From Cordylochernes scorpioides (Eukaryota; Arthropoda; Arachnida; Pseudoscorpiones; Chernetidae), in assembly GCA_030710605.1 (NCBI GenBank), contig CP092863.1, forward strand, positions 56,138,507 through 56,202,506: a stretch of DNA of 64,000 bases. The letters are read 5' to 3'. Position numbers and translations under genes: made by a program. Shown in pieces: positions 1 through 64,000 of this stretch. The notes beneath the pieces were generated by a model. The model saw nothing but the letters and a program-made list of their open reading frames with translations. It was not told the DNA's origin and made no database searches. How positions within the stretch are numbered: position 1 is the stretch's first letter; each line of letters begins with the position of its first letter.

Positions 1-926
1 ATATTAATAAAATATATATATATTATTTTAATTATGAATCATATACTCTTCCGAACGGGCTATTTTTAGATAATAAATAACACGCTGCGCGTTTATATAT
101 CTTCTTCTATATAGATAATAGGCTAACAGAGTTCTCAGTTGTAAAGTTTTAAGCTATCTCCTCCAAAGATACTTAACTATAAATAACCATCTATATACCA
201 AACCTTTCGTTATTTTTTGCTTCACATGATCGTTTTATTTTTATTTTCCAAAAATATTAATAGATTTTTTAATTTGTTCGATTTTGCAATCGTAGATTTT
301 TTTGCCTTCAAATGTTGTTAATCTTAACTTATTTGTTATTTATCATCATCGAATTGTTTATTTTTAAAACACGTTCTTTTGTATCATTACTTTTTACTAA
401 TTTCTAATATATATTTCGTATTTCTGATTCAATCGTTACTTAATTTTATTCTAATTTGTAAGTACTTTGTTATAGTTTTTCATTTAAATATAGCTCAATT
501 TTTGTGCCTGGTTTTCTTTTTTGCAGCATCTTTCCCAATGTCTTTGGCATCTGTTTTTTTTTTTCTCATAAATAGGCCGATGCTGTATTTGTATAATCAA
601 TTGTTGATTACTTAATTTGTTATGGTTTTTCATTTAAATTTAGCTCCATTTTTGTGTCTGGTTTACTTTTTTGCAGTATTTTCTTGGAATATTTTCTTTT
701 CAATCAATTATTTCCTCAAATGATTTGGGATTTCCTTTTTATGCCTTTCCTGGCATTCAGTTTTATAGTTTTCCTCTTTTTGGGTTCTTATTTTATCTTT
801 TTTTTCAGCGTCTTCTGTCATGCCTCGTAAAGGCCGTGGAAGACTCACTATCCAAACCGCTAGGCGTGGACTCGCCGATGGAACAACACCCCTAATTCTA
901 TTTCTCCTGTTCCCACTGAATATATT

Positions 927-1567
927 GTAGCAAAGAATTATTATTTTATTAGCAGAGTATTATTTTTCATGTTTATATTTTGCTATACTCTGTACACTTC
1001 CATCTTTTGCTTATTTTTTTGTTTATCACTCATAGTTTGTTCTTGCCTGAAATAAATTGTTGTATCATTCCGAAAAAGTTGGTCTTTCCTAATTTTCCAC
1101 GTGGCATTTTGGTGGAGATGCTGGGTAAGTTAGGGAAGACAAAATGAAGATTTCCGAAAAGACCTGAAGCCCATGGGTGCGGTGATATACATTTTCGTAG
1201 ACTGGCTCCAGGATTCCACCGACGTATCAAATCCAAGACTTCCCTCCAAGATGACGATGTCCCTATAGACGATACGACGACAAAGCCGCTTCTCACGCTG
1301 CAAGAATCTTTGGCAGAAGCACGTCAGATCCATGTCAGTATCTACAATAATTGTTACCTGTGGGTCACAGCTCTCATAGAGAAGGAGCTATGTAACAAAG
1401 TATGTATTATTTTATTAGCAGAGTATTATTTTTTATGTTCATATTTTTCTATACTCTGTACACTTCCCTCTTTTTCTTATCTTTTGTTTATCATTCATAG
1501 TTTGTTCTTGCCTGAAAAGAATTGTTGTATCATCCCGAAGTTGGTCTTCCCTAATTTTCCACGTGGC
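927..1567 (+). repeat. pair of ~175 bp direct repeats
   Basis: Positions 927-1106 and 1392-1567 are near-identical in order and content (GCAGAGTATTATTT, then TATACTCTGTACACTTCC, then TTGTTCTTGCCTGAA, ending in CCACGTGGCA). A weaker third relative lies at about 6306-6380 next to Helitron 3' ends. The 285 bp between the two copies can be read as a broken frame of about 80 codons that I do not recognise. Confidence 0.75.
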
Positions 1568-1714
1568 AATATCATTGGGGGCCTGTAAATAGTCTGCCCT
1601 AACTGCTCAGCCCTGCATTTCCCTTGGAAACTGTTGGTAGTTCATTAGATATCAATGATAGAGTACTGAATTGCTTACCAAACAGGTAAGTTTATAACAA
1701 CCTTCCCTTCATTT

Positions 1715-1860
1715 TGAAAAGGTTTCACTAAGGTTGATTTTGCTATGACTATAAATAAAGCTCAAGGCCAAACCTAGAGTGGGTCTCTTGCTACAAGTGC
1801 CTTTGTTTACGCAAGGACAGCTTTACCTAATGGCCCTCGTCAGCCTAGGGAGGACCTTAT
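1715..1860 (+). pseudogene. Helitron/Pif1-type helicase C-terminal remnant
   Basis: One frame reads VDFAMTINKAQGQT then a stop codon. A second frame continues with a GQLY-like block where the family has HGQLYVALSRV. In Helitron helicases these motifs lie near the C-terminus and take part in ATP-dependent DNA unwinding. The stop and the frame change make it a pseudogene. A paralogous remnant lies at 20375-20470 on the minus strand and shares the words TMTINKA/AMTINK and the downstream VGLL region. Confidence 0.65.
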
Positions 1861-1890
1861 TCCATGAGATCCACACGGGATCTAATGGAA

Positions 1891-2098
1891 TCTTGACAAT
1901 CTGCCAAAGAAGTGTTTAGCTGGCAATGTAGCAGGGCCAATTCTATGGCTAAAATATAGATGGAAATTTTTCCAGGAGGATATTGATCTAAAGAGACAAA
2001 GGTCGCCTCTCCCGTCAAAATAGATTTTCATCTATTTTAGCCATAGAATTGGCACAGCTACTTTTCCAGCTAAACATCTCTTTGGCAGATTGTCAAGA
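1891..2098. repeat. foldback (inverted repeat), ~70 bp arms
   Basis: The left arm at 1891-1965 (TCTTGACAATCTGCCAAAGA, then GGCCAATTCTATGGCTAAAA) is the imperfect reverse complement of 2024-2098. The roughly 60 bp spacer contains AGACAAAGGTCGCCTCTCCC, which resembles the outer end of the foldback at 17522-17975. It is probably a nonautonomous foldback/MITE-type element. Confidence 0.7.
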
Positions 2099-2442
2099 TC
2101 CTAAATTCGACCGCGTCTAGAACGGCTGAACTGTCAAATATATTCATTGATACAGATGTATCCGAGGCGCATGCGCGAGCGACACTCAACGAGGCTTACC
2201 CAAGAGCTTACGGTTGAATGCTAAATAATAAAGTTTAATTTATGTTATAAATATTTTCCTTTTTGTGAATAAATACATTGTGTATTATTGTTTAAAATAC
2301 CAGCTTTAAATATATTATAAGAAAACATCTTATTAAAAATTTAATAAATGTTTTCAAAAATATATTTAAACGTTTATAACAATATTTATATACGTTTACA
2401 AATTTATAAATAGGTTCAACTTTTGAATAGGCATTTTAATTT

Positions 2443-2535
2443 TTTTATTTTTCATTTTAATTTAGACACTTTCATTTTAAATTAGACATTTTCATTTTTA
2501 TTTAGACATTTTCAATTTTAATTTAGACACATTGA
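2443..2535 (+). repeat. short minisatellite, ~21 bp unit x4
   Basis: Four degenerate copies of TTTCATTTTAATTTAGACA lie in tandem. The surrounding 2100-2990 is AT-rich and holds no other recognisable feature. Confidence 0.75.
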
Positions 2536-2998
2536 CATTTCTATATATTATTTATTCAAGAGCACTTTGAAACCACTAAATAATATCGAATAGAGTTTTT
2601 ATTATACGAAAGAAGCGCTTGAAATGGGAATAGCGATGTTTGATATCATTTTTAAATCAGGTGAATTATAAACCCTTAATTAAACGCGTCCGTTTTTAGG
2701 ACGTAGGTACTCGCCCGAGCTTCCCGAGCTCGAACTTTATGATGGTAAAAAATGAAAAAATTATTTTTCAAAAAATAAAATCTTACCAATATATGTCATA
2801 ATTTGTATATAATTAAATGCAACCCCGACCCACTATGTATGTACCATGTATGATTTTCAAAGATTTAATAAAAGAATAAGGTAACTGGAGGAAAGAAAGT
2901 AACAAAAGACATAGGAAGTAAATCTAGAGGAGAACATATTTATTAATAACGACGCAGTTAACCTTCTGACCCCGGGTCCCTGCGAGCTAAGTTTAAAC

Positions 2999-3315
2999 CG
3001 ACACTTCCTGGAAAAACAGGACGTATCTAGTGACCAGAAGTTATAAATGTTAAAGCTAGCACTCAATACTTCCTGACAAAGCAGGACGTATTTTGATAAC
3101 GCGGAAGTAAATAAAGTGGAAATAGCACTCGACACTTCCTGTCAGGCAGGCCATATCTTTCATCAAGGAGAGCCGCGGGCCAATCAGAAGACAGCACCTT
3201 AAGTAGGTCAACCAATAGGAAAAGATCATGTGACATCTCTCGACCAATCAGAAGACAGCACCTTAAGTAGGTCAACCAATAGGAAAAGATCATGTGACAT
3301 CTCTCGACCAATCAG
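2999..3315 (+). repeat. two tandem repeat blocks, CCAAT-rich
   Basis: From 2999 to about 3170 a unit of about 66 bp recurs about 2.5 times (CACTTCCTG...CAGGACGTAT...TAGCACTC). From 3178 to 3304 a unit of about 63 bp is repeated almost exactly twice, with a partial third start. Each of these units carries CCAATCAG, CCAATAGG and CATGTGACATC. Repeated CCAAT boxes beside CATGTGAC are typical of enhancer repeats in LTR promoters; that role is an inference. Sequence from 3311 to 3731 shows nothing further. Confidence 0.75.
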
Positions 3316-3731
3316 AGAGAAACTGAGTCTTGGTGTTAAATCGAAAAACAAGAATAGTCAGTTGCTCCTTCGCTTCCAACAAGGTAACATCTACTCTAGA
3401 GATCTCTCTCTCTCCGCTCATTTCATCTAAATCCCATCATCGCCATGTGATCAACTAATTAATAAGTCAAATCGCTCAACTCTTCTCAAGCTTTCTTCCC
3501 TCCAACCCAGTTGCCTTTTACTTTCAAACCCAATCACGTGTCCTGATTATTCCTAACTGTATGCTTAAACTTCCACTCAAACGGCTGCGCTTCAACCAAA
3601 TCTCACCATTCGCATCCAACAACAAGAAACCCCGCAACGATATTGCCACATATATATACCTATATATAATAGTTTACCTTAGTAGATAGACAATAAGGAT
3701 TAAATTGATAGTTTTTTTTTAACGATCAAAT

Positions 3732-4710
3732 ATGCCTAGAAGCAAACAGCGATCATCTTTTGATCAAGTATCAGAGTTCGACAGAGGAAGGAGAGTGGCC
3801 TATTGAAATTGTGAATTATCTTTCAGGGAAATCGGTAGTCTTGTTGGACGAAACCAAACAACTGTAATGCGGATATGTGATCGTTGGATGCAGCAAGGTA
3901 CGATGGATCGATGTGTTCGATCGCATCCACCTCAGTGCACCACTCCACCGCCAATGGTTCGATGAAAGAAGAATGTGGAGGGCATAATGGAATGAAATTG
4001 TCTTTAATGACGAGTCACGCTTCTGTCTGCAACACCTCGATGGTCGGATTCTAGTCTGGAGACACCGTGGAGAGAGGATGCTAGACAGCTGCGTTATGCA
4101 CCACCACACTGGTCCTGCACCAGTATTTTGGTATGAGGCGGTATTGGATATCACTCTCGCACTCCTCTAGTATGCATTGCCGATACTTTAAACAGCCAAC
4201 GCTACATCTCCGAGGTGTTGGAGCCAGTTGTCCTTCCTTACCTTCAAGGCTTGCCCACAGTCATATTTCAACAGGATAATGCGCGACCACACGTGGCACG
4301 CATTGTCCAAAGGTTCTTCGTCAATCGCCAGATTGAATTGCTTCCCTGATCGGCTTGATCTCCGGAACTTCCGCCGATAGAAAACATGTGGCCCATTTTT
4401 GTTCAACGATTGACCCAGATTACATCCCTTGCTGACACACCAGATCAACTTTGGCAGCGTGTGGAAGTTGCTTGGTCTGCTGTACCCAAAGAACACATCC
4501 AAAGTATCTTTGAATCAATGCCGAGGCGTGTGGCAGCGGTGATCTCCAACAATGGTGGCTACTCTGGCTACTGATTCTGGCAGGAACCACGCTTAGCAGA
4601 TATCTATAGATTCAATCATTTGATACTTGGTTAACATGTTATCTATAAATTAAAATTTGTTGTGATATATCTTCTTTCTTGGTGTTGCAATTTGGGTGGC
4701 CAGCAGTGTA
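3732..4710 (+). pseudogene. Tc1-like (DD34E) transposon, broken transposase
   Basis: Cut-and-paste transposase remnant of the Tc1/mariner superfamily. The N-terminal helix-turn-helix starts at the ATG at 3732 (MPRSKQRSSFDQ) and soon hits a stop. About 100 residues covering the rest of the DNA-binding region are deleted near 3940. The catalytic part shows FNDES (first D) at about 4005, QQDNARPH (second D) at about 4270 and PIENMW (catalytic E) at about 4375, spread over more than one frame. The last open stretch, 4386-4574, ends in a GGYSGY tail typical of the family. The right terminal repeat ends CAGCAGTGTA at 4701-4710. No matching left terminal repeat is seen. It cannot make transposase. 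Confidence 0.9.
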
Positions 4711-4930
4711 TATATAATGTGAGTCCTATGAATATTTTGTAATAAGATTCGATAGTGCAGCCGTTTGATAAAAAAATGAAAATAATTTTTTTTCAATAAA
4801 CAGTTTATTATAAATAACTTGAGTAAAAATGGCTATATAAAATATTTTTGTGGTTATGGGAATAATCCAATATTTAGTGAACTATATAATAGGTTAATTA
4901 ATTACACATATGTGGAGAATCTTGCCGATT

Positions 4931-5620
4931 CTTCGTTTGCTCTGTTATAGTTGTTGTTGAGGGTTCAGGCAAGAATCCTCACGCGCCTAGCGGAGCCAGT
5001 GTGGCGGCGGCAACCGGCCGAGACTGGATCCCGGGAGTTTGGTTTTGGTTTTGGCTGCGAGCGGAGGTTACTCCGCGTCTAGCTGTATGTGGTGTTCTCC
5101 TTTATGTTCCGGCACTGGTTATAAATAAAACCGGTACCAAGGGAGCTCCGACGACTCAGAGTGGATTATTGACAACACAACAGTTGTGACAGCGAAGGTG
5201 CTGTCAACTGGAAGTTGGGATTGGATTGGTGAATTTTGCAGTCGGGATGGCAGGAGTGAGGACACAGGAATGGTTGGTCAAGGGAACCGATGCTGAGAGA
5301 CAGAGAGCATGGAGGAGAGTGAGCTTACGCCCAGCGATTCACGCTGGATCAGAAGACACGTCTAGTACGGATGAAACTCGGAGACGCTACTGAGACTTCC
5401 CCATTCGGGTGGTGTCACGTGACCTCCATTGAGATTCTGATTGGTCATTCATTACAACATGGAAGATGAATAATCGCCTTGATTGGTCCAAACGACTGGG
5501 AAGCCATCTCTGATAGTTATAGGAGAAAATGTGAGGAAGGAGCATTGACCTAAATAAAGTTGTTTTCAGCTAATTCAACTCCGGGGTCCTTTGTCTTGAA
5601 GTTCTCTGGAATAAAAGTGT
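4931..5620. other. GC-richer, LTR/promoter-like unassigned segment
   Basis: This block stands out from its AT-rich surroundings. On the minus strand it carries two or three CCAAT boxes (seen as ATTGG at about 5434, 5480 and upstream), and on the plus strand AATAAAG at about 5555. I see no credible reading frame (the longest is 62 codons). It may be a retroelement LTR or 5' region, but no paired copy was found in the window. Confidence 0.3.
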
Positions 5621-5937
5621 CGTTGACCTAGCGCTAATGATGCGAGATAAAAATATTTCCTCTTAACTCTAGGCCTAACTGCAATCGTTTATTAATATCT
5701 ATAATCGTATTATCTCCTTGTTTTTCTCTGTCTGTTTGACATACAGTCCGTATTTTATTTGGCTCTTAGCAGTACATCATGTCATACAGTAAGTTGGTAT
5801 AGGGTACAAGGTGGTTGGTTGGACATAGGCAGGGACCTGGTAGAATGACTGGGGTTTTAAATTATCAGACATATTTACATCAAAGTTGAATTGTATTCTT
5901 TTTAACTATAGTCAAATTATTTATATTTATTAATAAA

Positions 5938-6420
5938 CTAGCGGATGTACCCGACTTCGCCCGGGTTTTACCCGAGTAAAGGTTTGTCTAACGAATCCCT
6001 TGAAAAATACTCGATAAGTTGAATAAAATCAATATTAATTGGTTCCCTCGATAATTGGAAGTTAAATGAAAAGTATCTTGCCTTGGAATTGTATCATTAT
6101 TCTTGTATGGATGTACCCGGCTTCGCCCGGGTTTTACCCGAGTAAAGGTTTGTCTAACGAATCTCTCGATAAAGTGAACATTTTTTTCCCGGTCCCTTGA
6201 AAAATACTCGATAAGTTGAATAAAATCAATATTAATTGGTTCCCTCGGTAATTGGAAGTTAAAGGAATAGTATCTTGCCTTGGAATTGTATCATTATTCT
6301 TGTCTCAAAAAAATTGCCGTGTCATCCTGAATTTTGTCTTTCCTAATTTTCTACATTTCAAAATCATCGTATCATCATGATAATATTTAGAGCAGATTGT
6401 TGAATTATAACAGATAAATT
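5938..6420 (-). mobile_element. two tandem Helitron 3'-end fragments
   Basis: On the minus strand the first copy ends in the Helitron hallmark: a hairpin (ACCCGG...CCGGGT type, here with one mismatch), a short spacer and CTAG (5938-5941) followed by T. A second copy starts at about 6106 with a perfect ACCCGG/CCGGGT hairpin, but the terminal CTAG has been lost. Both share the inner segment TCGATAAGTTGAATAAAATC. The tandem arrangement fits repeated insertion or end-to-end amplification of a nonautonomous Helitron. Sequence from 6421 to 7176 is AT-rich with no recognisable feature. Confidence 0.7.
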
Positions 6421-7280
6421 AGAATATTTATCTTGATTATTTTTAGGCGAAAAAATCAATATATTATAAATATACATATTATTATTAAAGTTCAGGGTGT
6501 ATGGATATATATTTATTCATTAAATTAAAACTTCTGTTTAAATGTGTATTATTTTTAATGAACTCAGAAAGCATAAATAATTTGGATTTTTCTCTTAGCT
6601 TTCTTTTAATATTTCACTTTCTATTCACACATACAACATCTCTACTGTAATATCTTTCAACTTATTATCCTCATAATGGGCGTTTTTATTTATATCTTTC
6701 CTCATCTTTTGAAACATATTATATTTTTGTGTAATATAATAAAACTTGAAATAAAAATATATTTGACACGCAATTACATATAGAGCGCAAAATAAAAATT
6801 GTATAATGTATATTTTTATATATTTATGATTCTATAGCTATTCAAATATTTCAATACGTCAAGTCATTTAATATCATACTCTCTAAGATACCTAACAACA
6901 CTCACTTGATGAAGAATGTTTGAGCATGAAATTTATTAAGAAAAAAAAAATGTTAAACATCTACTAATTTATTTCAGAAATATAATTGAAACACGTTAAG
7001 TGGGAAAATTATAGTAGTATAGTTTAAATATTATGAATCGATATATATATATATATATGTTTTATTTATAACTAATTTTTAATTTCACAGAATAGATGAC
7101 TCCCTGGGGAGGTAGGCACCAGGTTATAAAAACCTCGATTGGTGTTAACAACTTTATTTATTAAAATAGGTTAGACAGTGTTTATATATAACGACAGTGA
7201 TAATCTTCTCGGTATTGTTTATGCGATAAAACAGAATAAGAGAAGAAAAGTTTCTTTATTAGACAAATTATAACGGTGCG

Positions 7281-7312
7281 AGCTTTCGGGTAAAAACCCC
7301 TTCTACAGGCGT
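7281..7312 (-). ncRNA. PLE hammerhead-like core, left arm
   Basis: Inverted copy of the motif at 9056-9080: CUGUAGA, a stem closed by GGG/CCC, then GAAAGC. Compared with the hammerhead consensus CUGANGA, position 6 is U instead of A. PLE terminal repeats are known to carry hammerhead motifs. Cleavage activity of this copy is doubtful. Confidence 0.45.
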
Positions 7313-7688
7313 GGTAGACGTGACACTATAACATAGGTAATGTGGCTAGAAAGAGAATATACACACATGATTATTTACATATTAGCGGAATATGCTATGC
7401 AAATGGGGATTTTTCATTTGTTATGACTATTGTAATTAAAGAGATAGTAGGCAAATAGGACATTTGTATATTTGGAGTTTTGAGTCTATAGAGGAATATG
7501 TTAACGTAAATTACAGGATATGTGATATTTCAAAGAATTTTAGGAAATGATGCTATTACTGTAAGGCCAGGAGAGCACGATAGGCATCAGGAAGATCTAT
7601 TTTGCGGTTGATGCTATTATGTCTGTGAGATTCTATGGATTCGAGAACTAATCGCTGGTGCTGGTTATGAATGCGTCTGTAATGCGGT

Positions 7689-8460
7689 TCCTTGACTCAC
7701 AGAGTGTAGATTCCCATACAGCTTCATCCATAGTACAACTTACCAAGCTCTGCTTGAGCATGAACTGTTTCACATTCCAAGAAAATCATTACAGACAAAT
7801 TAAGGGCTCTCCAATGGGTAGCCCTCTTTCCTCTATTGTCGCAGAAGTCGCTATGTCCGAAATAGACAACTGGATCACCCGTACCCTCCCCATAGATATA
7901 CAAATATGGCGCCGTTATATTGATGACGTCTTTTGCTTATGCAGACACGGCCAGGAGAGCACCATACTTGCAGCCCTCAATAGTTTTAACCCCAACATCT
8001 CCTTCACTTTGGAAATAGAATCAAACCAGGTCATCCCATTTCTAGACATCCTAATAATACGTACCACATCCTCATTCCACACCACAGTCTACTACAAAAA
8101 AACAGTGTCCCCCCAGTTATACCCATTTCAATTCACACTGTCCCATTTCCCACAAAATCAACATAGTAAAAACTCTCACCAAAAGAATCTATACCCACTG
8201 TTCGCTCGATATATTTAAAGAAATAGAGAAAAATCTCATCATATCGCACCTCTCTATAGCATCGTTTCCGCTTGAATTCATCAACAGACATTCATATACA
8301 CCTGGCCCCCCCAACCACCCTAAAATTTACAGATCATTATGTTTCCTTCCCTACTCCCCCTCCTCAGCCGACATAGCCAGAAGCCTTAAAGCATACGGTA
8401 TCCGCACCTTATATAAAAACTCCCCCAACCTGCTCACATCCCTCCGTCACCCATATACTA
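7689..8460 (+). pseudogene. PLE reverse transcriptase, 5'-truncated
   Basis: The true homology starts about ten codons into the open frame that begins at 7658; the first residues come from the inverted arm. SPMGSPLSS and the catalytic YIDD (about 7920) are intact, followed by the PFLDIL block. A frameshift near 8120 moves the reading frame, which then continues with ISHKINIVKTLTKR-type thumb sequence to about 8460. A second shift lies at a run of seven C at 8470-8476. PLE RTs prime at target DNA and are related to telomerase. The missing fingers region and two frameshifts make this copy inactive. Confidence 0.9.
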
Positions 8461-8466
8461 AATCGC

Positions 8467-8811
8467 ATGCCCCCCCCTGATCCCCTCCATTCTGTTGGCG
8501 CGGTCTACTCTGTCTCGTGTGAGCAATGCTCTGCCACATACGTTGGCGAGACAGGCAGATCCGTCGCCATCAGAATGTCTGAGCATTCTAGAAATATCTC
8601 CAACCACGACACCAGGTCCCTTCTTTACCAGCACACACTCAATACCGGCCATACATTCAACACCAACCACCCCACCATACATTACAGACGCATTCATAAC
8701 CAGCACCAGCGATTAGTTCTCGAATCCATAGAATCTTACAGACATAATAGCATCAACCGCAAAATAGATCTTCCTGATGCCTATCGTGCTCTCCTGGCCT
8801 TACAGTAATAG
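8467..8811 (+). pseudogene. PLE GIY-YIG endonuclease domain
   Basis: The 113-residue open frame starts after the C-run frameshift. It shows VYSVSCEQC (the GIY half with the cysteine pair) followed by TYVGETGRS (the YIG half), then RMSEH and a long C-terminal helix region ending at a stop after 8808. In canonical PLEs this endonuclease nicks target DNA for RT priming. The domain itself appears complete, but it is cut off from the RT by the upstream shift. Confidence 0.85.
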
Positions 8812-9044
8812 CATCATTTCCTAAAATTCTTTGAAATATCACATATCCAGTAATTTACGTTAACATATTCCTCTATAGACTCAAAACTCCAAATATACAA
8901 ATGCCCTATTTGCCTACTATCTCTTTAATTACAATAGTCATAACAAATGAAAAATCCCCATTTGCATAGCATATTCCGCTAATATGTAAATAATTATGTG
9001 TGTATATTCTCTTTCTAGCCACATTACCTATGTTATAGTGTCAC

Positions 9045-9095
9045 GTCTACCACGCCTGTAGAAGGGGTTTTTACCCGAAAGCTCGCACCGTTATA
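9045..9095 (+). ncRNA. PLE hammerhead-like core, right arm
   Basis: CUGUAGA at 9056-9062 is followed by a stem II of GGG(G)/CCC with a U-rich loop, then GAAA at 9077-9080 and GCUCGCACCGUU. The spacing matches a hammerhead core, with A6 replaced by U. The related PLE tail at 23352-23396 keeps the consensus CUGAAGA. Stems I and III are not convincing by eye. Confidence 0.45.
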
Positions 9096-9157
9096 ATTTG
9101 TCTAATAAAGAAACTTTTCTTCTCTTATTCTGTTTTATCGCATAAGTGTTTATATAT

Positions 9158-9608
9158 TGTGGGTGGCATGGAATTCTAGGCGGAGTCAGATAACAAATTA
9201 TTTATTGTAAAATCAACTTTTAATTCCATTTATTTTTACAAATTATCAGAAGGGTTAAATTGGTGTATACTACATGTTAAAGTTATTTTTGTTTATATGT
9301 GTGTGTGGTCAAATATCAATTCTAGATTATATAATGTTAGACATATGTGCTTGATATATTATAGATAAATATTTACATTTCATATTATTTATGATTTATA
9401 TTTAGAATGATGTATAATTATTTTATTATATTGATATGGCAACAATTAATATGATATTAATGTTAATTCATATAATTTTAATAAAGTATATGTTATAAGC
9501 ATTATATATTTATAAGATGAATAATTTTAATATTTGAATTGAATAGTTATTAGACAAATTAAAACTTATAATGAAAATAGGAAAAGTTAATATTTGGGAG
9601 CCGCTACA
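9158..9608 (-). repeat. gypsy 3' LTR
   Basis: 451 bp partner of the LTR at 14003-14453. It abuts the polypurine tract at about 9609-9624 on its inner side and the PLE target duplication on its outer side. Confidence 0.95.
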
Positions 9609-9630
9609 TCACTCCCCCGCCAGTGAAGAC

Positions 9631-12600
9631 TTAAAGTCGAAAACGTACGTGGCGTCCATAGCGAGTGGTGTAGCTACTTGTCTTCGGTGTAGTTTCCTCA
9701 GCACCGTCGGGCATAGGTGGCAGAATTGAAGAATCGTGGAAACTTTGAGGGGTGTTTTCTATGAATGCAGGCTTTAGTCTGTTGACAGAAATGACTTTGT
9801 TTTGGTCATTGATTTTAACTGTAAATGTCTTCGAAGATCTTGATACCACTGGAAATGGACCTTCGTATGGTGGAGATAACGCTCTTTTTACAAAATCTTT
9901 TCTTACAAAGACGTGTGAGCAGGTGTCTAAGTCTTTATGAGAAAACATATTATTTTGCTTTGTTTGTCTCGTTGGTTGAGGTCGAATTCTACTCATATAA
10001 TTCTTTAATTGAGTGGCAAAATTTGATGGATCGGGGTTTTTAAATTCTGAATTGGTTAGTAAATCAGCTGGAAGATTTAAAGTTGTCACGAAAACCATTT
10101 CTGCAGCAGTGCATTTCAGGTCTTCTTTGTAGGATGTTCTGATGCCTAGCAGTACTAGAGGCAAAGCATCTATCCAATTAATAGTATTTCCGCTTGCCAT
10201 GATTGCAGCTTTAATTTGACGATGCAAGCGTTCGACGAGACCGTTTGCTGCAGGGTTGTATGCCGTTGTTCGTATTCTGTTGGTGCCAATGAGTGAAGTG
10301 AGATCCTTGAAAAGATGTGATTCAAATTCACGACCTTGGTCAGTAGTTATTGTTGCTGGAACTCCGTATCTAGAAATCCAACCGCGAAAAAAAGCTTTTG
10401 CTACGCTTATTGCAGTTTTGTTCGAAATCGGAAAGGCTTCAGGCCATTTTGAATATCTGTCTATAGCAGTCAAAATGTGGGTACAATTTTCAGAATGGGG
10501 TAAGGGGCCTATTAAATCAAGATGAACGTGTTCAAAGCGAGTTGATGGGAGAGGGAAAATTCCGTGTTTTGTAATTGTATGCCTGTGAATTTTGCTTTTC
10601 TGACAATCTAAACAGGACTTTGACCAATGATTTATTGTTTGATTCATTTTGGGCCAAAAGTATTTCTGAGTTATTAGTTTTCTTGTTGCACGAATTCCTG
10701 GATGAGACAAATTATGGAGAGAATTAAAAATTTGTCGTCGGAAATTTTCAGGCACGAAAGGTCTGGGATTTCCAGTAGAAACATCGCAGTAAATTAATTT
10801 ATTGCAAAAAGGAACTTGTTGTTTTATTAATTTGATTGTTTGTGAAGAATTTGAATTATCAATGAGAGTTTTTAGTTCTTTGTCCTTTTCTTGAATTTCA
10901 GGGAATGCATTAAGATCTAGATTAACCTTCGTGTGATTGAAAGTTTCGATTTCAATTCTTGAAAGGGTATCAGCCACAATGTTTTCACTTCCCTTAACAT
11001 AGCGTATGTCCATGGAGAATTGTGAAAGATAGTTGAGATGACGTTCTTGACGAGGTGAACGTTCAGATTTTGATGTGAAGGCATACGTTAGAGGCTTGTG
11101 GTCTGTAAAAAGCATGAATGTTTTTCCATCAAGAAAGTATGAGAAATGCTTAACAGAGAGGAATGCAGCTAGGAGTTCCCGGTCGAATGCTGAGTATTTC
11201 GTTTCTGCTGGGGTTAGCTTTTTTGAAAAAAATGAAATTGGTTCCCATGCAGTGTCATTCAGTTGTTGGAGGACACCACCAACAGCAACGTTGGAGGCAT
11301 CAACCAGTACACTTAATGTAGAATTGGGTTGAGGGTAGTTTAAAAGTGTGTTTTCTGCAAGAGCATTTTTGATGTTTTGAAAAGCTTCTAATGTGTCTGA
11401 AGTCCAATTTAATGATGCATTGGGAGATTTAGTTTTTAGAAGTGAATAAAGCGGAGCTAAAATATGACTTGAATTTTTTATGAACCTGTGATAAAAATTT
11501 ACAAGACCAATAAATCTTTGGAGTTGATGGGTCGAATTAGGTTGAGGAAAATCTTTAACGATTCTTATTTTCTCAGGAAGAGGTTTTATTCCTTTGTTGT
11601 CAATGATGTGTCCAAGAAATTCTAATGAAGGTTTTCCGAAAACGCTTTTAGATATATTGACTGTTAATCCATGATCGGAAAGTCTTTTGAAGATTGTATG
11701 TAGATGTTGAATGTGATCATTTTCATTTTTACTGGCGATCAAAACGTCATCAATGTAAACGAAGACAAAATCTAGACCTTTTGTTACTTCATCCATGAAT
11801 CTTTGAAATGTTTGGCTTGCGTTTTTCAAACCAAAGTTCATGCGTGTGAATTCAAATAGACCAAATGGCGTAGTTATTGCCGTTTTGGGTATGTCTTCTT
11901 GGTTAATTGGAATATGGTGGTACGCCTTCACGAGATCTATTTTGCTGAAAATTGTACAGCCATGAAGGCTTTGGGTGAAATCCTGAATGTGCGGAATGGG
12001 GTAACAATCAGGTTGGGTCACAGCATTTAGTCTTCTGTAGTCGCCACATGGTCTCCAGTCTATAGAATTTTTCTTAGGGACTAGATGTAAAGGTGATGCC
12101 CATGCTCCGTCTCCTCTCTTGCATAAACCTAGTTCCATCATGTGCTCAAATTCTGATTTGGCAATTTTAAATTTTTCTGGATTCAGCCGTCTTGGTTTGG
12201 AGAATGTTGGTTGCCCTTTTGTAGTAATATGATGAGTGACTGAATGCTTGACTGGTGTGGAATATGATGGAGGCTTAGTTAGAGAGGGATAATGAGAGAG
12301 AATGTTCAAAAATTTGTCTTCATAGCTGTTTATTGAGCACTTTGGAGAAAGTGAGTTGAAATTTGTAATTGATGCACGCTTGCGTAGTTTCGTTAAAGAA
12401 TCAATTATAAACTTTCCTTTGATATCTGGAATTATTCCAAAGTGTTCCATAAAATCAGCTCCTAGAATGGCTTTGTTTGTGTCTGCTATTATGAATCTCC
12501 ATTTGAAATCTCTACGAAGACCTAGATCAAGATTAAGGAATCTTTCGCCATAAGTCTTGATAGGTGAATTGTTTGCTGCTGTGAGAGTAAATTTTGTTGG

Positions 12601-12852
12601 AACACGCCGTCTATCTTCAGGACGAGGAGGCAGGACACTGATCTCTGCACCTGTGTCAAGGAGAAAACTAATTTTGTTGCGGTAGTCAGTGATAAATAGA
12701 CGGTGGCTTTTATTATTGCTACAATCAGTAACCACCGGGCTTACTGATTGTTGTTGGAGTTTTCCTGCTGGTTCTTTGCTTTTTTGTTGAAAGTACAAGG
12801 TGAGATGCATTTTCTTGCATGGTGCTTGAATCGAAAATGATACCAGCACCAA
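9631..12852 (-). CDS. pol: gypsy Pol polyprotein (PR-RT-RH-IN), intact
   Basis: 1073 codons without interruption; the true N-terminus comes from frameshifting out of gag, so the listed ATG is nominal. Domains in order: aspartic protease LLDTGAEIS (DTGA 66-69); reverse transcriptase with YIDD at 366-369; RNase H starting near VDAS 517-520; integrase zinc finger H713, H717, C747, C750; integrase catalytic D779 (HLDL), D838 (TTDQG) and E874 (GLVERLH). All catalytic residues expected for the family are present. Pol copies the element's RNA to DNA in particles and integrates it. No chromodomain is evident at the C-terminus. Confidence 0.96.
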
Positions 12853-13520
12853 GAGCCATTTGGATTGTACTTTCTATAACTGTTTGGGGAAGATTTTCGA
12901 GATGAAGATGAGCTTCTGGATCTTGAACGAGGTATTCTTTCTTCCTTCTTGTTAAGGTCAATTTTCAATGCTGAAATTTCCGCACGCAAAGATGCCAGTT
13001 CCTTTTCTAAAGTCGAAGTACTTGAAGATGGTGAAGAAGTAATCTCCGTCACTCTATCAGCTAAATCTGCTAGAGAGTTTAGTGATGCTTGCTCTTGCGT
13101 TGTCAGAATTATTTGGATGTTTTTAGGTAAACGTTGCATCCAGAGCATTTTTAATGTTGTGTCACTGACGGCTTTGCTTTCTCCAATCAATTGTCTTAAG
13201 TGGCGTAATAATTGGCTAGGCAGTCTGTCTCCAAGTTCTTCTTGAGTCAACAATTGCTGTAGTTTTTTAAATTCGCTGTCAGCGGTACATTTAATTATGG
13301 CCTTCTTTAGCGCGTCGTATTTATTGTCTGGTGGAGGTGATATAATGAATTCACGTACCTCTATGGCAGTTGATGGAGATAAAAGTGAAATTAGATAAGA
13401 AAATTTGGTGTCATCATTTGTAATTGGACTTGGCTTGTTCAATAAAAATTGTGATTCCAATGTTATGAACCACAATTCTGGATCGTTTGGCCAAAATTCG
13501 GGTGCTTTAATTGAATCCAT
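12741..13520 (-). CDS. gag: gypsy Gag polyprotein
   Basis: 259 residues from the ATG at 13520, the first in frame after the 5' leader. The N-terminal half matches the arthropod-type gypsy Gag pattern ([12 protein letters not shown] near residue 10, a capsid-like core to about 170), then a Ser/Arg-rich basic stretch at about 195-215 and a C-terminal zinc-binding-like motif [18 protein letters not shown] at about 223-240. Gag assembles the virus-like particle and packages the RNA. The last 112 bp overlap pol in the -1 frame, so Gag-Pol is probably made by -1 frameshifting in the overlap; the slip site was not pinned down. Confidence 0.93.
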
Positions 13521-14002
13521 TTTGAGAATATATTGTATTTAAAAAATTATATGTCCTTAAGAGATATTAAAATTCTGATTATTATAATTATTAAAATTCA
13601 GAATTAAAATTTTATATTTGATTTTTTTATTTGATAAGAAAAAATATTTGAATATATTATCAAGTTATAATTTTTAAATTGTAAGAGTTATATATTATTT
13701 TTTAATTGCCAATTTAATGTGTATTTGAATTTATTTAATATTTATTTCTTAAAATTATATTTGATATCTGATTTGTTTTTAAGTTGAAAATTTGCCTTGA
13801 ATTAAATACCAAACGATGTACGTTTTCGTTGTTTTTAAATATTGCGAAATATGTTAAAATTTTTGTTTTAAATATAAATATTTAATATGTATGTCATAAA
13901 TATTTATAATTTGATATTATGAGTATTTTTCACTTTTGATCGAATTGAAATTCTTGTTTGATTGCTTGCAAATGTTCGTTAAAGTTTACCGGCTCACCAT
14001 TT

Positions 14003-14453
14003 TGTGGGTGGCATGGAATTCTAGGCGGAGTCAGATAACAAATTATTTATTGTAAAATCAACTTTTAATTCCATTTATTTTTACAAATTATCAGAAGGGT
14101 TAAATTGGTGTATACTACATGTTAAAGTTAATTTTGTTTATATGTGTGTGTGGTCAAATATCAATTCTAGATTATATAATGTTAGACATATGTGCTTGAT
14201 ATATTATAGATAAATATTTACATTTCATATTATTTATGATTTATATTTAGAATGATGTATAATTATTTTATTATATTGATATGGCAACAATTAATATGAT
14301 ATTAATGTTAATTCATATAATTTTAATAAAGTATATGTTATAAGCATTATATATTTATAAGATGAATAATTTTAATATTTGAATTGAATAGTTATTAGAC
14401 AAATTAAAACTTATAATGAAAATAGGAAAAGTTAATATTTGGGAGCCGCTACA
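14003..14453 (-). repeat. gypsy 5' LTR
   Basis: 451 bp, TG...CA ends. Promoter-side LTR for the minus-strand element; the plus strand carries AATAAAG within the shared sequence. It differs from the 3' LTR by one base seen by eye (TTAATTTTG against TTATTTTTG). Confidence 0.95.
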
Positions 14454-14770
14454 ATATATTGTAATTATAAAATATTTAAATATATATAATATAAAATGCA
14501 GAAATATTTTTCCAAAACCATCTTATTTTATAAGTGACAAACATTTTCTTATATATAAAAATATATTTACAATAAATAAATTTAAAAGTAAAACTACCCT
14601 TACGTCAAAATAGGCATAAAATCTATACGAAATTTATTGATCGTCGTAGTAGATTTGAAACATTATTTCCATTGTATATTTATCATTACAAGTTTTTTAA
14701 AAGATTACCAAACATGCTGATTCTCTTCCTCTCAATTATCTGAATTAATTTATATATATATTAAAAATAA
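14454..14770. other. AT-rich spacer, nothing recognised
   Basis: The sequence is AT-rich and has no repeat partner or coding pattern I could find. Confidence 0.6.
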
Positions 14771-15010
14771 TGAAGGCATATCCTGACCAAAAGCGCATGT
14801 GCTTTTTAGATGGCAGAGCGCCAATCTCTTGATAATGGGTTGGCTAAATATCAAGGAGCAAGTTAAATAAACGTTTAGTTTATTTTTGCTCCACTAAATG
14901 GCGCTCTGGCATTAAAAAAATACATGTGCTTTTGGTCAGGATATGCCTTCATTATTGTTAATATCAACATCTGACCTTTTTATTATTTATTTTTTCTATT
15001 GTTTTCTCAT
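14771..15010. repeat. snapback copy of the ATATCCTGACC repeat family
   Basis: The sequence from 14771 (GGCATATCCTGACC...CATGTGCTTT...GGCAGAGCGCCA) is mirrored by 14890-14953 in inverted orientation. Between the arms is the TTGATAATGGGTTGG...ATATCAAGGAGC segment. The arms belong to the same family as the ribozyme repeats at 27.0-32.8 kb, but the hammerhead core is deleted here. After the right arm comes the family tail AATATCAACATCTGACC. Confidence 0.8.
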
Positions 15011-15023
15011 ATATATATATATA

Positions 15024-15171
15024 TATAGTATATTTTATACTGTATAATAATGACACTTTTAGTATATTTCACATATCTTCCAATTAGTTAGAGCCGATAC
15101 CTTATAATATCATACGCTTCTATTGAAATGTACACTGTTCCTATTTACTAGCATCTCATATTTTGTATATA
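15024..15171 (+). repeat. dispersed repeat R, left part of copy 1
   Basis: Collinear with 39440-39590 (GTATATTTTA, AATAATGACAC, CACATATCTTC, TTTTGTAT). The copy is split by the mariner insertion and resumes at 16148. Confidence 0.7.
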
Positions 15172-16145
15172 CGAGGTATGTTCAAAAAGTATCACGACTT
15201 TTGTGTTTTTTAAAAAATTATTTATTTATTCATTAATACCTATTTTGTCCCCTTCAAAGTAATCCCCATGAGATATTATACACTTGTGCCAACGGTTTTT
15301 CCAATCTTCGAAGCACTTCAAAAAATCATTTTTTAAAATCTTTTTCAGCTCCTCCTTCGATGCCGTCTTTATCTCGTCAAGCGTAGCGTAACATCGTCCT
15401 TTCATGGGCCTCTTCAGTTTAGGGAATAAGAAAAAGTCACAGGGGGCCAGTTCTGGGGAATACGGTGGCTGCGGCATCATTAGTGTGTTGTTTTTTGCCA
15501 AAAAGTCGCGCACAAGCAACGATGTGTGAGCAGGGGCGTTATCGTGGTGCAAAAGCCAATTTTTGTTTTTCCACAAATCCGGGCGTTTCTGGCGGATTGC
15601 TTCGCGCAAATTGCGCATAACTTGCAGGTAATATTCCTTATTGACCGTTCTACCCTGTGGCAAGAACTCATGATGCACCACGCCCCCACGCCGTTTCCAC
15701 GTCATAACCATAAAACCACGCTTCGTCACCAGTTATGACCCTCAGGAGCAAATTTGGGTCGTCGCGGACAGAGTCCAACATCACATTAGCAATGTTCATG
15801 CGATGCTGTTTTTGGTACCACCGATAAACGTTGCTTTGGTCGAAGGTAGCTTCTCCGTATTCCACAGTCAACATTCGGAATGCATCCGTGCACTTAATTT
15901 CGTTTTTCACACAAAATTTGATACAGGTTCTTTGATCCATTTTTTAATAGGTAAAAATCGAAGACGATCCAAAACACTTGCAAGCAAAGCAGCTGTCAAC
16001 AATTAAGTGAACATTCAAAATGGCCGAGCTTGTCGGCATTAAGTGAGAGACATGAGTACCAACATAAAGCCACAAAAAGATCGAAATTCGAATATACGTA
16101 ACCCGCGAAAATTCAAAATTCGCGATACTTTTTGAACACACCTCG
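15172..16145 (-). mobile_element. internally deleted mariner transposon
   Basis: 974 bp element with terminal inverted repeats of about 28 bp (CGAGGTRTGTTCAAAAAGTA at each end) and TA duplications at 15170-15171 and 16146-16147. The uninterrupted paralogous site at about 39588 (TTTTGTATGATATGC) supports the boundaries. Full-length mariners are about 1.3 kb. The shortfall matches two internal transposase deletions, so this is a nonautonomous copy that could only be moved in trans. Confidence 0.93.
15226..15940 (-). pseudogene. mariner transposase, two internal deletions
   Basis: The N-terminal piece starts with ATG at 15940 (MDQRTCIKFCVK...VYRWYQK), giving the first helix-turn-helix. About 80 residues, including the second helix-turn-helix, are missing before HRMNIANVML. 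The first catalytic Asp is in TGDEAWFYGYD. About 35 more residues and the frame are lost before GGVVHHEFLPQG. The C-terminal piece keeps HHDNAPAH (second Asp) and YSPELAPCDFFLFP (third Asp), the DD34D pattern of mariners. All three catalytic Asp are retained but the polypeptide is split over two frames. Confidence 0.92.
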
Positions 16146-16147
16146 TA

Positions 16148-16600
16148 TGCTATATCTTCATTAATATAACATGTACACCTTTATTTGTATTTAAACTCAA
16201 AATGGTGACCTCAAAACTGGTGGCTGTTGGGCGTTGAGGGAGAGGAAACAGCCAACGCCAAGGTGGGACCCCCGTCCAGTGCTTTATATAGACGAACCCT
16301 GTCAACAGGTTTTAGCAGGGGGTCAGGGCGTATGTTTTAGCGTGTGTCCATCGGTTGACCGCTTATGCCTCTCTCTGTCGCTCGCTTCATGTCTCGTTGT
16401 TAGAAATTCAGGTTTGTGTCATGGCCTCTACCTCTGTCCCGTGGGCTGTCCCCGATCACTCTCGGTGCTAAAATCTAACCCTGCCTCTGCTTCTTGTTGT
16501 CCGCGTGTGGAAAGAACATCGACATTCGCCTCACGTACACGACTGCCAGTTTATCCATACTTCGAAAGGATCGTTTTCAACAATTTTGCAGAAAGTCGAC
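16148..16600 (+). repeat. dispersed repeat R, right part of copy 1 (LTR-like)
   Basis: Continues the repeat interrupted by mariner. It is collinear with 39595-40030, including GTTTGTGTCAT, TGTCCCGTGGGCTGTC and GTCGACAGGAT near the end. A TATA-like box TTTATATAGACG at about 16282 sits ahead of a GC-richer stretch, as in an LTR or 5' promoter region. No internal coding region follows. A more diverged member may lie inverted at 41500-42000, with its own TATATAAGACC and TCGACAGGAT. Confidence 0.6.
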
Positions 16601-16927
16601 AGGATAACTGAGGACAGCGGCATGCAGAGGATGACAGAGGCACCTGTGGTCAAGGGCGCATTCGTGTGGATGCTCCTTCTACTTGCTCTCCACCTTGACG
16701 ATCCAGTAGACCATCTCAAAGACGCCATAGCCTTGCCGTCAGCCATCAACAACTATTTATACCTTTTTTTTCTTCAATTTGTTTTTTTCAATATGTCTAG
16801 GCTTATAACTTCTCTCAACCACCTTTTATATCATTTGAAAACTTTTAATATAATGATAGCGTTTATAATATTTTTTAATAGGTAAGATAGAGGGCTTCCT
16901 GTTCGCCAAACATTAAAAAATGTTTTT

Positions 16928-17440
16928 TCATTGATTAATCCAACTGAGAAATCCTTCCTCGCTATATCAATCTCAATAGTGAGATCAGAATATCAGCTAG
17001 ATTATTTTTCTTATCATCCGGCTCATCATTCGCCCTATTGCCAATCATCATTTTTAATTATATTTTTAAAAATAATCATTCAAGCCGGGGGGAATCATCA
17101 TTGGCAACAGAACAACCCTTGCAGATACCTTCCCTTTTCTCATTCTCCCCAATCTTATATATTCCCCTTAAAAAATCTTGCTCGGCAGAATTTTTTTTTT
17201 ATTAATCCAACTGGAAAACATTCTTCCTCGTTATATCGTTCCAAATAGTGAGTTCAGTATACCTAGCTAGATTCTTTCTTTCTTTTTTATTACCCGGCTC
17301 GTCATTCTTATCATTACCAATTATCTTTTTTTTTTTTTCCATCATACAAGTCGGGTACAATGATCATTGGCAGAAGTACGTCTTTTGCGTTCACCTTTCC
17401 CTTTCCACATTATTCAACATACCTACCTAAGATCATTTGC
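16928..17440 (+). repeat. diverged tandem duplication, ~270 bp period
   Basis: 16928-17170 and 17199-17440 share ATTAATCCAACTG, TTCCTCG(C/T)TATATC, CCGGCTC(A/G)TCATTC and ATCATTGGCA in the same order. No coding potential is recognised. 16601-16927 has no further feature. Confidence 0.7.
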
Positions 17441-17521
17441 AACAATAGTACATATATATATAACCTCTTTATTTTTAATCTTCGAATTGCTATAAAATTG
17501 ATATATAAATAATATTCTCTA

Positions 17522-17975
17522 AATAAAGCAAAGATCGCCTTTCCCGTTAAAATAAACGTCAAAACTAGACACTTCTCTATTTACCGTCGCCGCAAACTAG
17601 CGGGCTCGGGTCGGTGACAAAGCCACAACTCCAGCTTTGGCAAACTGAGAAACGCCTACCTGGAGATCATGGTTTCGGGCTAATGGCCTTATTCAGCCTT
17701 GGACGGACTTTATCCACAATATGCCAAAGAGGTGATCATCTGGCAAAGCGGTTAGGCCAAATTTATGGCCAAAATTTTGATCTATAAAAGCAAAGGCCCC
17801 CTCTTTCGTCCCATTAGCCCGAAACTATGGTCTCCAAGTGGATGCTTCTCAGTTTGCCAAATCTTGTGTTGTTATTTTGTCACTAACTCGAGCCGTTATT
17901 TTGCGGCGATGGTCAATAGATGGCGTTTGGTTTTGACGTTTATATTAACGGGAGAAGCTAACTTTGCTTTTACAG
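17522..17975. repeat. foldback element, ~150-165 bp inverted arms
   Basis: The left arm (17522-17690) and right arm (17807-17975) are imperfect reverse complements. Anchors are CCCGTTAAAATAAACGTCAA with TTGACGTTTATATTAACGGG, and TTTCGGGCTAATGG with CCATTAGCCCGAAA. The spacer is about 115 bp. It is a nonautonomous foldback or MITE with no coding capacity. Its outer end resembles the centre of the foldback at 1891-2098. Confidence 0.85.
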
Positions 17976-19215
17976 GTCAAAAAAATTCTCCCCAGCCAAA
18001 TTTCTATCTGAGTTATATTCTAAATTTAATCGAATATATATGATGAATTAGAATTTACATATATATTATGATATGAAATATAAAATATATAATTTTATTC
18101 AACAACTTAACATTTGATAAACTCAAAATATTTAAAATTATAAATTAATATTGCGAATCTCTCAAGACGTACATAAAATGGAAATGAAAATGAAGATATT
18201 TCAAAGAGAATGGCAACAGTGATATTCCCTCTCCGAGTGGAAACTACATTTCTATAACTTCCTAATGGAATGTGCATTAAATAAAGAACATTTTCCCAAC
18301 AAAACGTGATCAATTTTCGATTATGAGAGATTTGACGTGGGGTAATGGGAGGTGGCGTTAAGTGGACGGGACTGATGAATTATTCAGCGGAGCACTCCGG
18401 GGTTTAAAGTCACCTTTGGACCATCACACGTATTGGCTTACTTGACATAAAATACTCTCATTGCTATATATCCACTCGTATACTTCTAGCTTTATATTTT
18501 CTCACCTTATAGAATATATATCATCCCCCCGCCTGCATTGCTATAAAACAAACACACCTCCCCTTATATATATCCTCTAGTTTTATGCTGGATTACCTCA
18601 CATAATATACCCGCATTTCTATATGACCTCCGTATATATTTCTCTAGTTGTATATTGGTTTACCTTCGTTATATACACTAATTACTATATTGCTTTATAA
18701 TTCCATCAATCCTCGTTGCTTTTTCAGGAATAATCCTATAACATTGTGCCGTTTTATCTCAATATTTTCAACAGGTACTTCTTGTATTGTTGCAATTCTC
18801 TCATAAAGTTTTATGATCTAGCGTCTCATTGATATAAGTATATATTTTGGGAACATCAAATTCATTAGAGAGAGTATTAATACACAGCAGTTTTAGTGTA
18901 AATCTATGAAGATGTTTGCATTGAATAGAGATAGTTGATCTAATTTTTATATGTATTTAATATCATTTTGTTACGTAAATCGAGAAGGTGTACTGTATTT
19001 CACAAATACTAGTTAAAATCACTATAATAAACCCTTACTTGCAATACTTTGAACTTAATTAGAAGACCGAGAAACGAAACACTTATTTGAATAAGTAAGA
19101 AAACTTTAGATATTCCCACGAAAGATATTCACACTTTTTGCCTGGTAACTGAAATATACGAGTATTTTCCAATGGTCTTGTTCGAAAGAGGGAGGTATAT
19201 ATTTATTATAACCGA
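17976..19215. other. AT-rich stretch with a degenerate ~70 bp tandem repeat
   Basis: At about 18440-18680 a pyrimidine-rich unit of about 70 bp recurs three times (pattern ATTNCTATAT...CTCTAGTTTTAT...TTACCTC). The rest shows no gene or repeat partner I could support. Confidence 0.45.
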
Positions 19216-20338
19216 CTAGCCGAGTTACCCGGGTAACGCCCCGGGTTTACCCGAAGGGCCCGCAGAGACATTAAGGGTATAGATAGTGGCTTAAAAATTG
19301 CAATGGGTGTAATCTTATTTCCAAGAAGCATAATTTGAAATAACGGGTGAGTTAAAAATACTTTCTAAGAATATATATTCGGTCTGATCTTATATATTTA
19401 TATATCAATATGAGAATGGAATCATCCAAAACAAACCATATCATAAACAACATAATAGACAGCACAATACAAAAATGTAAAAAAAAAATGTATAGAGCAG
19501 TAGGAGAAATAGCTATATAAATAAAAGAACGATTATTAAAAAAATGATAATAAATAGTTTATTAGTGAATACAAAAGTTAAAACAAAAAAATCCTTTCAG
19601 GTGAGAAACTATAGGCATTGGTGCTTATGGCTAAAAAATATATTTAAAATGAAAAAGAAGAAGAATTTTAACAAATCATAAATTAAAGTTGCAAACAACA
19701 CAACTATATTGAAGATAAGACAACATAAAGAAGGAATTTTTCGACCCTGTTTGGATTTTCTGACCTATGGCCTATCATTTAACAAACTGTAAATCGACAC
19801 TATCGATAATCCGACTTCTCCGATATATCGACCATTTTAAAATTCAAATTTAGACAGTTGATTGTTGTTTAAATACAATATTACCGCTAAAAAGGTATTA
19901 CAGAGGCGATGGCGGCAACAGAAAATGTACAAAATTTATGTATAGTGCAGTGGAAAAAAATTGTAAATAAATAGAAGACCAAAATCGAAATAATTGAAAA
20001 TAAATAGTTTATTATCAAACAAATAATTAAAAAAAAAATCCTTTCAGGCGAGAAACTATAGGCATAGGTGAAATTCATATAAATATATTCAAAATCAAAA
20101 ACAAAAAAGAAGTAGTTATTTTCCTCCTCCACATTCTCATGTTTGGTAAGCAATTTTTGGTGAGAAAATATAGCCATTGGTGAAGAGTTTAAACAAATAC
20201 ATTTAAAGTGGAAAAAAGCAAAAAATATAACAAATCAGAAAATAAAATTGCAATTCTAGTTTTTTATATATCTGGGTTCAGCTTTACATATATAATATCC
20301 AAAATTCGCACTTGATAAAAAGTCACATGAGCTGTCCG

Positions 20339-20578
20339 TGTGTAAACACAGGCTCTTGTAGCAAGAGACCCACTCTAGCAAAGGTTTGGCCTTGAGCCTT
20401 TATTTATAGTCATAGCAAAACCCAACCTTAGTGGAAACTGATGCCTCTTCATAATAAAGGGAAGACTGTTATCAGAAGGAGCTAAAGAAAAACAAATAAT
20501 AATAAGAGAAAATATGGTTTCACGGGCTACTAACCAAAAGTTATGATTTTTGAGCCCAAGCGCGATGTCAGGTGGCAA
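20339..20578 (-). pseudogene. Helitron/Pif1-type helicase C-terminal remnant
   Basis: Open for 67 codons from 20578 to 20375. The diagnostic end reads LPFIMKRHQFPLRLGFAMTINK, then a +1 insertion changes the frame (GSRP instead of AQGQ). The helicase sequence resumes briefly as VGLLL to about 20340. Its placement about 1.1 kb from a Helitron 3' terminus on the same strand supports a Helitron origin. Confidence 0.65.
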
Positions 20579-20738
20579 GGGACCCTAGGATCTGGCTGCA
20601 GGAGATGTGTCGCAGGGGTAGTGGAAACGTTGGGCAAGCAGGGGAACAGCGCCAAGGTGAATTGAGGCAGGAGCATTGAATTGGCCAGGAATCCAGTAGA
20701 AGTGGCAGATGGAATTGGAGGCAGAAGGTCCTTGAAGC

Positions 20739-22073
20739 CTAGAACTTGAGGGCCCTAGACTTCAGGATGGGGCAGCTTGAGGCTCTCGCCTCGTGCTTGT
20801 CAGGAAGGCCCTTGAAGCAGCAGTTGGCACATTTGGAGGTGCGCTGGTCAGCAATGGATGGGCAGGCGCGGCCTTCATGGCCGTCTTGACCGCAGTGGAA
20901 GAACTTAGGAGCTCTGAAGCATTGGGCAGAGTTGTGACTGAAGCCACAACAGCGGAAGCAGACGCGGGCGCAGATGGACTCCTCGAAGTTGAGGATTACT
21001 CCATCAACCACGATTCTCCCGCGAACGCCCAGGGCTCTAAAGGTCTTGAGGTCAACCTCGATGAAGGCGGTGCAGGTCCCGCTTCTGGGTGCAGAACGGT
21101 GCGCCACGCGCACCACCTTGTCCCCAGGAAGCTTTCTAACAGCAGCGGTTTCCAGGAAGGTCTCCTCGATTGTGGAGTTGGATGTCTCCTCATCCACTTT
21201 GAAGAGGCAAATCCGTGGCAGGATCTCCTTCTGCTGGCGGACCTTCATTCCATTCAACTTGCTGGCCAGGGAGGTTGTCACCTCAGGGATGGTGTCAGGA
21301 TTACTGGAGTGGAGGACCAGCTTCCCCTTGGTGTGTAGGGAGGCCCAAACGCCTTGGGGGAGAGTGTGGGCAGCGCGGACAGCTTTTAGCATCTCCCTTG
21401 GGTCAGCCTGTGGGTCATCAGAGATGACCACTTTGTGGGCCGCCGATTTTTCTGCGTGGAGGATCACTTGGGCGGCCGCAGGCTTGGATACGCGGGAAGG
21501 CGCAGGTTTTGAAGGACCATTCAGGTTTGTCCTCTTTGCAGGCGGGTTGGGAGCCTCAGACTGCTTCCTTTTGGTTGTAGCAGGAGCAGGCAAGGTGGAG
21601 GCAGGCTTCTTGGCAGTGAGAGCAGCAGAAGCAGGAGTGGCGGGCTTGATTGGGTTAGTCTGGGAGCTGGTTTCCTTGCAGGAAGGAGCAGGGCAGGTTT
21701 GAGTGCCGCGGCAACCAGTCTTGGGCTTGTTGGCCTCCTCAATTTCGTCCAACTCTGCGAAGGACTCGAGGGTGTCAGTGAGGTTCTCTACATTGGTAGC
21801 GAGGGCTTTGATCATTTCAGTCCTCGAGTCGATGTAGCGGATCAGGTCCTCATGCAGGGATTTCAGGGCAGGATGGCCAATGGAGCTCAGGATGCTGCAG
21901 TTGCGTGAGATCACCATCTCATCTTCCCTCTCCAGGTCGGCGACGTTCACGATGGGCTTGTAGGCCTTCTTTTTCTTCTTGGCAGGATTCATGTATGTCA
22001 CGAGTAATATACAAATAATAATAAAAAAACAAACAATTTGATGATGATAAATAACAAATAAGATAAGGAACAT
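20739..22073 (-). CDS. gag-like protein with C-terminal CCHC knuckles
   Basis: 444 codons open from 22073. The likely start is the ATG at 21991 (MNPAKKKKKAYKP), because the preceding residues read from AT-rich leader shared with non-coding sequence near position 300. The middle is Lys/Pro/Ala-rich (about residues 110-210), then a folded, RRM-like region, then zinc knuckles: CFRCCGFSHNSAQC, FHCGQDGHEGRAC (first Cys replaced by Phe) and CANC...KHE...C. This is the layout of ORF1/Gag of I- and R1-type LINEs, which binds element RNA. No ORF2 follows. The frame is GC-richer than its neighbours, a sign of different origin. Confidence 0.7.
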   Translation of the reverse strand: MFLILFVIYHHQIVCFFIIICILLVTYMNPAKKKKKAYKPIVNVADLEREDEMVISRNCSILSSIGHPALKSLHEDLIRYIDSRTEMIKALATNVENLTDTLESFAELDEIEEANKPKTGCRGTQTCPAPSCKETSSQTNPIKPATPASAALTAKKPASTLPAPATTKRKQSEAPNPPAKRTNLNGPSKPAPSRVSKPAAAQVILHAEKSAAHKVVISDDPQADPREMLKAVRAAHTLPQGVWASLHTKGKLVLHSSNPDTIPEVTTSLASKLNGMKVRQQKEILPRICLFKVDEETSNSTIEETFLETAAVRKLPGDKVVRVAHRSAPRSGTCTAFIEVDLKTFRALGVRGRIVVDGVILNFEESICARVCFRCCGFSHNSAQCFRAPKFFHCGQDGHEGRACPSIADQRTSKCANCCFKGLPDKHEARASSCPILKSRALKF

Positions 22074-22335
22074 TTGAAGGGAAAAAATCTACGATTGCAA
22101 AATCGAATAAATTAAAAATAAATAAATTTATTAATATTTGGAAAGTAAAAATAAAACGATCATGTGGAGCAAAAAATAACGAAAAGTTTGGTATATAGAT
22201 GACTATTTATAGTTAAGTATCTTTGGAGGAGATAGCTTAAAACTTTACAACTGTAAACTCTGTTTTTTAGCCTATTTTCTATATAAAAGAAGATAGTTTC
22301 AAAAATATTTTTACATACTTTTCTAAATAATTATA

Positions 22336-22616
22336 CACCTATCCCCCGATTTACACGGTAGATACGTTCCTGAGAAAAACGTGTAAATCGGGGGATAGGT
22401 GTACACAGAAATAAAAATAAAATGTATTGACAGGTTAAAATATGTAGTCAGCACATAATATCGGGATTCCTCGTGAGATGTGTACACAGCGCATGTGTTC
22501 AATCATAGTAGCATTTAGTATAGTGCGATAAAAACAACAACAAAAAAACTTATTTGGAAAACCGTGTAAAAGCGAAAACGTGTAAAACAAGTACCGTGTA
22601 AATCGGGGGATAGGTG
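22336..22616. mobile_element. 281 bp MITE, TA target site
   Basis: Terminal inverted repeats of about 24 bp (CACCTATCCCCCGATTTACA at the left; its complement at the right) are flanked by TA at 22334-22335 and 22617-22618. A third, inverted copy of the terminus at about 22378-22405 makes the left end itself a hairpin. The TA duplication and termini fit a Tc1/mariner/pogo-superfamily MITE. No coding capacity. Confidence 0.85.
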
Positions 22617-22618
22617 TA

Positions 22619-23339
22619 CTAATTTATGTGATCAAAACAATAAATGATATTTATATAGAAAAACTTTACTCAGCAAGAGAGAGAAAGAAGCCATTTTGTC
22701 CCAATTAAGTAGATCGTTAAACAAATTTTGGCGAAAATAGCTGAAAATGTGCAAAATATTTTGAACTAGGGCAAAAGGAAATGAAGTTTTAAGAATTATG
22801 CAGAATGCAATTTCATAAATCGATATTTTAAAGCAAAAAAAAAATTAAATTCTTCACCCGAATTCCGGCCCTTTAGTAATCACATGGTATTTAATCAACT
22901 AAAGACAGAGGTGTGGTTTGGCGAAAGGTTTCTTTTTTGATGGGCAAAATATATACGCTTCTGCCAACAACTTAATGTCTTCATTTTAACATCTAATTTA
23001 TATACATACACCATTATCGTTTAATGATGTTTGAAACTATTAGTATGTCTGTGGTGAATTTTTATTTTCTCTTCAAAAAACAATTCCCGTATCTCCGAAG
23101 CGATAAAACAATTATGGAAGGGCCTGGCTCCTCAGTGTTTAAACAACCCTCCAAACGGATTTGCCAGTTTAATCGACCACACTGCTCTCTAATATTCCTA
23201 TTGGCTGTGTTGCTGATAAATCAGACACGGAAAAGAGAATATTGGTTGGACGGTAGTTGGGCGAACTATGGGCAAAATATTTGTAACAGAGAAGAGAGAT
23301 TAGAAAGAAGGAATCATATATCGCCGCAACTCTTTTTTT
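22619..23339. other. unassigned spacer
   Basis: No gene is recognised. The longest reading frame (23024-23353, 109 codons) has no family pattern and overlaps the PLE tail. Confidence 0.5.
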
Positions 23340-23351
23340 ATTATTATTATT

Positions 23352-23396
23352 AACGCGGTTGAGGAAGCTTTCGGGCAAGCCCTTCTTCAGCTAATT
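23352..23396 (-). ncRNA. PLE hammerhead-like core
   Basis: On the minus strand CUGAAGA (complement of 23384-23390) is followed by a GGGC/GCCC stem II and GAAA (complement of 23369-23372), then GCUUCCUC. The core matches the hammerhead consensus CUGANGA...GAAA. Stem III may be the short AG/CU helix closing before CUC. Stem I is weak. Its position in the 3' region agrees with known PLE hammerheads. Confidence 0.55.
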
Positions 23397-23639
23397 ATAG
23401 TGTACAAACAAGAAGAGATTATATATCGTTTTTAATATAAAATAAAATAAAAGAAAATAAATTTACCACGCCCCTATCGCCCTCGTTTCAATAGCACCGC
23501 GTGGCCACGTCATGTCTGATCCTAACTTCAAATGTAATATGGTACAAAAATATCTTAAAAGAAATTTACGTAATCGAATAAATATAAAGAATCAACTATA
23601 AACAGTTCAAAGGATTTAGTGGAGACTTTTTGAAGATTT

Positions 23640-24587
23640 TTAGGATAGAAGGGGAACGTACTGTGATGGCAACTGTATACTTTTGTTTAATGGTTTAGGG
23701 TGCTTCATGGTTTCTATTGCTTCAAGAATGAGTCTTTGGGTTTTAGTTTTGGCATTTGTATGGAGGATTCTGGTATTATTGAAGTCTGGAGTGTGTCCGG
23801 TTTCTCTGACGTGGTCAACAATTAAGGAGTTTGGGTTTAGTTTAGAGATGTTTCTTTGGTGTTTTTTGATTCTGATTTTGCAGTTGAGGCAGGGAATTTG
23901 GTAAACTAAATCTTTTTTCTGTTTCTGGTCGGTGCTTTTGGTGATTGGGTTTCTTAGAATCGAGCCCATGGAAGGTGAACCTCTGAAGATGGTTTTTATG
24001 CCAAAACTTTTGAGTTTGCGGGCTATTGTAATTGTAGATTCTGTATATGGTAAGTAACAGGTGGAGATGTACTGATTGGAGTCATTTCTTGGAGTCCCTG
24101 GTTTAAATCTATTTCTTTTAATGAAAGGAAGCGGGTATCCAGATTTAAGAAGCTGGTTTTCGATAGACTTAAGTTCTTTATTGTATTCTATTTTTGATGA
24201 ACAGTGAGTGAAAGCTCTTTTCGTCAAGGTACGTACAACTGTTATTTTGTGGGAGATGGGAGAATTGGAGGCAAAGTGTAGGTACTGCGTTGGGGAGGTA
24301 GGTTTTCTATAAACCTTTGTTGTAAAACCGGTTCTATTTCTGGTAAATAAAATGTCAAGGAATGGCAGGCTTCCTTTATTTTCTTTTTCTATTGTAAATT
24401 GAATAGATGATTTGAAGCTATTGAGGGTTTCTAGGATGTGATTTTCACTGTTTTCTGTGATTATGCAAAAAATATCATCAACGTATCTTGACCAGATTAA
24501 TATTTCGTTGGGTTTTACTTCAGTGATCCATGAGTCAATGGTGGAGAGAACTATTTCGGCTAGAATTGTAGACAGTGGGCATCCCAT
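23640..24587 (-). pseudogene. PLE RT-endonuclease ORF fragment
   Basis: 315 open codons. MGCPLS at the start, RYVDDIF (catalytic YVDD) at about residues 35-41, PFLDILF near 70, a thumb with ISHKITVVRTLTKR near 110, then the endonuclease. The GIY half is VYQIPCLNC near residue 229, but it runs straight into KIRIKKHQR. Compared with the first PLE, about 12 residues that include the YIG half are missing in frame, so the endonuclease should be inactive. The rest of the domain (HVRETGHTPDF..., ILEAIE) is normal, and the frame stays open to a natural stop. Confidence 0.9.
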
Positions 24588-24604
24588 ATATTAATTTCTA
24601 TATT

Positions 24605-24880
24605 TATCAGGAAGCCTCTTGGAACTAAGCTTTGATTATTGAAGTACAGCCTGCACCACGCTTATGAGGGTCAACAGCCCGAAACGCGTTCGTGGTTGGT
24701 TTATCTTGATTTATCAAGTAATTGGGTTGGCCAAATATCATGAAACAAGTAATATAAACGTTTAGTTTATTTTTATTCCACTAGATCGTGCGCTACCATT
24801 AGAAATGTTCAGAAGAGCGTTAAGAATATGCAATTTTTGTTTCCAATATCAAAACCTGATTTTTTTTATTTTTCCTATAT
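24605..24880 (+). repeat. diverged single ribozyme-repeat unit
   Basis: Same family as the 27.0-32.8 kb array. CAGGAAGCC at 24609 corresponds to the array segment upstream of the ribozyme. The decayed hammerhead is at 24656-24695, then TTGATTTATCAAG, ATTGGGTTGGCCAAATATCA, a degraded AGATNGNGCGCT arm, and the tail ATATCAAAACCTGAT. It stands alone, next to and divergent from the second PLE. Confidence 0.8.
24656..24695 (+). ncRNA. decayed hammerhead ribozyme
   Basis: CCACG, CUUAUGA, GGG-loop-CCC, GAAA, CGCGUU, CGUGG. Stem I is five perfect pairs, with an outer AGCC/GGUU helix beyond an internal loop. Stem II is GGG/CCC instead of the array's GCGC/GCGC, a compensatory change. The core has one substitution, G5 to U (CUUAUGA for CUGAUGA), expected to abolish cleavage. 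Confidence 0.75.
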
Positions 24881-27013
24881 AAAAATGTGAATTTTTATGC
24901 TTCAAGTAATGAGTAATGTTTACAGTAAACCATTAAGAAATAACCGATTGGCGTAAATTAAATAATAAGCGTGTCATCTGTTAATGAATATTTCAACCAT
25001 TAGTGCGATATATATATATATATTTAAATATAACAATTTGTTTGCGATCATTTCTGCGAAGGTAAAATTATTGCAAGGGCCTGCTCTTATCTGCAGTGAG
25101 ATTTATAAGTTGCTATATATGCAATTAAATAGTTTTATAAAATTATGAAATGTCTTAATTTATTTTTTTGCCCAAAAATGAGTCCGTCTTAAATACAAGC
25201 TTGTAGTCAAGTGGAAGGTTTCTAAGCGGCGCGTGCTTATACTTAACTCGTATCTAAAGAGAGCTATGTAGGGAATTCGTGTTTACTTCCTCCGACATCT
25301 AGAGAAAATCAGTACCAAGATTTATATAGTTCTCAATTTTACGTCTCTCAGGATATTCCCTAAAAGAAAAACAGAGAGAGCAAGAAGAAGTCTAAATGAG
25401 CCACTTACCCAACAAACTCAAATATCCGCAATCCACAAAAAGAGGTCTAATTCTCCTAATTACGAAACTCTACTGGGAAATCTCTGAAGCTCCGCCATCT
25501 TTCTTTTTTTTTCCAAACACCAACTTGAGAAGAAACTCCGTCCGCTAACAACTTGAATTTAGTTTCCTTACGTTCTTTCTAGGGTACGATGACTTGTGGC
25601 CATTGTGAGACTTCCAGATTGGGGTTTATTGAGGTCCCATCTGGGCTAACCTATCTACACTGTATAATGAAAATCTTTCTTTTAGTTTAAGAAGTCTTCC
25701 TATTTTAATTTGTTTGATTCATTGGCCGCTCTGACACATAAACACATGTGCATCAATAGTAATAATAAAAATTATAAACCAAGTACACTTTTAATGAATG
25801 AGCAATTGCACAATAAACTGATCTCTTTTGATTGCGTCGGTTTGCGAACATAACCATCGCATCAGCTTCCGTTATAACACTTAATATCAAATATAAGGCA
25901 TTGGCACGACGCCATTTATATATAAGAGAAATGGAACAATTAATCACGATATCAAGTTTGGGGTTATGTATCTCATATTCCTGATAGGTTTCGATTTTAC
26001 GAGGTCCAACTAAAAGTTCCATGTATTAAAAATATTAACCTAGAAGATTGACCTGTTCCACGTGAAATAGAGAATTTCAATATTCCCAACTCAAAATGCC
26101 AAACTCTTGATTTTGAAGATCGAATTCAACTTTTAAAAAAATCAACAAAAAGACCGACAAAAAGATTGCCAACTCTCTCTCTTTCTGAGACCACTGTCGT
26201 GTGCACATAAAGCCATGACAAATCGAATGAACTGCGCCTGAGTCACCACCAATGGCCCTGGTAAACAGGGTTGAGTCAATTGTAAACACTATGTTTAAAA
26301 ACTTGTTAGATCCTTGTATAGTGATGTTTAGAATTAATAAGAATTATTTGGTGGTCAAATCTTGACACGAATTTAAATTTTAAAATATATTTGGAAGAGA
26401 AAGAAATACAGCAAGACCATCAAAAATGTATTGTTTTAAATGGGATTTCTCTCTCCATATTATAATTACCAACATATTTATTTTTCGGAAAAATGTGTTA
26501 ATCAAAATGTAAATATCATATTACTTTCTATATATTTCCATCCATGAATTGCAAATCCATTTTAAAATGTTCTTATGCATTTGATAAGACGATAGAGATT
26601 GCTATACAAGATGTAACAAATGAGTTTCGGAACTAAAGCTATAAAAATAATTATGAATTTATATGCTGATTACAATATTATATAGAATAAAGGATTGGCT
26701 TTTCTACACAATGATATCATTCTATAGAGACACGAATAGATTAACGAAGTACTCCCAATATATCGCAGTAGTAATTTGTCTTATTTTAAAATAAAATTTG
26801 GTACTGAATGGTTGGATCTAGGTGAATCTAGGCGGCTAATGCCTTTTAAATATCATTTTTTGACAATAGGCATTTTCTTTTATAAATACACACACAAAAG
26901 TCAGGTGATTACATTTTCAATTATATGTTTCTTAGAGCACATCATAATCTTATATTAAAAAACGAAAGAAAAAATAAAAGATAAATAGATCAGGTGTTGA
27001 AATTAATATTAAA
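24881..27013. other. AT-rich, no recognised feature
   Basis: About 2.1 kb with short ORFs only (up to 89 codons, none with family motifs). It includes a (TA)n tract at about 25012 and a pyrimidine tract at 25500. It may be unique intergenic DNA. Confidence 0.5.
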
Positions 27014-27152
27014 AATAGCATATCCTGACCAGGAGCACATGTGATTTACAGAAGGCAGAGCGCCATCTGGTGGAACAGAAATCAACTAAACATTGATTTA
27101 GCCTGTTCCCTGATATTTGGCAAACCCAATTTCTTGATAAATCAAGAAAAGC

Positions 27153-27195
27153 CATTCACGAACGCGTTTCGCGCTTTTGGCGCTCGTCAGCGTGG
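27153..27195 (-). ncRNA. hammerhead ribozyme, unit 1
   Basis: Minus strand: CCACG-CUGACGA-GCGC-CAAAA-GCGC-GAAA-CGCG-UU-CGUG. All conserved core bases are present (C3 U4 G5 A6 G8 A9, G12 A13 A14). Stem I is CACG/CGUG, then an internal loop, then outer AGCC/GGCU. Stem II is GCGC/GCGC with a CAAAA loop. Stem III is the minimal A-U, C-G helix. Predicted cleavage follows GUU, between 27161 and 27160. Confidence 0.88.
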
Positions 27196-27502
27196 AGTTG
27201 GCTGAACCACTGCGACCAAAAAAATATTTTTTGGTCCCAGTGGCTTCCTGAAAAATCCAGAAATGGGTATTTAAGGCCAAACTTGCGTAAATACGCTTAG
27301 CACATTAAAAAACGAAATAAAAAATAAAAGATAAAAAGATCAGGTGTTGAAATCAATATTAAAAATGGCATATCCTGACCAGGAGCACATGTGCTTTACA
27401 GAAGTCAGAGCGCCATCTGCTGGAACAGAAATTAACTAAAAATTGATTTAGCCTGTTCCCTGATATTTGGCCAATCCAATTTCTTGATAAATCAAGAAAA
27501 GC

Positions 27503-27545
27503 CTTTCACGAACGCGTTTCGCGCTTTTGGCGCTCGTCAGCGTGG
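27503..27545 (-). ncRNA. hammerhead ribozyme, unit 2
   Basis: Core and stems as in unit 1. The outer stem I here is AGCU/GGCU with one G-U pair. Predicted cleavage lies between 27511 and 27510. Confidence 0.88.
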
Positions 27546-27619
27546 AGTTAGCTGAACCACTGCGACCAAAAAATATTTTTGGTCCCAGTGGTTTCCTGAA
27601 AAACCAGTTAATGGGTATT

Positions 27620-27813
27620 TGTTGAAAAAGGAGGAAGATAGAAGAGGGCACTGATCACCGGAGGATTTTATTGAACGCTCACGGTGAGATAGCACAACTA
27701 ACTAAAACTAACAAAGATATCCATTTATATATACATTGCAACACACCACAGAGTTGCAGGTCACTGGTCAAAATAATTATATCATGAAATCCGAGAGAAT
27801 TGCCATTTTAACA
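27620..27813 (-). repeat. copia 3' LTR
   Basis: 194 bp partner LTR. The polypurine tract lies just inside it at about 27814-27826. Confidence 0.95.
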
Positions 27814-27836
27814 CTTCCCCTCAATTCATCAGATTT

Positions 27837-29843
27837 CTACATTCCAAATCCAGTGACGTGTTTTTCATACAAAAACCTTGGTAGGCCCTTAGTAAGGATG
27901 TCGGCAACATTTTCTTGGGTTGGTGTGTGGACGACCTCGACAAGTCCATCGCTGCAAATGCTTCTGATGTAATGCCATTTGATGTCAATGTGTTTAGTTC
28001 TGGCATGATAAACCGGATTTCTCGCCAGCTGTTGAGCACCCTGGTTATCCGTCTTCAGAACAGTCGGTCCATTCAGCAATTCACCAAATCCCATCTCATC
28101 CAACAGCGCTCTAAGATAGACTGCCTCCTTTCCTGCTTCACAAAGTGCGATGTACTCAGATTCTGTGCTCGAAAGAGTGACAGTCTGCTGCTTCTTCGAT
28201 TCCCAGGCTATTGGACCTCTTGCCAAGAAGTAAACAATTCCCGTATGAGATTTTCTATCCACGAGGTTTCCACCCCAATCAGCGTCGACATAACCATGAA
28301 GAGCCTCATTAGATTTCCTGTAGGTAATCCTCAAACATGAGGTGCCTTTCAAATAGCGGAGGACACGCTTGGCAGCATTCCAGTGCTGTCTCCTAGGATC
28401 ATTACTGAACTGTCCCAAAGCACTAACTGCATAGGCTATATCGGGCCTTGTCGACACTGAGAGATATATCAATGATCCAATCAGTGATTGGTATTCTACC
28501 TTTTTCACTGGCTCATTCTCACCTTCTATAGATGAAATTTTTGTTAACTTGGAGTTCGAGTCCAAGGGTGTAGAAATAGGCTTTGCCTCTTTCATCCTAT
28601 ATTTCGCCAGAAGTTCTTCAATATATCTCTCTTGATCTATGGATATTGAACCATCCTCTTTCATTTGTATCCTTATACCCAGGCAACAATTTATCCCTCC
28701 AAGATCCTTTATTTTGAATATCCTTTTCATACTTTCTTTAAAGGATTTCAACGTGCCTTCTCTTTCAGCCGCAATTATCAGATCATCAACATAGATTGCC
28801 ACCAGGAGAATACCTTCATCATGCTTGATATAGACACAATTGTCAGATTGAAGTTGCTTCAGTCCCAAATTCTTCAATTCATTGTCGAGCCTTTCATGCC
28901 AAACTATTCCAGCTTGTTTCAGCCCATAAATTGCCTTTTTGAGTCGACATACTCTCTCTGGATATTTTCTTGAGACAAAGTTTTCCGGCTGTGTCATATA
29001 AATTTCTTTAATTTCTCCATTCAAATAAGCAGATTGAACGTCCATCTGATGGAGTATCAAGTTGTATTCAACAGCCAAGGCTAAAAACATTCTAATAGTA
29101 CTTTGGCGCACTACTGGGGCAAAAGTTTCCTCGTAGTCTATTCCGTACTGCTGTGAATAGCCTTTTGCTACCAGGCGAGCCTTATGGCGCTCAACAGAAC
29201 CATCACTATTGCATTTCGTTTTGAATACCCATTTGCTTCCTATGATGTTTCGATTTATAGGGGGATCAACCAATTCCCAAGTTTTGTTCTCAATCAAGGA
29301 ACCAAACTCTTCCTCCATTGCTTTCTTCCAAAAATAAGAATCCCTTCCTGACAGCGCTTCCTCTGCGTCTTTTGGATCTGGCAAGTATTTCGCCTCTAGA
29401 AGTTCTTGCGTTGACAGATTGGCTGTAGGGTACTCCTTTCTTGGTCGGCCAGGTTTTCCTGTTCTAATATATCTTGGTCGTCCTCTTCCTCTTCTTGAAA
29501 TGACCACTTCACTTTCTGACGGCTCGTCCACTAAATCAGACATCTCTAAATCCGATTCACTTTCAATTTCAGTTCGTGATTCAACTTCGGACGTGCTTCC
29601 CTTTTCTTCAACTAGAGGAATTTCCTTGACAAAAGGATCTTTTTGTGGACTAACATCAATTTCAATGACTTCATTCCGAATTCTTGATAATTCTGGTTCA
29701 ATAAAACGTACATCTCTACTTTTTATAATTGTACGTGTACCAGGCTTCCAAAGTCTGTATGCCTTAGCTTCTGTGAAATAGCCTATTAACTTGTATTCCT
29801 CACTGCGAGGTGCGAATTTAGATCTATTCGGCCTATTATTCAA
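27837..29843 (-). pseudogene. copia reverse transcriptase-RNase H
   Basis: 668 open codons and intact as far as visible. It starts in the integrase tail (NRSKFAPRSEEYKLIGYF), then a Ser/Glu-rich linker, then the RVT_2-type polymerase: KTWELVDPP, WVFKTK, RHKARLVAKGYSQ, QMDVQSAYLNGEI, YGLKQAG, and catalytic IYVDDLIIA at about residue 350. RNase H follows (VDADWGGN, SSTESEYIALCEA, TDNQGAQQLA, RTKHIDIKWHYIR). It lacks its own start and is expressed only as part of Gag-Pol, which is broken upstream. Confidence 0.93.
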
Positions 29844-30214
29844 TGAGAAACTACAGGTTTTCTTTTGTTAAACAATTCATGTGGAGTTTTACATTCGTTA
29901 AGCTTCGGGCATCTATTTCTGATATAAGTTGATGTGTGTATCAATTCATCCCATAAAGTTTCAGGTAAATCACCTTCGATCATGAAGCACCTAGTCATAT
30001 CTAGTAGAGTTCTATTCGCTCTTTCAGCTACACCGTTCTGTTGAGGTGTATATTCGACAGAGAGTTGATGTCCAATGCCCTCTTCTTCTAGATAATTCTT
30101 AAATTCTTTGCTAAGGTATTCAGGTGCATTATCACTTCTAATACATTTCAACCTTTTTTTCGGTTTGCTTCTCAGCGTATCTCTTATATATTCTGAACAC
30201 TTTAAATACTTCAC
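29840..30214 (-). pseudogene. copia integrase middle segment
   Basis: 124 codons in a different frame from the upstream part. It has SDNAPEYLSKEF (second Asp) and PQQNGVAERANRT (catalytic Glu). It ends at VVSH, where about 15 residues of the following conserved block are deleted together with the frame. The integrase cannot be made as one chain. Confidence 0.9.
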
Positions 30215-30218
30215 TTCT

Positions 30219-31722
30219 TTATTTCATTATAAATGTGAAGATAAATCCTGAGAAGTCATCAATAAATGTTGAAAAATAAAGGGCGCCACCCAATGATTTT
30301 GTTCTCATGGGACCACAAATGTCAGTATGAACCAGCTTCAGTGGTTCTCTTGATCTCGTAAAAGACTCTTTCTGAAAAGGTAGCCTTGTTTGTTTACCTT
30401 TCAAACAAACTTCACAGGTAAATTTTTTAACATCAAAATTTGGCAGGCCGTAAACAATATTTTGCATTCTTAGCTTTTTGAGATCTTGCAAATTTAAATG
30501 GCCAAATCTACTATGCCATTTTTCGTAATTTTTCTCTCCAGCTATGCAAATTTCTCTTGTCGCTAATGCCTTAGGACAATTGATTTGACTTAAGATGTAA
30601 AGTCCATTCCTTTCATAGGCCTGTATGCAAATTTTTGTATGCAAATTCACTATTTCAGCCTTTCTGTACTTGAAATTTACAATATTATATTTGCCCGTAC
30701 ACCTACTGATGGAAAACAAATTGCCATTTAATTCAGGAACAAATAATACGTCTTCCAAGGATAAGATTACTGGTCCGTTTTTACCCGAACATTCCAATTC
30801 TACCTTCCCCTTTCCCAGAGGTTCAATGAATTTACCATTGGCCAGTGTAATTTTCACTGGTGCAGTCTCCTCAAAATGAACGAATGAGTCTCTTGAGCTG
30901 CACATGTGGACAGTTGCGCCACTATCCAGACACCATTCATTTGCGCCAAGTTTGCTCAAATATTTTGTCCCAAAGGACGCACCCATTTCATTTTTAGGAT
31001 TCCTGGACTTTCTTTTTCTGCAGTCGGCAGCTTTATGTCCCTTTTTTCCACAGAAGTGGCAACTAAATGGGAATCCCTTTGGCTTTGGTTTTGATGTGCT
31101 GGGCAAATTCTTTCTTTCTGGATTTCCAAGGAAAGCTTGTTCGGTATTAGTTGTGCCAGATTGAGTTTGTCTAATTTCCTCCTCCAGCATTTTCACTTTT
31201 AAAGTTTCAAAGCTAGGAAGTTCGTCCCTAGTTTCTATCGCTGTTCTAAATCCTTCATAACTCTCTGGAAGGCTACATAATAAAAGGATAGAAAGGAAGT
31301 CCTCTGGGACTTGAGCATCCATTTCACTCAGCCTGTCAGCTAAACTGCTAAACTTGTTAAGGTAGTCCTGCAGCCTGTCATAAGGATTCATCTTCAAGAG
31401 GATCAACTGTTTCGTAAGGAAAACCTTAGTTGCAGGCCCTTTTGGCTGATGCACTTTATTTAAATTTTTCCATGCTTCTGCAGAAGTTGTGCATTTTTTA
31501 ACATGTATTATTTCTGGAGGGCTCAAACTTAGGACTATAGTAGCCAGCGCCTTCTGGTCGTTCTTCTCCCATTCGTTGGATTCTACCTCGGCTTCAGGCT
31601 TGATTCTTATGCTATTTGCATATTCCTAAAGGTCGGAATGGATAAGAATCATTTTCATTTGCATCTTCCATGTTTCAAAATTTTCAGAATTCAATTTTTC
31701 TATTTGATAAAGGCTTGACATT
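30219..31722 (-). pseudogene. copia Gag-protease-integrase N-terminal part
   Basis: The natural start is the ATG at about 31720 (MSSLYQIEKLN), but a TAG replaces a Trp codon at about residue 33, so the open stretch begins at 31526. Then come a UBN2-type Gag core, the CCHC knuckle CHFCGKKGHKAADC, the aspartic protease WCLDSGATVHMC (DSGA), the integrase zinc finger (HSRFGHLN...CEVCLKG) and the start of the integrase core with HTDICGP (first Asp) and FIDDFS. A stop and frameshift at about 30219 interrupt it inside the integrase. Confidence 0.92.
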
Positions 31723-31762
31723 TTGAATAATTTCTTGATGCTACAATTTCTTTAAAGTAATC

Positions 31763-31776
31763 CTGGGCCCATAACC
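31763..31776 (-). promoter_or_regulatory. copia primer-binding site (initiator tRNA-Met half)
   Basis: The plus strand reads CTGGGCCCATAACC, the sense of the initiator tRNA-Met anticodon stem-loop with its CAT anticodon. It directly abuts the 5' LTR. This is the internal priming mode described for copia-type elements of insects. Confidence 0.88.
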
Positions 31777-31970
31777 TGTTGAAAAAGGAGGAAGATAGGA
31801 GAGGGCACTGATCACCGGAGGATTTTATTGAACGGTCACGGTGAGATAGCACAACTAACTAAAACTAACAAAGATATCCATTTATATATACATTGCAACA
31901 CACCACAGAGTAACAGGTCACTGGTCAAAATAATTATATCATGAAATCCGAGAGAATTGCCCTTTTAACA
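31777..31970 (-). repeat. copia 5' LTR
   Basis: 194 bp. On the minus strand it begins TGTTAAAAGGG and ends before the primer-binding site at 31763-31776. Confidence 0.95.
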
Positions 31971-32206
31971 GTATTTAAGGCCAAACTTGCGTAAATACGC
32001 TTAGCATATTAAAAAACGAAAGAAAAAAAAAAAGATAAAAAGATCAGGTGTTGAAATCAATATTAAAAATGGCATATCCTGACCAGAAGCACATGTGCTT
32101 TACAGAAGGCAGAGCGCCATCTGGTGGAACAGAAATCAACTAAACATTGATTTAGCCTGTTCCCTGATATTTGGCCAACCCAATTTCTTGATAAATCAAG
32201 AAAAGC

Positions 32207-32249
32207 CATTCACGAACGCGTTTCGCGCTTTTGGCGCTCGTCAGCGTGG
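32207..32249 (-). ncRNA. hammerhead ribozyme, unit 3
   Basis: Same core and stems as unit 1, with AGCC/GGCU outer stem I. Unit 3 is cut off at about 32266 by the inversion junction, leaving the ribozyme complete. Confidence 0.88.
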
Positions 32250-32584
32250 AGTTGGCTGAACCACTGACCATTCGTGGATGGCTTTTCCTGATTTATCAAG
32301 AAATTGGGTTGGCCAAATATCAGGGAACAGGCTAAATCATTGTTTAGTTGATTTCTGTTCCACCAGATGGCGCTCTGCCTTCTGTAAAGCACATGTGCTC
32401 CTGGTCAGGATATGCCATTTTTAATATTGATTTCAACACCTGATCTTTTTATCTTTTATTTTTTCTTTCGTCTTTTAATGTGCTAAACGTATTTACGCAA
32501 GTTTGGCCTTAAATACCCATTACCTGGTTTTTCAGGAAGCCACTGGGACCAAAAATATTTTTGGTCGCAGTGGTTCAGCTAACT

Positions 32585-32627
32585 CCACGCTGACGAGCGC
32601 CAAAAGCGCGAAACGCGTTCGTGAATG
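32585..32627 (+). ncRNA. hammerhead ribozyme, inverted unit
   Basis: CUGACGA at 32590-32596, stem II 32597-32609, GAAA at 32610-32613, predicted cleavage after U at 32619. Stem I is CACG (32586-32589) with CGUG (32620-32623). Sequence is otherwise that of the minus-strand copies, so the array encodes ribozymes on both strands. Confidence 0.88.
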
Positions 32628-32775
32628 GCTTTTCTTGATTTATCAAGAAATTGGGTTGGCCAAATATCAGTGAACAGGCTAAATCATTGTTTAGTTGATT
32701 TCTGTTCCACCAGATGGCGCTCTGCCTTCTGTAAAGCACATGTGCTCCTGGTCAGGATATGCCATTTTTAATAAT

Positions 32776-33100
32776 AATCGTATATATTCGAATGAACGTT
32801 TTTGTTTCGAAATAATTATATTTTATTTATTTATTACAAAACACACGCTATATCCTATGTGGATATTTGTATGTAAATGTTTAATCTATTTTATGTACAT
32901 AGTTTTTAAATATATATACAAATTATTTATAGTTTTAGAGAGAGAGTGAAAGCTATTCAAATTTACATTTTGGAGCAATAAATTATACAAGAAACAAAGA
33001 TTATTTACATACATATTATCAAAAGTCCAATATATATTTAGAATTACAACCACTAAACCAGTGGCAGAAATATACTAATTAACACTAGAAATTTCAATTC
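32776..33100. other. AT-rich spacer
   Basis: No recognised feature. Confidence 0.5.
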
Positions 33101-34050
33101 TTAATGTAATTCAAGTCCACGACATTTGAGATAGAGTCTACAGAACTTGTTAAATTTTCTATATTCTTCTTTACTGGAAACCATTTGGCTTAAACTATAA
33201 CTGTCCATTTGACATTGTACTCTCAAATCAGCAACAAGTGGGCACCGGATTAAAATATGCTCAGGGTTGTGATCTTCTTGGTCACATAAGCAGATTGAAG
33301 AATCAATTCTGCCAATTCTATATAAATATGTGTTAAAGTCTCCATGCCCCGTAAAGAATTGTATATTATAGAAATTTGGCTAGATAAATATGGGTAATTT
33401 TGAGTTTTTTCAAAAAATTCTCTGAAATTATCATTTGAATCTTCATAGTATTTTTGATTTTTTTCTTTTATAAAGTTAGATATTATCATTCTTTTGGCTG
33501 GATCATTTCTATTATAATCTATTTCAACTTGCAGTATGCTTGACAGAATGAAATCCGTAATTTTAGGTATTCTTGAGAGAACATGTGTACAATTCGAAGA
33601 TGTTGTATTATAAGCATGTATACAGTGTTTAAGAATTTCATACTGTAGTGAATCTATTTTGTTTTTTGATCTCGTGTTTATGTATGGGTACCAGATTGTT
33701 GAACCATAAGTTATTGTGCTTCTAAATAAGGTCTTATATAATGTTAATAATCGCCTACTATCCAATCCCCACGATTTATTTGTTAAACCAAGAAGATATC
33801 CACTAGCTCTAGTTGTTTTTGTAATAACACTGTCGATGTGTGTGAGGCATAAAATCCAATTTGTTCTTGTTTCGGTGATTCTTGAAAGTTAATCCTAGTA
33901 TTTTTAGGTTTTCAACTGGTTTGAAAGAAGACTTCAACTTATATTGAAAGAAGATATGTCTTCGATGCTGTATCTCTCGAAAAAAGCGCACTAATCGTGT
34001 GATGTTATATTTATTTAAAAGAACAAGCATTGATTTAAATTTCATCAAAA
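33100..34050 (-). pseudogene. LINE reverse transcriptase 3' remnant (thumb and CCHC tail)
   Basis: Three blocks in order on the minus strand. FKPVENLKILGLTF (about 33900) is the RT thumb start. LYKTLFRSTITYGSTIWYP (about 33730) is the post-RT segment. After a frameshift near 33350 come GHGDFNTYLYRIG and a C-terminal zinc finger (CLCDQEDHNPEHILIRC), ending at a stop at about 33115. This is the C-terminal layout of R1/I/Jockey-type LINE ORF2. Palm and endonuclease are absent. It resembles, but is not the same family as, the LINE at 60.6-64 kb. Confidence 0.85.
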
Positions 34051-34689
34051 AATATATTTATAAATATTAGAAATACCTAATAGATAATAAGTTATTTTGT
34101 AAAAGGTTTCGTTTTCAGACTTTCCGAGGAGAAATACTCGTTTACCCAAATTATTGAATTTATGAAAAAAAAAAAGAATGTTGATATTACCAAATTCACA
34201 ATCAGTCACATAATAAAGGAAAACAATGAACATTTTTGTACCTATGAAATTAAGCAAAAAAAAATCGTATGAAAAAAAGGTGCCTGAAGAAACCTTAACC
34301 TCCAACCGAAAGAAAAATAAAAGAAATGGTTTTCAGAGAGAATCCACCTTCTCAAAGGAACACTTACACAATAACCAACGTACCACTTTCAACCGATAAA
34401 CTATTATTAGGGAAAAATAGGCTTAAAATTACGTAAAAAGGAGAAAGTTCATGTCCTCAAGCCGCACCTTATTGAGGAACGAAAGACCTGCAGCAGGGCC
34501 TTTTAGGAAAAATACTTTGCAGGTGAAAAATGAAAGAATGTTGTTACAATAGACGTGGCATGGGTTTAACTCATTAATGAACCACCCCGTGCCATTTACT
34601 ACGCTAACTCTCAAATAAACACCTTTCAGAACTAGGTAATACAATGCAAGGAAAGTTTCTCAAAGAGCTTAATGATAGTTCCTTTTTTC
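34051..34689. other. unassigned spacer
   Basis: 34430-34660 is less AT-rich than its surroundings, but I found no coding pattern or partner repeat. Confidence 0.45.
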
Positions 34690-35012
34690 TGCTATAATTG
34701 GAAGCTTCCAATAAAGAAGTTGGCCCCAAATATCAAGATAAAATCGCAAATCTCCCAGACACTTGTCTTAGACACATTATTCGATATTGAAGTGTCGTTT
34801 TTGTATCCAAGTGATTCAAATTCCGTGTGGCTGCACCAGAATAAAGCCACGAGTCATACAATTCGTTCAACACGTCAAAATATGGACGAAAAGATGGATG
34901 AAACCGCATTTTGTGCATCCCTTTTGAGCACATCCCTGCAAAATCTTCAGACTTGGACCCTATGGATTTTTGTGCTTTTGGCTTGCTGAAAACTTCTCTT
35001 AGACCTAGAAAA
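34690..35012 (+). pseudogene. Tc1/mariner-superfamily transposase C-terminal fragment
   Basis: The frame from 34672 reads FLYPSDSNSVWLHQNKATSHT at its core: the WLHQDKA motif of this family with the catalytic Asp changed to Asn. A frameshift near 34935 is followed by SSDLDPMDFCAFGLLK, which matches the SPDxSPMDF block holding the third catalytic residue. Everything N-terminal is missing. Inactive. Confidence 0.75.
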
Positions 35013-35275
35013 ATATTTTAAATTCAAAATATTCTAGATAAGACAGAGCCTTATTTCCTGGAAACATTGATGCAAGGCTTTTGCTAAACGTCAAGGCTTA
35101 AACATAGAAAAAATAAGTTGTACAATCATTAATAAACTATTCTTAATGAAGCACTAAAATAGCTTTTTAAAAAAATGGAACACCCTCTCTGAATCAATAT
35201 TTGGAAATTTTCAGATGAAAAGTAGTTGTCTTAAGTTTAATTATGACAAACTTCTCTCTATATTCACATTTTAAT

Positions 35276-37090
35276 GGGAGCACGTCAACGACAGGCGCCC
35301 AGCGATGGAGATACCGCGAGATGGGAACTGGGCCCAGGCGGGGACGCTCCAACAGGCGACGCGCAGTGCGTGTGCTGCGAAAAACAGCGTGGCCGTACCG
35401 CGAAGCACCACGGCTTCCTCCAAGCTCCTCTCCTAATGCGAGCTCCCCGCGTTCTCCGTCACCAAGGGACAATGGACCAAGGGCGGCTGCTCGCAGGTGT
35501 TCTTCGTCAGCCTGGTGGTTAGCGACGAAGCAAAGTCCGCCAGGTCGCGCATGCGTACTCCTCTCCACCTTAGGGAGCCCGAAGCGGCTCGGCATACGGC
35601 CTGAACCCCCTCGAGGTACATTCACACATATTCCTGACGCACGCCGGATTTCGTCAAAGATGGTCTTGACTTTCTCGGCGTACACCAGGGCGTTCTTTCT
35701 TCCGAGAAATCTCTCCAGGTAGCGCAGGAGGGGACCGGTGATGATAGAGAAAAGTGCTAAGCTGAAGTTAGAACCCTGCCGAAGCCGTCTGCATATTTTG
35801 AGTGGGCGGGTGAAGTTTCCATTAACCTTGATGATAGAATCGACCTTTGCGTAGAGAAAGTGGAGTCATTCCACGAAGGGGGAGGCAGGTCGATGAAGCA
35901 CAGCTGGGTGGCCAGGAACTCTCGATCAAAAGTGTCAAAAACGGAATGCAGGTTGGTGGAGATGACTGCCAGCGGCGACTTGTTCTTCAAGGCCAGGGCC
36001 ACCTCGTCAGGCAGCACGCGATATTCCAATAGGGACATCTTCCCGGAACGGCGTACATCTGGCATTTCGGCATAATGGTTGGTAGGTGGCGACGAAGTCG
36101 ACCCAGAAGTATGCTGCGCACGATTTTGTAGTCACCGTTGGTAGGAATATGGGCCGGTAGCCGCTTAGGCCAGGACCACCGTGCGCTTTGGGGAAGAGGC
36201 AGATGATATTTCTCCTCTAGGATTCAGACAGAGTCCCGCGAAGCTTTGATTCAAGGATGACGAGCTCGCGGGGCACGTTATCCCAACCAGCCTCTTTCCT
36301 TTGTGGTGGCAGATGCTAATGAAAGTTTCCACCTTACTCAAGGAGATATCTTCTTGATGATGCGGGTCACTTTTCTCCAAAGTGATGTTTTCCGTAGCTT
36401 CTTGCAGGAACCCAGCGATGGCCTCCGGACTGCAGGCAGAGTTGTCGAAACGCCCTCTGAAGGAGTTGAAGACAGTGTGCCTCAGGCTCTCTCCCTCGTT
36501 GGGGTTCCCCTTGGTGTCGAAGACGGTCACCATTTCCGAGGGATGTAATCGGACGCGCAAAGCGTGCTCAAGCTCGGGCAGCGAAGGCTATTCGGCGTCT
36601 ACGGTCTCGGCCTCGAGCCTGGAACGCAGGAACCGGCTTGTTATGGCGATGTAGTCTTAATCTTCAGCGCGGGGAAGGGAGAGGCACTTTATGTCTTAAG
36701 CCAGGTCCCGCTTTAGTTTTCTCCATTCTTTCCATAGATCTCTAGGAGGGGTGTCATAGTTCTTTATAGAAGCAGCGCCGAGAAGAGCCTCAACTCTATC
36801 GATGACTGGTGCAAGTCAAAGAAGAGAGGAGATAGATGGCGCAGATGGTGAAGGTGAATCCTCTACTTGGAGAAGAATAGCAGGATGGTCCGAAGAGCAG
36901 TATATGAGGGTCCAGTAACGGGTGATGCGTATAGAGAGCCTTAATGGCATTGTAACTCGATCCAGACGGACGGCGTCTACTCGGCTTTCGTAACTGGCAA
37001 TCTTCGTAGGTAGGTGCGCGGCATTAAAGATGGTGGCGGTGTCGACGAGGGCGGTTCGGTCCAATAGTTCCGCAAAGGCTTCCATGGCTC
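35276..37090 (-). pseudogene. LINE (family A) EN-RT remnant, copy 1
   Basis: Pieces in order on the minus strand: an APE-endonuclease end (DAVRLDR...SSDHPAILL, the SDH motif, 36816-37085); a linker (LWKEWRKLKRDLA, then stop); an RT fingers region (36165-36560); an RT palm start AVISTNLHSVFDTFDREFL (35757-36065, with the first catalytic Asp environment changed); and a C-terminal part with ARRLLERPRLGPVPISRYLHRW (about 35300-35390) that matches LINE A copy 2. Several stops, frameshifts and deletions. Much GC-richer than its surroundings, suggesting younger age or different base composition. Confidence 0.85.
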
Positions 37091-37165
37091 CAGACCCGAT
37101 GTCGCTCGAAATTTCTCCTCAGAGATTTTGAAGTCGCCAAGTGCCCATGCATCTTTTCTGATGCC

Positions 37166-38543
37166 TTACTTTGCGATGACTTTCAGCTGGACATTCCGTT
37201 CCACAGAAGTATGGGACAGGTGGTAGTTGAAGACACGAGTCGAGGTCCCAGATTCTTCTGATGGAAGAAGCTTATTCCAAGATTTTGCTAATGTGGTGTC
37301 CTTTTGAGTAGCCCAAGCTTCTGCTGCCATGCACACAGCTTTCTTCAAGTCAATTTCTTCGTACAGTTGTTGTACACTTTCTTCATATTTTTCCTCCATA
37401 AGAACCATACGTAGCAACTCTTTTCTGTTATAACGTTTAAAGCTTTCAATGACTCCTTGATCCATTGGTTGGAGAAGATAAGTTACATTAGCAGGGAAAA
37501 ATAAACTTCAAATTTTCCATTTTCTCTTTCCATTGAAATTTTTGAGGGGTGGCTTGGACCTTATCAATCCACAACAGAACATTTCCAGATTTTATAGTTG
37601 CAATCTGATGTTTTTTGACTACAGGGATAAATACACTGTTATACCACTCTATAAAATTGTTTGTATCCATCCACGAGTTCTTTTGTTTCTTGTAGATAAC
37701 AAGAAATGTTTGTTCCTTTAAAGCACCGCGGATTTGCAAACTTCCCTATGATTAGCAAAGGTAGCCTGTGAGTTCCATTAATATTTCCGCATACCATAGC
37801 AGTGATACGTGGTTTTCTTGCCTTATAGCCAGGTGCTGATATTTCATTCTTAGCGACTAGGGATTTTGTTGGCAATTCCTTTCAATATAAACCAGTTTCG
37901 TCTGCATTGAATGCATTGCTTCTATTATAGCCGTCCTTATGAATCATATTTCAAAAATACACTTTAAATGTTTAGCTACTTCAGTATTAGCTGACAGGTT
38001 CTCACTCCTGAACATCCAATTGCCTAATTCCATGTCTAAATTTTAAACGCATAAGCCAACCGGTAGTTGCTTTAAAATCGCCTATTTTCCCGCTAATTTC
38101 TAGAGCCTTTTCACAAATCAAAAGGCCACTTATTAGTTGTCCTTGGCTACGTAACTTCATAAACCATGTGTAAACCGCAACGTCTAAATCCTTGTTTTCT
38201 GCCATTTTCATCGTCTTCTGTACAAACTTCCATCTTCATTATCAGGTGCACTAGCATAGTTTGTAATGTCATCAATATTCTTTTTAATGTCCGCTATTGT
38301 TGCATTTCTAACTCCATATTTTCGAGCTAAGCTTGATCCACTATCACCATTCTTCTACTAATCTACTATTTCAAATTTATCAGTAAAACTGAGATCAACA
38401 CGTTTGCGTTCATTGGCAGGATGAAAAGAGCCTGCCGCCAAGTGCCAGCCTGGAAGCCCGCTATTTTAGCTTTCGGTTTCGGAGGTTTTGGTTTCGGATT
38501 ATCTTTCGGATAAACGACGTTTCGGATAATCGATGCTCTACTG
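37166..38543 (-). pseudogene. Tigger/pogo-type DNA transposon remnant
   Basis: The minus strand begins at the terminal repeat CAGTAGAGCATCGATTATCC (ending 38543, TA next). Then come a first CENP-B-type helix-turn-helix (RKRVDLSFTDKFEIVD, about 38400, followed by two stops), a second DNA-binding domain (WFMKLRSQGQLISG..., 38002-38211) and the DDE core: SAPGYKARKPRITAMVCGN (37639-37875), VLLWIDK (second Asp, 37488-37739) and QPMDQGVIESFKRY (third Asp, about 37440). Multiple stops and shifts. The left terminal repeat is missing, lost where LINE A abuts. Confidence 0.9.
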
Positions 38544-38545
38544 TA

Positions 38546-39430
38546 CATATATTAAAAAAAAATAGATATTTTGATTTCATATATAAACACGATATTAAAC
38601 CTTGAGAAATGTTGATGTTATGTCAAAGTGTTAATAAAATAAACAAATATTCGACGTGTGTTGTATCTATGATTCAATATAAGTCCATTATATATATAAA
38701 TTTTTAAAATATTAAAGAAATCCACCAATAAAAAATAAGTTTATTTTTAAATTTCGTGAATACCTTTGTAATTAACAAACACACGTTGAAAATATAATAA
38801 ATATATGGTTTTGAAACTACACATAATCACTCTATATATCTCACAGAGAATATTATTTATTTTTGAACTAGATTTTAAATATATATATTTTATAGTTATT
38901 CATAAAAAAACTTAAATATCAATAATTGAAATGATATTTTTAAAAAGTTTCATTTCTCTCCCATTACAAAATTGTTATCTTGCAATTTGATATCAGATGC
39001 ACTCAATTAAAAATCTAAGGTTACATTACGAAATTTGATGAAACAAAATTTCAAAAGAATTTATTTTTACGAATTATTTGATATTTCTTATTATAGTTTT
39101 TCCTCTTCAGAAGATCAAAAAGGAACTGGGGCTTAAGGTAATCTAAAACCAATAACCTAAAAAGAAAGTTCCCTCCACAACTGCATATTACTCACAGAAG
39201 AAATTCTTTCTTTCGGAGCAATCATTTATATCTCTATTCCATTATATTTTTTCTCTTGATAACTATTTGTTTATTCGGTTATAAGTAAATTGTGATTTGT
39301 TTTTTTTCTAACTTATAAATCATGGAGTCCATTTTATTTATCGAGAAGCACTTTGATTCTGTTTTTACCGAGAGCATTTTTAAATATAGGGGAAAATGTT
39401 AAAATGTATGTTTTTCCATATTATTTATTA
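38546..39430. other. AT-rich spacer
   Basis: No gene, repeat partner or element end recognised. Confidence 0.5.
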
Positions 39431-39439
39431 TTTAAATAT

Positions 39440-40030
39440 ATATATAGTATATTTTAAACTGTAATATAATGACACCTTTTTAGTATATCTCACATATCTT
39501 CTAATTAGTTGTGTTAGGGGCAATAGTTTAAGATCATACCCTCCTATTAAAATGTATACTGCTCCTAATTGCTACTATCCCCATATTTTGTATGATATGC
39601 TATATCTTTATTATTATAACCTGTATCGTATTTAAACTCCAAATTATTATATAAAAATAAAAACAGCAAAAGAGCAGTTGGAGACAGCTAAGAGGACAAA
39701 GAGCCAAAATACATAACACGTCTCTGTAGGGGCCCCCTTCCGGGTTTTTTTATAGGCGACCGCGCCTCGGGATAAACAAAACAGTTTTAGCTCGCAGAGT
39801 GTGTGCTACAATGTTTCCATCGACACAGGCAACTTCTGGCTCTCTCTCCATGTCTCGGTGTTAGACATCCAGGTTTGTGTCATTGCCTCCAGCTTTGTCC
39901 CGTGGGCTGTCTCCGACACGTTCGTTGCTAACATCTAGCCCTGCTTTTTGTTGTCCGCTTGTGGGAAGAACTTCAACACTCGCCTCACGAACAACTGCCA
40001 GTTTATTCATTGGTCGACAGGATCATTTTC
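39440..40030 (+). repeat. dispersed repeat R, copy 2 (uninterrupted)
   Basis: About 590 bp matching 15024-15171 plus 16148-16600 and lacking the mariner. It provides the empty site at about 39588. It ends near GGTCGACAGGATC. A TATA-like TTTTTTTATAGG precedes GCGACCGCGCC. Probably an LTR or promoter-bearing end of an unidentified retroelement. Confidence 0.7.
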
Positions 40031-40053
40031 AATATGACATATATATATATATA

Positions 40054-40371
40054 TGTCATAATATATGCTCTTCCAGGAATAATAAAGTAAATCTACAGTC
40101 GACCAGAGAGAGACGTAGTCGATAGAACGCAGCTAAAGTACGGTCATTTGGGACACAAAACGACCACATTCCAGAGGGCGACCGCAGAGCTTTTCTTAGA
40201 ACCCTCAGGACCTATTTTTGGATAGTCGGGGGGTGGTGGCGACACAAGACGGTCGTTCAGCGGATAGAACCTCGCTCCCTCTCTATCTCGGCTGGCTGCC
40301 TGGGTTATTCCTCTACCAACTCGTCGTGTGATTATTTCTCTCCTCACCACATTATTACCACTATATTGCCA
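40054..40371 (+). repeat. solo-LTR-like repeat S, copy 1
   Basis: TGTCATAATAT start and TATTGCCA end, inserted in a (TA)n tract. Contains AATAATAAAG near the start. Two relatives at 46650-46945 (inverted) and 56000-56288 share start, end and the ACCAGAGAGAG block. Confidence 0.6.
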
Positions 40372-40389
40372 TATATATATATATATATA

Positions 40390-41481
40390 CTAGCCGAATG
40401 ACCCGGACAACGCCCGGGTTTTACCCGATTAAATGCTTTTATTCAAATACTATTCGTTATAATTATAAATTGGCGCCGTGGATGTCATTCTTGTGAAACG
40501 TCCCGCTCCAAACTTTGTGTCTGAGAAGCGATATTTTTATAAAGAGATGATCTGAAGCCCTGGAGGTTGTAGCTCTGTCGCGCAAACCACTCAGCCTGTC
40601 TCCCCGCTGCTCTGCAGTCTCTGAAGCCCTGGCGGTTGTAGCTCTCTCTCGCTTAGCCTTTAGCCGGGCCTCAAGCTGCTGTTCTGTCTCTGAAGCCCTG
40701 GAGGTTTAGCTCTCTCTCGCGTAGCCTTTAGCCGGGCCTCACGCTGCTGTTCTGTCTCTGAAGCATGCGAATCACTGAATCTCTCCCGCAGATTAGCAAG
40801 TATACGCTCTCTTTCTATAGGCGTTTCGTTAGCACATTGTTGTTTCCTTTTTTAGCCTCTGCTTGGCAGTGGCCAAAAGCCTTGCGTTTTTTAGGAGGCA
40901 TTCAACTTTCTGAAAAAAATACTGCAAAGAAATGATACAACACAATCTGAATTATATATATGTTGCCTAGAAATTGAGATAAGAGCTTCAGTAAAGAAAA
41001 GGTTAGTCATGAAGATGGTAGTCTTTAAAAAAATATGTAAAATTTCTGCAAAAGAAGAATACTCCGCATATAAGTTATAAAAAATTCGATATTAAAATAA
41101 AAAATTGAATGAATAACTAAATATTATATTTTTTAAACAAAATGTAAATTTTAAAAAGAGGATATATAAATATATTGAATTTAAAGAATAGTTATATATA
41201 TCGTACATAAAGATGGCGCCACGACTTAGGTCATTGGACCATTACTTCGCATTTTCCCCGCTAGAGGCACTACTTTCGAGCTAAAGGGCAAATTTCCACG
41301 CAAATTTGCATATAACTCGATAAATATTCTATATAGAGACCTCAAATATTCACTATAGTTTTTCAATAGTTAACTCTATATACTGTTAAAATTTCAGTCA
41401 GATTAGTTACGTATTGTGGACGTGTATAGCCGACATAGGAACAAACACACATACATACACTGACTTTTATATATATAGGGA
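40390..41481 (-). mobile_element. complete but internally deleted Helitron, 1092 bp
   Basis: Minus-strand 5' end TCCCTATATATATAAAAG at 41481 with A before it. The 3' end is a hairpin ACCCGG-loop-CCGGGT, a short spacer and CTAG at 40390-40393 with T after it, so the A|T target is intact. The 5' region contains TAGTTGACT-type and CGGCTATACACG segments shared with 58700-58780. The only coding remnant is an N-terminal fragment (40440-40890) right beside the 3' end, so the Rep-helicase core has been lost. Confidence 0.85.
40440..40890 (-). pseudogene. Helitron protein N-terminal fragment with Arg/Glu repeats
   Basis: Starts MPPKKRKAFGHC at about 40891. After a frameshift it continues ETPIERERILANLRERF, then about 26-residue repeats of the type RASETEQQREARLKAKRERA. 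At DNA level this is about 3 tandem copies of a ~75-80 bp unit (CTCTGAAGCCCTGG...). Such charged repeats precede the Rep domain in some invertebrate Helitrons. Frameshifts between repeats and loss of everything downstream make it non-functional. Confidence 0.65.
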
Positions 41482-41499
41482 TATGTGATGAGGCATCCT

Positions 41500-42000
41500 G
41501 TCGATTCTCGCTATAGCTGTGATAACTGAGGGTCAAACCTGTAGTAACCGAGAGGGACAGTCAGGGCGTGGAGAGTTTTCCAGTACCTCTCTGCATCTTG
41601 GAGGACCTTTAACAGTTCGCACAGAGTACAGGCAGTCGTGGTCGAGGCAGATTGGAAAGCTTGGGAATGACCACACACAAAAAACGAAGAGACACAGTTG
41701 TAGTAGGAAAGTTCCGTGAACAGATATAAGTCGAGCTAAGAGCAAGATGGAGATAGAAGAGTTCTTACTGTTCTACATGGTCGATGAGGTGGACCTGGGT
41801 ACAACCGACGAGGGCTCACGCTGATGGTGAAGTGACTCTATTTTCGGCTAGGGCAGAGGTCTTATATATCTTTGCCGAGGGGGTGGTATGCGGGAGAATG
41901 GACTTAGAGCGGGTGCAAAGGGCGTGGGGCGTCTGCCATATTCTACACCCGTTGACCTTGATGGAACGACCTTTCAAATCCTTCTTTAGGGTTGTTGGAT
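41500..42000 (-). repeat. possible diverged R-type repeat, inverted
   Basis: On the minus strand a TATA-like AGATATATAAGACC (about 41865) is followed by GC-richer sequence and, at the far end, AATCGACAGGAT (about 41505), the same order as in the R copies. Similarity in between is low by eye. Confidence 0.35.
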
Positions 42001-42029
42001 TTCTATCTCGATTTATTGCTTAGCTCAGC

Positions 42030-43600
42030 TCTTAATCTATTACATAGTTTTATTTATTCATCCTCAGTTTGTACAAAGTACATTACATATGGTAATGCAA
42101 TGACACATGTCAATCATGCGTAAAATTATTTATAGATGTGTCTCTATATACAACATGACAATCTTGTTATAAGTATTATACAATATAGGGTTGTGGGTTT
42201 AAATTACCATATATGGGCCCCGGGAGTGAAAGGGTATATCCGGGTTTAAACGGGTAAAGCCTCTCTAACACAGGTAAGTAATTAAAATTTATTTTAATTA
42301 ATTTAAACTGTAAGGGATAAAAAGGGCTATAACAAGATGATTCGTTTGGATATATCTGAAAATAATAAAAATAAAACGTATGTTTAATTTAAAAGTTATG
42401 ATATTCATTATAAAATAGAAATTTAGATAAAAACATCGTTTGATAAAAAAATAATAATGATGAATAAAATAAAAAGATGATAAAAAAAATGACATTCTAA
42501 GAGATTATTGGCGGGCGTTGGAAAAGGCTAGAGGTTAAAGAATATGCAATTGTAAGTATTACACATGCAACCAAATACTTAGATCCAGATGCAAAGCGAG
42601 GATATAGACTTGAGCGTCTTCCTAGGCAATGTTTCACTGCGATCCTGTATGAGGCTTAAAGTGCTTTGTCACAATGATAGGGTTATTGGGTTGAAAAGTT
42701 GTTTAATAAAAGGTTGTTCATTAATATTATTGTGAAAGGGGTGAAATAGAGCCATGCGATAAGTAGAATTGTTGTAGCGACAGTCTTGACTTAAAATCAA
42801 AGGTTTATTGTGGTCCGCTAGAGCTAAAAATAAAAAATAAAAGTTGTGAACGCTTTGTGCATGCGTTGGTGATTTTGCTCTGCGGATGATTGAAATAAAC
42901 TTTTGAAACGTGTTCAAGCAAGAAGTTGGGATTTTTAAATCTGGGGAACTGTGTTCAAAGAGTTTGTTGAAATTACGAAATAAAAAAAAATTGTCAAGCA
43001 GAACTGTCGTTTTTCTACGTTGATGTGAAGCAATGGCTGATATAGATAGTAGTGAAAAGTACACTGAAGAGGTTAGAGAAATAGATTGTTGTATGAGCCC
43101 GAAATTGAAATGAAAAATAAAAGTGAAATTGAAAAAAAAAAAAGATTTTTTTAATAATGTTGGATTAAAATTTTGTGATTATATAATTGAAAGGTAAAAA
43201 ATAAAATCTTTTATACCAAAATAGAATATAATTAAATATTGTTATAATGATTAGATGAAGGTTTGGTAGTGGCATGGGACAAAAGTATTTCTTCTAGAGA
43301 GAAGTTATCAATGTGGTGTGTAGGTTGTATAAATAGAAAATTGAGAAGCCCACAATTTATTGGCTGGGTGGGTTACTAAAATTTTGTATTGTGTTATCAA
43401 TTAACATGTAAAATGTTCGATATGTAGAAAAAATTTAGAGATTTACACAGGATCAAAAAATATTAAAATGTTCAATTTTGGGTAGGTCTTGTTCAAATTC
43501 CAATATCTAAATGTTTTAAAAGTTAGGTTAAGATATCGACTGCTAATATAGTAAATGGTGTAGAATAAAAGGAATGTAGGACACGGCCCTAATTTACTGA
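42030..43600. other. AT-rich region with one unexplained 131-codon ORF
   Basis: The minus-strand frame 42669-43064 is the longest open stretch here without TE motifs. It shows no domain I recognise and its residue mix looks like chance translation of AT-rich DNA. No other feature is supported. Confidence 0.35.
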
Positions 43601-43940
43601 GGGCGAGTTAGGGGGAAGGGTGGCGATGGATTTAATGACGCGGAAATGTTGTCTCGAGATGTTCAGTCTATCATCACTGGGGCCTTTGGTATGTCAACTA
43701 GCGGTGTCCATGTCCATTTTTACGACCGGGGTGCGATGGGACAGTGATTGGGACAGCCTCACTATCGCCAGAAACCTCTTGAATGCCTTTACATGCAGTA
43801 AGAGTTCGATAATATCATTATAGGAATCCTTCCTATCACCGTAAAGAATGAGGTTATAATTGAGACACGCTACTAGCTTTTTGTAAAGTGGCCTTAATGG
43901 CTCACGAAATGGTAACTTTTGAAGGTTACTCATGGATCTC
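43600..43940. other. GC-balanced block, unrecognised
   Basis: Both strands are open for 65-80 codons (43620-43823 +, 43694-43933 -). The minus frame (PLRPLYKKLVACLNYN...) looks protein-like and continues past its start after one stop, but I cannot assign it. Confidence 0.3.
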
Positions 43941-44109
43941 GGGGTAGCAGTTATACATTCATCTTCATAAATGAAGGCCTAAAAATCCAACACCTTCCTT
44001 TCAAATTGAACATCTAGTCAAGGGGTGAAAAGACGCTATCATAGGTTTATACGGCGTCAAATGTAACAAGTTTCACCGCCAAGATTATCGGCGTGGCAGC
44101 TTCCCCAAG

Positions 44110-45165
44110 AGGGATATGGAGGAACACTCCACCCGACAATTAACTCACCCTCCTTCCATCCAGATATCGCTTTCGTCGGGACCTGTCGCAACTTCACCAG
44201 CTACAGTTAGTTATAATAATCCTGAGGAGACCGCTGCCGCAGAAGCCCCTTTTACCGCGAAGTTTCCTTCTGCCCCAGCAACCAAAGGTGCCGAAGCTCC
44301 ACCAGCGGCGACAGAATAATCTATATAAGGTAAGTTGAACCTGCCTTGAATCGCAGCTCTTGACCCTGCCCCCTGGATCCCAGGTGCAGGACGAAACCAC
44401 TCCTCCAATCAGAGAAAATAATCAACTGGAAAAAAGTCTGAAGCCCTTAAACAGCTAAAAGCGATCCTTGAGCAGCTCCCCGATATTTCGTTCAATTATA
44501 CTGAGGCAAAGGGTATGGAGAAGGAATTAATTGTGCAGACAATCATCTGCCAACGCGCTATGATGAAATTTATTCGTGGCCTGAGTTCCCAGCAGCTGGT
44601 CAGCCTGATAATCCATCTCGATGAACCCATATACCCTGCACAGAACAAAGCCTGCAGCATCTACAAGCGTCTCACCACGATCAGAGATACAGCAAAAAAT
44701 ATCACGCTATTACCTTCCTCAAAACTTCCCGTAATGTGCGTGGCATTGCCGTTCGCGAAGAGAGTGTGGAATTGTGCTGCTTCTTTGAGCAGCACGCAGC
44801 TGATGTCGAATTGATACGAGACACGAACATGCCTCCCTTTAATAACGTTTGGGATATCTCCTTGGGCTACAGCGCCGTTTTCGCTTTATTATCGACAAGG
44901 TTCAGGCTGCATTCAGAGGTGGAGAAATGAACGCCTGGTAGTGCCCATTCCTATTCTACTAAACTTGGGATTATGAAGATGAACTTGAGGCATTTTGTCA
45001 ACGTCTTGTTGACGAAAACGCGAGGAACGAGTACAAGGAATGACCGTGGAGGAATCCATTAGAGCTGCGCTAGACGGCCCCTCGTTCTTGCGCATATGCA
45101 CACGCACTGCGCTTCGCATACTGGAGTGCCACCGCCTTGCCGCAGTTCTTGCACTCAGTCAATAA
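44110..45165 (+). pseudogene. unrecognised degenerate coding sequence
   Basis: A chain of protein-like segments on + in shifting frames: a Pro/Ala/Thr-rich start (44116-44319), a helical region (LKAILEQLPDISF, then MEKELIVQTIICQRAMMKF, 44440-44730), GIAVREESVELCCFFEQHA (44740-44800), NVWDISLGYSAVFALL (about 44850), DYEDELEAFCQRLVDENARNEYKE (about 44970, mid-frame) and MTVEESIRAALDGPSFLRI (about 45042). Composition is much less AT-rich than the flanks, with at least three frameshifts. A Gag-like or ORF1-like origin is possible; no zinc knuckle or catalytic motif is seen. Confidence 0.4.
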
Positions 45166-45169
45166 AACT

Positions 45170-46210
45170 GATATTTTTCAATTGTCTTTTTATCTCTTTA
45201 TCTGTCATTTTATATTTTTATTAGGATATCGAGGCTGTCGCTGGTTATATAAAGTTGTTTTCAACCATCTATGTATATGTGGAAATGCTTTAACCTATAA
45301 AAGAAAGGTAATATGGAATCCTATCCTCGAAAAAATTGAATATTTCTCACCCATATGAATTATTATTCAAAATCGAGATCAGTGCCATAAACCACCAGGA
45401 TCTCTGTCTAATCTCTTCATTTATTAGAAGGTACTACCACATGGAACAGTAAATGGAACATTAAGACGCGAATGTTTCTTTCACACATAAATCAGATTCT
45501 TTCTGCCCTTACTGCAATGAAATAATGCCGGTAACATCAAAGACGGGCTGTATAATATTTCTTATGAGACTTCATAAGATGATAGAAGTTACATCAATTA
45601 CTATAGTTAATGTTACGCGGGTTATCAATTGATTGCTTTCTGTGATATTGGTGATAATTTGTTTAAGGATGGAGCTTTAGCGGTCAACAGTGCTCATATA
45701 TTTCCAATATTTCAGCTAGAACTTTGTCTGAATACTATTTATATCGAAGCTAATTTATTTTCATTTCTGTAAAAGAAAAAACGAAAAATAAGTAGATCAC
45801 ATTAAAATAGGAGCAAGATGGTGTTTGTATATTAAGTATGGGATCTGAGAGCAACGTGTCTCTGCCTTGGTTTGCTAAACAACTTATAATAACTTGGAAT
45901 TTTATTATCCTAAAAATCTTTCTAATGCCTTTCTACAACAATGGTTGACCTTGCCTGAAAATAGAAACGGCCAATATTCCGATTACCCGCTTTCGACAAG
46001 GTATTGGAGTCTATTGAAGCTCTCTTTCCGAGATTATCCCTGTCAGATCCTGAAAAGAGCTAACGTATTTATAGTTACAAGTTGGAGATCCTTGAAGATA
46101 AAATCAAATTATATTTCTGATGTTCCGAATATTAATGACACTATATTTATTCTTGGTATTCGATCAAATTTTTAGTGGCTATACGTCTTGATAAACTAGC
46201 CCAGAATATA
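45170..46210. other. unassigned AT-rich spacer
   Basis: No recognised feature; the longest frame (45894-46175) has no motif. Confidence 0.45.
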
Positions 46211-46649
46211 CGTTTTGGATTCAACTCAGTATAAACACTACGAAGAAGCTACTCTACTTCCTTCCTTGGCTAAACCAAGTTACGTGAAGTACAATGAGGG
46301 TTATGACGTTCATCGCACTGAATTATTATTTTATTATGCTGTCCCGTTTCGAGTGTCGTAACAATATCTAACACAATAACATTACTTAAAAATACTAACT
46401 TTTCGCGAATTATATCTGTGAAACATTTAGGTTCATAAAAAAAAAACATATTATTTTATCAACTCGCAACCTCAACTCAAGGTTTAAAAAATCTATCGAG
46501 GTAAATGCACACATATAAGTTTTATTTTGAATCAATTACTATTGTTCTTACAAAGATATGTCTTATATTCCGTAAACAAGCTGTCACAAATCATCCGAAC
46601 AATGTATTGATGCACTGATATATTTTTTTACTTGAAATATTCATATATA

Positions 46650-46945
46650 TGTGGCAATATATAATAATAATAAGGTGGGGAGAGAGAAATAATCACACCA
46701 CAAGTTGGAAGATGAACCCAGACAACCAGAGAGAGAAGGGGAGAGCGCCGGGCCCGGCAACAGCCGGACCGTTCGTGTCGAACACAATTCCCCAACTGAC
46801 TTAATAGTCCCGAGAACTCCGGGCTCCTCTTGTCGCCCCTTGGAATGTCGCTCGTGTCTCAAATGACCGGACTTTAGCTGCCCGTCTCTCTCTGCGTTGA
46901 CTGTAGGTTTGCTTTATTATTCCAGGAAGAGTATATATTATGACA
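46650..46945 (-). repeat. solo-LTR-like repeat S, copy 2
   Basis: Inverted relative of 40054-40371: on the minus strand TGTCATAATAT start and TATTGCCACA end, flanked by (TA)n. Confidence 0.6.
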
Positions 46946-47061
46946 TGTATATATTTAAACATATATTATATGTGTAAACTATGATGAATAAAATTAATAT
47001 TTGTGCAATATTCCTTATTATAAAATAAATGAAGCTTCCAGGGTTAAGTATCTCGTGCAAC

Positions 47062-47105
47062 TTTTTATTTTCAAGCTTTCGGACTTGTCAGTCCTTCAAC
47101 AGGAT
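47062..47105 (-). ncRNA. isolated PLE tail with hammerhead-like core
   Basis: Minus strand CCUGUUGAAGGACU-GACA-AGUCCGAAAGCUUG. Stem II is a perfect GGACU/AGUCC helix, different in sequence from those of the two other PLE tails, and GAAAGCU is shared. The core word CUGUUGA has U for A6. No RT or endonuclease is attached. Confidence 0.5.
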
Positions 47106-47405
47106 TATCACGTTAATAACTTAATAATAATTACTATTTTTATATACACATTATTATATACATATTTTAAATACTTATTATATATTGAGAGAAAATATAT
47201 TACATTATTTATGTTTTGGATTCAACTCAGCATAAACACTACGAAGAAGCTACTCTACTTCCTTCCTTGGCTAAACCAAGTTTCGTGAAGTACAATGAGG
47301 GTTATGACGTTCATCACACTGAATTATATTTTATCATGCTGTCCCGTTTCGGGTGTCGTAACAATATTTAACTCAATAATATTGCATAAAAATACAAACT
47401 TTTCG

Positions 47406-48399
47406 CGCATTTGCTGATTTGACGCTATAAATTATTATTTCGCACCTTATCAATAGAAGCTGTGAGTATATAGCTTGATATTCACTTGAGAATGATATCT
47501 TTACAAATTCGCATCAAAAGAGAATCTCCTACCATGCTGACATTACGCCAGGCCATAGACAGTGGGAGTGTGTCACGGCACGTTGAGATTAATAGACCTT
47601 CTCCATTACTGGGGCCGTTAACTCCACACATCTATTACCTACACCGCGGAGATTTCAGCCGGACATTTATATCCTAGCGAGATGGCATTTGTACGTCTAC
47701 ACAAAGTGATCTATTTTCATTTGTAGGGGGTAATTAATATAACTGTTTTTATGCTTTATAATATAATGTGAGATTAATAATTTAATATTGATATAAGTGA
47801 AATATATTTATCTCTCTCTCTCTGAACTATTATATATATACAGAATGATCCAAAAGTCCCGCATAACTTTAAAAATTAAAAACTGCGCGAATATTTGCGC
47901 TGGACAATGCGGTAAACACCATTGTGTTCAGGATGCAATGGGAAATTTTATGGCAAACAATGAAATATTCGCAATTTATTTTAGTTACAATTTTATTAGC
48001 TAGATGGCGCTCTACCAAAATCAGAGATTCAGCGGCCAAATTGTTTTATAAATTGAAATATATAACTGATCGACACGTATTTTTCTTTTAGAATACCAGG
48101 AAAGAACCCTAATAATATCAAATGATAAATTAATAAAACACCGTTTCGCCAAAGGTAGAAGAATTGGTTGACGATTTTAAATACAATCTGAGATATGTAA
48201 AATAGGTATATGCAAATTAAAACATGTAGCAAAAAAATAAACGATATTTTAGATGCGGTTTGCTGGAATCCTCTCAGCTATTTAAATTTCGAAGATAATA
48301 AATTTCTATTTTTTTAAATTCAACTCTCTATCAATATCGATTATATTTATTTTAATTCATTTGAAAAATATTTATCTATCTCTGATGATTTATTTTACT
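47406..48399. other. AT-rich spacer with a mariner-type terminus
   Basis: At about 47840 the sequence ATACAGAATGATCCAAAAGTCC resembles the terminal repeat of mariner-superfamily elements; no partner terminus was found. TAGATGGCGCTCT at 48001 is a fragment of the ATATCCTGACC repeat family. Nothing else recognised. Confidence 0.4.
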
Positions 48400-49074
48400 C
48401 TGGAATGCCGTTGTTGTTTTTGTCGTGTCCAATAAAGAGCCTCAGATGTCTCCATGCATCTCTATCACAGCAGCAGTAATGTCCACTATCTTGGGTGTGT
48501 AAAGCTGCTGCTCTGGGTCTATGTCAATTTTCTGCAAGGCTGCGGGCATGAGAATATGTGGGTGGGTGTTAGTTCCAAACCAAGACAGTTGTTGCATGTT
48601 CTATAGGTTCTTGTGCTATCTGTATGTATTGTCATCATTCCTTTATAGTGTTTTGTTCTAAGTCTTGTTATAATTTTGTCATTTTTCTCTCAGAGTTTAT
48701 TTCACATTTTGATATTTTCTTATTTTATGTTTAATTATAATGTATTTTGCAAAAGCATTAGCGTCAAATAATGACATTTGTTCTTTCCTTGGCTCAACTT
48801 TCTGGCTTCCTTTGCCAATTCAACTGCCATTTCATTACCCCTGATCCCAGCATGAGCAGGAATCCATTGTGGAATGCAGTTATTCTCCAATGATTCCAGT
48901 TGGGTAAGAAACGAGTGTAATTTCTGTGTGATTTTAGTATTGCCCTTCTGAATTGCTTCTAGATCGGATATGAAGTCGCTGTATATTAAAATTCCTTCTT
49001 CTTGATGCAGAGATGGTTGGTTAAGGCATACATCAAGAGCTTTCCGTATATAGTCATAGTGTCAGTATAGTGTC
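48400..49074 (-). pseudogene. LINE (family B) RNase H and CCHC C-terminus
   Basis: The second part of a LINE split by LINE A. From 49060: ILIYSDFISDLEAI and WIPAHAGIRGNEMAVELAKEA, the RNase H blocks of I/Jockey-type elements. Then KIITRLRTKHYKG and a zinc finger CNNCLGLELTPTHIFSC (about 48570). The usual Asp in GNExAD is lost (GNEMAV), and frameshifts occur after the zinc finger. Confidence 0.88.
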
Positions 49075-50533
49075 AGTTCACAAGTGAAGTTTGTGTGTGT
49101 GTGTGTGTGTGACAATTTGACAATTAAACATTATTTATTGTCTTCTAGACTATGTTACATATCAAAGAGAGAGAGAGAGAGAAGAAAATATATACAAAAA
49201 GAATTAAATATATACATATATAAATTTACAAGGGGGCTAAAAGTAGGAGACCTCGGCGCTGGAGGGTCCTGGACCAGGCGATGAGCGGGTCCTCCACCGC
49301 TTCTCCGAGCCCAACCTGGACAAAGTAGCGATAGATTCGCAACTTTGCCGACGCCAGGATGGAAAGGGCGTCGTCCTCAAGGCCGGACCCGCCGAAGATC
49401 CAAGCCTGCAGGTCAGGGGGCCGCCCTATGATGTTGAAGGCCTCTCTGATGAGAGGCCTGATGGAACGGCAGCACCAGTAACGGTGGCCGAGGGAGCGGT
49501 CGATGGACCCGCAGGCAGGACAGGAGGGGCCGACCGAGGCAGGATGGGCCGGATGGGGCAGGGCGTGGAGGGCTAGCTTGAGAGCTGCGTCGGCCTCGTA
49601 CCCGAATAGGCGCAGCGCCGCAGCGAGGCCCAGTCGATCCTGGATGGTGGATTGATGGTGGGCGTCCATCTCGCCAGGAATCTGGAAATGGGCGTGGCGG
49701 CGAGGCGCGGACGATCCAGGGCCCGTCGGGCCGAGCGGGTCGTGAGGCCGTTGAGGAACGGCGTAGCCGTCCCTCGTAGCACCACGGCCGCAGCAAAAGA
49801 GCTAGATGAGGGTGCAGACTCCGCCCCGAAGCCCACGGCGTTCTCGGAGGTCAGCCTCCGACAGAAGGCGCCCAGGGCCGCGGCGTCAGTCAGGGCCGAG
49901 CGCGTAGGGCGGGCGATGAGGTGTTCCTCCTCGATGAGGTCCCGGACTCGGGCTCCGCTCCAGCGGGCGGGGGCCAGGAGGTCGGGAGGGCGGAGGAACC
50001 GGCAGCCGCCGATGATGGGGAGGTCCAGCAGCTGAGCCGTGGGGACCGCCCGGTGGTTGAGGCCCAGGATGTTGGAGGCCTCCTCCCATAGCTTCAGCAA
50101 CCGGAGACGGCGGGGCTGGAGACCGGAGCCGTCCGGTGGAGGGTGGATCCAGGCTTCCCCGCTGTTGCTGCCGACCAGCCAGCTGAAGGCATTTCTGCCC
50201 CCGCGGAGCGCGACCTGCACCCCCTTGAGGCAGGCGAGCTGGAGCTGGGTCGCGAGGTCGAGGAGGCCGAGGCCTCCGATGGCAACTGGCCTCGCCATGA
50301 CATCGGCGGGAAGCCACGCCGTGTGGTCCTGTCCCCAGACGAATCTCGCCAGTCGGGCCTGCAGCTTGGCGATGGTCGGGGGTGATGGTAGGTAGCCATG
50401 CAGGTGGTGCTGGATGACAGAGCCCACCAGCGTGTTCGCCGCTCTTGCTCGCCCGACGAAGGAGAGGCCGCGGGTGAAGGGCGTCCATTTGCGGCATGCA
50501 GTCTCCAGGAGGGCCAGGAGATGCTGCTCCCGT
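49075..50533 (-). mobile_element. LINE (family A) copy 2, nested in LINE B
   Basis: 5'-truncated insertion lying inside the RNase H of LINE B: coding of B stops at KISSHT (about 50535) and resumes at HYDYIRKAL (about 49060). The 3' end on the minus strand has AATAAATAATG and a (CA)n tract (seen as (GT)n at 49090-49111). The right junction also shows GTGTGTGTGA, so insertion at, or duplication of, a (CA)n tract is likely. GC-rich compared with everything around it. Confidence 0.85.
49226..50527 (-). pseudogene. LINE A ORF2 C-terminal region
   Basis: Two overlapping open frames. The first (50527 down to 49573) reads LLALLETACRKWTPF, then HLHGYLPSPPTIAKLQARLARFVWG and GLGLLDL (the typical post-RT region of LINEs), ending with ISRFLARWTPTINPPSRIDWAS. 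After a frameshift at about 49610 the second (to 49226) continues GYEADAALKLALHALP, the CCHC-type finger CPACGSIDRSLGHRYWCC at about 49500, and an alpha-helical tail. RT palm and endonuclease are absent because of 5' truncation. Confidence 0.88.
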
Positions 50534-51930
50534 GTGTGTGACGATATCTTTCCTTCTTTGATTTTGATGTGTTTTCTATCTTGCAGTATTATGTTAATTC
50601 CGGCCCCTCCACAACTCAGGGTAAGGTCTGATGATCCATCTGTATATGCTGTTAAATAATTTCTCTAATCGCATAAACCAATGGTGTCAAGTCCTTTCTT
50701 TTTAAGTATATTTTTGTTTTCTTTTTTATTGCAGGGTTTATTCAGGTAAAGTTTGATGATTACATTTGATGGCAAAGGGGTAGGAAATATTGGTTCTTCT
50801 TCAATTTGAAATTCATTATGTTTCATATTCATGCCCTTTCTAATATTTTTGTCGTACTGAAGTGTTGAAGATCTTTTGAGTCTTTCTTTTTGTGTCGAGT
50901 TTAAATAGGTTATATGGGATATGTGTTCTGATTCTTTACTTTTTAAGCTATTCGTGAATTTTATTGTTTTTTATTGTCTTCTGCTTTCGAGTAGGTCTAG
51001 ACCACATTCTCTCTGAATTTTCTCAATGTTGGTAGATGAAACAGCACCAGTGATTATTTTGGCCGCTTTTGCATGAACACTGTCTAGTCTTCCTTTTAGT
51101 GATGAACTTGAGGGAGTTCAGACGGGTGTTGCATATTCCATTATTGGCCTTATTAAGGTGATACATGTTGTTCAGAGAATTTTGGGTTTTGCTTCCCAAT
51201 TTGTTCCACATAGCCTTCTCAGAATGTTTAGGTTTCTGGTAGCTCTATTTGAGGTGCTAATTATGTGTTCTGTAAATCGCAATTCCTCATCAAGTATCAC
51301 ACCTAGGTATTTTTGAGATCTAATTCTATTAATTATATGGTTGTTTATGCTTATTTTTATGTTATATTTATGCCTTTTTTCCTGTCAGTGGAGAAGATGC
51401 ATAGGTTTGTTTTTATTGGGTTTATGGTCATTTTGAGTTTCATTGCCCACTTCTCCAGTTCTCTCATTGTTGTGTTCAGTATTTTTTTCTGATTTTTCTA
51501 TACTGCTACTTGTGTGCCTTATGGCTATATCATCTGCATAACAGGCAACTTTAGTGTCTTCAGTGAAGTAAGGATGGATGTCTTTAATATTGTGTCGTAA
51601 TTAGACGTACAACAACTCAAACTTAACCATGACTCTTTATTTAGCTCTTATTCTTCTCGTTTGGCCAACATCAAATGTCCAATTTATATACACATGTATT
51701 CTTACATAATGAGGCTTCAAAAATGAAAATAATCTTCATCTATTTAGATGCACAACAGTTAATATATAGTAAGAAGAGTAGAGGACTGAGCACAGATCCC
51801 TGAGGTACACCAGCCCATGTTCTTCGGTTCTTGGAAAATGCTCCATTGACCGAACCTTTATCCTTCTTCCCCTTAATCGCCCCTGCCATCGCACACACCT
51901 TTTGCCTGTGGTTGTTTATGTGTTGTAGTT
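50534..51930 (-). pseudogene. LINE (family B) RT and RNase H start
   Basis: Minus strand from 51930: SVNGAFSKNRRTWAGVPQGSVLSPLLF (about 51800, mid-frame), an inserted segment (51591-51758), then YADDIAIRHTSS (catalytic YADD, about 51540), a thumb with QKYLGVILDEELRF (about 51300), a post-RT region and the RNase H start AYTDGSSDLTL (about 50630). Several stops and shifts. The N-terminal RT and endonuclease are missing (5' truncation near 51930). Confidence 0.88.
51591..51758. mobile_element. 168 bp insertion in LINE B, possible solo LTR
   Basis: The insertion begins TGTGTCGTAATT and ends GCACAACAG, and TTAATAT occurs directly on both sides (51584-51590 and 51759-51765). It interrupts the reverse transcriptase between its VPQGSVLSP and YADD motifs. 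TG/CA-like ends suggest a solo LTR, but a 7 bp duplication is long for that. Confidence 0.5.
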
Positions 51931-52327
51931 TTATGTAGCAATAATTCTGTGTTGCTATTCTATGGCACCTCTACTATTTATTATTGATGTGACTCCGCCA
52001 TTGAGGGTCCCGAGCCCGTATGTAAAAGGAGGAGGTTGTGCTGTAACAAGCTCTTTTAAAAACCCTGGTTCAGCTGGCCCGGCTGATAGTACCAGGTAAG
52101 GGTCCCACCTAGGGTTACCTCTGGCATCTCTGGCACCAGACGAAAACTTCATAATTCTAATGGTGTAAGAGTTGAAAATTGCAACGTCTGTTCTTCATGT
52201 TAGAAGCGGTTGAAGTGACGTCTGTTCTCATATTAGAGGCGGTCACCCCTTTGGAGCTAAGTTGGACTGCTGCAGGAGATGTGCTCCCAATCTATTGTAG
52301 ATTTAGAGCAGACGCATACTACCCAAA
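51931..52327. other. GC-balanced stretch ahead of LINE D
   Basis: Possibly the 5' region of the following LINE. Contains two CGTCTGTTCT...TTAGA(A/G)GCGGT copies at about 52180 and 52220. No coding call. Confidence 0.35.
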
Positions 52328-53535
52328 ATGAAGGTTCGCATCTCAAGTTTTGATGCTGCATCGGTTGTCGCGCAGAGTAAACTGAACCGCGCTCTAGACT
52401 TAGGCAGAGGGTCCAGTCAGAAAAATGTGCTACAGTCTACCCAGCCAACGGTCCCTAAAACAGATGTCCTCAAGATACTCCTGTGGAACCCAAATGGTAT
52501 AGGAACCCGAAATAGCAGAATTAAACTAGATTAGCTCTTAGTTTAGGCTGATAAATACAAAGAAAATATTATATGTAACCATGAATCTAAATTGAAACCA
52601 ACGAAAACCCTAAACATTAAGGGCTTCCATATTTTTAGAAAAGATAGACCCTCAGGAGGTGAGAGAGGTCTAATAACTCTAATCCGAAACCTTTCATTTG
52701 AAGAAATAGGAACTACTGCCACAGGTCATACAGAATTTCAAGCCTTCAAAAATATAGGACTTACACCAGAACTCCTGCAATATTTCAATATTTACCAGCC
52801 CCCTGACAAACCTGGCCCAGAACACCAATTATTGGCACATTCTCTTACTTCAAATACAGTTTTTCTGGGTGACTTCAACAGCAAACACCCCACATGGGGC
52901 TGCAGAGAAACTAATGCAGGGGGAATCTCACTCAGTAACTTCTTAGATGGAAATAACCTATAAGCCATCTCTCAACAAATCCAACTTACGTCTTCAATTC
53001 TTATGGCACCACGGACACTCTAGATCTAGTAATTACAACCCCCATCATGGCTAGGACAACAACCACCAGGATCTACAGCAGTGTTGGCAGTGATCATCTA
53101 CCAATCCTTACCACAATCTCAGCAATAATTCCGCAAAAGTTCGTCCCCAAACTATACTACTGGAATTATAAAAAGCAAACTGGCCGACCTTTATGAATGA
53201 TCGTGAAAAAATACAAAGAGAAACTAAAAATATCCTTAGATTAGAAGAAAAGTGGAAACACTGGAAAACCATCATCCTCACTTCTGCAAAAATTAACATT
53301 CCCAGAAGAAGAAGAAAACAATTTGTCCCAAGTTACCATGAAGTAGTGCAGACCTACAAGGAGATACCTCTCAAAGAAATACTCTTATGGAAAACCTAAT
53401 CCTACATAAAGACCAAACCACAACAACCCAACACAACCTAACCACTGCTCAAATCAAAATTAAAACAGGACAACTGAAAAGAAAAAATGGATGATTGTTT
53501 GTTCCTCACTAGATCCATACACAACAGATTCCAAT
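52328..53535 (+). pseudogene. LINE (family D) APE endonuclease region
   Basis: Plus-strand remnant of a Jockey-like ORF2. From 52440: LLWNPNGIGTRN (the endonuclease start), two stops, IKGFHIFRKDRP and GLITLIR, then VFLGDFNSKHPTWGC (the GDFN catalytic motif, about 52865), a frameshifted TDTLDLVIT block (about 53010), and SVGSDHLPIL (the SDH motif, about 53090). The region between EN and RT follows (WKTIILTSAKINIPRR, then CSSLDPYTTDS at 53505). The RT is missing: sequence is replaced by a hAT-like MITE at 53533. At least four stops or shifts. Confidence 0.85.
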
Positions 53536-53722
53536 TTTTTCGGCAAACTGCGGCTCTTGGGATGTGAAGCTGCGGTTCTTTATATAGTTCCATACGAAAA
53601 TTTTATTTATGCGAATACTATTTTTTGTTGACAAGAAAAATTTTAGTGGCTCTTGAAAAACTTAGAAATTTTTTTAATTGTAATTTTTGAGTCTTCCGAC
53701 TCAAAAGTTTCCCGACCCCTAG
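53533..53722. mobile_element. hAT-like MITE (~190 bp)
   Basis: The right end reads AAGTTTCCCGACCCCTAGTC, whose complement (AGGGGTCGGGAAACTT) is the common hAT terminal pattern. The left end TTCGGCAAACTGCGGCTCTT is its partial inverted match. Internal sequence is AT-rich without an ORF. Confidence 0.6.
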
Positions 53723-53945
53723 TCTAACATCCTACAAGACGCCATGAAAAAACTCTATATCAGTATGCCTCACCGTATGGCTGATTGCATACGTGCCAAA
53801 GGAGGACACACCAAATATTGATAAAACTTGTGTATCTCAATAAATTTGTATTTCTTTTTCAAAATTTCAATCAATTATTTCAAAATTATTATATATCTAA
53901 AATATTTCCAGGAATTTACATAATTATTTTCAAGTGATGCAACTT
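53723..53945 (+). pseudogene. Tc1-like transposase C-terminal stub
   Basis: LQDAMKKLYISMPHRMADCI followed by RAKGGHTKY and a stop (53729-53812) is the C-terminus of a Tc1-family transposase. The following 130 bp with AAGTGATGCAACTTTTTTTG resembles the inner part of a Tc1 terminal repeat. The rest of the gene is absent. Confidence 0.75.
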
Positions 53946-54399
53946 TTTTTGTGTCCAGTTTACATTATTAAATAAATATTTTCACATTATTCTCAACATC
54001 AAAAAAATAAGAATGGGCATAATCTACATAATCTCGTATAATTGCCCCGAAAGCTATATACCTCTCTTCTAGCCATTTATATAAAAAATAAAAAATAAAA
54101 ACAGATGAGATATTGAATTAGAAATTGTTCTTGTATGAGCTCTAGTTTATTCTTATTTCTATTTTCTAACTTTATAATCAATATCTCAAATTGAATACGA
54201 AATGTTAAATAGTTTCAAATATCAAAACTAAGGCATTAACCTAGAATTTATAGTGCTTATTACTAATTCGGCATATATAATGAAATGTTACGGCAATTGT
54301 GTTTTATATCTCTTATATTGTTTAAACCTTCACATAAAAATAAGGTAAAATCATTTCAGGTTTCAAGCAAAGAACCTGGAGTTCGAAAATGAGTAACTC

Positions 54400-54910
54400 A
54401 AGCAAATATCATGTCGTCTAACCGAGGGATGGTCAAGCCATGGACAGATTGTTAAATAGTGTGTCAATAAAAATGTCAGGTCGACAAACGACGAGTCGCC
54501 CAAGCCAAGGTTTGGTCGGGTCCATGTGTACATCAAAGATCGTTCAACGAAAGTACCTCCATGAAAATGTGAGGCTTTAAACAATCGCCCGGCTGGTTGA
54601 TTGAATTAACCTGAGTACTAATAAAAATATCACACAGGTCGTCTAACAATGCAACGTTAAACAAAGATCATGTCGTCCAACAATGCAACGTCAAAGATCA
54701 GATCGTCTAAAAATGCAAAGAAAAAAATATAAGGTCGTCCAACAATGCAAGGTCAAACAAAGATAAAATCGTTCAACAATACAAGGTTAAGCAAAGATCA
54801 GGTCGTCAACGAAATCAATAGTTAAGCCATTTAATGGAAGGAACGTCGAGTAATAGCCAGGTCTTACAAGCAAGTAAATATCGAGAGCAAAGGTCGAGTC
54901 AATGCAAATG
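54400..54910 (+). repeat. degenerate minisatellite, ~34 bp unit
   Basis: Best copies at 54637-54835: about six units of GGTCGTCCAACAATGCAACG followed by TCAAACAAAGATCA with drift. Older units extend to 54400 and 54910 (GTCGTCTAACC, GGTCGACAAACG). The block is less AT-rich than the flanks. Confidence 0.75.
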
Positions 54911-55755
54911 CCCGCTTAGATTAGCACTAAGCAATGGATTTATTTTAAAAATTAGTCGTTTTATTCCCAGAGATAAAATGTTTTAATGTTAAATTTTAAC
55001 TTTTAAAACCAAAACATATATTGTTAATGAGTAAATTGTTCTAGTTAACCTTGGGTTCACTATACGCCCTCAATTGACCTGCAGCCCTACGCCGTCCCCA
55101 TACACTCCCGAACCTCCCCAGGGCAACATTAGCCGGTTCTGTCACTATCGTAAGTCCTTCAATTCAATCTTCCCTCTAAATAATTCTAACAAATTGGATT
55201 TTTTGTCTGATCTAACTTCATTTCTTCCTATAACATTCCACGAAATTTCCTTTATGCTTACTTCGATCACTATATATCTTACATAGACTTAAATTATCGA
55301 AAGAACAGAATTGTGAGTGAAGCGTTTCTTGTAGATTTTATTATTTATTTGAGCTTACAAGTATTTCTTCACTCTAACAGAAATTATAATAAGAACGTAT
55401 AATAGAATTAATTGTTATATGCATATCTTTTACATACATATACTTATTTATTAAAATATTTGCCCAAAATAAAAATATGATCGTCAGAAAAATGTAAATG
55501 AATATATAGGAGCATATATATGAAAAATGTATATATATATTAAGGAAAATGAACTATGGAGAAAATTTGTACAAGAGCGACTATTTTTATATATGAATAA
55601 AATCAATCAAGACTGTACCAAAAACGAGAGGGCTATGTATCAAACTATGAACTATATATTAAACTATCGAAGGAAAAATATTGGTCTGGAAGTTTAATAC
55701 TTCTATTAAGACATTAAATTAGTGTCAAGTGAAATTTACATGTTGATTACAATTT
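54911..55755. other. AT-rich spacer
   Basis: No recognised feature; the short ORF 55074-55286 has no motif. Confidence 0.5.
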
Positions 55756-55985
55756 ACATGATTTAGCTTGTTCCAACCCACTAGATGGCGCTCTGCCATC
55801 TAAATTGTTCATGTGAGTGGTCAAGAAATTCCATTTTTGTTTTTAATAAATATATTTATATATATATGAAAAATGAAAGAAAAAATAAAATATAAAAAGA
55901 TCAGGTGTTGAAATCAAAAATAAAAATGGCATATCCTGACCAGGAGCACATGTGCTTTACAGAAGGCAGAACGCCATCTCTGGTG
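55756..55985. repeat. fragments of the ribozyme-repeat family, no ribozyme
   Basis: CCACTAGATGGCGCTCTGCC at 55778 is the inverted arm. 55893-55985 (GATCAGGTGTTGAAATC, GGCATATCCTGACC, CATGTGCTTTACAGAAGGCA) is the direct arm with its tail. The copy is broken by repeat S at 56000. Confidence 0.8.
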
Positions 55986-55999
55986 GATTTATATATATA

Positions 56000-56288
56000 T
56001 GTCATAATATTACCCTTCCAGGAATAATAAAGTAAACCTACAGTCAACCAGAGAGAGAAGGCAGCTAAAGTACGGTCACTTGAGATATCAGCCACATTCC
56101 AAGGGGCCCTTTACTTGGAACCTCAGGACTAATTAAGACAGTTGGGGATTGTATTCGACACAAACGGCCGCCCGGCGGACAGCCGGGTCCGCCATCTCCA
56201 TCTCTCTCTGGTTGCCTTCCAAATTCCTCTACCAAATCGTGGTGTGATTATTTCTCTTTCACCACATTATTATCACTATATTGCCACA
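56000..56288 (+). repeat. solo-LTR-like repeat S, copy 3
   Basis: TGTCATAATAT start, TATTGCCACA end, inserted in a (TA)n tract. Followed by GAAAGTCGACAGGATC, the same word that closes the R repeats. Confidence 0.6.
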
Positions 56289-58345
56289 TTGAAAGTCGAC
56301 AGGATCTTATCATATATATATATGTGTGTGTGTGACTACTCTATGACTATATGGATATGTTATACGGAGAGAATTATCTCTTACAATTTCTATAACTATT
56401 TGATTTTTTTAATTTGGTATTGCTGTTGATATTGTCTTGCGATGAGCCCATGTCATCGTCAAAATCAACCTTTACACGTTTTTGTTTCCCATACATTTTA
56501 AAATGATTGAAAATAATAAATAATGCGAGGTTTGTTTAAGTCGAATTTCCTTGATTCAAGCTTACTTTTAAATCAGTAAACGTAATTCCTCTTGATAAAT
56601 GGACATTTTATTAAAGCAAATATCGAAGACGAACAGGTTTTGAACAGGTACTGCTGCCATTTGGCCGGGAGGTGGCTCTGACAACTTTGCATAACATCTA
56701 ATGGGAGTTTATTTATTTATATTTATTGGTCTTATCTAGTGGATAGCTATCCGAATTTTCACCTTGCGCAACACTATTAAAGTGTCCTACCTAGAAAAAG
56801 GCTGAAAAAGGATAGCATTATTTATTGAAGCTTAATAACTCACAAATGGAAAGCGGATATTTGTTTGGTTTTTATGTAAAATGAAATCGCTTTTGAATAT
56901 TCTCGGAACAACAGCTTGAAGGTAGTTAAATGCTGGGAAAATTGTGAAGATGATTTCGATAAATTAAAATTCATGGAACATGTGTAAGGAATAAAAATGA
57001 TCAGAATATAAACTATACTGTGATTCATCATGTAGAGGTCGTTGATAAACAGAACTAAGATAAACGTTCGTGTGTTGAAGAGGAAATATATTTTAGCTCT
57101 TTAAAGAAATATCTGAGGCGAATTATTTTACAATTTATAAACGTGATATAAAAATAGATTGGATAAATTCGTGAATCGATGAAAGGTTCCACAACTGAGT
57201 GGCCGAATTCTCCTAATCCTTTTTAATCGATGTTTTAATAACTGTAGGCGTTTGTCTCATAGTTGTGAATATAGAACAATACATTTATCGGGGGTTATCC
57301 TTTTGCTCCTTGGCGTATAAACTAAAACTATTAACTTTTTAGATAAAAAACACATATCTATTTATAATTTACTAACTATTAAAATGAATTTTAAAATGTC
57401 ATCATTCAATAAAGGGAGAAAGAAAATTATATAGTTTGAAAAGTTGAATTTTCTCTTAAATGTGTGGGCTCTTTTATTTCTTTCTTAAACATTTGTTTGA
57501 ACAATAGAAGTTGAAATCTATTCAGATTTTTGATTGGTTTGTAGTATAGTAGTTTGTGTTTAGCATAAAAATGTTATTAAAACTTACTTTATATTATTTT
57601 AAAAGAACAAAATATTGCCTGAGAATAAATTGAATTTAAATAAAATAATTAACAAACAGATTGATATACTAATAATCACGGTTCTATATTTTGTGGGAGG
57701 ATAATTTAACTGAGATAAACTTCCTGCAATTTTCTCGGAATAACATTTTAAAATGCAGGTGTCTTCTGTTCCATCTGGCAAATTCTCTAGGCGAGAGTAG
57801 TAATTTTCTCGGCGCTGTAATTTCTTTGTTTTGCCATTTAATTTGTCTCAGACGAGGAGACGTGTGTTTTTAATAAGAACCTCACTAATTACATGCTTTA
57901 TTTGTATTCATGGCAGACGAGATGAGGTAATGAGTAAGTACACCAAACACAAATTGGTGTATGAATTGAAAAACTATTTTTTTTTTCATTTCTTGTCGAA
58001 AAGCGAAATCTAAAAATTCAAGTGAAATCGTGTTTTTATTTAAAATGAAATGGTTGATTAACTTTTAAACTCCTCAGAATTTTTGAATAGGAAGTAAAAA
58101 GGAAATATTTTACATTTTGCATAAGTTTAAAATTGATATTTTTAAATTAAATTTTATTTTAATATTTCTATAATAAATTCCTTATACAATGATAGGGATA
58201 AAACGGTATTGGGAAGGTTATGCGGTTTAAAAATAGATTTTCCTGGAGCAAATTATTTCTCTAAAGAATTTCTTCGGTTTGTACATTAAGTAGGAATTCG
58301 CCTAGAAATAATAGTTTGAAATTTGAATGAATATATATATATATA
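56289..58345. other. AT-rich region, no recognised feature
   Basis: About 2 kb with only short frames (up to 95 codons) lacking motifs. Candidate unique intergenic DNA. Confidence 0.5.
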
Positions 58346-59022
58346 CTAGCGGATGTGTACCTCTATCTACTGAATAGATTTTTAAAAGATAATAATAAAT
58401 AAAAATATCTAGAGATATACTACATGATCTTAGCCTAACGATATTTTATATATAGAGATGACCTAGCTTCGTGTGTCTTCTGCTCGAGTGAATGTTTCGC
58501 TAGTAGAATTTTGTTCCTGCCTACTAAATATTATTATCTGGCTTCGCCCATGGTCTTCTTTAGTGAATATTCCCCTAAATAATTTTGTTTATGGCAATCA
58601 AGCATGATACAGCAATATTGTCATAATCGTTTCTTATTAAAAAATATTGTTGCTCAGTACTTGGTTAATTATATTTTTTTTTGTTAGAAGTGCGACAAAA
58701 AACTCTTCCAGATTCAACTCTCTGTCCTGTTCAAATTTCAGCGAGATTAGTTACATATTGAGGGCGTGCATAGCCGACAAATATATATATATATATGTTC
58801 CCGGCTTCGCCCGGTTTTTACACGAGTAAAAGTTTGCCTAACGAACATTTGTTAAAACGATTCTAGCAAACATCCAATCCCTACTGAATCTATACTTGTC
58901 TATACTCTCGATAATTTGAAAAATATTCGATAAGTTGGATAAAATCAATATTAATTGGTCCACTCGGTTGAAGTTGAAGGAATGGTATCTTGCCACAAAC
59001 GAAGATTTGTAAATAACTGTAT
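58346..59022 (-). mobile_element. truncated Helitron fragments
   Basis: CTAG at 58346-58349 with T after it on the minus strand marks a 3' end whose hairpin has decayed. 58700-58780 matches the 5' subterminal part of the Helitron at 40390-41481 (GATTAGTTAC, ATAGCCGAC). From 58796 a second 3'-end fragment has the hairpin CCCGG-CTTCG-CCCGG and the TCGATAAGTTGGATAAAATC segment shared with 5938-6300, but lacks CTAG. Confidence 0.6.
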
Positions 59023-60075
59023 TTAGCGAATGTACCCGGCTTCGCCCTGTTTTTATCCAAGTAAAAGTTTGTCTAACAGAACATTTTTCAAAACGATTCT
59101 AGAAAACATTCAATTCACCTACATATATATTTATAAACGTATATAAATATAAATATTGTTATAAGCGTTTAAATATATTTTTGAAACACATAAATATTTT
59201 GAAAACATTTTTTAAATTTATTAATAGGAGAGAAATTGTCACGTTTGAGAAATTTATAATTAATTATTTCTTTTTTTTTCTCAATGAATTATGTTTATTA
59301 ATTTAAAAATCATTTTTGCTATCATCATCACATACAATGTAATTTTTATATAAAAAAAAGATAATAAACAACAACAATGTATTTGCATCTTCATTATTAT
59401 AAAACAACAACAACAAATTAAATCAACAATATAAAATATATTTTAACATTACAAAATTTCAACATTTAACACGAAAATGTTACAATATTTTCTTTTAATA
59501 TATCTTAATATTGAAATGCCAAGTTTTTTCACAAATATTATATTACTATGTTCTCAAATTAAATTTATTATACTTGGAACACGTTTTAGCAATTTTACAA
59601 TATATAAATGTAATTTCACCAGAAGCCGCGAGAGGCGCTGCTTACGAGTGAAGTAGAAAATTTGCAAATGAAATTGCAACGAATATTTATTTTAATTCAA
59701 ATTCAAACCAGAAATCTTCGCAATAGTATAGTAAATAACTTCCTAAAGTTTCACGGCGATTGGATAATCTTACCTTTTAAAAACCTTCATCGTGTAAACA
59801 AACTATATACGTGTAAAATTATTAATCATTAAATTCATTTATCGTAGCGACCAGTGCTGCGCCCAAGCGGTGAAAGGTTGGAACTAACGCTTTTTGGTTT
59901 TACATTTTGAAAAAAAAGCTCATTAACCTTTTTAGTTTATTGAATAGCTTATATGTTAAACGAAATCTTCAGCTACCTACATGCGAAATTTCATAATGAA
60001 TGATTCTGTAGATATCGCGCAACGCGATAACAAACATCGATTTTGGATTTCATTTTATAGATATAAGGATAAGGA
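59023..60075 (-). mobile_element. nonautonomous Helitron-like element, ~1.05 kb
   Basis: Minus-strand 5' end TCCTTAT...ATCTATAAAATGAAATCC (60075 or 60069, after an A) matches the usual Helitron start. At the other end an imperfect hairpin (ACAGGGCGAAGCCGGGT) is followed by CATTCGCTAA at 59023, a CTRR-type terminus. The base after it is A, not the expected T. No ORF of note; contains GCGCCTCTCGCGGC. The 3' hairpin region continues the tandem series with 58796. Confidence 0.55.
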
Positions 60076-60089
60076 TATATTAAAATTAG

Positions 60090-60640
60090 ATTAGACATAT
60101 CATGACCACAAACATGAGCGTTTTTTTAAATATAATCAATTTATTTTTATATCTAAAATACGCTCGTGTTAGTGGTCAGGATATACCTAATTTACTTTTA
60201 ATATCAACACCTGCCCTTTTTTATTATTCCCCCTATTTTTCAAATTATTTTTTTCGCATACATATACAGATCTGTATATGTATGTGTATTAAAAACAAGA
60301 GGAATTCCCTCACAGCACACATAACTATTTTAGATGGTAGAGTGCCATATATTTATATATATTATTGGCAAATAATTATTTTTTATTTAATCCAATATAT
60401 GCTTCTAAGTAAGAATGTGTAAGAACACATAAAATATTTTCTTCATTTCTAAGTTTTTATTAGGAATTCTTTAAAGAAAAAATCTCATCCCCGGAAGCCT
60501 GATATTTTTACCTAAATATTTTAATTTTTTTAAATTTATTATTACAGAAGCACGAAGTCTATCAGACTTTTTTTGCTATATTATAATTATTTACATATAT
60601 ATCTTTAATTATTTACACAATGAATTAGTAGTGATTTATA
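60090..60640. repeat. snapback copy of the ATATCCTGACC family and spacer
   Basis: 60093-60190 forms an inverted pair (ACATATCATGACCAC...GTGGTCAGGATATACC) with the family tail ATATCAACACCTGCCC. The rest is AT-rich with no feature. Confidence 0.65.
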
Positions 60641-63560
60641 AATCTGTGTATAAATTGCTCTAAACTTGCCAAAGTGTTCATAAGATTGAGTAAATACAGA
60701 AATATGATTTGGCATTGTGTCAAAGTAATCAAGTACAATTTGGTTAGTCAGAGGGCAAGACAACAAAAGATGCTCTGGTGTTTCAACATCTAGACAGCAT
60801 TCACATGTTGGATCTCATCTGTAACTATCAAGTCAAAGAGAAAACTTAAAAAGGTTCCTTTGCCTGTGAAGAACAAAGTAGTGTATTTATCAGGAGTAAT
60901 GAAGCTTGGTACATCTCTCAGAAAAAAATTATTGAACGTTGTATTAGTTTGAGAAAGATAAAATCTAAATTTTGCATTGATGTATAATTTATTCACCCCA
61001 TTTTAAAGGGGCTTATTTAGTGTTTGGTCTGTCAGAGAATTCTGCATATTGTATTTAATTTGTGATAATTCAAGGTAGTCGGTCAGCATAGGAGTTTTGG
61101 CCAGAATATGAGTAACGTAAGAAGATAAACTTTTGTAAGCATGAATGCACCTAATTAAAATTTGGTACTGTATAGAATTCAACTTTGAACGCTTTGCTGC
61201 ATTAATAAAAGGGAACTAGATATTTGAAGCATAGCTTAACATGGGACATATCACCGCCTTGTATAAAATCAATCTGCGCCTTGAATCAATTCCCCAAGTA
61301 GGTGCACATAATTCATAGCCCTATTAATTATATTGTCAACGTGTGGTCCAAATCAATTTTATTTCTTTGTCTGTGGTTGCGAAAAATAACTCCCAAATGT
61401 TTATAGTTTCTGATGGCTGAATATTTATACCGTTAAAGTTTACAGGTAATTTCTGGTAATTATGTAGGTAGAGTATACCTGTTTTATTTGGACTTATTGG
61501 AGTTTTACCTTCTCACAACAATTTTTAATATTATTCAGACTTTTTCAATTTTGAACTGAAGATCCTGGATGCTAGAGCCCCAAACCACAAATGAAACATC
61601 ATCGGCAAAAGCTATGACTTTTGCGATATTTTCACTAAAAGATGAAATAATATCCTTTAATAATATATTACAAAGAATTGGAGAAATAATTCAACCATTG
61701 AGGACATCCCTTATTTACCATTTTTGCACATTTTGAGTTTAAGTATCTCAGCTCTACCTTTCGATCTTCGAGATATGAAATAAGTATTTTAATTAGTTGC
61801 GCTGGAAAGTTTGCTTCGTCTAATTGTTGAATGATTGCAGGATGCCAAGCGTTGTCGAATGCTCCGCTGATATCCACAGCAACCAAGGCGGTAACATCTG
61901 TTTCCTTTCTTTGGAGACTTATTTTAGTTATTTTGTGTAGGGCAGAGATTGTATACTTTGCTTGTATGAAGCCGTGCTGATCAGGATACATAACATTATT
62001 AGCATTGATATGATTTAAGAGTCCGATGTGAATTAATCCCTCAAAGATTTTGCCAAAAAAGATTAGATGGCAGACATATAGGGGTCGGCAGGCCTTCGGT
62101 TCATTATAATTATCTTTATTTGTTTTTTTTAATTATCATAACAGATGCTTCTTTCCAGGCCATTAGATAATAATTTAGTCCAATGCAAGCATTGTATAAA
62201 TTTGTTAGGATTGGCGATATGTAGTGAGCTGCCGTTTTAATCATCTGATTACTTATATGATCTAATCCTGGAGCCTTTTTATTGTTGAGTTTACTAATTA
62301 TAGAGAAGGTTTGAGTATTATCAAAATGAATAGTTTCGTCATTGGAAAAAGTATGTTCCTTGTTTCTGAATAATTTATGATAATTTGTTTCAGAATATTG
62401 ATTATCGTCCGGAAACAGCGAAGAGAGAAGATTTATCATTTCTGATTGAAGCCTATCCCGAGATACTTTTAAAATCGGTAAATCAAATGTTTTTGGAATA
62501 GTCCTTTGTTTCAAAATTTTATAAGTATTTCCAAAGGGGGATGGATTTTCCACTTCCTCTAAGAATGCCAGCCAACTCCCTCTTCTAGTTTTTCAATAGT
62601 AATCATATATTTATTTCGTGTTTCTTTGTATACATTTTCATCAATTAGCTGTCTATTGATCCGTTTACCTCGGTAATAAAGATTTTGAACGTATTTGAAA
62701 TGACTTTTAAGAAGTTCCAATTCACCAGTCCACCAATTAAATGAATTATCATGTAAGTATTTTGGTTTTATTTTTAATGATGCATATGCAGCCTCAATGA
62801 GTATATCGGTTATGAGAGAAACTACACGATTTATATCGTTTTTATGTTCTATATTACTGGGTGCCTCAACTGCCTCGTTAACTCTTGAGACCTCAATTGC
62901 TTGCTCATATTTCAGACAGTTTTTTCCTTCTCTTGAAAATACCACGTTGAAGTATTTCCATGCAAAGTGAATTCTGTTTCCAATCCAAGGTCAAAATAAA
63001 TTGCGAGGTGGTCTGCTATTTGGGAGAGATTTAATGTTTTCCATTCTTCAACAAGTACATGAGCATGACGATTTATTATAGTGAGGTCTATTATGCTTGA
63101 ACCTCGACAAGGTTTGTCCTGATTATTATGAAAATTAATTATGGACTGAATGCTTTTACCATTCTGATTCAAAATATTATCAAACCATAATTGGCTTCGA
63201 ATATTAAAATCTCCTGTCAATATCAGCGGATTTGTATTAAAAGTTGGAATCAATTTATCGAAGTATTGAACATGATTAGTTCCAGGTTATTTGGATGTAT
63301 GTAAATATTTGAAATAATAATTTGAAATTCAGCAGTTTGCACTGAAATGGTAGTTGCAAATGAGTTGGAGAAATCTGCAATTAAATTACATTCTAGGACA
63401 GGATTTACTACAATAATTGAAGTATATACCGGAGTGCGCTCAAAATATTTGCATATAGAATTTTACAATGCCTATTAAAAATTACTTCGTTATTTTTCTT
63501 ATATGGCTATTGAACTAAAACCAGATAACACTTTTTTCTATTAATATATTCCATGATTTC
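60640..63560 (-). pseudogene. LINE (family C) ORF2, near-complete but broken
   Basis: Minus strand in order: APE endonuclease (IIISNIYIHPNN, LILTGDFNIRSQLWF, SIIDLTIIN, IADHLAIYF in place of SDH; 62912-63490); linker (62559-62945); RT fingers NNKKAPGLDHIS and AWKEASVMIIKK (62116-62553); QHGFIQAKYT, VAVDISGAFDNAWHP and KGCPQ (61668-61991); FADDVSFVVWG, the catalytic box, at about 61620; thumb NYKHLGVIF (about 61385); and a C-terminal finger CECCLDVETPEHLLLSC near 60780. At least five frame breaks. R1/I-like by motif style. Too damaged to move itself. Confidence 0.9.
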
Positions 63561-63669
63561 GTTATTAACTAAATTACTTTTCAGTATATTTTGTTGTAGA
63601 ATTTTAAGTTTAAACATTCACCTTTATAATTAAGTTTTATAATTTAATCTAATGTGATAATATCATGAT

Positions 63670-63990
63670 CTAGTTCTGTATAACATGTTCTCTGTATTTC
63701 GTATTTCATTTGTAATAGGTACAAGGGACAAGATTTATCATTTGATTTATGATGGTTGTTATTCCTATATTTAGAATTCGTTGAGCAATTTATACATTTC
63801 GGGACTGATTGTCAATTGCTATGTTGGCCGCTCTCTCCGCAATTATTACATTTCTTAATATTACAAGAATTTTTATTGTGACCGAAACTAAAACAATTTT
63901 GACATTGCCGTACAAGCACTTTATCCTTTATGTATGTAACTTAATTTTCAGTATATATGTAGTAATCCCGACGTGGAATGTATTGGGCAG
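63670..63990 (-). pseudogene. LINE C ORF1 (gag-like) CCHC region
   Basis: CQNCFSFGHNKNSC, CNNCGESGQHSN then stop, and CINCSTNSKYRNNNHHKSND followed by KSC are three successive zinc knuckles, the C-terminal signature of LINE ORF1 nucleic-acid-binding proteins. It precedes ORF2 by about 150 bp on the same strand and continues beyond the window edge. Confidence 0.85.
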
Positions 63991-64000
63991 TCGTGGTAAT

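What the first reader, a model, noticed from the sequence alone, without database searches (positions are those of the whole stretch)
27021..32763. Tandem ~350 bp repeat encoding canonical hammerhead ribozymes (retrozyme-like array)
Seen: four copies of CCACG-CUGACGA-GCGC-CAAAA-GCGC-GAAA-CGCGUU-CGUG, one per ~350 bp unit, with every invariant core base, a 4-pair stem I plus an outer AGCC/GGCU helix beyond an internal loop, a 4-pair stem II and a minimal stem III. Known: tandem type I hammerheads in repeats of a few hundred bp occur in schistosome, cave cricket and newt satellites and in metazoan retrozymes, which form circular RNAs. Inference: this array is such an element, and its transcripts self-cleave to ~350 nt monomers that may circularise and spread. 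The family also occurs dispersed at 14.8, 24.6, 55.8 and 60.1 kb.
Basis: partly seen in the sequence, partly recalled or inferred. Interest (0 to 1): 0.92.

Follow-up and report, generated by a model that had tools for sequence, protein, structure and literature searches.

The report
Hammerhead retrozyme with Penelope-type insertion ends
A short non-coding jumping element that carries a self-cutting RNA motif occurs in thousands of copies in this arthropod genome, and the shape of its insertions suggests that it spreads using the enzyme of another kind of jumping element, Penelope.

Summary
The motif is real. Four exact hammerhead cores lie in the window (none in 100 shuffles). The genome holds 4,466 exact 24-mer cores and 21,720 with stem II left free; stem II covaries. 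It fits a metazoan retrozyme: 350-nt unit, 40% GC, type I hammerhead.

The "tandem array" is one insertion rather than a satellite. It has a 12-bp target duplication (one mismatch), a minus-strand left arm and a plus-strand right arm, and was later split by a 4.35-kb Copia-type element.

Sampled genome copies share this anatomy. Outer edges are RNA 3' ends at unit position ~185 (short) or ~233-237 (long). All 17 two-armed insertions with both ends classifiable, of 20 two-armed, have one short and one long end. In a second subfamily 4 of 6 pairs were resolved and all 4 agree. Resident Penelope-like elements (PLEs) do the same in 9 of 9 resolved pairs, 4 more unresolved. Arms of one insertion share derived variants (23 against a mean of 2.5 with arms swapped).

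Best reading: PLE machinery mobilises this retrozyme, so far a hypothesis in print. Self-cleavage and circular RNA are untested; no partner PLE was identified.

The parts
26944..26955 (.). left target-site duplication ATAATCTTATAT (last two letters overlap the element edge)
   Evidence: 11 of 12 letters equal to 32774-32785
26954..27619 (-). left arm, outer part: long 3' end (unit position 237) at its left edge, then a full 350-bp unit and part of a third
   Evidence: BLAST of the unit
27150..27203 (-). hammerhead copy 1 (stem I, core, stem II, minimal stem III, outer helix)
   Evidence: flanks counted from the 30-mer
27500..27553 (-). hammerhead copy 2, 350 bp from copy 1
27620..31970 (-). 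Copia-type LTR element nested in the left arm (not part of the retrozyme); 5-bp duplication GTATT at 27615-27619 and 31971-31975; LTRs 97.4% identical over 194 bp
   Evidence: pol and gag-type open frames on the minus strand
31971..32266 (-). left arm, inner part, 5'-truncated at the central junction
32204..32257 (-). hammerhead copy 3
32267..32773 (+). right arm, 5'-truncated near unit position 27-29 at the head-to-head junction, ending at the short 3' end (unit position 184-185)
32577..32630 (+). hammerhead copy 4
32774..32785 (.). right target-site duplication ATAATCGTATAT
14758..15005 (.). older two-armed insertion of the family (79-82% to the family sequence): minus arm 14758-14823 with a short end, plus arm 14836-15005 with a long end; no ribozyme
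24602..24880 (+). older single arm; hammerhead core broken (CTTATGA); start and end approximate, alignment itself 24666-24866
55778..55987 (.). two truncated neighbours, plus (55778-55838, 76%) then minus (55869-55987, 94%), read as separate insertions because they differ in age
60173..60221 (+). fragment (unit 160-208)

Best explanation
The locus is one insertion of a non-autonomous, non-coding retroelement of the metazoan retrozyme kind, placed by PLE-type machinery. Proposed cycle. (1) Transcripts of multi-unit copies are cut by the type I hammerhead into 350-nt monomers and ligated into circles (inferred from the family, not shown here). Helix III is A-U closing a palindromic CGCG loop, so cutting is probably better as a dimer, as published for amphibian retrozymes. 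(2) A PLE protein cuts both strands of an AT-rich site and starts reverse transcription on the retrozyme RNA from each cut strand, at two fixed internal sites: one strand at unit position ~185, the other at ~233-237 (inferred from the ends of genomic copies). (3) Copying may run several times round the RNA, giving tandem 350-bp units. (4) The two cDNAs are joined head-to-head with variable 5' truncation, leaving an AT-rich target duplication, 12 bp here. Shown by sequence: ends, arm orientation, target duplications, tandem units, shared variants of the arms, and the same anatomy in resident PLEs. Not shown: cleavage, circles, the identity of the partner PLE.
For: 41 insertions examined (40 consecutive C1 loci from the listing plus the window): 20 two-armed, 21 single-armed. 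Of the 20, 17 have both ends classed, and 17 of 17 are one short plus one long, none short/short or long/long; single arms end short 12, long 6, other 3. The older 14.8-kb copy agrees. A second subfamily, not used to form the rule: 4 of 6 pairs resolved, 4 of 4 agree. Resident PLEs with GIY-YIG domain: the same rule with a 32-nt tail in 8 of 8 resolved family-B pairs and one family-C pair (L027). These PLEs carry their own minimal hammerhead 3' of the ORF. Close neighbours run minus-then-plus in 11 cases and plus-then-minus in 0, both for hammerhead cores (100 listed, within 1 kb) and for PLE endonuclease hits (146 listed, within 6 kb). Published PLE hallmarks match: two internal RT start sites bounding a 'tail', cutting and extension of both strands at AT-rich DNA (PMC11167929, parts 1-2 of 4); tail optionally on one of two inverted pLTRs, head-to-head order, 8-10 bp duplications (PMC3846280, passages and Discussion). 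One template: arms of the same insertion share 23 of 125 derived variants, 9 found in no other locus, against a mean of 2.5 (max 8) in 500 swaps among 18 loci. In L041 the five full units (four right, one left) are identical at all 258 compared positions. Stem II keeps pairing: 83 of 100 listed copies have all four pairs, shuffled mean 65, max 73 of 2000.
Against: No cleavage or expression data. No PLE with matching end sequence was identified; retrozyme tail (~50 nt) and PLE-B tail (32 nt) differ in length and sequence. Three two-armed loci have an end outside both classes (L067 211/185, L071 185/323, L079 221/172). In the window array itself the units differ at non-diagnostic positions by 2.4-3.2%, about the between-locus value of 2.5%, so for this locus a single template rests only on 4 shared variants. 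Gene conversion between arms could also make them alike. The target-duplication statistic is diluted by AT-rich flanks: 23 of 41 have a match of 8 bp or more against 23% in the mismatched-flank control. PMC11167929 saw no difference of RT start site between top and bottom strands in vitro, and HHR mutants still inserted. The 11:0 orientation counts are for adjacent listed hits; in the window one plus-minus neighbour pair exists at 55.8 kb, read as two insertions. My test for a common stem-loop at the RT start sites failed.
Confidence: 0.82

Rival explanations
1. Satellite DNA: the units spread by unequal crossing-over and the ribozyme is a passenger.
For: 350-bp period, tandem copies, earlier hammerhead repeats were called satellites.
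Against: Sampled copies are dispersed, mostly one or two partial units per arm, with fixed 3' ends, head-to-head arms and a 12-bp target duplication here.
Confidence: 0.04
2. The unit is a reduced PLE (a solo pseudo-LTR) that moves as linear PLE RNA does; the hammerhead matters little and no circle is needed.
For: The anatomy is that of PLEs, which also carry hammerheads. In vitro a PLE inserts RNA with hammerhead mutants (PMC11167929). Arms often start anywhere in the unit.
Against: Stem II covaries across subfamilies while the core letters stay, though the search pattern fixed the core. Multi-unit arms of identical 350-bp units (L041) are easily made on a circle. The hammerhead has two-part stem I and longer stem II than the PLE form.
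Confidence: 0.25
3. LINE-mobilised SINE-like element; the inverted arms are twin-priming products.
For: PMC7229834 names LINEs or PLEs as candidates. 5' truncation and target duplications also fit LINEs.
Against: In twin priming only one edge is the RNA 3' end (recalled); here both outer edges are 3' ends, at two fixed sites, as in resident PLEs.
Confidence: 0.04
4. Foldback or MITE-like DNA transposon whose inverted arms are terminal inverted repeats.
For: Inverted arms with flanking duplications.
Against: The two termini are never the same in the 17 classed pairs; 21 of 41 insertions have only one arm; arms are 5'-truncated at varied points.
Confidence: 0.02
5. The hammerhead letters are real but the ribozyme is inactive in this host.
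For: No Rfam hit at gathering. Predicted lowest-energy folds of the 54-nt motif are not the active fold: -19.7 against -16.3 kcal/mol for the active fold without helix III. Core decays like loop II.
Against: Core exact in thousands of copies; stem II covariation; amphibian relatives with an equally weak helix III cut as dimers (PMC7229834).
Confidence: 0.12

Closest known systems
Metazoan non-LTR retrozymes (Cervera & de la Pena 2020, PMC7229834)
   Same: Type I hammerhead, ~350-bp tandem-capable non-coding unit, 40% GC, thousands of copies, target duplications longer than 4 bp, co-resident PLEs with minimal hammerheads. Helix III of one pair plus palindromic tetraloop as described there for HHR_Amex1.
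   Different: Head-to-head arms with paired short and long 3' ends are not mentioned in the parts I read (1-4 of 6). Sequence itself could not be compared.
Penelope-like elements (PMC3846280, PMC11167929)
   Same: Head-to-head arms, an extra tail on one of the two, AT-rich targets, short target duplications, a hammerhead upstream of the 3' end sites.
   Different: No reverse transcriptase or GIY-YIG open frame; unit 350 bp; the tail is ~50 nt rather than 30-40; canonical instead of minimal hammerhead.
Newt and axolotl hammerhead repeats (described in PMC7229834)
   Same: 330-350-bp units; weak helix III with palindromic loop, which cuts better as a dimer.
   Different: Arthropod host, unrelated unit sequence as far as could be judged; mode of insertion there not checked.
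pDo500 satellite of Dolichopoda cave crickets (PMC2837043, listing and abstract start only)
   Same: Insect-type host, hammerhead in a repeat.
   Different: Repeat length and array form differ by name and recall; not compared in sequence.

Membership tests
metazoan non-LTR retrozyme | type I hammerhead with complete core | tested here: met
   Rfam HH9 E 1.7e-4 on 263 bp but below gathering
metazoan non-LTR retrozyme | unit of 170-400 nt able to occur in tandem | tested here: met
   350-bp spacing
metazoan non-LTR retrozyme | low GC, no protein coding, no LTR/PBS/PPT | tested here: met
   GC 40%, longest stop-free run 95 codons over a tripled unit; LTR features not seen, PBS/PPT not specifically searched
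metazoan non-LTR retrozyme | target duplications longer than 4 bp | tested here: met
   12 bp with one mismatch in the window; other loci
metazoan non-LTR retrozyme | contacts between loops 1 and 2 | not tested
   stem I internal loop is present; tertiary contacts were not modelled
metazoan non-LTR retrozyme | expressed as linear and circular RNA; self-cleavage | not testable with these tools
   no RNA data
Penelope-like element (membership) | encodes RT and, in EN-containing families, GIY-YIG endonuclease | tested here: not met
   no open frame over 95 codons in the unit; so it is not filed as a PLE
PLE-type insertion mechanism (works like) | head-to-head arms, tail on one arm only | tested here: met
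   17 of 17 classed pairs, 4 of 4 resolved in a second subfamily; PLE controls 9 of 9 resolved
PLE-type insertion mechanism (works like) | AT-rich target and short duplication | tested here: met
   flanks 80% AT; 23 of 41 with match of 8 bp or more against 23% in control
PLE-type insertion mechanism (works like) | RT start within a defined RNA stem-loop | tested here: inconclusive
   7-pair stems bracket the short end in retrozyme, PLE-B and PLE-C, but shuffles do so in 42-49%

The most novel reading that the evidence does not exclude
Both halves of an insertion are started on one and the same circular retrozyme RNA by a PLE dimer, in a coordinated way: one target strand always primes at the short site and the other at the long site, never both at the same. 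The 'tail' of Penelope elements would then be the visible mark of an obligatory two-site, two-strand initiation, and the retrozyme a 350-nt template that carries only what the PLE enzyme needs.
Probability: 0.4. Interest if true: 0.8.

Novelty: new member of a known kind. Interest (0 to 1): 0.62.

Why it matters
Which reverse transcriptase spreads the hammerhead-carrying retrozymes of animals is stated in print as open, with LINEs or PLEs as candidates (PMC7229834; repeated in PMC7761336 and PMC11722881, passages). The insertion anatomy here points to PLEs and gives measurable predictions: fixed start positions, one short and one long end, and a template to put into the published in vitro PLE assay. 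If the one-short-one-long rule is general, it also constrains how PLEs insert. A combined search for retrozyme and 'head-to-head' found 0 papers, and a five-term search found one review without this; the library holds open-licence papers only.

Tried and rejected
Chimeric insertion: a PLE (23.3-24.59 kb, minus) abuts the 24.6-kb retrozyme arm (plus). Both outer ends look long and I saw no duplication, so I do not claim that one event made both.

Common stem-loop at RT start sites: stems exist but are not better than shuffles.

Retrozyme copies beside PLEs: 2 of 30 fetched PLE loci hold a retrozyme copy (L021, L036). The window has copies at 5 places in 64 kb, so this is not evidence of linkage.

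Selection on the core: not shown. Core and loop II change at about 2% per site in the listed copies. The covariation controls are mixed: three measures exceed all 500 shuffles, but the number of pairs with changes on both sides (2 against 1.9) and of further pair types (8 against 6.3) do not; one C-G to G-C subfamily change carries much of the signal.

One search used a wrongly spaced pattern and is not used. The COX1 search found one nuclear fragment only. The host is called an arthropod from at least 150 scored Chitin_bind_4 matches and TTAGG repeats; species not determined.

Rows dropped: segments under 60 aligned letters (from all sums) and under 85% identity (from the family sequence); also unit columns 185-238, 298-335 (about these bounds) because of T-runs and a hairpin. 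PLE pairs unresolved and not counted: L088/L089, L093/L025, L019, L033. Subfamily pairs unresolved: L100/L101, L102/L103. L063 is a complex locus that was counted by its outer ends.
Full report
WHAT IS THERE. Read on the sense strand, each is stem I, CTGACGA, stem II GCGC/GCGC with loop CAAAA, GAAA, CGCG, T, T. A15.1-U16.1 closes a palindromic CGCG loop, a very weak helix III. Rfam does not call it at gathering level; with permissive settings on 263 bp it matches Hammerhead_HH9 with E 1.7e-4.

ONE INSERTION, NOT A SATELLITE. Three cores lie on the minus strand and one on the plus strand. The left arm runs from 26954 to 32266 and is interrupted by a Copia-type element at 27620-31970 with its own 5-bp duplication GTATT and LTRs 97.4% identical over 194 bp. 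The right arm runs from 32267 to 32773. A 12-letter sequence, ATAATCTTATAT at 26944-26955 and ATAATCGTATAT at 32774-32785, flanks the whole. The left edge ends at unit position 237 and the right edge at 184, counting from the C of CTGACGA.

GENOME-WIDE FAMILY. The window lies in a 2.62-Gb, 24-contig genome. The exact 24-mer core occurs 2180 times forward and 2286 times reverse, 0 in the reversed control. With stem II free and GAAACGCGTT fixed there are 10,809 and 10,911, control 1 and 0. The host is an arthropod by its cuticle-protein exons and TTAGG repeats.

THE TWO-END RULE. I took 40 loci, consecutive in the listing, with 20 long and 20 short stretches, plus the window. An automatic reading gives 20 two-armed and 21 one-armed insertions. 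Seventeen two-armed ones have both ends in a class, and all 17 pair one short end (180-190) with one long end (226-245). If each end were chosen independently with equal odds, 17 of 17 would have probability 2^-17, about 8e-6. Three two-armed loci have at least one end in neither class. The single arms end short in 12, long in 6 and elsewhere in 3. The old copy at 14.8 kb also has one short and one long end. To test the rule on material not used to form it, I fetched only the end stretches of six close minus-plus pairs of a second subfamily (loop CAACA): four resolved, all four mixed; two were not resolved on the left side.

THE SAME RULE IN RESIDENT PLEs. GIY-YIG hits (146 listed) include PLEs with RT followed by the endonuclease (family B). 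About 300 nt after the ORF they carry their own minimal hammerhead, CTC-CTGACGA-GGACAAAAGCTTTTTGTC-GAAA-CGTC-GAG. Their copies end at two places 32 nt apart. Where both arms could be read, one ends short and one long: L080/L081, L082/L083, L084/L085, L086/L087, L090/L091, L032/L092, L010 and L012, 8 of 8; four more were unresolved. In family C, L027 shows the same, with the long end defined by only two copies. Neighbouring hits run minus-then-plus 11 times and plus-then-minus never, among 100 listed cores (within 1 kb; 14 further neighbours are same-strand) and among 146 listed endonuclease hits (within 6 kb). This order, the tail and the duplications are published PLE hallmarks (PMC3846280, passages and Discussion; PMC11167929, parts 1-2 of 4).

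ONE TEMPLATE. If both arms come from one RNA they should share derived letters. Over 18 loci with both arms, 23 of 125 non-majority letters are common to left and right arm, 9 of them found in no other locus. Swapping right arms among loci 500 times gives a mean of 2.5 and a maximum of 8. In L041 the four full right-arm units and the full left-arm unit are identical at the 258 compared positions, partial units differ by at most one or two. Mean difference at non-diagnostic positions is 0.8% within an arm, 1.4% between arms of a locus and 2.5% between loci; L041 contributes many of the within-locus pairs. The window array is less clean: its units differ by 2.4-3.2%, and its arms share 4 variants, 3 private. 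Age or gene conversion may explain either pattern.

RIBOZYME. Among the first 100 listed copies with free stem II, 83 keep all four pairs, against 65 on average and 73 at most in 2000 shuffles. A C-G to G-C double change marks a subfamily. On 31 distinct sequences the paired cells, double-changed cells and covariation score exceed all 500 shuffles, two other measures do not. Invariant core letters changed in 21 of 100 listed copies with intact stems (22 substitutions in 1000 sites, counted by eye), like loop II (10 in 500): single copies decay neutrally, as expected if most are dead on arrival. In the model the active fold of the family motif lies 3.4 kcal/mol above the predicted minimum. By analogy with amphibian retrozymes I expect cutting mainly as dimers.

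CONCLUSION. What is new here is the insertion anatomy: it ties a metazoan retrozyme to PLE-type integration, which the literature I saw treats as likely but unproven. I file it as a new member of the metazoan retrozymes that is moved as PLEs are. It is not itself a PLE, since it codes for nothing.

Noticed in passing
window 27620-31970: Copia-type LTR element, antisense, nested in the retrozyme arm; LTRs 97.4% identical over 194 bp, 5-bp duplication GTATT; coding region split over several frames.
   Followed up: partly
window 7652-9120 (+) and 23300-24590 (-): Two PLE remnants with RT and GIY-YIG-type stretches and hammerhead-like 3' motifs (CTGTAGA or CTGAAGA with GAAAGC).
   Followed up: partly
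L009, L011, L014-L018, L021, L024, L029-L031: A second class of GIY-YIG loci; in the frames read (L009, L014, L015) the endonuclease lies upstream of the RT. This permuted order recalls the Naiad-type PLEs (recalled, not tested).
   Followed up: no
unit position 118-131; window 32360, 32707 (+) and two sites on the minus strand of the array: CCACCAGATGGCGC in each near-complete unit fits the CTCF core consensus (recalled). Thousands of copies could spread such sites.
   Followed up: no
L034 from 2168 on: The PLE right arm is followed by a ~131-bp tandem repeat.
   Followed up: no
window 9631-13538 and 15226-15732: A long Gypsy-type pol frame (1080 aa) and a mariner-like transposase fragment, named by eye from the translations.
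   Followed up: no
window 24590-24602: The 5' end of the minus-strand PLE remnant abuts the plus-strand retrozyme arm within about 14 bp; whether one event made both is unresolved.
   Followed up: partly
L036 2187-2220: A retrozyme arm begins in the AT repeat directly behind the long end of a PLE, so the two kinds share target sites.
   Followed up: no
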